Below the pieces are notes generated by a model. That model was not told the DNA's origin and did no database searches. It worked only from the letters and a program-made list of their open reading frames with translations. From a virus, in the IMG/VR virus record IMGVR_UViG_3300031963_000346, positions 1 through 40,992 of that record: a DNA stretch of 40,992 nucleotides. The stretch is one strand, 5' to 3'. Within the stretch, counting starts at the first letter, position 1, and the number at the start of each line of letters is the position of its first letter. Of this stretch, positions 1-40,992 are shown piece after piece. A program made the position numbers and the translations under genes.

Positions 1-7
1 CACCTAT

Positions 8-187
8 ATGAAACTCTCCACCGCCCAAAAATCCATCCTCTCCAAACTCGGAACCAATGCCGCCCTTGAAGCACTCCGCCTTAACGAGGAGCAAGGTGAA
101 GGCCCGGCCATGATTGCGCGCGAATTTGATATTACCATCCCGCAGGCGAACGCGCTGATTAATGCAGGGCGCAAGATCAAGGCGTAA
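8..187 (+). CDS. Small hypothetical protein, HTH-like
   Basis: 59 codons from ATG at 8 to TAA at 185. The second half (IAREFDITIPQANALI) has the length and polarity pattern of a helix-turn-helix, so a small DNA-binding role is possible, but this is inference only. It is the first of a row of co-directional small early genes. I do not recognise a family. Confidence 0.55.
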   Translation: MKLSTAQKSILSKLGTNAALEALRLNEEQGEGPAMIAREFDITIPQANALINAGRKIKA

Positions 188-214
188 TCCTCACCCCATA
201 AAACGCCATCCAAT

Positions 215-436
215 ATGAAAAAGACATACCGCTTTTTGCAATTCAACGAAGAGGTCTGGCGCGGCGCTGCCTACGATACAGCGCACGCTGAAGAACGATT
301 TTTAGACTCATGGGATGAATCTCCCGGCTCCCTTGAACGCTACACGCTCCAACGTTGGGGAACTGTCAAATACGGCCACGACCTCAAGGGTAGGGGCTGG
401 GTGACGGTTTACGAAAACGCATGCCTTACGGCCTAA
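215..436 (+). CDS. Hypothetical early protein, 73 aa
   Basis: 73-residue soluble, charged protein rich in aromatic residues, beginning MKKTYRFLQFNEEVW. The start lies behind an A-rich stretch containing AAAACGCC rather than a Shine-Dalgarno, like its neighbours. No family recognised. Confidence 0.6.
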   Translation: MKKTYRFLQFNEEVWRGAAYDTAHAEERFLDSWDESPGSLERYTLQRWGTVKYGHDLKGRGWVTVYENACLTA

Positions 437-456
437 CCACTCCACCCTCGCCAAAA

Positions 457-687
457 ATGACACGCGACACAATAAACCCCGAATTAGCCAAAATCGCCTT
501 TGCGCTTGGCTTTCATAGTTGGCCTCTCTTGCGCCGTATCGCTCTAACCATAGCAACGCGCCAGATGTGGGAACTCCACGAAAACGGCCATTTCCAAGCG
601 GGAGCGGCCTACCTTGGCAAAATCTGCCGCCGCTTTCGCCTCGGTGACTATCGCGAGGCCTGCCGCCAGCATCTTAACAACTTTTAA
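457..687 (+). CDS. Hypothetical early protein, 76 aa
   Basis: Start taken at the ATG at 457 (MTRDTINPE) because the in-frame ATG at 421 would overlap the previous gene by 16 bases and adds a Pro-rich stretch (TTPPSPK). The product is basic and probably helical (LLRRIALTIATRQMWEL). Function unknown. Confidence 0.55.
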   Translation: MTRDTINPELAKIAFALGFHSWPLLRRIALTIATRQMWELHENGHFQAGAAYLGKICRRFRLGDYREACRQHLNNF

Positions 688-691
688 GACC

Positions 692-796
692 ATGATCCGC
701 CCCACCCTCCTTTCCGCCCTCTACCACGCCCTACGCACTCTCGCCGCTTGGATCATTATGGCCGCTCTCTTCACTCTGCTCTTTTTTGTCCCATGA
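692..796 (+). CDS. Tiny single-pass membrane protein, 34 aa
   Basis: 34 residues: a short basic N-terminus, then one hydrophobic segment (AAWIIMAALFTLLFFV) reaching almost to the C-terminus. It starts 4 bases after the previous stop, and its stop overlaps the next start as ATGA at 793, so translation is probably coupled. It is most likely an inner-membrane peptide. No family can be assigned at this length. Confidence 0.5.
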   Translation: MIRPTLLSALYHALRTLAAWIIMAALFTLLFFVP

Positions 797-1014
797 AATT
801 CACCACAAAGCTAGAAACCACCGTTCACGAATGCGACAAAACGGGCCGCACTTTCCTGCGATTCGTTCCGGTCATCACTCCGCTGCAATGCGCCAGCGGA
901 CAACTAAGAACCGCTTGTTTTGAAGCATGGATTGATGAGCCGGAAACCATCGCCAAGCAACGGGCCGCCGCGTTGAAAAGTGCCGCTGAAGCTCTCGCCT
1001 ACCTTTTTTCCTAA
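793..1014 (+). CDS. Hypothetical early protein, 73 aa
   Basis: The start at 793 overlaps the stop of the preceding membrane peptide (ATGA). The product is soluble, with two cysteines in the middle (C36 region and C44 region) and an Ala-rich helical C-terminus (QRAAALKSAAEALAYL). No family recognised. Confidence 0.55.
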   Translation: MKFTTKLETTVHECDKTGRTFLRFVPVITPLQCASGQLRTACFEAWIDEPETIAKQRAAALKSAAEALAYLFS

Positions 1015-1026
1015 CCACGCCTCAAC

Positions 1027-1485
1027 ATGAACACCGATAAAATGCACCCTGACTCCGATCTCGCCCACTTTCTCGAAAGCCTGCTTTTCACCATACCTGA
1101 GAACGAGCCGGAGGAATTGCGCGAGGCCTCCATTTATGATTTCTCCACGGCCTTTCGAGAGGCCGCGCAAGGCTTCATCTCCGGTTTTCGTGACTACCTC
1201 GCCACGCATCACGCGGAGCTTTGTGAGCGCGAGGGCGAGCTTGACCGCTCCTTTGGCGGGAACGTCTATTTCAGCCTATCAGGCCACGGTTGCGGCTTTT
1301 GGGATGACCGAAACAGCGAGCTGGGCCGCGCGTTTGATGACGCTTTAAAGGCCTATTCTGGCAGCACTCACCGCTTTGAGGAACTAGATTGCCTACTCTC
1401 CATGGATGAAGAGACGGGCAAGATTGATCTAGCCTTTCTCCCTGAGTTCCTAGATGAGCAACGTGCGCGCATTTTCACTGTCTAA
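1027..1485 (+). CDS. Phage hypothetical with GHGCGFWD motif, 152 aa
   Basis: Acidic protein whose central segment reads SLSGHGCGFWDDRNSELGRAF. This closely resembles the HGxGFWD signature in a widespread group of small phage and plasmid proteins of unknown function, here recalled from memory. Followed 3 bases later by the next gene, in operon style. Confidence 0.65.
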   Translation: MNTDKMHPDSDLAHFLESLLFTIPENEPEELREASIYDFSTAFREAAQGFISGFRDYLATHHAELCEREGELDRSFGGNVYFSLSGHGCGFWDDRNSELGRAFDDALKAYSGSTHRFEELDCLLSMDEETGKIDLAFLPEFLDEQRARIFTV

Positions 1486-1488
1486 GCC

Positions 1489-1950
1489 ATGAACGCCATA
1501 GAGCAACACACACAAGCCGCCCTCTCCCGCATCTTCCAGCTATGCAACGCCAACCGCGCCGCACTGCTCAAAGCTCGCGAAGATACCAAACTTTCCCGCG
1601 TCCGTCTCTGGTATAGGGACGGCGAAACAGAAAACGAAAACCACAAAACACGCCAACACATGAAACGCCCTAACATCATTCCCGGCCCTTGGAAACTTGG
1701 CCTTAGAGCCTCCGAACGCTTCATTTACGGAGCGCTAGGGGCTGAGGTATGCAACCCCAACGGCTTTTTCAACAATGAGGCCGAAAACCTCGCAAACGCC
1801 CGCGCAATCGCCGCCCTGCCCGCCTTGCTGGAGGCTTTGGAATCATGCCTTGAACGCATGGATAAAGTGCAAGCCATGACAGACTATCCGCTGGCATGGC
1901 CGCGAGAGCAAGCCCGCTCCGCCCTCCGCCTCGCCGGTTACGAATTTTAA
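1489..1950 (+). CDS. Hypothetical two-part protein, 153 aa
   Basis: The C-terminal half (from the internal Met at 1660) carries NARAIAALPALLEALESCL, a helical signature common in small phage proteins of unknown function (ANAxxIAAxPxLLEALE). The N-terminal half looks unrelated. It could be a fusion of two small genes, or the internal ATG could be a second start; an A/C-rich stretch (AAACACGCCAACAC) precedes it. Confidence 0.6.
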   Translation: MNAIEQHTQAALSRIFQLCNANRAALLKAREDTKLSRVRLWYRDGETENENHKTRQHMKRPNIIPGPWKLGLRASERFIYGALGAEVCNPNGFFNNEAENLANARAIAALPALLEALESCLERMDKVQAMTDYPLAWPREQARSALRLAGYEF

Positions 1951-1971
1951 CCCCTCGCCAACTGAAAACGC

Positions 1972-2364
1972 ATGAAAACCGAACTCCAAAAACAACTGGC
2001 AAAAATCGCCCCTTCAATCTGCATTCAAACGCTATGGGAGCATGACCCCTTCTCAGGTCCAATCTCAAAAGACTGCGCCGGTTTTTCCCCGAAAGACGAC
2101 CATAAATGGCAGGCATGGCAAAGCGAAATCTGCGCAACCTGCATATACGATGGTGAAGAAATCACCGGCTCTGCCCACCTTGGCGGCACCTATGAGCTTT
2201 GCGGGGATGATCCAGCAATCAGCAACCCGGAAATCAGCGGCTACGAAAACCAAATGACGGTGGAAGCCTTGGAAGAACTGGCAAAGGAGCTTCCTATCGT
2301 TTCCGCTCGCAGTCTCCAAGATCAAATCCGCGCCGCTCTCTCCTTTCTCTCCACCCTCAACTAA
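1972..2364 (+). CDS. Hypothetical early protein, 130 aa
   Basis: Acidic protein with five cysteines scattered through the first two thirds and a helical C-terminus. The start follows GAAAACGC directly before ATG, the recurrent pre-start motif of this region. No family recognised. Confidence 0.6.
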   Translation: MKTELQKQLAKIAPSICIQTLWEHDPFSGPISKDCAGFSPKDDHKWQAWQSEICATCIYDGEEITGSAHLGGTYELCGDDPAISNPEISGYENQMTVEALEELAKELPIVSARSLQDQIRAALSFLSTLN

Positions 2365-2373
2365 TAAACACCC

Positions 2374-2523
2374 ATGCCCACCCTAAAAACATACAAACAC
2401 GCACACACGCTAACCCTCCCCAGTTACCCCGGATACCGCCCACCCATCGGCGAACAAAAACGCCACGCTATCCGCTGCATTCTCGCTCTCGTTGCGGTTG
2501 CGGTTGTCATCGTCATTCTGTAA
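2374..2523 (+). CDS. Small membrane protein, 49 aa
   Basis: 49 residues. The first 30 are polar and basic; the last 18 (CILALVAVAVVIVIL) form one hydrophobic helix ending at the C-terminus, as in a tail-anchored peptide. It lies 9 bases after the previous gene. Function unknown. Confidence 0.5.
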   Translation: MPTLKTYKHAHTLTLPSYPGYRPPIGEQKRHAIRCILALVAVAVVIVIL

Positions 2524-2552
2524 GCTCTACAATCCTCACTAAAACACGCTAT

Positions 2553-2744
2553 ATGAAAACCGGCACTTGTCACTTTCCAACGGTTCACGACGCCCGCGAC
2601 TATTACCGCACTTACGGCTTCAAGCCTGACGACGTTTCCAGCAAAATCGAATCCGGGGAAATTCACATTGGCCCACCTAAAACCCGCGAAGGCCAGCGCG
2701 CTTACATCGACGAGGGCGAGCGCCGTTACTTCATCGAAGAATAA
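2553..2744 (+). CDS. Hypothetical early protein, 63 aa
   Basis: 63-residue soluble protein (MKTGTCHFPTVHDARDYY...). The start is preceded by AAAACACGCTAT instead of a Shine-Dalgarno. Resembles short phage proteins of unknown function; no domain can be named. Confidence 0.6.
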   Translation: MKTGTCHFPTVHDARDYYRTYGFKPDDVSSKIESGEIHIGPPKTREGQRAYIDEGERRYFIEE

Positions 2745-2757
2745 AACACACCAAGCC

Positions 2758-2958
2758 ATGAACTCACTGCTAAATAACCTTATCAACGGCAACCTCACGA
2801 CGGCCAAAAAGCAGGCCCGCCGCTTCTCTCACTCGAAAATCGCCGCCTTTTTCTCGGACTTCATGAGTCCTGCCAAGGCGCGAGCCGCTGCCGACTACCT
2901 CAAGCCACGACACGGAGAATGCCTCCAATCCTTGTTTCAGGCCTACTGCGACGCATAA
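2758..2958 (+). CDS. Hypothetical early protein, 66 aa
   Basis: The start at 2758 (MNSLLNNLINGNLTTAKKQARRF) is chosen over the longer frame because it lies 13 bases after the preceding stop and gives a well-formed amphipathic N-terminus. The product is basic and helical. Function unknown. Confidence 0.6.
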   Translation: MNSLLNNLINGNLTTAKKQARRFSHSKIAAFFSDFMSPAKARAAADYLKPRHGECLQSLFQAYCDA

Positions 2959-2984
2959 AACCAAAACTCACACATTAAAACGCT

Positions 2985-3608
2985 ATGAAAAACGAATCAC
3001 TTCCCGCCTCCGTTCTCACCAAAAGCCAATCCCGCCACTTTCCAGAAAGAACCATAACCTTCAATGGGCAGAAAATCAGAGTTCGCGCAAACGTCCGCTA
3101 CGATGACCGCTGCAACAACGGCCACAACACCTTTTCTATCACCGGCGATTACACCGAACCCGGCCAGTCATGGAATAATGGAGGCAGCGGTTGCATCCAT
3201 GACGAAATCGCCGCCGCGTTTCCCGAACTCGCGCCGCTCATCAAGTGGCACCTTTGCAGTTCTGAAGGGCCTTTACACTACGTCGCAAATGCAACCCACC
3301 ACGCCACGCAGCACGGCCCAAAATCGGCATGGGTTTATTATGAGGACAAGGCTAACGGCATCGCGTCCCATTGCGTCAAATATTGCGACATCGGCGAGGC
3401 ACAAAAAATCTGCACAACGGCAGGTTATACAATGAAAGTCGATGAAAAAACCGCAAAGGAGGCCAATCTGGAATTTGCCCGCTCCACGGCAATCTGGCCG
3501 GACGCCACGCAGGAGCAGCTTTTGAATGAGGCCGTGCTAATGGCACGCTTGCCCGCCCTCATGCTTGAGTTTAAGGCCGCTGTTGAATCTCTCGGCTTTG
3601 TTTATTAA
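2985..3608 (+). CDS. Conserved phage hypothetical, 207 aa
   Basis: Contains GCIHDEIAAAFPELAPLIKWHL followed by GPLHYVAN. This combination recurs in many tailed-phage proteins of unknown function (recalled family likeness, not searched). The last 40 residues form a helical region of the LPALMLEFKAAVES type. It is the largest gene of the left early cluster and is preceded by TTAAAACGCT. Confidence 0.7.
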   Translation: MKNESLPASVLTKSQSRHFPERTITFNGQKIRVRANVRYDDRCNNGHNTFSITGDYTEPGQSWNNGGSGCIHDEIAAAFPELAPLIKWHLCSSEGPLHYVANATHHATQHGPKSAWVYYEDKANGIASHCVKYCDIGEAQKICTTAGYTMKVDEKTAKEANLEFARSTAIWPDATQEQLLNEAVLMARLPALMLEFKAAVESLGFVY

Positions 3609-3620
3609 GTGACCCCATAC

Positions 3621-3647
3621 ACGGCGCACCTTTCGCGGGTGCGTCGT
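3621..3647 (+). other. 10-bp hairpin between early genes
   Basis: Bases 3621-3630 pair with 3638-3647 (one G-T wobble) around a 7-base loop. No T-tract follows, so it is not a canonical terminator. It could be an mRNA processing or stability element in the 119-base gap between genes. Confidence 0.5.
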
Positions 3648-3727
3648 AATGGCGTCACCGCCTCGCGAGGGCCTGCCCTGCCTTCGCGATTAACTACGGG
3701 CAAACATAAACACAAAACACACGCAAT

Positions 3728-4057
3728 ATGATCCACGCAAACCTAGACAACCTTCCCGGCTACATCGCCGCAAACCACATCGTAGGCCTCTCCCTTGACC
3801 GTCTCCCCAACGGCCAAGTCCTTGCCTGCGAAGTCCGCAAAGACGAGGCCGGTGAACTCCGCGTTCCTCTCGGCAGTATGTCCACCGCTGATTTCTACAC
3901 CCTCGCCGCCCGCCTGAAGGTGGAAATCCTCCCTTCGCGCTTCGCCTCCGCTCAGGAACTCGCCGCCCACCGGCAGCAAATCCGGCGCAATGAGGAGCGG
4001 GCCGCGCTGGCCGATGAAATCCGCGCCAGCCGCAAAGATGGAAGGGGGGATGCTTGA
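3728..4057 (+). CDS. Hypothetical early protein, 109 aa
   Basis: The N-terminal half looks like a small beta-rich domain (VGLSLDRLPNGQVLACEVRKD). The C-terminal half is a charged helix (AAHRQQIRRNEERAALADEIRASRK), probably a coiled coil. Preceded by AAAACACACGCAAT. Function unknown. Confidence 0.6.
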   Translation: MIHANLDNLPGYIAANHIVGLSLDRLPNGQVLACEVRKDEAGELRVPLGSMSTADFYTLAARLKVEILPSRFASAQELAAHRQQIRRNEERAALADEIRASRKDGRGDA

Positions 4058-4060
4058 GTC

Positions 4061-4234
4061 ATGGAAACCCTGCAAATTGAGGCTGGAAAAATGGATAACA
4101 ACGCGCTCTTGCGAGCCGCTGGCGTTCGCCGCATTCATCCGGGATGGTTTACGGTCTTTTATCGTGGCGTCGCCTTGGATCAAAGCACGATTTGCCACGC
4201 GCAACGGAACCGGAAAGGAGCGATCAAACCATGA
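4061..4234 (+). CDS. Hypothetical early protein, 57 aa
   Basis: 57-residue basic protein starting 3 bases after the previous stop. Its stop overlaps the next ATG (ATGA at 4231). The tight spacing on both sides supports it as real. No family recognised. Confidence 0.5.
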   Translation: METLQIEAGKMDNNALLRAAGVRRIHPGWFTVFYRGVALDQSTICHAQRNRKGAIKP

Positions 4235-4422
4235 AAGCGCCTTCTCACGTTTTCACCGCTGGCGAGGCTGAAATAATGCTGGCCGCTTCTCAGCGGGTAA
4301 AAGATCATCAAGGCGCCTTGTTTTTCCAAGCTGTTCTTGCGTCCATCTCGAAAGGCTCGCCATACTCTCAGCGATCCCGCCTTAAAGCCAGCGGCGGGCA
4401 GTCTCTCAAGCGTCACATTTAA
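4231..4422 (+). CDS. Hypothetical early protein, 63 aa
   Basis: 63 residues beginning MKAPSHVFTAGEAEIMLAAS, coupled to the upstream gene by an ATGA overlap. A Ser/Lys-rich basic C-terminus follows a helical centre. Function unknown. Confidence 0.55.
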   Translation: MKAPSHVFTAGEAEIMLAASQRVKDHQGALFFQAVLASISKGSPYSQRSRLKASGGQSLKRHI

Positions 4423-4435
4423 CCCTCCACCCCTC

Positions 4436-4466
4436 GCCGCTCCCTTTAACCGGGGGGCGGCCTTTT
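4436..4466 (+). terminator. Intrinsic terminator of left early cluster
   Basis: Bases 4436-4444 pair with 4453-4461 (9 bp, one wobble, loop of 8), followed by CTTTTCTT. It lies directly downstream of the 4231-4422 gene and only 8 bases before the next ATG, so it may also attenuate that last gene. Confidence 0.7.
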
Positions 4467-4473
4467 CTTCCCC

Positions 4474-4656
4474 ATGTTCTCCCGCCCTCGCTCCCTCGCC
4501 CGCTTTCTCGTCTCCTACGCCATCGCAGGCCGCTCCTACTCGATCACGCTGCCCGGACAATCCGCCGCCGCCATCCGTCAAGGCTGGACGAGCTGGCACC
4601 GAGGCGCTACGCTGCTATCCGTCGTCGAATGTGACGCTCACGGCCTGCCGGTTTAG
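4474..4656 (+). CDS. Hypothetical small basic protein, 60 aa
   Basis: 60 residues with a basic N-terminus and a beta-like segment (RSYSITLPGQSAAAIRQGW). Lies between a terminator hairpin and the convergent rep gene. Real gene status is likely but unproven. Confidence 0.5.
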   Translation: MFSRPRSLARFLVSYAIAGRSYSITLPGQSAAAIRQGWTSWHRGATLLSVVECDAHGLPV

Positions 4657-4698
4657 GAGACGCGAAGTGATTTTTCCAACCGTGAGACTATTTCCATT

Positions 4699-5604
4699 TC
4701 AAGGATCAGTAGTTTTTCTGCGGAACCAAGTAGCGCGACTAATCCCCTCTGCCTCCCAAGGCTTACTCTTCGCCAGCGTATCCGTCTTAGACCACGCCAA
4801 TTTACCCCTTTTCGACTGAATCCTAGAGAATCTAGCCAGCGTGAACTCATCCCAAATCCAACGCGACACCGATTTCACGATCCCATTCAACTCTACTTTC
4901 CATAAAGGAAACGGAAATTCGGCATTTACAGACACCGCCAAGCCCGAAAGGTAAGTGGCAAAATCATTCAAACTCCGCCCATCTTTCTTAAATTTGAGAA
5001 CCTGACGGTAGCCCACCTTGCGAATAGCGTCGAAAACCGCGCAGTTCCGGCCAATCGAACTAGGAGCCGCAACCTTTAACTTGTCCTTACGATCAAGGTA
5101 GTCATTAAGCCGCAAAAGGTCGTAGGTGCCAGATGCCGCCCAGTCTGTTTCCCATGCGGAATGAAGCGGATTCTTGCAAATCAAGCCGTTGTAGGCCGGA
5201 TCAGCCCCTAAACGCCTCGCAAAGCCCCTTTCCACGTCCTCAAACAGGCGAACAGGCTCACGGTGACTCTTGGCGCTACACCCAACTGGAACTGTCAGCA
5301 AATAGCCAACATGGGCATGTCCATTTTTCCTGTTCACAGCGTAAAAATTAGGTGAAGGCAGCCCTCTCCTTTCTGGCTCGAACCAAGAATCAGGGTGATC
5401 CAAGTCAAAGACCATCCAACTCCAACGAAAATCCGAATTGGGCTGAATGTGCCTCTTTTGAGCAGCCTCATCGCGATTCCTCCGCTTCATTTCTGGAAAA
5501 TGGTCGCAACAAAATGGCCTATCCGGCAGCATTTCCGCAAAACGAGACTTGATGGTGTCTCGACGGTGAGTTAGGCTTTCCAAAGCCACAGGTGAGTCTT
5601 GCAT
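4699..5604 (-). CDS. Plasmid-type replication protein (replicase/PriCT)
   Basis: 301 residues matching the layout of ColE2-like Rep/primase proteins. The N-terminal replicase region has DFRWSWMVFDLDH and then NGHAHVGYLLTVPV, typical of the family, followed by GFARRLGADPAYNGLICKNPLH. A PriCT-like region (GRNCAVFDAIRKVGYRQ) spans about residues 185-235. The basic C-terminus could hold a winged-helix or HTH for origin binding. Such Rep proteins prime plasmid replication at an origin next to their gene. Here the gene lies convergent between phage early genes, with a hairpin leader on its 5' side. It is a second replication initiator besides the 12763-14738 module. Family assignment rests on recalled motifs. 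Confidence 0.75.
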   Translation of the reverse strand: MQDSPVALESLTHRRDTIKSRFAEMLPDRPFCCDHFPEMKRRNRDEAAQKRHIQPNSDFRWSWMVFDLDHPDSWFEPERRGLPSPNFYAVNRKNGHAHVGYLLTVPVGCSAKSHREPVRLFEDVERGFARRLGADPAYNGLICKNPLHSAWETDWAASGTYDLLRLNDYLDRKDKLKVAAPSSIGRNCAVFDAIRKVGYRQVLKFKKDGRSLNDFATYLSGLAVSVNAEFPFPLWKVELNGIVKSVSRWIWDEFTLARFSRIQSKRGKLAWSKTDTLAKSKPWEAEGISRATWFRRKTTDP

Positions 5605-5620
5605 ACGCTTACTTGGGTTA

Positions 5621-5654
5621 AAAGCCGCGCAGGAGTAACGATCCTCGCGGCTTT
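5621..5654. terminator. Hairpin in rep leader, possible attenuator
   Basis: Bases 5621-5629 pair with 5646-5654 (9 bp), extended inside by 5631-5634 with 5642-5645. Read on the - strand, the hairpin lies 17 bases before the rep ATG and is followed by TTTTAA, so it could attenuate rep transcription. On the + strand it is followed by TGTCATTTT and could stop readthrough. Confidence 0.6.
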
Positions 5655-5679
5655 GTCATTTTCGCACACCTTGGAATGA

Positions 5680-5706
5680 GTCGCAACCCATCATTTCATG
5701 TCGCAA
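5680..5706. repeat. Two GTCGCAA repeats upstream of rep
   Basis: GTCGCAA occurs at 5680-5686 and 5700-5706, 20 bp apart (about two helical turns), both preceded by ATG(A). They sit between the divergent rep gene and the 5712 promoter. They could be operator or Rep-binding sites, but two short copies may be chance. Confidence 0.3.
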
Positions 5707-5711
5707 AACAC

Positions 5712-5740
5712 TTGCCCTCCTCGCTGAATTACCGTAAGGT
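5712..5740 (+). promoter_or_regulatory. Sigma-70-like promoter TTGCCC-N17-TAAGGT
   Basis: -35 TTGCCC at 5712-5717, 17-base spacer, -10 TAAGGT at 5735-5740, and ATG only 5 bases later. TAAGGT keeps the three most conserved -10 positions (T1, A2, T6). It would give an essentially leaderless mRNA. The same module occurs at 6998, 30967 and 39033. Confidence 0.65.
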
Positions 5741-5745
5741 TAGAC

Positions 5746-5934
5746 ATGCGCTCCACTCAATACGGCGAACCATCCGACAAGGAAATTGACGCCTTGAAAC
5801 AGCCTCCATCCTGCGAGCAATGCGATGCTCCCGTGTCAGAATACGGCGACCTATGCGAAGATTGCGAAGATCAAAACGAGAATGAACGTTTGGCCGACAT
5901 TCTTCAAGACGACCTTAAATACCCTGACGATTGA
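5746..5934 (+). CDS. Small acidic zinc-ribbon-like protein, 62 aa
   Basis: 62 residues, strongly acidic, with two CxxC pairs (CEQC and CEDC, about 12 residues apart) that could bind one zinc ion. First gene of the 5746-7017 operon. Its ATG is 5 bases downstream of a -10 element, so the mRNA is probably leaderless. Target unknown. Confidence 0.65.
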   Translation: MRSTQYGEPSDKEIDALKQPPSCEQCDAPVSEYGDLCEDCEDQNENERLADILQDDLKYPDD

Positions 5935-5935
5935 T

Positions 5936-6112
5936 ATGAAACATTTACTCAAACCCCAACTCTATGAGCCGCAAAACCTCCGCGCAGGCGACCGCATCCG
6001 TCATCCTCTGCGAGGCGAAGGCCAAGTGATCGCTGTCAATAAACCCTACGTCCGGCTCTCGTTTGGCGAGACTTGGGGAGTGTTGCCGGAAAACACCGTC
6101 CGCAAAATATGA
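5936..6112 (+). CDS. Small SH3-like hypothetical, 58 aa
   Basis: 58 residues, starting 1 base after the previous stop. The segment AGDRIRHPLRGEGQVIAV...YVRLSFGETWGVLPENTV has the pattern of a small SH3/KOW-like beta barrel (inference from pattern). Its stop overlaps the next start (ATGA). Confidence 0.55.
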   Translation: MKHLLKPQLYEPQNLRAGDRIRHPLRGEGQVIAVNKPYVRLSFGETWGVLPENTVRKI

Positions 6113-6294
6113 TCCTTCGCCCCGCCATCCAAATCGACGCCGCTACTCGCTACTGCCTTGAACGTGGAGTCGAGTTCAAGGGCCGCGTTGTCCTTCTCGA
6201 TTCCTCCCTGCTGCGCCGGTTAAAGCTGCCGGGCACCTTTAAACCTCGTAAACGTAAAGTAAAACGCCTCGCACTAACTGAATGCCGCACCTAG
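6109..6294 (+). CDS. Hypothetical small basic protein, 61 aa
   Basis: 61 residues with a very basic C-terminal stretch (KPRKRKVKRLAL), suggesting nucleic-acid binding. Coupled upstream by ATGA and overlapping the next gene by 13 bases. Family unknown. Confidence 0.55.
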   Translation: MILRPAIQIDAATRYCLERGVEFKGRVVLLDSSLLRRLKLPGTFKPRKRKVKRLALTECRT

Positions 6295-6455
6295 CCAGCC
6301 AATACCTTGATGCCATCCTCGCCCACCATGTCTCACTCTTTCCCTTACGCGACCGCCTAGCCGTAGAAAACGGTGCCATGCGGGCTATCATCACCTCATG
6401 GGCAGCGGTGCATCCTGAATACCTGCGCAAACTCGAACAACAAGCGAAGTTATGA
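6282..6455 (+). CDS. Hypothetical small protein, 57 aa
   Basis: 57 residues, mostly helical (MPHLASQYLDAILAHHV). Overlaps the previous gene by 13 bases and the next by ATGA at 6452. The tight overlaps support translation. Function unknown. Confidence 0.5.
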   Translation: MPHLASQYLDAILAHHVSLFPLRDRLAVENGAMRAIITSWAAVHPEYLRKLEQQAKL

Positions 6456-6796
6456 AACTAGAAGACCTAATCCCACTACTCGAACAAGCCGGATGGCGAG
6501 AGTTCAAAGACTCGTTCAAAAAAGCTGACAAATGCTTTTCTAAGAGGTTTCCATCTCACGAACAATGCCGCTGCAACGAGGGCAAGGACAAGCAGGTTGA
6601 GGTGTATTTGTATGAGTTGGAGCAATGTATGCCATCCTGCATGATAGAAGTCCACGGCGACATGGGAGGGAACGATTGGATCAATCTTAACCGTCACGGC
6701 ATTGCCGATCCAGACGTTCAGACCATCGAGTCCATTGCCGAATCCCTGCTCCAAACGTGGGATTTTGCCGTCAAACAGCACAACCAACCCAAATGA
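6452..6796 (+). CDS. Hypothetical protein, 114 aa
   Basis: 114 residues with a helical N-terminus (MKLEDLIPLLEQAGW), four cysteines (CF, CRC, CMPSC region) and an acidic middle. Coupled on both sides by ATGA overlaps. No family recognised. Confidence 0.6.
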   Translation: MKLEDLIPLLEQAGWREFKDSFKKADKCFSKRFPSHEQCRCNEGKDKQVEVYLYELEQCMPSCMIEVHGDMGGNDWINLNRHGIADPDVQTIESIAESLLQTWDFAVKQHNQPK

Positions 6797-7017
6797 ACGA
6801 CCTAGAAGCTCTCCTAATCCCCTTCTTTGCAGGTGCCACATTCATTCTGGCCTTCGTCGTCCCTGCCTTCATCGGCTTCAACCGCAACTGGAATGTGCGC
6901 CTGCTCAATGAGAAGGCGCAGGAGTTTGATCGCGGGTATGAGCTGGGCCGGAAGTTGAACAATTTCATGCACGGAATCAAAAAGCCAAACTGGACACTTG
7001 ATAACATGCCAGAATAA
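6793..7017 (+). CDS. Membrane-anchored small protein, 74 aa
   Basis: The start at 6793 is chosen for its ATGA overlap with the previous stop. The N-terminus holds one strong hydrophobic helix (LIPFFAGATFILAFVVPAFI), followed by a charged amphipathic C-terminal domain of about 50 residues. Last gene of its operon. Function unknown. Confidence 0.6.
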   Translation: MNDLEALLIPFFAGATFILAFVVPAFIGFNRNWNVRLLNEKAQEFDRGYELGRKLNNFMHGIKKPNWTLDNMPE

Positions 7018-7026
7018 ACGTAAGGT
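6998..7026 (+). promoter_or_regulatory. Promoter of structured RNA, TTGATA-N17-TAAGGT
   Basis: -35 TTGATA at 6998-7003 (inside the end of the preceding gene), exactly 17 bases, then -10 TAAGGT at 7021-7026. No start codon follows closely, so this copy drives a non-coding transcript predicted to begin near 7033. This supports TAAGGT as a promoter element rather than a ribosome-binding site. Confidence 0.65.
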
Positions 7027-7032
7027 TACTCC

Positions 7033-7398
7033 GTGACCGACACACACCGAGGTATTAGCGTTACCTAGTGAAGACTGTTCCCTCCAGTCTGGAATGTCGG
7101 AGAGGGCACCTTGATCTTTGACAACTCGAAAGCAGAATCTAGCGGTAAGCGAAAACGGGGAATTGCGACCCGAAGCCTTGCAAGCGAAGTAGTGAGACGT
7201 AGCAAACCTCCCGCTGGATTCTGTTTTCCAAATGACTCGGCGCAAAGGTCCGCAAGACCAAACCGCGACACTAAAATCAGGAAGTAACTAGTTCTTGCCT
7301 GTTCAATGAGTGTAGGGAGCCTTTCCGGTGAAAGCTGAATGAGAGGCCCGAGTCGCCAATTTGCAACCCGTCTGTTCACGCAGGCGGGTTGTTCTTTT
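7033..7398 (+). ncRNA. Unrecognised structured RNA, about 365 nt
   Basis: The 494-base stretch 7018-7511 has no convincing ORF but many pairings. Domain 1: 7037-7042 with 7095-7100, enclosing hairpins 7050-7054/7062-7066 and 7072-7076/7086-7090. Domain 2: a 13-bp stem 7133-7145 with 7211-7223 (one wobble), enclosing 7156-7159/7169-7172. Domain 3: 7234-7240 with 7348-7354, enclosing hairpins 7247-7250/7256-7259, 7278-7281/7298-7301 (inside 7268-7272/7309-7313) and 7318-7325/7330-7336. An intrinsic terminator closes it. I could not match it to tmRNA, RNase P, 6S or a group I or II intron core. An HNH gene follows under its own promoter. Confidence 0.7.
7365..7398 (+). terminator. Intrinsic terminator of the 7033 RNA
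   Basis: 10-bp stem 7365-7374 with 7381-7390 (one wobble), loop TTCACG, followed by GTTCTTTT. Textbook shape. It separates the structured RNA from the downstream HNH gene. Confidence 0.8.
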
Positions 7399-7475
7399 CC
7401 GTAAGGTTGAGGTTGTAAATCACACAGCCGCATGTTAATGTTGAAATCTACTCTTATGAGCAACTCTCACACAGC

Positions 7476-7503
7476 TTGCATTGTGATAGCACTCTGCTAT
7501 TAC
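7476..7503 (+). promoter_or_regulatory. Putative promoter of HNH gene
   Basis: TTGCAT at 7476-7481, 16-base spacer, TATTAC at 7498-7503, then 8 bases to the ATG. The spacing copies the leaderless layout of other promoters in this window, although the hexamers are weaker. Confidence 0.4.
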
Positions 7504-7511
7504 ATTGACAC

Positions 7512-8129
7512 ATGCGGAAAAACAAACGATCTGTTACCCCTTGTATCAAGTGCCTCAAGGCCTTGAACTTCAGCCAAAGAGAAATTTGCGATTCTATCAA
7601 AATATCCGTTTGCACTTTAAATCGTTTTCTAAATCCACAGTATGACAAAAGGTGCAAGCTCGCCGTTCTTAAATGGGGATATGAAAACAAAAACAGAGTA
7701 TCCTTTATTGGGAAAAGGTGGTTTCGGAACAATAAAGAGCATCACCGATTAAAAGTGGCAAGCTGGAGAAAAAGAAACCCACACAAAGCAGCAGAATATG
7801 AACGAAAACAGCTTCAAAATCCAAAACGAAGACTTGCTCAAAACCTTCGCCGAAGGATGCGCGAGTTTTTCAAAACAAACAAGCCCTCGTGCTCGATTCT
7901 TATTGGCTGTGGCTGGGATCAGTTCGTAACTCATGTATCATCCCTGTTCACCGATGGGATGAGCATGTCAAACTACGGCAAATGGCACTTAGATCACATT
8001 CGCCCACTTTCACTTTTTGACTTAAAAGACCCGGAACAAGTAAAGAAAGCATTTCACTATACCAACATTCAACCATTGTGGGCTAGTGACAATATACGAA
8101 AACACAACAAAACAAACCATGTCATCTAA
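7512..8129 (+). CDS. HNH endonuclease (homing type)
   Basis: 205 residues. The N-terminus carries an HTH-like segment (FSQREICDSIKISVCTLNRFL), then a basic linker, then the HNH core WHLDHIRPLSLFDL with the downstream N-containing segment NIQPLWASDNIRKHNK (about residues 157-200). This is the common free-standing phage HNH homing endonuclease type, which nicks or cuts DNA at a target gene. The base composition is more AT-rich than its neighbours, consistent with recent transfer. Its end overlaps the first codons of the Sak4-like gene, so it probably inserted just before that gene. Confidence 0.85.
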   Translation: MRKNKRSVTPCIKCLKALNFSQREICDSIKISVCTLNRFLNPQYDKRCKLAVLKWGYENKNRVSFIGKRWFRNNKEHHRLKVASWRKRNPHKAAEYERKQLQNPKRRLAQNLRRRMREFFKTNKPSCSILIGCGWDQFVTHVSSLFTDGMSMSNYGKWHLDHIRPLSLFDLKDPEQVKKAFHYTNIQPLWASDNIRKHNKTNHVI

Positions 8130-9006
8130 ACTAAAAGCAAAAGCTCCATCACAAGTCGAGCCAACCAAGCCCAAGGTTCTCATCTACGGCCCACCCGGAG
8201 TGGGAAAATCGTGGTTCTCATTGTCATTTAAAAAAGTGTTCTACATCGACAGCGAACAAGGCGTTTCTCGAACACATTACATGGAGCGACTGGCCAAGGG
8301 AGGTGGCGTAATCCTTGGCCCCGAAGATGGCTCCCTTGACCCTGAAACCATCATCAGTCAGCTCCAAGCTCTAGCGACTGAGAAACATGGGTATGAAACC
8401 CTAGTCATCGACTCTGCCACCAAAATTTTTAATACCATCATCGCAGCCGAGTCTGAGCGACTTGGCGACAAAGACCAGTTCGGCGCTTCCAAGAAGCCGG
8501 GAATTGCCTTCATGCGCAGATTCATCAACTGGATTCATCGTCTGGATATGAACGTCATCATCATCACCCATGAAAAAGAAGAGTGGGGTCAAGACGCTAA
8601 AGGGAATCGAGTTGCTATTGGCTTCACCTTCGATTGCTTTGATAAGTTGGCATACGAGTTGGACCTCACCTTTCGAGTGGTCAAGCAAGGAAGCTCACGT
8701 TATGGAGTCATTCGTAAATCACGCTTGCTTGGATTTCCAGAGAACGAAAGATTTCAACTCGATTATGAGACGTTCGCATCCATGTATGGCAAGGATGTTA
8801 TCGAAAAATCCGTTACAACAATCACCCTCGCCACACCCGAACAGGTCGCCGAAATCGTTCGCCTAGCCGACCTGCTCAAGATGAGCGAAGAAGAGAAGCA
8901 AAAGTGGCTCACAAAAGCCTCTGCCTCTGACTGGAACGAACTTACTACTGAGCAGGCTGACAAAGCCATCAAAGCCCTCCTCTCCAAAATCACCCCAACC
9001 AAGTAA
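8119..9006 (+). CDS. Sak4-like RecA-type recombination ATPase
   Basis: 295 residues from the ATG at 8119; the longer frame from 8086 lies inside the HNH gene. Walker A GPPGVGKS at about residues 24-31, Walker B-like ETLVIDSATK near residue 95, and IIIITHEKEEWG near 148, fitting the AAA_24/Sak4 branch of RecA-like phage ATPases. Sak4 proteins promote single-strand annealing or strand exchange together with an SSB, and the next gene is SSB-like, as in known Sak4 modules. The C-terminal 90 residues (TPEQVAEIVRLADLLKMSEEE) are a helical tail. Confidence 0.8.
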   Translation: MSSKLKAKAPSQVEPTKPKVLIYGPPGVGKSWFSLSFKKVFYIDSEQGVSRTHYMERLAKGGGVILGPEDGSLDPETIISQLQALATEKHGYETLVIDSATKIFNTIIAAESERLGDKDQFGASKKPGIAFMRRFINWIHRLDMNVIIITHEKEEWGQDAKGNRVAIGFTFDCFDKLAYELDLTFRVVKQGSSRYGVIRKSRLLGFPENERFQLDYETFASMYGKDVIEKSVTTITLATPEQVAEIVRLADLLKMSEEEKQKWLTKASASDWNELTTEQADKAIKALLSKITPTK

Positions 9007-9020
9007 ACCAAACACAAGCC

Positions 9021-9479
9021 ATGCGCTTCACACCCAAAACAACAGAAGAACTCGAATTTGAAAACCTCCTTCCCAAGGGGGAATACGACTTCGAGGTCGT
9101 TAAAGCCGAAGATGCCGTCTCCAAAAAAAGCGGCAAGGAAATGATTAAAGTCAACCTGAAGGTCTTCCACGGCGAGGGCTTCCAGTTTGTCACCGACTAC
9201 CTGATGGAGGCGATGGCATTCAAGCTGCGTCACTTCTTCGAGACTGTCGGCATGATTAACGCCTACGAGGCTGGCGCTATTGAGGCCGCAGACCTCGTTG
9301 GATGCGCTGGCAAGGTCAAGATCGACATTGAGCCTGCATCTGGCGACTATGCCGCCAAGAACGTCGTGAAGGACTACGGCTCTAAGGCTGCCAAGAAGGC
9401 AGAGAAAGACGCCGCCAAGCCCTCCTTCATCAAGCGGGCTGAAGAGGAAGCCAATGACGACGAAACGATTCCGTATTGA
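9021..9479 (+). CDS. SSB-like DUF669-type protein
   Basis: 152 residues. The beta-rich core starts LLPKGEYDFEVVKAEDAVSKKSGKEMIKVNLKV, followed by MAFKLRHFFETVG and the ending VVKDYGSK. These are hallmarks of the phage DUF669 / single-strand-binding-like group. The low-complexity linker and acidic tail (EEEANDDETIPY) resemble an SSB C-terminal tip that recruits partners. It directly follows the Sak4-like gene, its probable partner. Confidence 0.75.
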   Translation: MRFTPKTTEELEFENLLPKGEYDFEVVKAEDAVSKKSGKEMIKVNLKVFHGEGFQFVTDYLMEAMAFKLRHFFETVGMINAYEAGAIEAADLVGCAGKVKIDIEPASGDYAAKNVVKDYGSKAAKKAEKDAAKPSFIKRAEEEANDDETIPY

Positions 9480-9540
9480 GCATTCAACAACCGAGGGGCG
9501 CGACTCGACAACGCGCACAACTCAGCTTACAGTTGCTTAT

Positions 9541-9897
9541 ATGACCTCCGATCAAATCGACACCATCAATACAATCGCCTCCGACGCCTACGAAAACGCC
9601 ACCATCAAAGGCTTTCACGACGGCGATATGGACAAGTTTGACGTGGAACTTATGGCTGCATGGACAGCCAACCTCCACGGCGAAATCTCCGAGCTTTGGG
9701 AGGCTGCGCGCAAAGGCATGCTCAACATGCACTGCGACAAAGACATCCAGCTCACCTGCGCAGAGGAAGAGTTTGCTGACATCGTTATCCGCGCATTCGA
9801 CTCCGCTCGCGCATTCGACATCGACCTTGGACGCGCCATTCACATTAAGATGCAATACAACGCCAGCCGTCCGCACATGCACGGCAAACTCGCCTGA
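9541..9897 (+). CDS. MazG-like nucleotide pyrophosphohydrolase
   Basis: 118 residues from the ATG at 9541. The motif HGEISELWEAAR, then EEEFADIVIRAFDSARAFDIDL and KMQYNASRPHMHGK, matches the MazG-like all-alpha NTP pyrophosphohydrolase fold, in which the E-x2-E and E-x2-D pairs bind Mg2+. Such phage enzymes hydrolyse (d)NTPs or (p)ppGpp-like nucleotides. Sits in the recombination and nucleotide operon. Confidence 0.8.
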   Translation: MTSDQIDTINTIASDAYENATIKGFHDGDMDKFDVELMAAWTANLHGEISELWEAARKGMLNMHCDKDIQLTCAEEEFADIVIRAFDSARAFDIDLGRAIHIKMQYNASRPHMHGKLA

Positions 9898-9899
9898 AT

Positions 9900-10397
9900 A
9901 TGAAACCACCCAACCAAAAGACCTGCTCAATCTCCGCCATGCTCGAATGGGCCGCCGCTATGAATGGCAAGGTCCGTAAAAGCCGCAAGGCTACCATGAT
10001 CGCGTGGATTCTCGCCAACATTACCGAGCTTGAGCGCATCAAGACGATGCGATGGTCTTCGCGAGAGTGGGCTATGACGGCTCTGCGTGAGGTCGATAAA
10101 AACTTCATCGAATTACCGAGGCTGCTCGCCCCTCCAATGCAGGAGTTTGACAAGATGGGCAGGCCAATCAAACCGCCACCCATTTCTCGCCTACGCTCCG
10201 TGTGCAAAGTCCTTGGCCTACACCCGAACAAGATTAACGGGCGCACGGTTATCACCCGCCAGCAGCTTACATTGACCTCTAAACAAGTTATGCTCTCCGA
10301 CCTGCCGGTTGACCGTCGTGGAGAGTCCTCGCCTGAGTTCGGGCTGGAAATTGATATTAACGCTAAACCTACACAACTATGCCCATCTCTGAACTAA
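9900..10397 (+). CDS. Hypothetical protein in recombination operon, 165 aa
   Basis: Starts 2 bases after the previous stop. The basic N-terminal helical part (KVRKSRKATMIAWILANITEL) and a middle Pro-rich segment (PPMQEFDKMGRPIKPPP) are visible, and the C-terminus overlaps the next gene by 19 bases. Could bind nucleic acid. No family recognised. Confidence 0.6.
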   Translation: MKPPNQKTCSISAMLEWAAAMNGKVRKSRKATMIAWILANITELERIKTMRWSSREWAMTALREVDKNFIELPRLLAPPMQEFDKMGRPIKPPPISRLRSVCKVLGLHPNKINGRTVITRQQLTLTSKQVMLSDLPVDRRGESSPEFGLEIDINAKPTQLCPSLN

Positions 10398-10561
10398 TCT
10401 CCCAGCTCGAAGCCATCAAAGCCACGCAAGGCGACGTTCCCGTAGAGGTCAAAATCCAGTTCCTCGGCTCACATGCCTGTGGCGCTGTGATCGACCTCAA
10501 GTATCGCTCGACCGGCATTGGTAAGCCCTTTGTTCAAATCATCGCACAAGAGAAGGCATGA
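10379..10561 (+). CDS. Conserved small phage protein, 60 aa
   Basis: MPISELISQLEAIKATQGDVPVEV is the recurrent pattern of short phage proteins of unknown function (SxLIxxLxxIxxxxGDxPV). Overlaps its neighbours on both sides (ATGA at 10558). Confidence 0.65.
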   Translation: MPISELISQLEAIKATQGDVPVEVKIQFLGSHACGAVIDLKYRSTGIGKPFVQIIAQEKA

Positions 10562-11067
10562 TCCACGTTGGCATCGACAATTCGCTCTCGGGTGCCCTGT
10601 GCATCCTATCAGGACAAAGTATCGTGGCTATGACTACGATGCCCGTGAAGGAATATGTGCCTCCAAAGAAGGGCGCTAAGACAACCCGAGAGATTGATAT
10701 TGTCGCCGTCTGGCAATGGCTAAACGAGCGTGTCGGCCATCAGCTAGATCAAGTAATCGTGATGATCGAAAAACCAACCAACGCCAAGACATACAGAGCA
10801 GCAGAGGCTATGGCTGGCTCATTCCACGCTTTACGCGCCATGTGTGAGCTAAAGCACCTGCAATGGGAGCGAATCACTCCTCAGTCGTGGCAGAAAGTCA
10901 TGCTACCCGGATGCGTCAAGGGAGACACCAAACCAGCAGCCTTAAGAGCCGCCAAGTCGATATGGCCGAATGAAAGCTGGCTGGCTACCAGCCGGTCAAA
11001 GGTGCCCCATGATGGCCTCGTTGATGCTGCCCTAATCGCTGAATACTGCCGGAGGACTATCAAGTGA
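10558..11067 (+). CDS. RuvC-like Holliday junction resolvase
   Basis: 169 residues with an RNase H-like fold. The first catalytic Asp lies in HVGIDNSLSG (D7), the second acidic residue in VIVMIEKP (E71), and a C-terminal acidic cluster lies in HDGLVDAALIAEY (about 150-162). The family resolves four-way or branched DNA made during recombination and before packaging. It fits the Sak4/SSB neighbourhood. Confidence 0.8.
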   Translation: MIHVGIDNSLSGALCILSGQSIVAMTTMPVKEYVPPKKGAKTTREIDIVAVWQWLNERVGHQLDQVIVMIEKPTNAKTYRAAEAMAGSFHALRAMCELKHLQWERITPQSWQKVMLPGCVKGDTKPAALRAAKSIWPNESWLATSRSKVPHDGLVDAALIAEYCRRTIK

Positions 11068-11068
11068 C

Positions 11069-11308
11069 ATGCCCAACACCAAAGCCTCGCCAGCCCATCG
11101 CCTAGCGCATCGTCTTGCCTCCACGCTGTCTGCAACCCGCGTGGACAAGGAGGAGGTGACGAAAATCCTTATAGACCTGCTGGCCCATCAAATCTCAAGC
11201 TACCACCCCATCCACCGCATCGCTATTTGGGAAGCCGCCGTTGACGAACTGGATGACATGGTGGAGGTTTTCTCGAACGAAGGAGATAAAGTATATGAAC
11301 GAAACTGA
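11069..11308 (+). CDS. Hypothetical helical protein, 79 aa
   Basis: 79 residues, starting 1 base after the resolvase stop, all-helical in appearance (VTKILIDLLAHQISSYH...). Overlaps the next gene by 14 bases. Function unknown. Confidence 0.55.
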   Translation: MPNTKASPAHRLAHRLASTLSATRVDKEEVTKILIDLLAHQISSYHPIHRIAIWEAAVDELDDMVEVFSNEGDKVYERN

Positions 11309-11711
11309 AATACCGACACCGAGGACGGGTTCTCAACTGCATTATCCTCACGCAACTGGAGACGGCATCATCAACTTGGTTGAGGGAGACTTCGCCCGCC
11401 AACTCGAACGCGAGAACGCGGCGATGCGTGAGATTTTCCCAAAGGTTCTTGATGCGTGTCAAAATGGATCGGGATGCCTTCCAGAAGTATCACTTTGGTT
11501 TTTGAGCAGCATTCCTGAAGAGGTTCGACTAGTTGTTGATGGCTTAAAGCAAGAAAACGCGGCTATGCGTGAGGTGATTAAGGAGGCCGAGCACGCATTG
11601 GACATCCTCATGATAGCAAAACGAGGCGGCATGCAGCCAGCCAATGCGCTTATTGATGCCATGTTTTACGCGGCAGATACTCGGAAGAAACTCAAACCCT
11701 ACCTCCCATGA
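11295..11711 (+). CDS. Coiled-coil phage hypothetical, 138 aa
   Basis: The start at 11295 (MNETEIPTPRTG) fits a familiar phage pattern: a short polar leader, then ARQLEREN-type coiled coil. An internal duplication is visible: RENAAMREIFPKVLDAC and QENAAMREVIKEAEHAL. Its stop overlaps the next start (ATGA). Function unknown. Confidence 0.65.
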   Translation: MNETEIPTPRTGSQLHYPHATGDGIINLVEGDFARQLERENAAMREIFPKVLDACQNGSGCLPEVSLWFLSSIPEEVRLVVDGLKQENAAMREVIKEAEHALDILMIAKRGGMQPANALIDAMFYAADTRKKLKPYLP

Positions 11712-11854
11712 ACGAACCACGCAAAGACATCGAAACCCCAACGGAAAAAGCCGCGATGATTGGCATTGGATGCACTTTCATACTCGCAAATCTGGTAGGG
11801 ATCGCAATCCTAGTCGCTATCTTCATTGCTATCGTTTCTTTTCTGTTTCGATGA
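11708..11854 (+). CDS. Small membrane protein, 48 aa
   Basis: 48 residues: a polar 14-residue N-terminus, then one long hydrophobic stretch (about 16-46: IGIGCTFILANLVGIAILVAIFI), perhaps a single long helix or hairpin. ATGA overlaps on both sides. Could be holin- or superinfection-related, but this cannot be shown. Confidence 0.55.
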   Translation: MNEPRKDIETPTEKAAMIGIGCTFILANLVGIAILVAIFIAIVSFLFR

Positions 11855-12003
11855 AAACCCTAGCCTTTTGGCACGAATATCCGGGTAGCCAGCCGGAGCC
11901 TGAGAGGGCCAAAGACTTCGATGGCGCTACCGTGATGATTTGGACCTTTGTGTTCTGCCTGCTTATTCAGATCATCATCCAGCCTCCGAATAGGAGGTTT
12001 TAG
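11851..12003 (+). CDS. Small membrane protein, 50 aa
   Basis: 50 residues with a polar N-terminus (HEYPGSQPEPERAKDFDG) and one C-terminal transmembrane segment (VMIWTFVFCLLIQIII). Coupled to the preceding membrane protein, so the two may work together. Function unknown. Confidence 0.55.
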   Translation: MKTLAFWHEYPGSQPEPERAKDFDGATVMIWTFVFCLLIQIIIQPPNRRF

Positions 12004-12011
12004 CCATCGGT

Positions 12012-12039
12012 TTGACAGCGTTTTGCGCTGTGGTATAGT
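12012..12039 (+). promoter_or_regulatory. Strong sigma-70-like promoter
   Basis: TTGACA at 12012-12017, 16-base spacer, TATAGT at 12034-12039 with a preceding TGG. This is the best consensus match in the window. Transcription would start near 12046 and read the small structured RNA and possibly the replication genes. Confidence 0.75.
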
Positions 12040-12044
12040 GAAGG

Positions 12045-12166
12045 TAGTGGCCTGAGTCAAAACAGGTCGAGTAGAATCCTACAAGTTAAATCCCGCCCCT
12101 TTTGCGTGAGCTGCGTTAAGCGTAGCCCTTTTTGACCACGCAGAGGGAGGCGGGGCCTTCTTTTTA
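12045..12166 (+). ncRNA. Small structured RNA or attenuated leader, about 120 nt
   Basis: Three hairpins: 12049-12054/12063-12068, 12071-12074/12079-12082, and a long composite stem 12092-12097/12149-12154 that encloses 12103-12108/12137-12142 and 12110-12115/12121-12126. It ends CCTTCTTTTT. It is either a free small RNA or a leader that attenuates the HNH-initiator-helicase operon starting at 12172. Confidence 0.6.
12092..12166 (+). terminator. Terminator/attenuator before replication operon
   Basis: CCCGCC at 12092-12097 pairs with GGCGGG at 12149-12154, followed by GCCTTCTTTTT. The T-tract ends 5 bases before the next ATG. Because the replication genes have no other clear promoter, readthrough here could set their expression. 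Confidence 0.6.
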
Positions 12167-12171
12167 GAGTT

Positions 12172-12753
12172 ATGGCTAAGACATACTGGGAAAAGCTCCA
12201 AGACCCTCGCTGGCAGAAGAAACGTCTTGAAATTATGCAGCGGGACGAGTTTAAATGCAGCAGATGCAATCGTGACGACGTGACACTAAGCGTTCACCAC
12301 CGCATTTATCGCAAGAATTGTGAGCCTTGGGAATATGGCGATGAAGACCTCACAACGCTTTGCAGGCCGTGCCACGAAGCGGTTACGGATCAAGACTCGA
12401 AGATCAAGGAGTGGTTATCCGGCGACGAAAACAGGCTGTTTATACTCAGATTGATAGACCTTGAGACGTGCGGATACCCAAACGTGGAGATAGCCATGTG
12501 GGAGGTTCAGCAGCTCGTAACTCACTACCTAAGCTGGGTTTTCCGTGAGGATTTGAAACTAATTGATGCCTTTGAACTCTCCAGCATCATGAGAGAGGTC
12601 GCTCTAGCAATAGACGGCGCGATTATCAGCTTAGAGTCTGTCCAGCATTCAATTCGCACAAAGGTGGAGAGTGTCAGACCGGATATGAAGCCGGTCGAGC
12701 CAGCCAAAATCGAGGCGATTTCCATACCGGAAGATTCCGATCAACCCTTCTAA
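12172..12753 (+). CDS. HNH endonuclease, zinc-finger type
   Basis: 193 residues. The N-terminus WEKLQDPRWQKKRLEIMQRDEFKCSRC is typical of a common HNH family, followed by LSVHHRIYRKNCEPWEYGDEDLTTLCRPCHE, with CxxC pairs that bind zinc and HH and H as active-site residues (to about residue 70). The remaining 120 residues are helical and of unknown role. Located just downstream of a structured RNA and upstream of the replication initiator. Confidence 0.8.
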   Translation: MAKTYWEKLQDPRWQKKRLEIMQRDEFKCSRCNRDDVTLSVHHRIYRKNCEPWEYGDEDLTTLCRPCHEAVTDQDSKIKEWLSGDENRLFILRLIDLETCGYPNVEIAMWEVQQLVTHYLSWVFREDLKLIDAFELSSIMREVALAIDGAIISLESVQHSIRTKVESVRPDMKPVEPAKIEAISIPEDSDQPF

Positions 12754-12762
12754 ATGTAACGT

Positions 12763-13398
12763 ATGCACCATTACCCATTTCATGTTGGAGACTACACGCT
12801 TGCCACGCTCCATTTGGAGGACAGGCAAGACCTTTGCTATCGGCGACTTTTGGATGCCTATTACCTCGACGGAGGCCCGCTGGCGGACGCTAAGCAAACG
12901 CTTAGCAGAAGGGTGAGGACTGACGAGCAAACGCTTAGCGAAGTGCTGACAGAGTTCTTCGTTTTGGTCGATGGATACTGGCATCACGCCCGCTGTGATC
13001 GTGAAATTGAGCGGTATAAAGCGAAATCCGAGAAGGCAAAAATAGCCGGTTCACTAGGAGGAAAGTCGAAATCAAGCGAACGCAAAGCAAACGCTAAGCA
13101 GACGCCAAGCAAACGCTTAGCTAACCAGAACCAAGAACCAGAACCAAGAACCAGTAAGAGTATATGCACTCTCGATGAGGCCATTTCCTTCGCTGTCGAA
13201 CTAGGACTATCGGCCAGCGACGGTGAGGCCTGCTTCCACAAATGGGAGGGTAACGGCTGGACCAACGGAGGCAAAAAGATCAAGGACTGGAAGGCTACCA
13301 TCCGCAGTTGGAATGCTGCTGGATACCTCCCTAGCCAAAAAGGACCATCAACCAACCAAGGGCAACCCACTCAGGCCAAGTTCAAACTCGTATGCTAG
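12763..13398 (+). CDS. DUF1376/YdaU-type replication initiator
   Basis: 211 residues. MHHYPFHVGDYTLATLHLEDRQDLCYRRLLDAYYLDGGPL is the DUF1376 (YdaU) winged-helix start found in phage initiators. A low-complexity linker (about 100-130, rich in K, S, N, P) follows. The C-terminal segment FHKWEGNGWTNGGKKIKDWKATIRSW is typical of phage replication proteins. By analogy with lambda O it should bind the origin and load the DnaB helicase encoded next, overlapping by 7 bases. The gene contains the iterons listed separately, so the origin probably lies inside it. Confidence 0.75.
   Translation: MHHYPFHVGDYTLATLHLEDRQDLCYRRLLDAYYLDGGPLADAKQTLSRRVRTDEQTLSEVLTEFFVLVDGYWHHARCDREIERYKAKSEKAKIAGSLGGKSKSSERKANAKQTPSKRLANQNQEPEPRTSKSICTLDEAISFAVELGLSASDGEACFHKWEGNGWTNGGKKIKDWKATIRSWNAAGYLPSQKGPSTNQGQPTQAKFKLVC
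12882..12947 (+). repeat. Iterons, first cluster (11-bp phase)
   Basis: AGCAAACGCTTAGC occurs at 12893-12906 and again at 12926-12939, 33 bp (3 x 11) apart, with a partial unit GGCGGACGCTA at 12882. The first copy also forms an inverted repeat, 12889-12894 with 12901-12906. Candidate binding sites for the initiator encoded by the same gene. Confidence 0.6.
13075..13121 (+). repeat. Iterons, tandem 11-bp array inside initiator gene
   Basis: Four head-to-tail 11-bp units start at 13075, 13086, 13097 and 13108 (AGCGAACGCAA, AGCAAACGCTA, AGCAGACGCCA, AGCAAACGCTT), plus a terminal AGC. The 11-bp period is not a multiple of 3, so the repeat acts at DNA level, not protein level. One unit per helical turn fits cooperative initiator binding. 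Confidence 0.75.
13123..13154 (+). repeat. 13-bp A/C-rich direct repeat next to iterons
   Basis: AACCAG-AACCAAG repeated twice and followed by AACCAG, almost free of T on this strand, directly after the iteron array. A strand-asymmetric tract in this place could be the unwinding element of the origin. Confidence 0.5.
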
Positions 13399-14738
13399 AA
13401 AAACCAGAAACTATCGAGGAAATCCTATCGGCCCTCAATCAGCCGATGCCTTGGGATGACGACTCCGAAAAGGCCGTCTTGGCGATGTCCATCCAAAACC
13501 CGGTCAGGCTGACCAACAGCCTAGCCACCATGCCTCCAGACCTGTTCTACCATGAGGCAAACAAGACTATCTTCACCACCATCGTTGATGATGTAGTAAA
13601 AGGCGTTCCGGTGGACTTGATAACGATTACACGCTCCCTGCGTGAAAACGGTCAACTCGACAAGGTTGGTGGAGGCTCCTTCATCTCCGAGCTTTACACG
13701 AATCCTGTCCCATCCTCGCATTTCGAGCACCATGTAGGGGTGCTGAGAGGGCTTTACGCGCAGAGGCGGCAAATTGAGGCCTACGGTCGCTCTCTGAGGG
13801 CCATCATGCAATCTGGCTACTCTGAGCTGGAATCGGCGCTAGACGCTGCCAAAGGCTATCTGGAAGAGGCAGGAAGGGTGCCGGGGCAAATGCTCAAAGC
13901 CCACAGTATTCGTGAAGCCATAAATCCACTGCTGGTCGAAATCGAGGCGCGCTCCAAACTGGAAGGCAGATTACCCGGAATCCCGACCGGATTTAGGACC
14001 ATCGACCAGAGGACGGGCGGGATGATGCCCGGTCAGGTTTGGGTGTTCGCAGGCGAGCCGGGGGATGGAAAGTCCACTATCATGCAGAACTTGGCAGAAA
14101 ACGCGGCCCAAAACGACAAGATCGTGCGGTGGTATCCGCTTGAAATGCCACTGACGGAGCAAACCTTCCGCATCCTCGCGAGTGCTGCTCAGGTGGACAA
14201 CGAGAACCTTTATAGCGGCAAACTAACTCACGGGGAGCATCAAGCCATCCAGTCTGCCATTGGTCGGCTCAAGACTCAGAAAATCCACATCGTCGATGTC
14301 GAGGACGCATCTGCCACGGACATCTTTGCTGACATCGAAAAGAGCAATGCTGACGTGGTGGTGGTGGACTACCTTCAGCTTTTGGATGACACCAGCGCAC
14401 GCAAGTCCGACACGCGAGAAACCGTTCTGGCATCTATCAGTAGGCGTCAAAAGAGCTTGGCTCGTAGGACGGGCAAGGTGATCCTGACAGCATCCCAGCT
14501 AAACGACAACGGTAGGCTGCGTGAAAGCCGAGCCATCGGCCAAGATGCGGACAAGGTGTTCCTGACCAAGAAATATGAGATTCCAGACAAAGACCCTCGC
14601 AAAAAGACCAGCGAGACTGGATTTGACGATGGCATGCGAACCTTATGGTGTGACAAAAACCGTGGCGGCAGGCGTCACTGGGAGCTTCACATGAAGTTCA
14701 TCGGTAGCATCTTCCAGTTCCGCGAGGCCGAGGAGTGA
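13392..14738 (+). CDS. dnaB: Replicative DNA helicase, DnaB family
   Basis: 448 residues. N-terminal DnaB domain (AVLAMSIQNPVRLTNSL...LRENGQLDKVGGGSFISELY, about 25-105), a helical linker, and a RecA-like helicase domain. Walker A is GEPGDGKST near residue 220, Walker B is ADVVVVDYLQLL near 320, and the last motifs are SQLNDNGRLRESRAIGQDAD. The hexameric ring unwinds DNA 5' to 3' at the fork. Overlaps the initiator gene by 7 bases, so the two are coupled. Confidence 0.92.
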   Translation: MLEKPETIEEILSALNQPMPWDDDSEKAVLAMSIQNPVRLTNSLATMPPDLFYHEANKTIFTTIVDDVVKGVPVDLITITRSLRENGQLDKVGGGSFISELYTNPVPSSHFEHHVGVLRGLYAQRRQIEAYGRSLRAIMQSGYSELESALDAAKGYLEEAGRVPGQMLKAHSIREAINPLLVEIEARSKLEGRLPGIPTGFRTIDQRTGGMMPGQVWVFAGEPGDGKSTIMQNLAENAAQNDKIVRWYPLEMPLTEQTFRILASAAQVDNENLYSGKLTHGEHQAIQSAIGRLKTQKIHIVDVEDASATDIFADIEKSNADVVVVDYLQLLDDTSARKSDTRETVLASISRRQKSLARRTGKVILTASQLNDNGRLRESRAIGQDADKVFLTKKYEIPDKDPRKKTSETGFDDGMRTLWCDKNRGGRRHWELHMKFIGSIFQFREAEE

Positions 14739-14773
14739 TACGACCCCATCCGCCGCACCTACTCGAAACTCGT

Positions 14774-14801
14774 TTGACACCATCAACCATTAACGTAAGG
14801 C
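14774..14801 (+). promoter_or_regulatory. Promoter TTGACA-N16-TAAGGC
   Basis: Perfect -35 TTGACA at 14774-14779, 16-base spacer, -10 TAAGGC at 14796-14801 within the recurrent CGTAAGG context, then 10 bases to the ATG at 14812. Confidence 0.6.
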
Positions 14802-14811
14802 TGAAGTCGAT

Positions 14812-15324
14812 ATGAACATCCACGACATCGCAAAACAGATTCGCTCCTTCGCCGACGAACTCGAAGCTGCAAAGCCCGAGAAACCCGACGAAATCCCGTG
14901 GATCACGTGGCACGGCGGCGAGTGCCCGCTGAAGGACGAGGAGGTGGAGGAGTGGGAATGGAGAGTTCGGTCTAGCCTTGAAACAGGCAAGATAACTGTG
15001 CAAAAGCCTTCAAGTGCAAACTGGAGCCACACCGGCTCACTTGGAGACATCATCGCCTACCGCGTCCTCAAATGGCGCGAACCAAAGCCGAAGGCTCCGC
15101 TTGGGCCGGAGGATGTCCCTCCTTTCAGCGTCTTCCGTGTAAAGGGTGAAGGTTCTACTGGTTGGCATCAAATGGAACTTTGCCCTCAATGGGAAGGTTT
15201 GGCTTTCAGCAGCGATGTCAGTTTGGTTAGCTACAAAGAGCTGAAACGTAATTGGCTCATCAACCGCTCCATCCCCACGACCGGCAAATGGAACCCCGAC
15301 GCTTGGGAAAACTGCGAGAAGTAA
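14812..15324 (+). CDS. Hypothetical protein, 170 aa
   Basis: The first 30 residues form an amphipathic helix (DIAKQIRSFADELEAAKPEK). A Trp-rich domain follows (ITWHGGECPLKDEEVEEWEWRVR), and then a second domain rich in W and beta residues. Has its own promoter. Ends 3 bases from the convergent 15328 gene. Function unknown. Confidence 0.65.
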   Translation: MNIHDIAKQIRSFADELEAAKPEKPDEIPWITWHGGECPLKDEEVEEWEWRVRSSLETGKITVQKPSSANWSHTGSLGDIIAYRVLKWREPKPKAPLGPEDVPPFSVFRVKGEGSTGWHQMELCPQWEGLAFSSDVSLVSYKELKRNWLINRSIPTTGKWNPDAWENCEK

Positions 15325-15327
15325 TCC

Positions 15328-15960
15328 TCACTCCCGCATCCAGCATCCATCCGCCCACTGAATAGACGCATCGGTCATGCCTGATTTAGCCATCCATACC
15401 TTCAAGGAAAGTTGGCACCCACATGCTGAACACGTCTTCAACTTCTCATCATGCGCCGTCCGCTTGCTACCAAGTAGATCGTTTACCTTCGATACAAGGC
15501 TTCGGGCGTAACAGCCTATGCAAAAATTGACCTGTTGATCGACGTTCTTCGGGCACTGCGCGCAAATGGCCGCACGCCTGTCCGCTTCCTCTTGGCCGAC
15601 TTGGCCCTCATGCCACGTGGCCTCAACGGCACGGTAAAACGACTTCATCATCTTCCATGCGGACACTTTCTGCTCGCGTTCTGGATTCATCTCCTCGCAC
15701 CATTCGGGCACATGCTGGCACATGAAATCGGCCATTTGCAGCTCCAAGGTCAGCGGCTCCTCGATGCCGTTGCCTTTTAGGTGCGCTTTTACAGCCTCAA
15801 TAAGGCTGGACCAGCCGTAGCTGACAACGACCACTTTGGTTTGCTCCACAGGGTAGAACCAGCCATACGGATCGCCGATGAGCGAATAGCCCGGAAACAG
15901 GCCTTTGATGCGTTCCTTGTTGAACTTCGGGATTTCTATTGCGCGAACGAGGGCTTTCAT
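15328..15960 (-). CDS. Cys-rich zinc-binding virion-operon protein, 210 aa
   Basis: Last gene of the - strand virion operon, overlapping the giant gene by ATGA. The C-terminal half carries CAQC, CIGC and CSACGC, enough for two zinc sites (about residues 133-185). The N-terminal half contains an ELQMADFMCQHVPEWC segment. Resembles phage structural-region proteins of unknown function. Confidence 0.6.
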   Translation of the reverse strand: MKALVRAIEIPKFNKERIKGLFPGYSLIGDPYGWFYPVEQTKVVVVSYGWSSLIEAVKAHLKGNGIEEPLTLELQMADFMCQHVPEWCEEMNPEREQKVSAWKMMKSFYRAVEATWHEGQVGQEEADRRAAICAQCPKNVDQQVNFCIGCYARSLVSKVNDLLGSKRTAHDEKLKTCSACGCQLSLKVWMAKSGMTDASIQWADGCWMRE

Positions 15961-18900
15961 CGGACGATGCGGTCAATTTTGGCCGTAGCCTTTTCTCGCA
16001 CCTCTTCAGCCTTTTGCGAGGCGAATTTCTTGGCGCGCTCCTCGGGCATCTGGAGTAGGCGATTGCCGTAGCGCAGGACTAGCTGGCGGTAGCCTTTGCC
16101 GACCTCCTTCTGATACATCACACCCTCGTCAGGCGTCATTTCCCGGCGCTTGCTACCCTCTCCAACGAGCTTGCCGTTCGGATTAGGTGGAGACAGCCAG
16201 ACGCCCTTCGCGGACAGCCTGCCGAGTAGCTGATAGGCGGGATCGTCCGGCCCTTCGGTGAACACACGACTCCACGGAGCGCGGTCGGTTTCGAGCTGCT
16301 TGCCGAAAACGTCGAGGTATTCAGTCCCAACAGCCCGACGAACAAATGGGATTTCTTTGGCGAGCGATTCCCAGCCCTTGTAGCGGTTCGTTTCCGACTG
16401 CATCCACATGTCCAAGTCTTTGATGGAGCGAGGGATGTATCCCCCGGCAAATGAGGCCAGAGCTTTAGGAATACGGCGTTCTGCGGCTTCAAACGGGTCT
16501 TCAGAGCCTCTGGGCGCTCCAAGATTCTCCATGGCCTGAGAAATAGCAGGCATAGTGAAGGCGCTGGACCACATGTAATACACGGCCTTTGCGGCTTTCG
16601 ACCCGGCGCTAGCCGTCTGCCAGCTTTCCGGGCGGTATTTGGAGTTGTCCGAGAGGTTGCCAGTGAGGCTGAAAATGGATGCCAGAGGCCACTCCGAGTA
16701 GCGGATGTTGATGCGCTTGCCGTTTTTGTAGTAGCCAATGGAGTTAGGTTGCGCGCCGGATGCGAACAGGGCGGCTTTCTGCTGCGGAGTCAGGCCTTCC
16801 CAGTTGCCTTCGATGAACCAGCCGCGTTTTTCATCGTCTGGCTCGTCTTCGATGTCCTTTAGGGCTTTCACCATGACCATGAGGCCAATTATGCCGAACG
16901 CCTGATTGCGCATCAGGAGCGCCCTGTGAGCGACTTTTTGGCGAGGGTCTTGGTTTTCCATCACACGAAGCAGGCCAAGGCCCGGAATAAGGCTGATGGC
17001 CTGATTCAAGCTGTTGCCCACCACGCGAACGAACCCAAGGCCAAAACCGGGTAGAAGGTTGGATGCTAGGTAATTGAGGAAGTAGGATGATGGTTTGCCC
17101 AGCCTGCGGACGATGAAGTCTTCAAGCGGGTCTTTTTCAACACCCTGTTTACCCATCATCTCAAGGCGCTGGTCGATTGCCTTCTCGAAGGTGTCGGCAA
17201 CCGTGCCCATGAACCTCTCAATCATTTTGACCGAGCCATAGAGGACTCCACCAGCACCCTTTGGATCACCAGTCATTGCGCTCCATGCGGCGTTGTAATT
17301 GGTGTTCTGCTCAAGATTCGAGAGGAGTCCTTTTTGGCTATCCCAATCTTCGTGCATCGCGTGCATAGCGAGCGCGGACAGGGCGGGCGAGTTCGGATCA
17401 ACGCCATCCTGAATCAGCTTCTCGCGGTAATGGGCCGGATCGGTCAAAGCGCGCACAACAGACGAGTCGTATTCGTCCGTAAGACGGCGATACATGAATG
17501 GCATGGAGGACACCTTGCCCAAGCGAGTATTGAAGCCGTCCAAAACTCTCAGCAGGCGAGTAATCACCATGACGTGCCATCCAATCGCCTTAGTGACTGG
17601 ATTCTTGGCAGTGCGATACATGCGTTCGCCGACATCGACGCCATCCAGAGCAACGCCTTTCTTAATCTGGTCTGCGTAGAATGGGTCATTGAGGATGTTG
17701 AAATCGAGATAGACGGAATCGCCAGTCTTCAGGTATTTCCACATGTCCACGGCAGCAGGTCCGAGATTCTTCGCGATGGCATCAATCGAATCAAGGATCG
17801 GAATCCACTTCGACGGATTGGTTGGATTCGCGATAATAGTCGCAACAGCCTCTCCAATGAAGGTCAACCCATTGTTCAACACACCCAGCGCAATGGTTGT
17901 CATGGTTCGCATGCTCGAAAGCACGCTCGAATACCAAACGGCGTTGAGGGTTTGGAGCAGCGTAGGACCGCGCACCTCCATCATAATATCCTTGAACTCC
18001 TTTTGCAGAGCAGCACGCACATATCGCGGCGTCTTCGGGTCCATGAACTTTTCGGTGATCGCGATGGCGCGAGCCTGCTGCTCTGGCGTGAGTTCCTTGA
18101 AGCCGTATTCCTCCGCGATGAGAGCGTAGAGAGCGTTGTCATCGAACAATCTAGCGTTGATAAGACGCATGATCTTCGGATGGTGCTCTTTGATGGCTTC
18201 TTTCGCCTTCTTAGACCAGTCGTTACGAGCTTCGATGCGTTTCAGCTCCTTCGCGATGACTGTTTCGCGCTTCTTTTGCCAGACCTTCGAGACGATCTTG
18301 GATAGCTTTGCGAGGTCGGAATCAGGCAGACCAGCAAACGCAGGATCAGCCTTCAGCATCTCGAACATCTGCGATTCCAAAGTCTTTTGCTCCGAGATGC
18401 GGATTTGAGCGAGCTTGTCCCAAGGGATTTTGATGCCGCCTTCTTCTGGCCGCAGGTCGTTTAGCTTGCGCTGAATGATGCGGATTTGTTCCTCTTCGGT
18501 GGCGGAGAACAGTTTTTCGCGTGCTGCTGCGATGCGTTTAGCCTCTGCTTTTGCGAGAGATTCACGCATGTCGGCAACCATGTCATCAAAGGCGCGCTTA
18601 ATGAACGATGAATCGCGGTCCCAACGAGCCGGATCAACGTTGCCTTCTTTGTCCACGGCTTCATTCAAGCGGTCGATGACGTGCTGGCGAGCCTCCTCGA
18701 CGTTATCAAGCAAATCCTTCGTGTTATCATACTTGTCCTCAAGAGCCTCGCGAATAATGGAGCGAGCCTGAGATGTGGCGAAGAACTGACGAGGAACCTC
18801 CGACATCAATTCGTCACGACGTTTCACGAACTCGGGGCGCAGAGCCTTGATCTGTTTCTCGATGGCGGCGATTCGAGCCTTAACGTCCTTGATCTGCTCC

Positions 18901-21900
18901 TGAGTGGCCTCGATTTTGGCGTCAGCAGCCTTCTGTTGAGCGATGCTACCACCCTCCTTTCTGGCGGTAAATTCAGCCAAGTCAGATTCGAGAGCGGATA
19001 GCTGTTCGGTGAGCTTCGGCAGGCCAAGTTCGGCACGCTTAACGTCAGCGAGAACTTCGACAGCGTTTTCACGCGCAGTCTCCCATGCCTCGCGAACGAG
19101 TTGGTCGTTGCTGGTAACGTAGCCAAAGGCGCGCAGGGCACGCAGGCCAAGGCTTTCCTTTTGAGCCTCTTTCTTTTCGCCCTGAACGCTATCGCGCAGA
19201 ACGCGGGTAAGCTGGTTGGTGAGGTCGTTGAGGAGTTGTTTATCCTCCGGTTTTCTTTCGATTGACTCAACCTTGGAGCCCACACCTTTGGCGATTCGCT
19301 CAACCATCGTATCCCACATGGTCCGGCGAACCGGAGCAATGCCAGCGACGGCGGTTTCGAGGTCCACAGGAAGACCCTCCTTCGCCATGCTGTTGAACAG
19401 AGCGGTGCGGATGGCGAGGATTTGAGCAGGTGTTTTCTTGGGCTTGCGGGTGCCTTTGGTTGGCGCGGTTTCTTCTACACCAAGGAGTTTTTTGAGGACC
19501 GCTTTAAGTTCGGCTTGAGCGGCGCGAACGTTCTCTTTCAACTGTTCGTCCGAGACTCCCTTGAATTTGTCTGTTTTGGATTCAGCCGCTTGAGAGGCTT
19601 TGAATCCCTTGATGCCTCGCTTGGCGAGTTCTCGCACGTTCTCTCCAATGAGAGAAATGAGCTGTTTGGCTTTGGCCCACAAGCCCTTAGCTTCAGCATC
19701 CATCGCCTCCATCGCAAACTCCTCGTCCGACCGCTCTTGAATGTCCTCTACGGCATCCTTGACTGTCTTATCAGCTTGATCCTTCGCGGCATCGACAGCC
19801 TTCACCTCATCAGCGAGGCCGGGGGCATTTGTTCCAACCGTTTTGCGGCGTTCCTCGGCTTGAAGGGTTTCGATGTTATTGCCGATGTAGATGGAGCTAT
19901 AATTTTCATCGTTGATGATGAACTTCTGCGTGTTGAGCATCGCCGAAGCGAAGCTGGCCTTGTTTTCCTTGGCCTGAATCACGTCCCGGTAGAGGCTGAG
20001 TAGAATATCCGCATCGAGCCTCTTTCCGTCCTTGGCTAGATTTTTGGCCTCAAGCTGAATCGCAAGACCAACCTCCATCAACAAGAACTGACGCATGGGT
20101 TCGGCGAGGAATTGGTTGCCCTTGGTGACTCGGCCAATAAACGACGGCTTTGTCACCTCGTTAGCCATTTCCTCATAGGGAATGCCAGCCCGAATCTGAG
20201 CCTCGACAATATCCCTCGCGACAGCTTGCAGCTTGCCTTGGACATCCTTGTTGACTTGGGGATGATTCGCCAAAGCAACGTCTTCTGGAATCTCTCGACC
20301 CTGCCACGGAGCCTTATTGGCCTTAGCCTGAATGTCGGAGACGGTTTTGCCAATCGACTTGATCTTTTCCTCTGCCTTTTGTGCCGACTCGTTCTCGGAC
20401 TCCTCTTGGGCGGAGTTGAGGGAGAAGCGAATGTCGGGTGACTTGGGCTGGAAACGCTGAGAAGGCTGGATCACGTTGCCGTTGTTATCGTAGGTGACGG
20501 GGTCGGCGGATTTGATCTGCTCAGGAGAGAAAACGATGACTTCTTCGATATTCCCGTTTTCATCAGCAGTGAAAGCTGCGTCCTTCTGCTTAGCTTTCAG
20601 GATTTCCAAATCCTTGTCGGTGATGATAAGGGGAAAGGACCGACTAAATCCATGCTCGTCGCGCTGTTCTTGTGCAAAATCGGTCCCACTTGCCCCATAT
20701 ATCCCAACAGGGTTGAGTATTTTAGCATACAAGCGTAGAGTCTTCATGCGGCGTTCTGTGTCCGCATACTTCTCCTTCGCTAGCTTCGATTCATACTCGT
20801 GAGTGTGAGCGATATTCGGCTTCTTACCTTTTGCTTTTTTGGCAAGGTATAGTTTTTCAGGCTCCATCCATACGCCTTTGCCGCTCCAACCAGCCACGCC
20901 GTATGGCTGTTTATATCCTCCCATCTTGAACACGGTAAAATCGCGAAAAGTGTGATGCACCAATGGTAGAGATGTGTCGTAATTTGCTGCCTTCGCCGCC
21001 TCATCGACCATCCGCTGTGCCTTGGCAGCGGCTTCTGGATTGCGCTTAACCCACGCTTCAAAAACAGCCTTTCGTTCGTTTTGGGGGGAGACCTTTAGAA
21101 GCTGAATTAGGTTGTCGTTTCCGCTGTCGCCAGCCTCCACGGCAGCGAGGTATTCGGCATCTCTCGACGTATCCGCCAAACTGAACTTCGCAGGAATAAT
21201 GGAATTGGGATTCGACTCAAGCCTGTCCAAGATTGATTCAACGTCCCGAATTTCACGTTGAAGCAATTCTCCCGCCTTACCGCTTTGCGCCAACCCAAGG
21301 GATGTTTTTAGAGCTTCGAGAGCATCGCTCAGGTATTTCTTCATCGCCTCAACGAAGCGCATCCATCCAGTTTCAGTGGTGAAATCCTTACGCTTGAATT
21401 GAATCAATTGACGACCAACCTCCATTGTGAAGGCTGGGGCAGTATTGCTTTGAACCAGTTTTTCGACAATCTGATTAACGTCATTCGACGGATTGTTTGG
21501 ATTATAGAGGTTCCAAGCCGAGACAATGATATTTGCCACCCTTGCATCTCCATTGGACATTCCCTTCGAGGCCGACTGAACCATCTCAAGAAGCATTGAG
21601 GTGTAATAACCCACCTCAAAGTTTTCAAACGGAAGCATAACACCAGAATCTTGCCACTTGGCATAGGCATTAAGGTGTTGAGCGGTGTGAATGACCTCCT
21701 CTTGAGCGATGTCATAAACAGCCGTGAATGCAGTTACCGCGTCTCCAGATAGGAGATTGGAAAGCCCGGACGCATCGAATTGGATGGTAATTGCAGGAGA
21801 AGGTTCAGCAACATATACACTAGCAGGTCGATTTTCTCCTGTTCTTTCGTTGGTAAGGAGAACAGGAAGTATCGCGGCATCGAAGAAATAACGCGATGAA

Positions 21901-24900
21901 ATAGATTTAAGTCCAAATTCTTCCAGAGCTTGCGCCCTCTGAGCTGTCGAAAGCTCATTCCAGTTCGTTTTTGAAATGCCTTCTCGAATTGCCTGCGCTC
22001 TTTCAGAGTTGTCTGATGGCGAAATTGACGCCATGCCGACGCCACCAACAGACGTGGAGGCTCCGGCTTTAAGGATAATAGGTGTTCTGCTTTCATATTG
22101 GGGATTTGTCTCAGGCATCACCGTCACGAACGACGCTGGCGTGCCTCCATGTCCGAACACGCCGTATTCAGCGGCATCAGCCTCCTGCTGCTCAATGGAG
22201 CTTGCTGGCGAAAGCACCGCCTGTCCGTTGTCGAAAAGAGTTTGAAGTGACTGAGCGAAGTCCTCCTTGCTCAAACCTGACTCGTTACGCAGGTCGGAAA
22301 TGGCTACCTGCGTCTGATTCGTTGCCAGCTTGTCGTAAGCCTCGCGGACGGCTGGATTAGGCAACTCTGGCGTGAGATTTTGGTAGAGTTCGGCTAGGCG
22401 GGCTTCATCGGCGGTGGAGTAGGATGGCTTTGGTTGCCCTGACTCAGCTGGAGAATAGCGGCCCCGTCCTCTATTTTCTGAATCGCCTCGAACGCCTCGT
22501 AAAGCAAGCTCTCCAATTCGTTCTGCGATGGTTCCTTTGGCGTCGAGCTTTTTGAGATATGCTCCATAAGATTCTGGTGTTTTCCCGCTTTTGTAAATTG
22601 AATGCGCCCAAAGAGCGGCCTGAACCTGTCTGGGAGTCCAGCCGATATTAGAAGCTATTTGAGCCAAAACGTTCTGAGCTTTTGAGAACTGAGCCGCGCT
22701 TGGTGAGTCAACTCCAAAAAGAAGACGGGTAATATGTCGGTCGATAACAGCTTCATCTACCGTGCCGTCATTGTTTCTTTTGTAAGTCGAAATTTTTTGA
22801 CCTTGAATTTGTTCATTATCTCTTAGGCGATTAAGGTTTTTTACAACAGCTGGAAGAAATCCAATGAACTCCTCACCTCGGTGCCATTGACCAAATGCCT
22901 TAAGAGCAAGTCCAACGTTAGCCTTCACTGAAGCAGCTTGAGACGTGACTGATAGAATATCTTGGAATTGCTGCGCATGATCGCCAAAGAACTCATCAAG
23001 TGTATCCTGATGCTCCTCATACCAATCCTTCCATGAGTCTTGCTCAAGGGCTGCACTGGTAAGAGCCTTCCGAGTAGCCTTCATGCGAAGACTGAACCTG
23101 TTTGCATCTGCTGATTGCCCACCAGCGAGCCTCACATTCCCACCCAGCCCAGTCTTGGCGAAGCTCTTTTCCAGCATGCGCTCGCTGCCAGATTGAAGCA
23201 TGCGCAGGACGTTCAGAAGCTCCTTATCCGTGGGCTTTGCGTCTGCCACGCCCATGATGCGGTTCCACAGGCGGCGGAGGAACGCCTTAAGCTCCTGCCA
23301 TGCGGAGGAGGTGGGCCATTTGCCGGTCTTCTCGATGATCGCAGCTAGACGCTCCTCGAATGCGCGGAGCATGTGAGTAGCTTGATCCTCGTTGGACTCA
23401 CGCGGGTATTTGCGCAGGACTTCAGCGATGTCAGCCTCCGTGGAGTTGCGTTTAGCCCAGTCGATTAGCCAGTTTTGCTCACTGTCTGTTAGGCCAGCGA
23501 AGCCAAAGTGGACGAGGCTTTCGTGGAGAATGACGCGACGGGCTGCGGCTACTGAAACAGGAATGCCAAGCTCCTCCGCTGCCTTGATGTCGCTTTGACG
23601 GGCGATGATGTTCTCGGGGAAGAGGAACACATGGCCGGATGAGATGAAAACGCCTTCGATTCGGCCAGCGCGGAGGCCATCAGCGATGTCAGGGAATGCC
23701 TTCGTGAGAGCAGCGTTCGCAAGGAACTCTTCCGCAGTCGTTACGGTAGCCAAAGCAGAGGCGGGCACCTCTTTTTGCACCATCTGCTGTGCGAACTTCA
23801 CGTCCTGCCGAGTGACTTCGGGGCGCTCATCAAGGGGTTTATCCTTGGCCGTGATGGAGTCGAGGGCACGACGGCGTTCGTCCTTCGACTTGGAGGCCTT
23901 CATTTCCTCTTCCTCGTAGTCCTTCTTGAAAGTGGTGGCTGATTGATGCGCGGCGTCATCCTTCTCGTCTGCGCGGACCTTGCGAGCCTCGTCTGCGGCT
24001 TTCTTTCGCGCATCGCGCACAAGCTCGGGATTGGCCTCCTCCCAAGAGCGGATAATCATCTCGCGATGACTCTGCATCGGCAGTTTGCTCAAAGGCTCGA
24101 AATCGGGATAGCCATCGTCCTTGATGGGTGCGTTGAAATACTCGTCAGCGGCAGCGCGGACCTTGTTTTTCGCCGTCTCCTTCAACTTTTCGGTCTTTTG
24201 CTCTAGGAGTTGGCGAGCTTTTTCCTTAGTTGACGGCTGCGTTTCTTGTGTTTCACTGGGGGCAACCTCGGGAATCGACCCTCCCGAGGGCTGACGTTCA
24301 GCACCACCGGCTACCGCCGCTCCTTCAGCCAAAGGGGCGGCGGTTTCGTTTTGTGTGGCTACCGTTGTGGTTTGGGAAGTGGCTATGGGTTTTCCGTAAA
24401 CAGAATCAACGAAATCTTCGAGAGATGGGTATTTTGCCAACACCTTCCCTTTTTTGATTTGCTTGGGCATTTTCTCCCCCTGCGGCACCCAAGTTGGATC
24501 GCCAGCAATAACCTCAACGCCTTTCTTTGCGCGCCTCAAGGCTACTTTTTGGCCTCCATTTGGGATAAACCCTTCGATAAGACTTCCATGAAGGGTGTAG
24601 CCGGATGGGAATTTACTCAAGCCTTCCTCGTAAGACTGCATTCTATCAGCCTTGATTTGATCGGGCGTTCTACTGCGCATTTCCTCAAACATGGACTTGA
24701 GTTCCGCCGCGGCTCCAAGTCCACTGGCCGTTCTGGTGTCCAATCCAGAATCAATGGCTTCTTGATAACGAGCTGCACCAGCTTCCCGTGGGGTTTGGGT
24801 GGGTGCTGCCTGAACTGGTTCGCCAGTTGCCCCCGGTTGGAAGATGTAGAGGTCGCCTTGCTTGACGTAGCCTTCGGGAATCGGCACGTCATACCAATCG

Positions 24901-26771
24901 ACAGGTTCAACTGCGACAGGTTTTTTTTGACTCAACGCATCCTGAATAATTAGCTGATGATCCAAGCGGTTAACTTCACTTGGAGAAAGAACCGCCGACC
25001 TTCCAAATTCGGGGTGCGTGAACATCCATGCGCCATTGGATTTTACGGCTGGCATTCCGTTAAGGTTTGCCACCCCCTCCTTGGGGGCTGATTGAGTATT
25101 CTTATTACCCGGCCAAACCCTTTCGGTGGCCTCATCTAATGTCATCTGCTCCGGCTTAGTCGCGTCCCGAGTCGGAGCGACTACTTTTTCTTCGCCTTCT
25201 GCGGCAGCTTCCTTAGGCTGGGCGTTTCCTTCGCCCATTCCCGGCAGTTCCATTTCGGGTCTTTCTTCGCGAAGCAGGCTTTGACTTGTGATTTGCTCTT
25301 GAATGGCATTTTCTTGTGGGGTTGTGGGTTGAATTGGTGCCTCGCCAGCCAAAGGCTGCACTGGCATTTCTGGCGTTACTTCCGCCCCAGCCTCTTCAAT
25401 CTCTTCGACAGGCTGAACTGGTGGCTCAGATGGTGGCGGCGGCATGCTATCAACGATGGCTTCGTTCTGAGCGATGATGTCTGCTGCGGTGGCTGCGGTG
25501 AGGTCTGCATTTGGAACTTCTACGGTTGCATCGACAAGTTCTTTGGCGGTGGAGATGCCGGGATCAGTGGGTTTCCTCATTAGGCCACTAAGTCGTTGCT
25601 CAACATCTGATGGCACACCTTCTGGTTGCGGTCCTTGGATGTTGATAGCCTGACTTACGGCTGGCAACCAACTCACAACTCCATCTGGAGTAACCACTGG
25701 AATGCCGCCCTCGCTGGCGTTCTTTTGGCTTTCTTCAGGGGTTACTGGAGGAGTAGAATCAACCGGAGTAGCGTTGATTTCTGACTGCCATTGCTGCTGC
25801 TCTGGCGTTTGCTTATCAGGCGGAGTGCGCCCCAGTTTGTTGATGACGCCAAACATGGCACCTCCAACACCCTCCCACAAAGCAGCCTCGCCAACGCCTT
25901 CAAAAAGGCCGGGTGTTTCCACGCCCTGCGGAGCGGTAAGCTGGGTCGAGAGGTTGCTAAGAGCCTGCGTAGAGCCGCCTTCAAGAGCCTCTTGAGCGGC
26001 ACCCATGCGAATACCCGGAATAACCTTGCCAGCGGCATCATCCACACCACCAAGCAGACGGCGAGCAGCAGATGTTTCGAGGGCTGTGCCAAAACCAAAT
26101 CGTTCGGGTAGGACTTCGGATAGACCGCCACCAATGAGGTTTAGATAGGCTTCTGGACCTTCCATGCCAAGACGCTCGTTTTCCTGCGCCTTTTGAGCGG
26201 CACCCTGAGCGAACCCGGTTCCATACAGGGCGCTACTGGCTCCGCGTTGGATAGCCTGAGCAGTCAAAGCCTGACGGGCAGCCTGAGTCCCAGCAGCGGC
26301 AATTCTTTCAGCCGCCAAACCCTTACCCAGCGCGCCGCCAATGCCGCCAGTGGTGATGATGCCCCCGACATTGCCGAGGACGTTCATTCCCTTCATGGCG
26401 ATGTCGTCCTCATAGAGCGGATTAACCGGGGCAATGCTTTCGAGGCCTTCTTGTAGGGACTCGCCCGCACCCTGAATGGTTTCGCTGCCCAACAAAGCAC
26501 CAGCGCCAGTCACGGCACCCGGAACGATGCCAGCAAATCCGCGTCCGGCAGAGCCGAGCATGGAGGTGACGTAGCCTTGGCCGGTGTCGTCAGGGATCGA
26601 CATGAACTTCACAAAAGCAGCCTCGCGTGCCTCTTGATTCTGTAAAATCGGATTTTTATCCAACTCTGGAATGACGCTACGCTCGAAAAACCGGCGCTTG
26701 GCCTCAATCTTAGCCTCTTCCGGCAATGCCTGATATTTATCGGTTCGGGTGATGGCGTGCCATTTTTCCAT
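15957..26771 (-). CDS. Giant polyvalent virion protein, 3604 aa
   Basis: The start is the ATG at 26771 (MEKWHAIT), 8 bases after AAGGTGAT, a good ribosome-binding site. Order of parts: a Gly/Ala-rich, possibly membrane-active region (about 50-310); Pro/Glu-rich linkers to about 880; a metallopeptidase-like HESLVHFG motif near 1083; a region with GWTPRQVQAALW (about 1415); an ART-PolyVal-like domain (about 1870-2080; LPLVHHTF, ILNPVGIYG, EQIKSADPVTYDNNGN); coiled coils (about 2090-2900); and an LPD38-like hydrophobic part from WYSSVLSSMRTMTTIALG (about 2945) to 3400. Polyvalent proteins of this kind are packed in virions and ejected to protect incoming DNA or modify host targets. Domain names rest on recalled motifs. 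Confidence 0.85.
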   Translation of the reverse strand: MEKWHAITRTDKYQALPEEAKIEAKRRFFERSVIPELDKNPILQNQEAREAAFVKFMSIPDDTGQGYVTSMLGSAGRGFAGIVPGAVTGAGALLGSETIQGAGESLQEGLESIAPVNPLYEDDIAMKGMNVLGNVGGIITTGGIGGALGKGLAAERIAAAGTQAARQALTAQAIQRGASSALYGTGFAQGAAQKAQENERLGMEGPEAYLNLIGGGLSEVLPERFGFGTALETSAARRLLGGVDDAAGKVIPGIRMGAAQEALEGGSTQALSNLSTQLTAPQGVETPGLFEGVGEAALWEGVGGAMFGVINKLGRTPPDKQTPEQQQWQSEINATPVDSTPPVTPEESQKNASEGGIPVVTPDGVVSWLPAVSQAINIQGPQPEGVPSDVEQRLSGLMRKPTDPGISTAKELVDATVEVPNADLTAATAADIIAQNEAIVDSMPPPPSEPPVQPVEEIEEAGAEVTPEMPVQPLAGEAPIQPTTPQENAIQEQITSQSLLREERPEMELPGMGEGNAQPKEAAAEGEEKVVAPTRDATKPEQMTLDEATERVWPGNKNTQSAPKEGVANLNGMPAVKSNGAWMFTHPEFGRSAVLSPSEVNRLDHQLIIQDALSQKKPVAVEPVDWYDVPIPEGYVKQGDLYIFQPGATGEPVQAAPTQTPREAGAARYQEAIDSGLDTRTASGLGAAAELKSMFEEMRSRTPDQIKADRMQSYEEGLSKFPSGYTLHGSLIEGFIPNGGQKVALRRAKKGVEVIAGDPTWVPQGEKMPKQIKKGKVLAKYPSLEDFVDSVYGKPIATSQTTTVATQNETAAPLAEGAAVAGGAERQPSGGSIPEVAPSETQETQPSTKEKARQLLEQKTEKLKETAKNKVRAAADEYFNAPIKDDGYPDFEPLSKLPMQSHREMIIRSWEEANPELVRDARKKAADEARKVRADEKDDAAHQSATTFKKDYEEEEMKASKSKDERRRALDSITAKDKPLDERPEVTRQDVKFAQQMVQKEVPASALATVTTAEEFLANAALTKAFPDIADGLRAGRIEGVFISSGHVFLFPENIIARQSDIKAAEELGIPVSVAAARRVILHESLVHFGFAGLTDSEQNWLIDWAKRNSTEADIAEVLRKYPRESNEDQATHMLRAFEERLAAIIEKTGKWPTSSAWQELKAFLRRLWNRIMGVADAKPTDKELLNVLRMLQSGSERMLEKSFAKTGLGGNVRLAGGQSADANRFSLRMKATRKALTSAALEQDSWKDWYEEHQDTLDEFFGDHAQQFQDILSVTSQAASVKANVGLALKAFGQWHRGEEFIGFLPAVVKNLNRLRDNEQIQGQKISTYKRNNDGTVDEAVIDRHITRLLFGVDSPSAAQFSKAQNVLAQIASNIGWTPRQVQAALWAHSIYKSGKTPESYGAYLKKLDAKGTIAERIGELALRGVRGDSENRGRGRYSPAESGQPKPSYSTADEARLAELYQNLTPELPNPAVREAYDKLATNQTQVAISDLRNESGLSKEDFAQSLQTLFDNGQAVLSPASSIEQQEADAAEYGVFGHGGTPASFVTVMPETNPQYESRTPIILKAGASTSVGGVGMASISPSDNSERAQAIREGISKTNWNELSTAQRAQALEEFGLKSISSRYFFDAAILPVLLTNERTGENRPASVYVAEPSPAITIQFDASGLSNLLSGDAVTAFTAVYDIAQEEVIHTAQHLNAYAKWQDSGVMLPFENFEVGYYTSMLLEMVQSASKGMSNGDARVANIIVSAWNLYNPNNPSNDVNQIVEKLVQSNTAPAFTMEVGRQLIQFKRKDFTTETGWMRFVEAMKKYLSDALEALKTSLGLAQSGKAGELLQREIRDVESILDRLESNPNSIIPAKFSLADTSRDAEYLAAVEAGDSGNDNLIQLLKVSPQNERKAVFEAWVKRNPEAAAKAQRMVDEAAKAANYDTSLPLVHHTFRDFTVFKMGGYKQPYGVAGWSGKGVWMEPEKLYLAKKAKGKKPNIAHTHEYESKLAKEKYADTERRMKTLRLYAKILNPVGIYGASGTDFAQEQRDEHGFSRSFPLIITDKDLEILKAKQKDAAFTADENGNIEEVIVFSPEQIKSADPVTYDNNGNVIQPSQRFQPKSPDIRFSLNSAQEESENESAQKAEEKIKSIGKTVSDIQAKANKAPWQGREIPEDVALANHPQVNKDVQGKLQAVARDIVEAQIRAGIPYEEMANEVTKPSFIGRVTKGNQFLAEPMRQFLLMEVGLAIQLEAKNLAKDGKRLDADILLSLYRDVIQAKENKASFASAMLNTQKFIINDENYSSIYIGNNIETLQAEERRKTVGTNAPGLADEVKAVDAAKDQADKTVKDAVEDIQERSDEEFAMEAMDAEAKGLWAKAKQLISLIGENVRELAKRGIKGFKASQAAESKTDKFKGVSDEQLKENVRAAQAELKAVLKKLLGVEETAPTKGTRKPKKTPAQILAIRTALFNSMAKEGLPVDLETAVAGIAPVRRTMWDTMVERIAKGVGSKVESIERKPEDKQLLNDLTNQLTRVLRDSVQGEKKEAQKESLGLRALRAFGYVTSNDQLVREAWETARENAVEVLADVKRAELGLPKLTEQLSALESDLAEFTARKEGGSIAQQKAADAKIEATQEQIKDVKARIAAIEKQIKALRPEFVKRRDELMSEVPRQFFATSQARSIIREALEDKYDNTKDLLDNVEEARQHVIDRLNEAVDKEGNVDPARWDRDSSFIKRAFDDMVADMRESLAKAEAKRIAAAREKLFSATEEEQIRIIQRKLNDLRPEEGGIKIPWDKLAQIRISEQKTLESQMFEMLKADPAFAGLPDSDLAKLSKIVSKVWQKKRETVIAKELKRIEARNDWSKKAKEAIKEHHPKIMRLINARLFDDNALYALIAEEYGFKELTPEQQARAIAITEKFMDPKTPRYVRAALQKEFKDIMMEVRGPTLLQTLNAVWYSSVLSSMRTMTTIALGVLNNGLTFIGEAVATIIANPTNPSKWIPILDSIDAIAKNLGPAAVDMWKYLKTGDSVYLDFNILNDPFYADQIKKGVALDGVDVGERMYRTAKNPVTKAIGWHVMVITRLLRVLDGFNTRLGKVSSMPFMYRRLTDEYDSSVVRALTDPAHYREKLIQDGVDPNSPALSALAMHAMHEDWDSQKGLLSNLEQNTNYNAAWSAMTGDPKGAGGVLYGSVKMIERFMGTVADTFEKAIDQRLEMMGKQGVEKDPLEDFIVRRLGKPSSYFLNYLASNLLPGFGLGFVRVVGNSLNQAISLIPGLGLLRVMENQDPRQKVAHRALLMRNQAFGIIGLMVMVKALKDIEDEPDDEKRGWFIEGNWEGLTPQQKAALFASGAQPNSIGYYKNGKRINIRYSEWPLASIFSLTGNLSDNSKYRPESWQTASAGSKAAKAVYYMWSSAFTMPAISQAMENLGAPRGSEDPFEAAERRIPKALASFAGGYIPRSIKDLDMWMQSETNRYKGWESLAKEIPFVRRAVGTEYLDVFGKQLETDRAPWSRVFTEGPDDPAYQLLGRLSAKGVWLSPPNPNGKLVGEGSKRREMTPDEGVMYQKEVGKGYRQLVLRYGNRLLQMPEERAKKFASQKAEEVREKATAKIDRIVR

Positions 26772-26785
26772 AATCAACCATCACC

Positions 26786-28174
26786 TTATTTCAGGACATC
26801 TTCAATCGCATTATTCATCTCGGCGCTAATTGCCGACTGATTTGGTGCCACCGTAACATTTGCACGGTTCAAATAGTTCTTTGCCCACACCTTGAGCAGT
26901 TCGTCGTAAGGGACGCGCTGGTCGCCAATGAGGCCAAAAAGACGCTTTCTGCCGGTTCCGGGTTCCACAAATGCCTCACTCTTGATCGGTTTCCCAATCT
27001 TCGACAGGACATCTTCAGCAACGGAAATGGTCTGATTGACCCCGCTTTCATCGTAGGCAACCTTCGGATTTGGGTCTGGAATGCGCTCGCCATCAACAAT
27101 AGCTTTAGCGATACGGCGCAACTTGGCGTAGTTTGTTCCTTCGTAGTTGCCGGGGAAGGCTTTCTCCAAGGACTTTTCTAGGTCCGTTTGGGCCTTGTTC
27201 CAAATCTCCTCCTTGGCGGCAATAGCCTCAGATTCTTCCTTGGTCTTTTTGATGGTTTTCTCGATTTCTCCGAGTGGAACGGCATCCAAGTTAATAGTCT
27301 GCTCAACCGGCAAAGGCTTAGGTTTCTCCCGAGTTTCCTGCGTTGTGAGAACGGGAGCTGGGGCTATGCTGGCGGCGGTCGTCTTAGACTGCGGGAACAG
27401 CGCACGGTCCACTTCGCTCAGATAGGCGTCTCGATACTTATTGCGCCTGTCTAATAGTGCTTGGTAAGCTGGATTCGGCACGTCTTTCCCGTCAACCGTC
27501 GTGTAATTCTCGCCCGCATCCGCCATGGCCTTGATGTCGTCGTTCAGTAGCTCGATGGCTGATTTAATAGCGGCTGTGTTTCCCCTACTCTCGCTACCGT
27601 TACCCGTGCCACCGCCACCACCCCTGCCCAACTGATACTTCGCGGCACTCACGGCCAATGGACCTTGGCGGGCAATGCGTTGGGCTTCCGCGAGGTCTGT
27701 CATTCCGGCCTCCGCGAGGTCTGCGGCCATGCCCATTTCATCCTGACTACGCTTTGCTGCTGCACTCTGGCGGCTATTGAACACGCGATCATTGTCATCC
27801 ACGATGCTCTGGACGCGAGAATCGAGCATGGCAGACGGGAAGCGTTGCTGGATTTGGCGGCGCTGCTCTACGTAATCATCGGACTCTGGCGTCAGCCCAG
27901 CCAAAGCGGACACCGCCTGCTCCGCCTGTTTCGCGGCCTCTTGCTCCATGCGCAGACGGTTCGCATTGTTGAAGATGGTGTTATACTCGTTCTGAATGGC
28001 CTGAGTGCGGGCCAGTGGGCGCTGTTGACGCAGTGCCGTGATCTGGTCCTGAAAGGCGAGCTGATTTTGCACCGCAGGGTCGGCCAAAGCGCGAGTCTGC
28101 TGAAAAAGCGGTTGGGCTGGCGCTTCTTGGATGCCGAAGTAATCGGCAGGAGTGCGGAGAAAGGTGACGGACAT
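26786..28174 (-). CDS. Internal virion-like protein, 462 aa
   Basis: Helical, Gln/Ala-rich N-terminal half (PLFQQTRALADPAVQNQLAF...), a Gly-rich hinge (GRGGGGGTGNGSES near 190) and a coiled-coil middle (IEKTIKKTKEESEAIAAKEE). The composition and its position just before the giant protein suggest an internal, ejected virion protein. No enzyme motif seen. Confidence 0.6.
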   Translation of the reverse strand: MSVTFLRTPADYFGIQEAPAQPLFQQTRALADPAVQNQLAFQDQITALRQQRPLARTQAIQNEYNTIFNNANRLRMEQEAAKQAEQAVSALAGLTPESDDYVEQRRQIQQRFPSAMLDSRVQSIVDDNDRVFNSRQSAAAKRSQDEMGMAADLAEAGMTDLAEAQRIARQGPLAVSAAKYQLGRGGGGGTGNGSESRGNTAAIKSAIELLNDDIKAMADAGENYTTVDGKDVPNPAYQALLDRRNKYRDAYLSEVDRALFPQSKTTAASIAPAPVLTTQETREKPKPLPVEQTINLDAVPLGEIEKTIKKTKEESEAIAAKEEIWNKAQTDLEKSLEKAFPGNYEGTNYAKLRRIAKAIVDGERIPDPNPKVAYDESGVNQTISVAEDVLSKIGKPIKSEAFVEPGTGRKRLFGLIGDQRVPYDELLKVWAKNYLNRANVTVAPNQSAISAEMNNAIEDVLK

Positions 28175-28177
28175 AAA

Positions 28178-28771
28178 TCAGGCTTTTTTGCGGTTCATGG
28201 CATCGAAGATGAGCGCCTTCTGCTTCTCGGGACTCATCTTGTCGGAGTCCTCGAAAGCAATACCACGGAACTTTTCGCGGCCCAGCTCGTCCTTTTTGCC
28301 GGTGGGTAGAGCGGCAGCGAACTTGTTGCTCTTGCCTTGGCTCGCAGCGGTTTCGGCGAAGTATTGAGCGGCTGGCTTACCCTCGATGATTGTCGGCTTC
28401 TTCGGGCCTTCTTTTCGAGTGCCCGACCCAAACAAGCCCATCACAATCTTCTCGCCGGATGGGTAATTGACGATCTTGCCACCAGTAGGGCGCTGCTGGA
28501 CGGTTTGCACATCTGCCGTCTTGGGCAGCGGCAATCCAGCCCTAGATGCAGCCGAACGAGCGAGGTCGTCCACGATCTTTGGTTGAGCCGGGACGTAGGG
28601 AATGCGCCCTTGTTCCTCCATCTCACGGCGGCGTCCAGCAACAGCGGCAGTGGCTTTTTGAGCCTTTGTGGCAGACATACGAACCAAATCACCCAACAGG
28701 TCGCTCGAAAACTCTGCTGGCTGGTCTGGATTGGTGCGGAAAGACGGAGGAATGAACAGGGTCGTTGCCAT
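28178..28771 (-). CDS. Virion-operon protein, 197 aa
   Basis: Ala/Lys/Pro-rich, low-complexity protein starting MATTLFIPPSFRTNPDQPAEF. Separated by 2-3 bases from both neighbours, so part of the structural operon. Probably a small internal or scaffold-like virion protein (inference from context). Confidence 0.6.
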   Translation of the reverse strand: MATTLFIPPSFRTNPDQPAEFSSDLLGDLVRMSATKAQKATAAVAGRRREMEEQGRIPYVPAQPKIVDDLARSAASRAGLPLPKTADVQTVQQRPTGGKIVNYPSGEKIVMGLFGSGTRKEGPKKPTIIEGKPAAQYFAETAASQGKSNKFAAALPTGKKDELGREKFRGIAFEDSDKMSPEKQKALIFDAMNRKKA

Positions 28772-28773
28772 AA

Positions 28774-29334
28774 TTAGCGGTTCTGATTGGAGTTGTTGAA
28801 TAATCCACCCATGACGCGAAATGGGGCGGTAGCCATCCCAAACATTGAACGAGGCATCCTGAAGCCGGAGAGGGCTGGATTTTTGTTGCCCATGAACGAG
28901 TTCGCAACTGCATTAGCTCCTGCGGTTGAGGTATTACCAAGGTAGCCGCCCTGCGGAGGAATGCCGGTTGTAGGAGCGGGCGGAGCGCCTACTTCTTGAG
29001 ACTGAGCGGAGAGGGTGTCTAGCTCATCACTCTGCGGCATGAGATTGTTGCGAATCATCCCAAGCTGAAGGCGCTGCATCGGGTCACGGGTGCGTCGAAA
29101 GGCCTGTTCCGCTAGACGAGTTGGGTCCATTGAGGATCGCCCCACCTTTGTAGCCGGACGCTGGGAAATAGCCAAAGAACCGGGGTCTGCGATCTGGCGG
29201 GTTTTGAAGGATGCGCTACCCGGACCTTGATCGCGGTTTTTATTTAGCATGTCGAGCTGTGAAGGCTGTGAAGCGCCTTTCTGCCAACGCTGAAGGCTGC
29301 TGCCATAAAAGTTCATGGGAGACGAGGTAGCCAT
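28774..29334 (-). CDS. Virion-operon protein, 186 aa
   Basis: Disordered, Pro/Gly/Asn-rich protein (PAPTTGIPPQGGYLGN) with a basic Met-rich end. Tightly packed in the operon. Likely a minor structural or internal protein; no family recognised. Confidence 0.6.
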   Translation of the reverse strand: MATSSPMNFYGSSLQRWQKGASQPSQLDMLNKNRDQGPGSASFKTRQIADPGSLAISQRPATKVGRSSMDPTRLAEQAFRRTRDPMQRLQLGMIRNNLMPQSDELDTLSAQSQEVGAPPAPTTGIPPQGGYLGNTSTAGANAVANSFMGNKNPALSGFRMPRSMFGMATAPFRVMGGLFNNSNQNR

Positions 29335-29337
29335 AGA

Positions 29338-30297
29338 TCAATGAGTCTGGAGAGTTGAGCCTGCGGATTGAGGGAAGTGGAAAGGCATCGTCGGGCGAAT
29401 TGCGCCTCGATTCTGCTTTAGCCCTTGATTCAGGATTTCGTAGCACTTGGCCCAGCGTTGGTCGGCCTGAGCCTCTTCGTAAGCGCCTTGGTCCTCTAGG
29501 CGAACGGCAATCAGGGCATGCTTCAAAGCTCCAATGTTGTCCGGCCAGATGAGGTCGGTTTCAGCCACGGCGGGCACGAAACGGCGCTTACAGATGCAGC
29601 GTAGCCACGGTTTGCCATCCTCGCGAGCAACCATCGTTCCAGTCTTGTAGCGGCGGTAAATCGGGTTCGTCTCGCTAGGCTCGTAAACCGAAAGAACGGT
29701 TGGGGTGCCGCTTGTCACCGAGGAAATGGTGACTGTGCCTTTGGTGCGAGGCTTGACGATCTGCGTGATGAAGATGTTGTCCGTTCCGGTGACGGTTGGA
29801 TTAGCCAAAGTCAGGTTCTTTCCGGCTAGTCCATCGCTGTCGAAAAGCTCGTCGCCGTCTGAGTCGTAACCGTAAATGCGGCAAATCAGGCCAGCGTCCT
29901 CCGCATTTGAGATAGTCAGACGGATAAGCCCTGCTTCCTCTTGGACCTCCTGAGTGCATACGTCCGACTGGTCAATAATGGTCTTGAGGTCGATGTCGGT
30001 GTCATCAAAATACCCCGGTCCCGAGGTCATGAACTCAATCATCCGGGGGTAAACTCCGGTAGGGTAATTGACTCGGGTGACGCCAATAATGGACTCCCAG
30101 CGGCGAGGAAGGGTGATGTAGCCAGTTGGAGCTTGAAAATCGACCCTTCCGTAAGAGTTCTTCCAGTTTCCTGAGTTGATAATGCGCTCACACGCTTGGT
30201 TCAAATACGGCAAAAACTGCCCCGTCGTAGGGTCGGACGGGTCAACTTGCGCATAAAGTGCGGCTCTCGCGTCCGCTACGGTGAGTCCAGTGCTCAT
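29338..30297 (-). CDS. Putative head-tail adaptor / neck protein, 319 aa
   Basis: The N-terminus LPYLNQACERIINSGNWKNSYGRVDF...YITLPRRWESIIGV and the C-terminal segment GALKHALIAVRLEDQGAYEEAQADQRWAKCYEIL resemble podovirus-type connector or adaptor proteins placed near the terminase. A central beta-rich insert (about 110-220) is visible. First gene of the - strand virion operon and preceded by a leaderless-type promoter. Confidence 0.6.
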   Translation of the reverse strand: MSTGLTVADARAALYAQVDPSDPTTGQFLPYLNQACERIINSGNWKNSYGRVDFQAPTGYITLPRRWESIIGVTRVNYPTGVYPRMIEFMTSGPGYFDDTDIDLKTIIDQSDVCTQEVQEEAGLIRLTISNAEDAGLICRIYGYDSDGDELFDSDGLAGKNLTLANPTVTGTDNIFITQIVKPRTKGTVTISSVTSGTPTVLSVYEPSETNPIYRRYKTGTMVAREDGKPWLRCICKRRFVPAVAETDLIWPDNIGALKHALIAVRLEDQGAYEEAQADQRWAKCYEILNQGLKQNRGAIRPTMPFHFPQSAGSTLQTH

Positions 30298-30305
30298 TTG
30301 GCGCG

Positions 30306-30333
30306 ATTCTAATGCTTAGAATCAGGCTGGCAA
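30306..30333 (-). promoter_or_regulatory. Late operon promoter TTGCCA-N16-TAGAAT
   Basis: On the - strand, TTGCCA (30333-30328), 16 bases, TAGAAT (30311-30306), and 8 bases to the ATG at 30297. The -10 lies inside a 7-bp inverted repeat (30305-30311 with 30317-30323), which may be an operator. Confidence 0.6.
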
Positions 30334-30356
30334 GAGCGATTTACCAATGGCGACAA

Positions 30357-30650
30357 TCAAGCATGTTGGCTCGTCGGCTTTTGACCTTTTGGCAACGCGT
30401 ACCAAACATGAAGCTGGGCCTCGTATAACACGGTCATCGTAGCAACATCTACGATCTGGCCCCAAGGTTCCGCGTATCCTCTATTCTCCAGCGACCACTC
30501 ATCGGCCTTGGTTGCGTATAGTTGCTTGAGTTCATCCAGCGTCCCAAAAGCGCGGAAATCACATGCGCCCCCATCGGGATAACATGAATGTCCGGCAAAA
30601 AGAGCGTATTTGGGAGAAAAAAGACGAATAATGCGCTGAATTATGCTCAT
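30357..30650 (-). CDS. Hypothetical protein, 97 aa
   Basis: The start is taken at 30650 (MSIIQRIIRLFSPKYALFAGHSCYPDGGACDF), because the longer frame upstream overlaps the next gene by 86 bases in another frame. Small alpha/beta protein of unknown function. Confidence 0.6.
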   Translation of the reverse strand: MSIIQRIIRLFSPKYALFAGHSCYPDGGACDFRAFGTLDELKQLYATKADEWSLENRGYAEPWGQIVDVATMTVLYEAQLHVWYALPKGQKPTSQHA

Positions 30651-30696
30651 AGAAATGAGAGGGCAATCGGGAATTTTGGGGTTTAACACTAACTGG

Positions 30697-30936
30697 TCAG
30701 ACGTAGCACGACCACCCCTCTTTGGGGTTGTAGTTGGCAAATGTTGACCCTTCTCTTCCCGAATCCTCCTGAAACCAGCCAAGCTTTACAAGTCGGTTCA
30801 CATCCTCTTCTGAAGCGGGCAAATCCGTCGAGTATGCGTAAATTTGATCGTGTTCAGCACCAGTGTTGTAGCCATTAGGCTTGGTGCGATACTTTTCGAG
30901 GATAGTAAGGCCTTCGATGATGGATTGTGTTGTCAT
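30697..30936 (-). CDS. Conserved small phage protein, 79 aa
   Basis: 79 residues with LEKYRTKPNGYNTGAEHDQIYAYSTDLPASEEDVNRLVKLGW and the C-terminal YNPKEGWSCYV. The pattern recalls small phage and bacterial proteins of unknown function. Its start overlaps the stop of an 8-codon leader ORF. Confidence 0.65.
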   Translation of the reverse strand: MTTQSIIEGLTILEKYRTKPNGYNTGAEHDQIYAYSTDLPASEEDVNRLVKLGWFQEDSGREGSTFANYNPKEGWSCYV

Positions 30937-30959
30937 AGTTGAGTATTGGCTTGCTTCAT
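30933..30959 (-). CDS. 8-aa leader peptide ORF
   Basis: ATG at 30959 encodes MKQANTQL and stops at 30933-30935, overlapping the next ATG (ATGA). The ATG lies 7 bases after a -10 hexamer, so a leaderless mRNA would be read here first and translation would pass to the 79-aa gene by coupling. Confidence 0.4.
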   Translation of the reverse strand: MKQANTQL

Positions 30960-30966
30960 ATCCTCA

Positions 30967-30995
30967 ACCTTACACCAATCCATCCACCAAATCAA
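30967..30995 (-). promoter_or_regulatory. Promoter TTGATT-N17-TAAGGT
   Basis: On the - strand, TTGATT (30995-30990), exactly 17 bases, TAAGGT (30972-30967), and 7 bases to an ATG. Back to back with the terminase promoter (30999-31026). Confidence 0.65.
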
Positions 30996-30998
30996 GCG

Positions 30999-31026
30999 TT
31001 GCCTTACGTTAATTCGCGCATACGAT
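30999..31026 (+). promoter_or_regulatory. Putative terminase promoter TTGCCT-N16-TACGAT
   Basis: TTGCCT at 30999-31004, 16 bases, TACGAT at 31021-31026, and 7 bases to the terminase ATG. Same short -10 to ATG distance as the other promoters. Confidence 0.5.
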
Positions 31027-31033
31027 CCCGAGA

Positions 31034-32839
31034 ATGACCAAACCGCCTCCAAAGTCCAACGTCGTTCAGTTTTCCAAAGGGCCGCTGAATGTATGGGGAT
31101 TCAAAGAAAACCTAGGAGCCAAGAACCAGCTCCAAGTCGAGCTTGCTCTAATGCAGATTCGCTCTGGCTCTCTTCGGCACCGAGACGGTTCAAAGAACGA
31201 GAAAGGCCTGCCAGCTTACAAGCACTTCATGAACGCCGTGGAGTTGATCTGGAACTACAAGGATTCGCCCACTCCGTTCATCTGGCATCCGTGGGCTGTC
31301 CAATACGCCAAGGACGCCTTCAAGCACAAACGCTACGCCGTCACGTCCGGTGGTTCTGGAGGCAAGACTGAGTTCTTCGCGGTTTATGCCCTCGTTTGGT
31401 GGCTGGCTAATCCATTCGCCAACGTGGTCCTAGTCAACACCACGACCATCAAGGATGCTGACGGGCGTATTTGGGGTAGTATCACGAAGTTCTTCTCAGG
31501 GATGATAGCCGCTCCTCCCGGTAAACTGATTTCGTCCGGTCACTGCATCAAGTCGGTCGATACCAAGACGGGCCAGACCCTCGACAAGTTCGGGATTCGT
31601 TTGTTTGCCTGTGAGAAGTCCAAAGAGGCTGAGTCCAGTCGCGCCATTCGAGGCCAGAAGCACGGCCCCGGTGGCAAGATCATCGTCATCATGGATGAGG
31701 CTGCGGAGCTTGGAGTTGCCATCCGTAATGCTTTCGAGGAAAACTTGACGCAGAATCCGAACTATCAACTCATCGCCTTAGCAAACGCCAATACGCCGTT
31801 CGACAACTTTGGGGAAATCTGCAAACCGAAGGATGGAGGCTGGGAAAAATATGATCCATCGTGGGATGAGTGGGAGGGTGAAGGCGCATTCGTTCGCCGG
31901 GTGAACATCGAGACATCGCCAAACATCATCTACGGTCGGACCATCTACTCGTTCTTGATGACGAGAGAGGCGCTGAAGGATAAACGAGAACGTCTAGGCA
32001 TGAACTCCCGCGCATACTGGCGAGGTGTGTTAGGAGCTTTCCTGCTCGATGGCGATGACGAGACGATCTACTCGCCCGGTGAACTCCTTCGCGTGCCTGC
32101 CGATTGCGTCTGGCAAGGCGTGCCTACAAAGGTGGCTGGCTTTGACATCTCGCATACGACTGGCGGGGATAAGTCTGTGCTTATTACCGGCTCTGTTGGT
32201 CTGTGTGTAGATGGGAAAAAGCGTCTAAAATTTGAAAAGATTTTCTACCTAGATGAGGATGTTACCAACAAGACCGTGGATCGCACAACTCAGATGGTCG
32301 CGCAGTTAAAAAGCATCTGTGAAAAAGAGGGAATTACTATAAGTAATATCGCCGTTGACAGCAGTGCTGGGGGAGGCAAGACCTTCGCAGACGCGATCTG
32401 GTCGCAGTGGTCGAATGGATTTCTCCGGGTTGATTTTGGTGGCAAGGCATCAGACCGCCCCGTCTCATCTGCCGACCGAGAGAAATCAAGCGTTCGATTT
32501 GCGTCGAAGGTCGCAGAGATTTGGAGCGTGGGGAAGGAGTTGATTCGATGCGATCAACTGCGAGGCATTCCAAAATCTGTCGCAGAAGATATGGTGTCCC
32601 GTAAGTATAAAGACAATAAGGCACAAGACGGCGGTTCTCGCATTAAGGTTGAATCGAAAGTGGACATGAAAAAGAGAATTGGTCGAAGCCCTGACGATGG
32701 CGACGCCGCTTTCATTTTGATTGATCTTTGTCGAGAAAGGCATGGCCTATCAGGTTCTCACAAGCCCGGAAATCACACTGCTTCTTCGCAGAACCCTCTC
32801 AAAAAACGTTTCATGCAACTCAGCTCTATTTTTTTCTAG
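31034..32839 (+). CDS. terL: Terminase large subunit (tail altered by HNH insertion)
   Basis: 601 residues. ATPase: Walker A-like TSGGSGGKTEF near 104-114 and Walker B KIIVIMDEAAE near 215-225. Nuclease domain: GFDISHTTGGDKS near 371, IAVDSSAGGG near 440 and SPDDGDAAFI near 553, supplying RNase H-like acidic residues. It powers DNA packaging into proheads and cuts the concatemer. The last residues (NPLKKRFMQLSSIFF) differ from the remnant tail NPLKKRFMGLAELFAA found after the following HNH gene, so the present 3' end was probably supplied by the insertion. The terminase remains apparently full length. Confidence 0.9.
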   Translation: MTKPPPKSNVVQFSKGPLNVWGFKENLGAKNQLQVELALMQIRSGSLRHRDGSKNEKGLPAYKHFMNAVELIWNYKDSPTPFIWHPWAVQYAKDAFKHKRYAVTSGGSGGKTEFFAVYALVWWLANPFANVVLVNTTTIKDADGRIWGSITKFFSGMIAAPPGKLISSGHCIKSVDTKTGQTLDKFGIRLFACEKSKEAESSRAIRGQKHGPGGKIIVIMDEAAELGVAIRNAFEENLTQNPNYQLIALANANTPFDNFGEICKPKDGGWEKYDPSWDEWEGEGAFVRRVNIETSPNIIYGRTIYSFLMTREALKDKRERLGMNSRAYWRGVLGAFLLDGDDETIYSPGELLRVPADCVWQGVPTKVAGFDISHTTGGDKSVLITGSVGLCVDGKKRLKFEKIFYLDEDVTNKTVDRTTQMVAQLKSICEKEGITISNIAVDSSAGGGKTFADAIWSQWSNGFLRVDFGGKASDRPVSSADREKSSVRFASKVAEIWSVGKELIRCDQLRGIPKSVAEDMVSRKYKDNKAQDGGSRIKVESKVDMKKRIGRSPDDGDAAFILIDLCRERHGLSGSHKPGNHTASSQNPLKKRFMQLSSIFF

Positions 32840-32869
32840 TTGAAGTTTTGCTACCGCGTGGGAAAGGTC

Positions 32870-32905
32870 GGTATTCGCGGACTGATTCAGCAATCCGCAA
32901 ATACC
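32870..32905 (+). other. 12-bp hairpin before HNH gene
   Basis: Bases 32870-32881 pair with 32894-32905 (11 of 12 pairs) around a 12-base loop, between the terminase stop and the HNH start. No T-tract. It might limit HNH translation from the terminase mRNA, as leader hairpins do for some homing endonuclease genes (inference). Confidence 0.5.
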
Positions 32906-32927
32906 TAACACCCAACATGTTCATACC

Positions 32928-33581
32928 ATGTCAAATGCTACACCCAACGTAACGCACGTTCACACCCCAATCAACCTGTCTGAAAAAGACATAGCTAGAT
33001 TTCACCGAAAATCGGTCTTAGACGAGAAAACTGGCTGCCTAATTTTTCAGGGCCACAAAACGCATAACGGATATGGCCGCGTGTGGATCAATGGCAAAAA
33101 CATATTCGCCCACAGGATTGCCTACGTTCTTAAATATGGCGAAATTCCTGTCGGCATGAGTGTGTTGCACAACTGTCCATGTGGCGACAACCCGGCATGC
33201 GTCAATCCTGAACACCTATCCATTGGAACGCATATCGACAACATGCGGCACATGAAGGAGCGCGGGAGAGCAGCGACCGGGGCGAGAAATGGTTGGAATC
33301 TTTACCCTTGGAATCGCCTAAGCGGAGATAGAAGTCCGTCCAGATTGCATCCAGAGCGCCTAGCAAGAGGCGACAGGCATTACTCAAGAACAAACCCTGA
33401 GAAATTAGCTCGCGGAGAGAAGCATGGAGGTGCTGTTATTTCATCAGAAATTGCCTCTGCAATAAAAGAGGCGATTCGCAGTGGAAAAATGAGCAAAGCG
33501 GCCATTGCCAGACTTTTTAATGTTGGCCCCAGTATCGTCTATAGCATAGGCGATGGAAGCACTTGGAGACACATACCGTAA
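32928..33581 (+). CDS. HNH homing endonuclease with repeat DNA-binding tail
   Basis: 217 residues. HNH_3-type core: NGYGRVWINGKNIFAHRIAYVLKYG, then VLHNCPCGDNPACVNPEHLSIGTHIDNMRHMKERGR (about 45-110). Then repeated RGD/RGE-H motifs (GDRSPSRL, ARGDRHYS, ARGEKHGG), which resemble NUMOD-type DNA-contact modules. A C-terminal HTH follows (KAAIARLFNVGPSIVYSI). The gene lies inside the 3' end of the terminase gene and its stop codon overlaps the terminase remnant. Confidence 0.85.
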   Translation: MSNATPNVTHVHTPINLSEKDIARFHRKSVLDEKTGCLIFQGHKTHNGYGRVWINGKNIFAHRIAYVLKYGEIPVGMSVLHNCPCGDNPACVNPEHLSIGTHIDNMRHMKERGRAATGARNGWNLYPWNRLSGDRSPSRLHPERLARGDRHYSRTNPEKLARGEKHGGAVISSEIASAIKEAIRSGKMSKAAIARLFNVGPSIVYSIGDGSTWRHIP

Positions 33582-33630
33582 TCCTCTAAAGAAACGGTTC
33601 ATGGGGCTGGCGGAGTTGTTTGCGGCTTAA
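33580..33630 (+). pseudogene. Remnant of original terminase 3' end
   Basis: Encodes NPLKKRFMGLAELFAA and a stop, matching the last codons of the present terminase in the first eight residues but with several synonymous changes. Its TAA shares the TTAA at 33627-33630 with the stop of the convergent glycosyltransferase gene, the expected arrangement of the uninterrupted locus. No start of its own. Confidence 0.75.
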
Positions 33631-35090
33631 TTAGGAAGCAAGCTGACCGTGAGATACATGTCAGTGGACTCATGGATAGCATACACATCAAATCCACGTC
33701 TAAACGCTTCCAACCACCATCCAACATCCTTCACAATCCGATGTGGATCGCTACCATCTGGCAGTGTTTTCGACGTGCATGGGACTAGGCAAACTCGAAC
33801 CATGAGGCATTTGCCAGTTAGCGAGCGCAGGTGGTCCATTACTCGGGCAAAGTATTCTGGCTCAACGTGCTCCAAAACATCTGTGCAAACCACCAAGTCT
33901 GCCGGTTGTGGCATGGCTGAAATCTCGGGGATAGATGGATCATAGTCAGCGACCTCGATTCCACGGCTGCGCATTTCCTTCGAGAAGGTCTGTTTGCCAG
34001 CGCCGTAGTCCAAAGCGGATGAACATCCATGCTGTCGATACAGTTCTTCTGCTAAGTCGGCCTGCTCCCATCCCTTGTATCCAAAGCGGACATCGGGATT
34101 GAGGTGGAGGTCTTGATTGAGCTGGCGGTATTTGGGAGAGATAAGTTCTGGCGTCATATTCCAAGGCGGGTTTTCATACAGGCTATCAAAGGTTCTAACC
34201 TGACGAGCGGCGATTTCTTTTCGTTCCAGTTCGGCGACTTGCTTCACTCTTTCCAAGGTGGCTTCTGGATTCTTGAAGAACCTTTCAAGCCTATCATTGG
34301 AGAAATGTTTTCGCAAGGCTTCCTCGCCGCCAAAAACGTAAAGAGCAACGGCTCGGGCTAATCCCGGCTTCTCTCCCGAGTTGGTGTATGTCCTGTATTG
34401 AGCGTGCGGCCTTACTCTCTCGGGCCACTCCCCGAAGTGATAGACTACGCCATCCGGTATTGCCCAGTTTTCGTAACCGAGAACCCAAGTTTTCATTCCG
34501 AGGTAGGAGAGAACCCCCCATCCCAAGTTGTGTTCTGCGCAGCAACCAAGGCCTCCGATGTCAGTCCAGACCGACTTGCGGATCATGTAGGGCATGCCCT
34601 TCCAAGGAACCATGGATGGCTTTTCGACGGGGGTTGCGCCAGCCCATTCTCCCAAGGGAGTTCTGGAAACGCTAAGATGCGTCCTCTTGGTTGCGGAGGA
34701 GCGATGCGCCCATTGGATCGGTGCGTGGACAAAGCCAATCGGGTCATCCTTGTGTTCCTTGTGGAACTTTAGCAGGGCTGGAATCGTGTTGTGGCCTATC
34801 AGCGTGTGAGCGTCCGTGTAGAACAGGTATTCGCCCTTTCCCTCTTCGTGGGCCAGATGAATAGCCTTCGCGATGGAGGGATTCTCAAGCCTGACAACTC
34901 GAACGATGCCCTCCTTAATTTGACCAGCTAGGCAATCCATCGCCGCGAGATGCACATCCTCGTCTGAGTTTTCCACGACCACGATTTCTGCCGTGACGCC
35001 GGATTCTTTAATGGCCTCTACTGCGGACAAAACCGTCACGCAAAGCATGGACGTTTCGTTCCTTGAGGCTAGGACGATGCTCAATTCCAT
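33627..35090 (-). CDS. Glycosyltransferase-methyltransferase fusion, 487 aa
   Basis: N-terminal GT2 (GT-A) domain: MELSIVLASRNE, AEIVVVENSDED, YLFYTDAHT in the DxD position (about residue 95) and a WAHRSS/WTDIGGLG acceptor region to about 260. C-terminal SAM-dependent methyltransferase-like domain from about 330: CSSALDYGAGKQTFSKEM (motif I), ADYDPS, ADLVVCTDVLEHVEPEYF, and HRIVKDVGWWLEAF. Starts directly after the stop of the Thr/Pro-repeat protein gene, which suggests it modifies that protein or another virion glycan site. Confidence 0.8.
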   Translation of the reverse strand: MELSIVLASRNETSMLCVTVLSAVEAIKESGVTAEIVVVENSDEDVHLAAMDCLAGQIKEGIVRVVRLENPSIAKAIHLAHEEGKGEYLFYTDAHTLIGHNTIPALLKFHKEHKDDPIGFVHAPIQWAHRSSATKRTHLSVSRTPLGEWAGATPVEKPSMVPWKGMPYMIRKSVWTDIGGLGCCAEHNLGWGVLSYLGMKTWVLGYENWAIPDGVVYHFGEWPERVRPHAQYRTYTNSGEKPGLARAVALYVFGGEEALRKHFSNDRLERFFKNPEATLERVKQVAELERKEIAARQVRTFDSLYENPPWNMTPELISPKYRQLNQDLHLNPDVRFGYKGWEQADLAEELYRQHGCSSALDYGAGKQTFSKEMRSRGIEVADYDPSIPEISAMPQPADLVVCTDVLEHVEPEYFARVMDHLRSLTGKCLMVRVCLVPCTSKTLPDGSDPHRIVKDVGWWLEAFRRGFDVYAIHESTDMYLTVSLLPN

Positions 35091-35621
35091 TTACGGAGGC
35101 GGTGTCGTTGGAGGGTCCGTGCTTGGAGGAACTGTCGTAGGTGGCAAAGTCGTCGGCGGAAGTGTAGTTGGCGGTAAAGTTGTAGGCGGAACCGTGGTCG
35201 GCGGCAAAGTTGTGGGTGGCAGCGTAGTCGGTGGTAAGGTCGTCGGAGGCAAAGTTGTCGGCGGAAGGGTCGTAGGAGCAACCGTGGTCGGTGGAACAGT
35301 TGTCGGGGGCGATGTCGTCGGCGCTCCCGTCGTTGGAGCCGCCGTGGTCGTCACTGGAGGCTCTGGCTCTCCGCCCACATACGTCACCACCCCGCCAACG
35401 ATGGATAGATACGTCCCAACTCGAATCGGAATCACCTGCAAAGAAGGCGTCGCATCAAACGAGTTATCAATCCTCACCACCGGCCTAGCCTGCTGCCGGA
35501 TGGTAACTTGGTCCGACCCACGCTGACGGTTCGCAATCAAGCCTCCGACTCCGTATTCCTTGGGAGCGGACTGATACGGGCTGGCATCAGGGCCATACGT
35601 GCCGTTTGCGGTCGTAATCAT
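35091..35621 (-). CDS. Virion protein with Thr/Pro pentapeptide repeats
   Basis: 176 residues. The first 90 form a small structured part (SAPKEYGVGGLIANRQRGSD..., IPIRVGTYLSIVGGVVTYVGG). The rest is about 16 copies of a five-residue unit of the form PTTxP, with L, V, A or S at x. Such mucin-like stalks are extended and are typical O-glycosylation substrates, and the next gene is a glycosyltransferase. The opposite strand shows an open Gly/Val frame that is only the shadow of this repeat. Confidence 0.7.
   Translation of the reverse strand: MITTANGTYGPDASPYQSAPKEYGVGGLIANRQRGSDQVTIRQQARPVVRIDNSFDATPSLQVIPIRVGTYLSIVGGVVTYVGGEPEPPVTTTAAPTTGAPTTSPPTTVPPTTVAPTTLPPTTLPPTTLPPTTLPPTTLPPTTVPPTTLPPTTLPPTTLPPTTVPPSTDPPTTPPP
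35094..35350 (-). repeat. 15-bp tandem repeat coding for TTxPP units
   Basis: About 16 imperfect 15-bp units in the last half of the gene. Synonymous variation between units shows that the protein sequence is maintained. Repeat number may vary between isolates. Confidence 0.8.
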
Positions 35622-36454
35622 TGGATCGTCTCTTCAGGCTGCGGAGGCGGGAAGATTTCCACCTGCTCGCGTAGCCACATGCCGTTCACATACTGCTGCG
35701 TGTCGCGGAGGATGAAGCTCTCCCAGTCGATGAAATTGGTCGCCGGAATGATCGTCTTGTTCGGATTGCGCCCCGGAGGAGGGTTTTGAACGCCCACTCC
35801 AACGATGATTTCGGCTGTGTATTGCTGCTCGGGAAAGACAACGGTGGGATGCAGGCAGCGAACAAAGTCCATGGAAACGCCGATGTAGGAGCCATTCACG
35901 TCCGTAGGCACCGGCTGCTCATGGGTCAAATCAGCCTCACTCCATGGCGTCGGAGAAAGGAACTGCCGGACGATGATCGTCGAGTTGTAGTTGACCTCTG
36001 GAATGAACTTGTAGCGCGGCAGAATGCGTGGCGTGGTGACGATGGATGCGCCGTTATTGATGGCCAGCGGGAAGGCATTCGTCTCGATGGCGTAGAGGTC
36101 GAGTAGAACCGCAGGCCAAGTGTAGTTCTGCGTGTCCGGGAAAACCTTGAAGGGCTTATTCTTGGTGCCTAAACCATCCTTGGAGTTCTCGGTCTTTGAT
36201 TTGCCGAACAGGAAGGAAATGAACCCTGCGCCAGCCTTGGAGCAGGAAACGTAGAGGTAATCGCCCCATTTCTCGTTAGCACGCTCGCCGTTGACCGCCC
36301 AAAGGAACTCCTTGTAGCGAGTCACCCCGGCCTGCAAAAGTGGCTTCTCGGGCGACAGGAACAGCTCCGGGTTGATCTTTTGGTCAGGCACCGACACCGA
36401 GAACATGAACTCGTTCGGGTCTGGCGTCGGAAGTAGCTGGAAATTCGAGGCCAT
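35618..36454 (-). CDS. Virion structural protein, 278 aa
   Basis: The start is taken at 36454 (MASNFQLLPTPDPNEFMFSVSVPD), overlapping the stop of the preceding gene. Mixed beta-rich protein with no enzyme motif. In the - strand structural cluster next to the repeat protein, so probably a tail or fibre-associated component (context only). Confidence 0.6.
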   Translation of the reverse strand: MASNFQLLPTPDPNEFMFSVSVPDQKINPELFLSPEKPLLQAGVTRYKEFLWAVNGERANEKWGDYLYVSCSKAGAGFISFLFGKSKTENSKDGLGTKNKPFKVFPDTQNYTWPAVLLDLYAIETNAFPLAINNGASIVTTPRILPRYKFIPEVNYNSTIIVRQFLSPTPWSEADLTHEQPVPTDVNGSYIGVSMDFVRCLHPTVVFPEQQYTAEIIVGVGVQNPPPGRNPNKTIIPATNFIDWESFILRDTQQYVNGMWLREQVEIFPPPQPEETIQ

Positions 36455-37155
36455 TAGACGGTGTTCGGGGGATACGGAGCAATCACATCGCCGGTCTGCC
36501 ATTCAGCGGCCAGAGAGGCGGGGGTGCCATTCTCAATAGTGAAAATCCAGTGCGTGCGGGCGAGGAAAGTCTGCCGGAGCGGCTGATGGTTGATTTCGTC
36601 GGAGACGGAGGCTCGGAGGTCGGTGGTTCCCTCCACCGCAAGACCGCCAGTTCCCGTAGTAGCGTTTGCCCCACCGCCTGTAAAAGTGCTCGGAATGACT
36701 GCGGCTGCACCAGCGAAGGAGCCGGGGGCTGTGGCACCCGGAGTAGCGCCGGTTTCAGGCCAGAGGGTCGTCGTATTCGTGAAAATGTCCCGATACTCGC
36801 TCGACCACACCCGGATTTCGTCCCGTTGGATGATCGCGTAGCCAGAGGTGATGTTCGAGCCGAGGTTGACCGCAGTGCCGCCGAGGGCCTCGGCCAGCTT
36901 GCAGGTAGCTCCAGAGCTATTGACGGCGAAATAGACCCGGTTCGTAGTGACATTGGAGCCTCCTGTGAGTTGCGTGAGGGTGATTTGCAGGCCGTCTGAC
37001 AGCGTTGCACCGGCAAAGGTGACTACATCCGTGGAATCGACCCCCGTGACGCCAGCGTAGGCTGTGGTTGAGCCGGATAGATACACCGCCGAAACATCGT
37101 CGTAGCGGAAGAATCTGCCGTTCTTTCGCGAAAGGAAAAGTGTGCTACTTGCCAT
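36454..37155 (-). CDS. Virion structural protein, 233 aa
   Basis: The start at 37155 (MASSTLFLSRKNGRFFRYDDV) lies 8 bases after a -10-like hexamer. Thr/Gly/Ala-rich beta composition (VDSTDVVTFAGATLSDGLQITLT), common in tail or decoration proteins. First gene of the 37155-33627 cluster. Confidence 0.6.
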   Translation of the reverse strand: MASSTLFLSRKNGRFFRYDDVSAVYLSGSTTAYAGVTGVDSTDVVTFAGATLSDGLQITLTQLTGGSNVTTNRVYFAVNSSGATCKLAEALGGTAVNLGSNITSGYAIIQRDEIRVWSSEYRDIFTNTTTLWPETGATPGATAPGSFAGAAAVIPSTFTGGGANATTGTGGLAVEGTTDLRASVSDEINHQPLRQTFLARTHWIFTIENGTPASLAAEWQTGDVIAPYPPNTV

Positions 37156-37163
37156 AATTTCGG

Positions 37164-37191
37164 AGAATATCACTTGCGCGGGTGAGGGCAA
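37164..37191 (-). promoter_or_regulatory. Putative late promoter TTGCCC-N16-TATTCT
   Basis: On the - strand, TTGCCC (37191-37186), 16 bases, TATTCT (37169-37164), and 8 bases to the ATG at 37155. Same layout as the 30306-30333 promoter. Confidence 0.45.
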
Positions 37192-37207
37192 GTTGTTAAT
37201 GTCGCCC

Positions 37208-37307
37208 TATTCCCAAATAGGTTTGCGCTGTGGAGCGGTGCATTCTGCCCACTGCAAATCTTACACTGAGGCCGACATTGCTCCACGATGTCGGCCTCTT
37301 TGTGTTT
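37208..37307 (+). ncRNA. Possible small RNA, about 100 nt
   Basis: Between a weak + promoter (TTGCGC at 37174, TTAATG at 37196) and the terminator at 37268 lie two further hairpins (CCTATT with AATAGG across a CCCA loop, and GCGGTG with CACTGC). Hairpin-hairpin-terminator order suggests a small RNA. The promoter is weak, so this is tentative. Confidence 0.35.
37268..37307 (+). terminator. Strong intrinsic terminator
   Basis: Perfect 11-bp stem 37268-37278 with 37288-37298, 9-base loop, followed by TTTGTGTTT on the + strand. No + strand gene ends here, so it must end a non-coding transcript or block readthrough. Confidence 0.75.
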
Positions 37308-37371
37308 CGGGCAACGCTATTGCGCCTGACAGAAGCTATTCAATCCCCATAAACCCCGAAAGGGAATAATG

Positions 37372-37690
37372 TAAGGTGAATGGCGGCGATAGCAAAACGC
37401 TTGATGTGGCGGACTCCTGTGAAAGCGGAAAAGACGCCACTTAAAGACCCGGCTACCGCAGAGCGATGAATTGCCCGCTGCGGATACCATGTCCCAGCAT
37501 GGTAAAAGGTTTGCGCGAGCGCCGAAGTGTTGTGGCTCCTCTGGATTGAGGAGGGATTGAGCCTCCAGCCCACGTTAGCACGGTAGGCAGTGTTCGGACT
37601 TCTCAGCTTCCAGTTGAAAGACTTAATGCTTTTCGCCCCGCAAGGGGCGAGCTGTGCCCGCGCCCTAACTCGCAATCCGTTGAAAGTTTC
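37372..37690 (+). ncRNA. Unrecognised structured RNA region before HNH gene
   Basis: About 320 bases without a credible ORF but with many stems: 37406-37411/37435-37440, 37456-37461/37478-37483, a perfect 7-bp hairpin 37485-37491/37498-37504, 37534-37541/37548-37563 in two steps, and a 6-bp hairpin with a GCAA tetraloop (37634-37639/37644-37649). CGGCG at 37384 may pair with CGCCG at 37520. The 3' end runs straight into the HNH ATG with no terminator. No clear promoter; strand and ends are uncertain. I could not fit a group I, group II or OMEGA/HEARO consensus. Confidence 0.5.
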
Positions 37691-37692
37691 AA

Positions 37693-38409
37693 ATGCAACC
37701 CCGCTACAAACAAGAAATCGAAGCCTCTGGCCTTAGCCAGAAGGAATGGTATGCGCAGATTTACCTCAAATCTGACCACTGGAAGGCGCTAAAGAAGGCC
37801 AAGGCAAAAGAGGTAGGTCGAAAGTGCGAGATTTGCGGCTCCAAGAAAAGGCTGGAGTTTCACCACGACAACTACCGGGACATTTACGATGTGACGACGG
37901 CTGATTTGAGGATTCTGTGCCATACCCACCATCATGAGTTTCACTTTGGGACCAAGCCAGAAAAGCCATCCAAGAAAAAAGGCAAAAAGACGCCGATTCC
38001 AGCCTTCAACATCGAGGGGCTTGATTTGCGATCACCGTCTTTGGCTGAATCTGTCAAGCCGCTCATCATGGGTTTGAAGAACTGCCAGAAAAACCCACGC
38101 CTAAATACCATCATCAGGAAAATGAGGTCATTGAAGCTACCCCAAGACGCCATCAACTCCATCATCATTTTGAAGAGTGGAGCTAAGGCTAGGAGGCTGA
38201 AGTCTGTCATCAATGGCAGTGGAGGCGATAGAAAATGGACTCAGAAACAATTTGAGCAAATCTGGTCTAGTTTCTTGGCTTGGAGAATACCGTCTCTTGA
38301 CCTTGTAGAGACTTTTGAATCACATTACGGAGAAAAACTTCGCTTACGCCACAAGAGATATTTGATAAACGAAATTGCCAAGGTCGGAGGATCAATTCCT
38401 ATGAGATAA
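37693..38409 (+). CDS. HNH endonuclease with long C-terminal extension
   Basis: 238 residues. HNH core: GRKCEICGSKKRLEFHHDNYRDIYDVTTADLRILCHTHHHEF (about 40-85), with a CxxC zinc pair, HH at the active site and the terminal H cluster. The C-terminal 130 residues are basic and helical, of unknown role. The segment LEFHHDNYRD is typical of HNH proteins carried by phages. Preceded directly by a structured non-coding region. Confidence 0.8.
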   Translation: MQPRYKQEIEASGLSQKEWYAQIYLKSDHWKALKKAKAKEVGRKCEICGSKKRLEFHHDNYRDIYDVTTADLRILCHTHHHEFHFGTKPEKPSKKKGKKTPIPAFNIEGLDLRSPSLAESVKPLIMGLKNCQKNPRLNTIIRKMRSLKLPQDAINSIIILKSGAKARRLKSVINGSGGDRKWTQKQFEQIWSSFLAWRIPSLDLVETFESHYGEKLRLRHKRYLINEIAKVGGSIPMR

Positions 38410-38445
38410 TGGCGCAAACCCTGCATCCCAACCGAGTAACCAAAT

Positions 38446-38547
38446 ATGACCTACGAAGAACACATCAACATGAGTCGCATGTCCGAATCATTGCGTCGCT
38501 CACTTAGCGTTCCTGTAATGCTAGACTATGAGGAGGCTCAAAAATAA
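38446..38547 (+). CDS. Small ORF, first half of frameshifted gene
   Basis: 33 codons from ATG (MTYEEHINMSRMSESLRRS...DYEEAQK) to TAA at 38545. Just before the stop come GAGGAGG and then CTCAAAAATAA. A -1 slip on the A-run joins it to the 38544-38693 frame. See the next entry. Confidence 0.45.
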   Translation: MTYEEHINMSRMSESLRRSLSVPVMLDYEEAQK

Positions 38548-38693
38548 TCATCAGCGACCTTGTTGCCAAATACAAATCCAACGTGGATCGTGGAGAAACC
38601 GAATGGGCTGATGTCTTTAGGAAGACTTTAAGCTACTACGTTGATTCCAAAGAACTCAAAACCCTCCTATCCTCCCATGAAAAACACAAATAA
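38544..38693 (+). CDS. Small ORF without normal start, likely reached by -1 shift
   Basis: Open frame of 49 codons with normal protein composition (IIISDLVAKYKSNVDRGETEWADVF...) and no ATG, GTG or TTG at its start. It begins inside the stop codon of the preceding ORF, and the next gene's ATG at 38677 overlaps its end. Explanations: programmed -1 frameshift helped by GAGGAGG, an ATA start 7 bases after that sequence, or loss of one A from an ancestral A6 run. Confidence 0.45.
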   Translation: MIISDLVAKYKSNVDRGETEWADVFRKTLSYYVDSKELKTLLSSHEKHK

Positions 38694-39036
38694 CCAAGAA
38701 TCGGTTGTCCCATTCGAGATTTTTTGGACCGACCGAAGAGACGCAGAATCCATTCAACGAATTACTTCTCTAGGACAATCGGAGTGGCGTTTAGTCGCGC
38801 CTCTATTTTCAGACTGGCTGCGTCGTTTGGGGTGTCCCGAGTCCGCTCGGCAATGGGATGAGCAGGGGCTTTCTTTTCAGATTCAATCCTCCCTATTAAG
38901 CCAATGGGAAAAAGACGGCTATCCACAAATAGCTTGGCCTAGCGACCAAGTTGGCAATACCCAAATCGTAGGATTCGACCCCTCGTTTGATGATGTTGAT
39001 GAGTTTTGCAGCGCACATAGAGCGAGCACCCCTTGA
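38677..39036 (+). CDS. Hypothetical protein, 119 aa
   Basis: The start at 38677 overlaps the previous frame. Acidic, Trp-rich soluble protein (FEIFWTDRRDAESIQRITSLGQSEWRLVAPLF). No family recognised. Confidence 0.6.
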   Translation: MKNTNNQESVVPFEIFWTDRRDAESIQRITSLGQSEWRLVAPLFSDWLRRLGCPESARQWDEQGLSFQIQSSLLSQWEKDGYPQIAWPSDQVGNTQIVGFDPSFDDVDEFCSAHRASTP

Positions 39037-39061
39037 CTCGCCCTCCGAATAAGCGTAAGGT
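39033..39061 (+). promoter_or_regulatory. Promoter TTGACT-N17-TAAGGT
   Basis: TTGACT at 39033-39038, exactly 17 bases, TAAGGT at 39056-39061, and 7 bases to the ATG at 39069. The clearest member of the leaderless-type promoter group. Confidence 0.7.
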
Positions 39062-39068
39062 TGGAGAT

Positions 39069-39302
39069 ATGACAAACAAACAATTCACCATTCTCGTTGA
39101 CGACATCCGCTCCAAAGTTCGAGAGCAGGCAAATTCAATCGACTCCATTGCCGCGTTTGTATCAGCGGTTGCCTTTGAAGTGATCGAGAACAAGGCTCCA
39201 GACGTTTCTTGGGATGAGCTTTTCGACAAGACCATCAAAGTTATGCGGAGCACCCTTGAAGGCGTTAAGAATCACTATGAAAAGCATACGCCAAACGGAT
39301 AA
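39069..39302 (+). CDS. Hypothetical helical protein, 77 aa
   Basis: 77 residues, all-helical pattern (FTILVDDIRSKVREQANSIDSIAAFVSAVAFEVIENK). Starts 7 bases after a -10 hexamer, so the mRNA is probably leaderless. Function unknown. Confidence 0.65.
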   Translation: MTNKQFTILVDDIRSKVREQANSIDSIAAFVSAVAFEVIENKAPDVSWDELFDKTIKVMRSTLEGVKNHYEKHTPNG

Positions 39303-39306
39303 GGCC

Positions 39307-39630
39307 ATGACCCCGGAACAAACCCTCACAAAACTCCTCGACCTCTGCGCCCAACATGGCTACGACGCTGTGGCGATTGGGATGAGGCATGAGGTGGTTC
39401 CTCACTCAATGGGATACACTTTTCCAGAAAGCGGAATCTTTGCCAAACCCCAAGGTCGAAGAAAGTGTGAAATTAATGGATGGCCTGCAATCTGGAAGAT
39501 AACTGAAATGGTTGGATTGGAGTCTAGTTGTGGCAACACGCACCAACGTTTCGTCAAAGACCTCCCCTTCCACCCTCAAGTCTGGCAACTTAAAAAGGGC
39601 AAGTGGGCGAAGATTGCGGAGGAGGTCTAA
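39307..39630 (+). CDS. Hypothetical protein, 107 aa
   Basis: The start at 39307 lies 4 bases after the previous stop. Mixed alpha/beta (MTPEQTLTKLLDLCAQHGYDAVAIGMRHEV...), with two cysteines near the middle. Ends overlapping the next ATG (TAATG). Function unknown. Confidence 0.6.
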   Translation: MTPEQTLTKLLDLCAQHGYDAVAIGMRHEVVPHSMGYTFPESGIFAKPQGRRKCEINGWPAIWKITEMVGLESSCGNTHQRFVKDLPFHPQVWQLKKGKWAKIAEEV

Positions 39631-39845
39631 TGCCTGACCTCTGCCACACCTGCCACGCTTTCGGACGTTCCTTGTGGAACAATTCATGCCTATGCACAGG
39701 TGACGCCATGCAGCCAACAGCGTTCCATGAGTGGTCGGTAAAGAACCGCGTGCCTTATAACATCCCGCAGCCGAAAATTGAACTGCCAAAAGTGGTTGTC
39801 AAAAAGCCGAAGCTGGTGTTTGGTCAGGCTATAACGAAAATATGA
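39630..39845 (+). CDS. Small Cys-rich protein, 71 aa
   Basis: N-terminal CHTC followed by CLC about 15 residues later, possibly one zinc site. The C-terminal half is rich in Pro, Lys and Val (PKIELPKVVVKKPKLVF). Coupled by overlaps on both sides. Function unknown. Confidence 0.6.
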   Translation: MPDLCHTCHAFGRSLWNNSCLCTGDAMQPTAFHEWSVKNRVPYNIPQPKIELPKVVVKKPKLVFGQAITKI

Positions 39846-40063
39846 CCTACGAAGAAGAAACCATCGAGGACGCCCTTGTTACCCTCTGCGAAACCGTGTT
39901 CGACCCGGATCGAGCAGCGCCCTTGATCCGCAAGAATATCGCCAATCGCATTGCCTGTGAATACACCGTGAAGTTCTACGGCACGGAGGCTGGAATCATC
40001 ATGGAAACGAATCTAATCACCAAGGCAGAGCCTAAGAGGCTTGGAAAGAAGGTGGTGGTGTGA
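39842..40063 (+). CDS. Hypothetical protein, 73 aa
   Basis: 73 residues, acidic N-terminal helix (MTYEEETIEDALVTLCETVF) and basic end. Its start MTYEE is shared with the 38446 ORF. Last + gene, convergent with the lysis cluster. Function unknown. Confidence 0.6.
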   Translation: MTYEEETIEDALVTLCETVFDPDRAAPLIRKNIANRIACEYTVKFYGTEAGIIMETNLITKAEPKRLGKKVVV

Positions 40064-40072
40064 GTGATGAAT

Positions 40073-40264
40073 CTACCTCATCTCCTCCACCCACCAAACC
40101 ATAATCGGCGTGATCGTGGCATTGTCGCCATCGTGCATTGAGCAGCCTTTTGGGCATTCGATGAACCAAGTGCCGTCGTAGCCAATCTTGGGCCGCTCCT
40201 TGTGCTGTCGGCAGGCTGGAGCGGTCTGGTTGAAGTCCTGCATTAGGCGCTCGATTTGGGTCAT
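40073..40264 (-). CDS. Small Cys/His protein after endolysin, 63 aa
   Basis: 63 residues overlapping the endolysin stop by 4 bases. C-x2-H and C-x3-C spacing (ACRQH, CPKGC) could bind zinc; an aromatic C-terminus (MVWWVEEM) follows. Role in lysis not shown. Confidence 0.5.
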   Translation of the reverse strand: MTQIERLMQDFNQTAPACRQHKERPKIGYDGTWFIECPKGCSMHDGDNATITPIMVWWVEEMR

Positions 40265-40824
40265 TGCGTGGCTTGCATGTGCATTGCATCCCTAGACCAA
40301 AAAGCTCCTGCTGGAAGCCAGCCTTCCTTTGCGAACTCCTCCATTACTTCAAGTGGCATCGTGGCTCTCATGGGCCAATGAACCAGATTGCCATTGTCAT
40401 CAGGATCAAGGTCAATGGCAGCGCCACGGGCATGTAGGCTTGGAAGGCTTCCTCCGCGCATAGGGCGGTTGTTGAAGCATCCGGCATATTTCTCAAGGAT
40501 GGAGCGATGCGGCCCCTTGGAGAGCGCGGTAAAGATGCGCTTCAGGCTAAGTGCAACCTTTTGATGGCAACGAATGACTCGAACCGGCTTGCTATCGTAT
40601 TTGATGCCGAGTCCAGAAACGTCTGTGACTACCAGCTTCGACTCATCGCCCGGAGCGCCGTAGAACTTGGTTAGGCTGGCTTGGTCAGACTTGGGCCAAG
40701 GGTTGTTTTTTGGCATCAGTTTGCGCAAATGGGATTGGCAGGCCGCGATGCTTTTCGGCCCCCAAAATCCATCTGGTTCGACGCCGATTTTACGCTGGAT
40801 ACTCTTGATGTCGTTCTGGTTCAT
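40261..40824 (-). CDS. Endolysin, M15-type peptidase
   Basis: 187 residues from the ATG at 40824; the longer frame upstream overlaps the small membrane protein gene. N-terminal peptidoglycan-binding-like region (IKSIQRKIGVEPDGFWGPKSIAACQ, about 5-35). C-terminal M15 (VanY/L-alanyl-D-glutamate or D-Ala-D-Ala) peptidase signature: SLHARGAAIDLD (His and Asp zinc ligands, about 128-139) and AMHMQAT (last His ligand, near 182). Cuts peptide stems of peptidoglycan at lysis. No signal peptide, so release depends on a holin. Confidence 0.8.
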   Translation of the reverse strand: MNQNDIKSIQRKIGVEPDGFWGPKSIAACQSHLRKLMPKNNPWPKSDQASLTKFYGAPGDESKLVVTDVSGLGIKYDSKPVRVIRCHQKVALSLKRIFTALSKGPHRSILEKYAGCFNNRPMRGGSLPSLHARGAAIDLDPDDNGNLVHWPMRATMPLEVMEEFAKEGWLPAGAFWSRDAMHMQATQ

Positions 40825-40922
40825 AAATTCGGATTCTTGATGATAATCAAACCCCAAATCGTCAGCGCGACCGCCGTAAACAGCAGGCCAGCGATAACGG
40901 ATGGTGTAAATTCGACGATCAT
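40821..40922 (-). CDS. Tiny membrane protein before endolysin, 33 aa
   Basis: 33 residues: MIVEFTP, then one hydrophobic helix (VIAGLLFTAVALTIWGLIII) and a short KNPNL tail. ATGA overlap with the endolysin and TAATG overlap upstream. A holin or pinholin role is plausible from position and topology but unproven. Preceded by GAGGAGG. Confidence 0.5.
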   Translation of the reverse strand: MIVEFTPSVIAGLLFTAVALTIWGLIIIKNPNL

Positions 40923-40992
40923 TACGGCTCAACGTCCTCCTCAATCATTCGAGTGTTGTGCTTGTAAAGAAATGCGGCCATGTCGGTGCTGA
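40922..40992 (-). CDS. C-terminal end of a gene cut by the window
   Basis: An open frame running in from the right edge and ending ...MAAFLYKHNTRMIEEDVEP. An internal ATG at 40981 could also start a 19-codon ORF. It overlaps the following small membrane gene by one base, so it belongs to the lysis operon. Confidence 0.4.
   Translation of the reverse strand, partial: STDMAAFLYKHNTRMIEEDVEP

Follow-up and report, generated by a model that had tools for sequence, protein, structure and literature searches.

The RNA unit described here comes from a 40,992-base virus record, the whole of which is referred to as the window, and the question it raises is what kind of RNA it specifies. A preliminary description had proposed an RNA unit that is structured, untranslated and equipped with a promoter and a terminator of its own, and that much was borne out by our analysis (Table 1).

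Limits, fold and surroundings of the unit

The promoter named in the preliminary description was located, although its hexamers are weak relative to the sigma-70 consensus and were missed by a consensus scan. L008, L009 and L012 (TTGCAA-N17-TAAGGT) and L069 (TTGAAG-N17-TAAGTT) have the same arrangement around a diverged spacer. The predicted terminator was likewise found, and is kept in all relatives. Both short closing stems were recovered, and the 13-bp long-range stem (7133-7145/7211-7223) proved real and lengthens to 17–18 pairs. Pairing beyond chance held for the whole unit (z -3.66; 0 of 100 shuffles as good) and for modules B (z -3.97) and C (z -2.49), but not for module A, whose fold of -21.1 kcal/mol (z -0.51) is no more stable than chance. 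The statement that the region holds no ORF needs qualifying: a 58-aa TTG ORF overlaps the unit at 7111-7287, but it was rejected as a gene because in L002, L005 and L014 a one-base difference cuts the frame to five codons, so that the absence of a conserved gene stands. A direct repeat, CGTAAGGTT, borders the unit at 7019-7027 and 7400-7408 and is possibly a duplicated promoter element.

Table 1. Features of the RNA unit and its 3' surroundings (window coordinates)
Feature	Position	Strand	Details
Promoter TTGATA-N17-TAAGGT	6998-7026	+	Hexamers TTGATA 6998-7003, TAAGGT 7021-7026
Module A, three-way junction	7033-7107	+	Stem 7037-7042/7095-7100; hairpins near 7050 and at 7072-7077/7085-7090
boxA-like antitermination element GATCTTTGACA	7113-7123	+	Resemblance by consensus only; ahead of module B
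Module B	7129-7230	+	Closing helix 7129-7145/7211-7227, with acceptor-like pairing CTAGCGG 7139-7145/CCGCTGG 7211-7217; CCA 7228-7230
Module C	7234-7358	+	Acceptor-like GACTCGG 7234-7240/CCGAGTC 7348-7354, then G-CCA 7355-7358
Intrinsic terminator of the RNA unit	7363-7398	+	13-bp hairpin (7363-7392) and TCTTTT
Promoter-like element of the downstream ATPase gene, TTGTAA-N17-TAATGT	7413-7441	+	Read from sequence
HNH endonuclease-like ORF	7512-8129	+	Between RNA unit and ATPase gene; outside the RNA unit

Searches against Rfam gave no match in the window at the gathering threshold, and at E ≤ 10 over 6950-7530 returned chance matches alone, with no tRNA match. Covariance models of tmRNA, HEARO, ROOL, GOLLD and group I and II introns had no match in the window at either setting, in keeping with the earlier view that the RNA fits no known family. 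ARAGORN found no tmRNA in the window and no tRNA in the unit, none of whose modules qualifies as tRNA (RF00005), for which a match past the gathering threshold and all four arms (acceptor, D, anticodon and T) would be required. A blastn search of the unit against phage isolates produced just a 22-nt chance match, and canonical tRNA-like frames elsewhere in the window were in no excess over shuffled sequence. A hairpin similar by eye to group II intron domain V (GAGCC..GGTGAAAGC..GAGAGGC, 7318-7346) lies inside module C; it has no Rfam support and was set aside.

Module A is not tRNA-like. Its hairpin-loop CCCTC (7080-7084) is able to pair with an SD-like GAGGG (7102-7106), and in L008 (3000-3540), L009, L069 (4518 on) and L096 the module precedes a small Cys-rich ORF ending ..CESCQ. 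Ahead of that ORF, the loop (CCCTC/CCTCTC) is complementary to the downstream SD-like sequence (GAGGG/GAGAGG), an arrangement resembling a translational switch; in the window, the Cys-rich ORF after module A is gone. An exact module A pattern had 42 matches in bacterial genomes, all of them in Nonomuraea, Streptosporangium or Planobispora, and these were read as chance. The element GATCTTTGACA that follows module A resembles, by its consensus, boxA as found in rRNA operons. Identical or close elements (TTCTTTGACA, ATCTTTGATA) precede modules B, C', D and E of several contigs, namely L005, L062, L069, L082 (twice), L086, L096 and L100, and GTTCTTT ahead of E frames is modestly enriched (5/63 versus 0.7 expected).

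Downstream lies an ATPase gene (Pfam AAA_24), and at the position matching its promoter-like element L069 has TTGCTT-N17-TAAGAT. The HNH-like ORF in between scored below the cut-off for Pfam HNH (E = 0.078), and no relatives of its protein were found among viral contigs. It is missing from L005, in which 7463 is joined straight to 8128, and a HEARO-like pairing of RNA and HNH gene was rejected because the ORF is a separate insertion. Differing ORFs occupy this one spot 3' of the RNA unit in the window (7464-8127), L002 (3414-4005) and L012 (2838-3491), those of L002 and L012 being HNH-like by eye. This suggests that homing endonucleases have inserted repeatedly at one site 3' of the RNA unit, ahead of the following gene.

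Exchange of whole modules among phages

Relatives were collected through the downstream ATPase gene (L002-L009) or through exact module A patterns (L012, L014), and about 20 contigs of related phages entered the array comparison. What the relatives keep is the promoter spacing, module A and the terminator; the DNA between them differs by whole blocks. The order A-B-C of the window becomes A-B'-C in L005, A-B-C-D-E in L002 and L014, A-C-D-E-F in L012, A-ORF-D-E-F in L008 and A-ORF-D in L009. A single 365-nt RNA of fixed architecture, as originally envisaged, is contradicted by these arrays, in which modules are swapped between kept ends, and by the occurrence of single modules in otherwise unrelated phages. 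Module A and the terminator block are 91-96% identical to those of L008 and L009 (module A, 91.5%) versus 74-80% for the genes on either side, and the RNA itself is therefore apparently under constraint.

Within the stretch of DNA around each locus that was compared, L062 and L126 had solely a 145-nt E module in common (97.2%), and L062 and L005 solely a 192-nt boxA and B module (95.8%). An all-against-all comparison of loci gave more module-only pairs at 70-87%. Such sharing indicates that modules travel as units. Modules B, D and E were found in other phages without the rest of the unit, module D in about 10 further phage contigs, several times beside B, C' or E; partial modules are present in L081 and L082. 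An automatic search for P4 pairing in module D counted 88 pairs against a shuffle mean of 78 and maximum of 83, a difference given little weight owing to doubtful partners in some loci.

A tRNA-like frame in sister modules

Modules B, C and E have in common a 7-bp acceptor-like closing stem around a hypervariable interior, with D-arm- and T-arm-like hairpins in many and often a 3' CCA. Module E (GAGCGCG-UG-GCGGAAU..GACGC-...-GCAGG-UUCAAAU-CCUGC-CGCGCUC) reads like a tRNA-Leu in which other sequence stands in for the anticodon domain, its interiors of 21-267 nt being mutually unalignable. Because E and D loci were gathered by exact-pattern scans, the invariance of their D-arm or 5' sequence is built into the collection; two scans for unusual E D-arms led to about 100 contigs with 88 distinct sites. 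For the acceptor, sites were anchored on the T-arm sequence with the acceptor ignored (n = 69 phage loci). All seven pairs formed at 59 of the 69 sites, compared with 9.0 expected when 3' strands were re-dealt (maximum 15 in 500), and 40 distinct acceptor stems were represented. D-loop GAAUGUAAAGA occurred with a 7-nt T-loop in 24/24 cases, and D-loop GAAUUAGA, which lacks GG, with an 8-nt T-loop in 23/39; a kept contact between D-loop and T-loop would give such a co-change. The covariation that had been proposed as a check is almost nil in direct orthologues of module C, which at 96% identity are too alike to show it, and support comes from the wider E family.

Matches of sister arrays to the Rfam tRNA model were weak but significant: module E of L008 scored above gathering (34.1 bits, E = 0.0015), as did modules of L082 (30.1 bits), L118 (33.8), L120 (34.6) and L152 (36.6). 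ARAGORN overlooked nearly all E modules, tRNA genes lie within 2.5 kb at 13 of 63 E sites, and the exact N-CCA is present in just 10 of 63 E frames. Comparison of E modules with phage isolates gave no convincing match.

The relatives of modules B and C link the window to this frame. In L005, L062 and L069, module B has the window's ends around a different interior with D-arm and T-arm: L005 has the D-arm GCU-AAAUCUGGUGUA-AGC and shares the T-loop UUCAAAU with L062, and L069 has a different D-arm and an 8-nt T-loop. Module C is 96% conserved in L002, L005, L012 and L014. L082 carries two C' modules with GACTCAG..CTGAGTC-ACCA ends, whose T-arms (GCTGG-TGCAATT-CCAGC and GTCGG-TGCAATT-CCGGC) have compensatory stems, and its array runs on into the module called tRNA by Rfam. 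The acceptor-like closing stem is thus kept around a changed interior for B as for C, and a T-arm-like hairpin sits on it in those relatives. In the window, a different hairpin (GCCTTTC/GAGAGGC) occupies the T-arm position of C and none is clear in B; the two modules retain only their closing stems and CCA, with no recognisable T-loop. The CCA is not universal, CCT following module C in L005. A tRNA-like frame is ascribed to the window's modules because their ends, position and arrays are shared with modules displaying the full frame.

Several further arrangements were seen in the wider set. E interiors of L178 (2695 on), L181 (5119 on), L154 and L114 contain apparent T-arms, GTGGGTTCGACTCCCAC for example, that look like those of other tRNAs, as though the interiors had been assembled from pieces of tRNA. 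Upstream of module B, L062 (6050-6140; also L105) has a T-arm-like hairpin, GGGTGTTCGAGCCACCC, followed by a D-arm-like one, in the manner of a permuted tRNA. L118 has a tmRNA gene (3202-3532, 117.6 bits) in a contig also carrying an E module. L177 (3487-3820) has a tandem E-like pair with the same acceptor, one member with a GG-less D-loop and 8-nt T-loop and the other with a GG D-loop and 7-nt T-loop.

Interpretation and relation to known RNAs

Comparison of the sequences establishes a modular build, a tRNA-like frame in sister modules, hypervariable interiors and whole-module exchange between unrelated phages. We lean, with modest confidence, towards reading the unit as a stable-RNA operon of a tailed phage, with a leader (A) and tRNA-framed modules B and C on one transcript. 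The single promoter and terminator and the whole-unit fold would also suit an undivided RNA of 365 nt that folds and works as a unit and represents a new phage class, but this is distinctly unlikely given that module content varies between constant ends and that B, D and E occur elsewhere without the remainder. Partial modules in L081 and L082, the loss of tRNA-like T-arms from the window's B and C, and sister modules that still score as tRNA could instead reflect a decaying cluster of phage tRNA pseudogenes broken by recombination. We consider such decay unlikely, since the RNA blocks are better conserved than both flanking genes, closing-stem pairing is kept over 40 different stems, B and C fold with z of -4.0 and -2.5, and promoter and terminator are kept.

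Two functional alternatives fare less well. That the modules are divergent yet functional tRNAs that take part in translation and whose anticodon or variable arms are unusually large would fit the tRNA-Leu-like D-arm (GTGGCGGAAT..GACGC), T-arm and 7-bp acceptor of E, and a plausible 7-nt anticodon loop, CUCAUGA, in the E module of L066; it is very unlikely, as most E frames have by eye no standard anticodon arm, ARAGORN calls almost none of them, their interiors are unalignable, and the modules of the window do not score under the tRNA model. That the unit regulates the downstream recombination gene (Sak4-like ATPase) in cis, as a leader or attenuator, appears highly improbable. The unit does immediately precede that gene in L005, L008 and L009, and module A is able to hide an SD-like sequence and, in other phages, stands ahead of a small ORF. 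But the ATPase gene is preceded by a terminator followed by a promoter-like element of its own, the HNH ORF is inserted between the unit and the gene, and D and E modules occur away from this gene.

In the stable-RNA operon that we favour, a single transcript would start at the unit's promoter, end at its terminator and carry A, B and C, with the boxA-like element ahead of B probably guarding the untranslated transcript from early termination. Host tRNA-maturation enzymes would free each module as a separate stable RNA, with RNase P acting at the acceptor-like stem and 3' ends made by trimming to CCA or by CCA addition, so that the frame would serve processing and stability, and the payload inside it would be free to change. 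Speculatively, the payload might be a decoy or inhibitor in a phage-host arms race over tRNA, directed at anticodon nucleases or similar defences. Odd or absent anticodon arms argue against a decoding role, and decoys or inhibitors might better explain why the domain in place of the anticodon arm changes fast. A wider proposal, which we put forward only tentatively and as rather doubtful, is that these are widespread mobile phage RNA cassettes, with tRNA-derived frames and diversified payloads, lined up downstream of one promoter and a boxA-like element, exchanged intact by unrelated phages and used against host tRNA-targeting or RNA-sensing defences. If so, they would form an RNA counterpart of gene-cassette arrays. 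Payload swapping in a fixed frame suggests selection by a host factor that reads tRNA-like RNAs. Phage regions annotated as empty can harbour mobile RNA modules, and tRNA-framed phage RNAs escape ARAGORN and mostly also the Rfam tRNA model.

Among known RNAs, HEARO, ROOL and GOLLD are likewise large structured RNAs of phages and mobile elements, and an HNH ORF lies near the window's unit; they differ in that the unit has no Rfam match and the ORF is a separate insertion absent from L005. The modules resemble tRNA (RF00005, chiefly tRNA-Leu) in the 7-bp acceptor, the order of D-arm and T-arm and, in some, the CCA, sister modules scoring 30-37 bits. They differ from it in the swapping of the anticodon domain for 21-267 nt of variable sequence, in GG-less D-loops with matching odd T-loops, and in the lack of a tRNA score for the window's modules. 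In the bacterial Y RNA YrlA, a tRNA-like part is joined to a non-tRNA part, and a Ro-binding stem replaces the acceptor side; the cassettes, by contrast, keep the acceptor side and have the anticodon side replaced, and no Rfam YrlA match was obtained. In open-licence literature on tRNA-like phage RNAs and YrlA we found no description of a tRNA-framed cassette class.

The nearest precedent is RNAC of phage T4. RNAC (species 1, 139 nt) and RNAD (species 2, 119 nt) are phage-encoded stable RNAs adjoining the tRNA cluster, reported without a known role (PMC3014915; PMC9697503). At its 3' end RNAC has the canonical T-arm CCGGG-UUCGAAU-CCCGG and then CGUUUCG; the latter pairs at 5/7 positions with CGAUUCG near the 5' end, and the likeness to the tRNA-framed modules lies in this T-arm placed beside an acceptor-like strand. 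Among T4-like phages RNAC is conserved over its whole length, its interior too (of 720 phage records, 698 span 80% or more of it, most of them at ≥95% identity), and no sequence similarity to it was seen in window-type modules, which, unlike RNAC, have hypervariable interiors and are mobile cassettes. A large, variable set of tRNA-framed phage RNAs would make the puzzle of RNAC and RNAD a family open to comparison.
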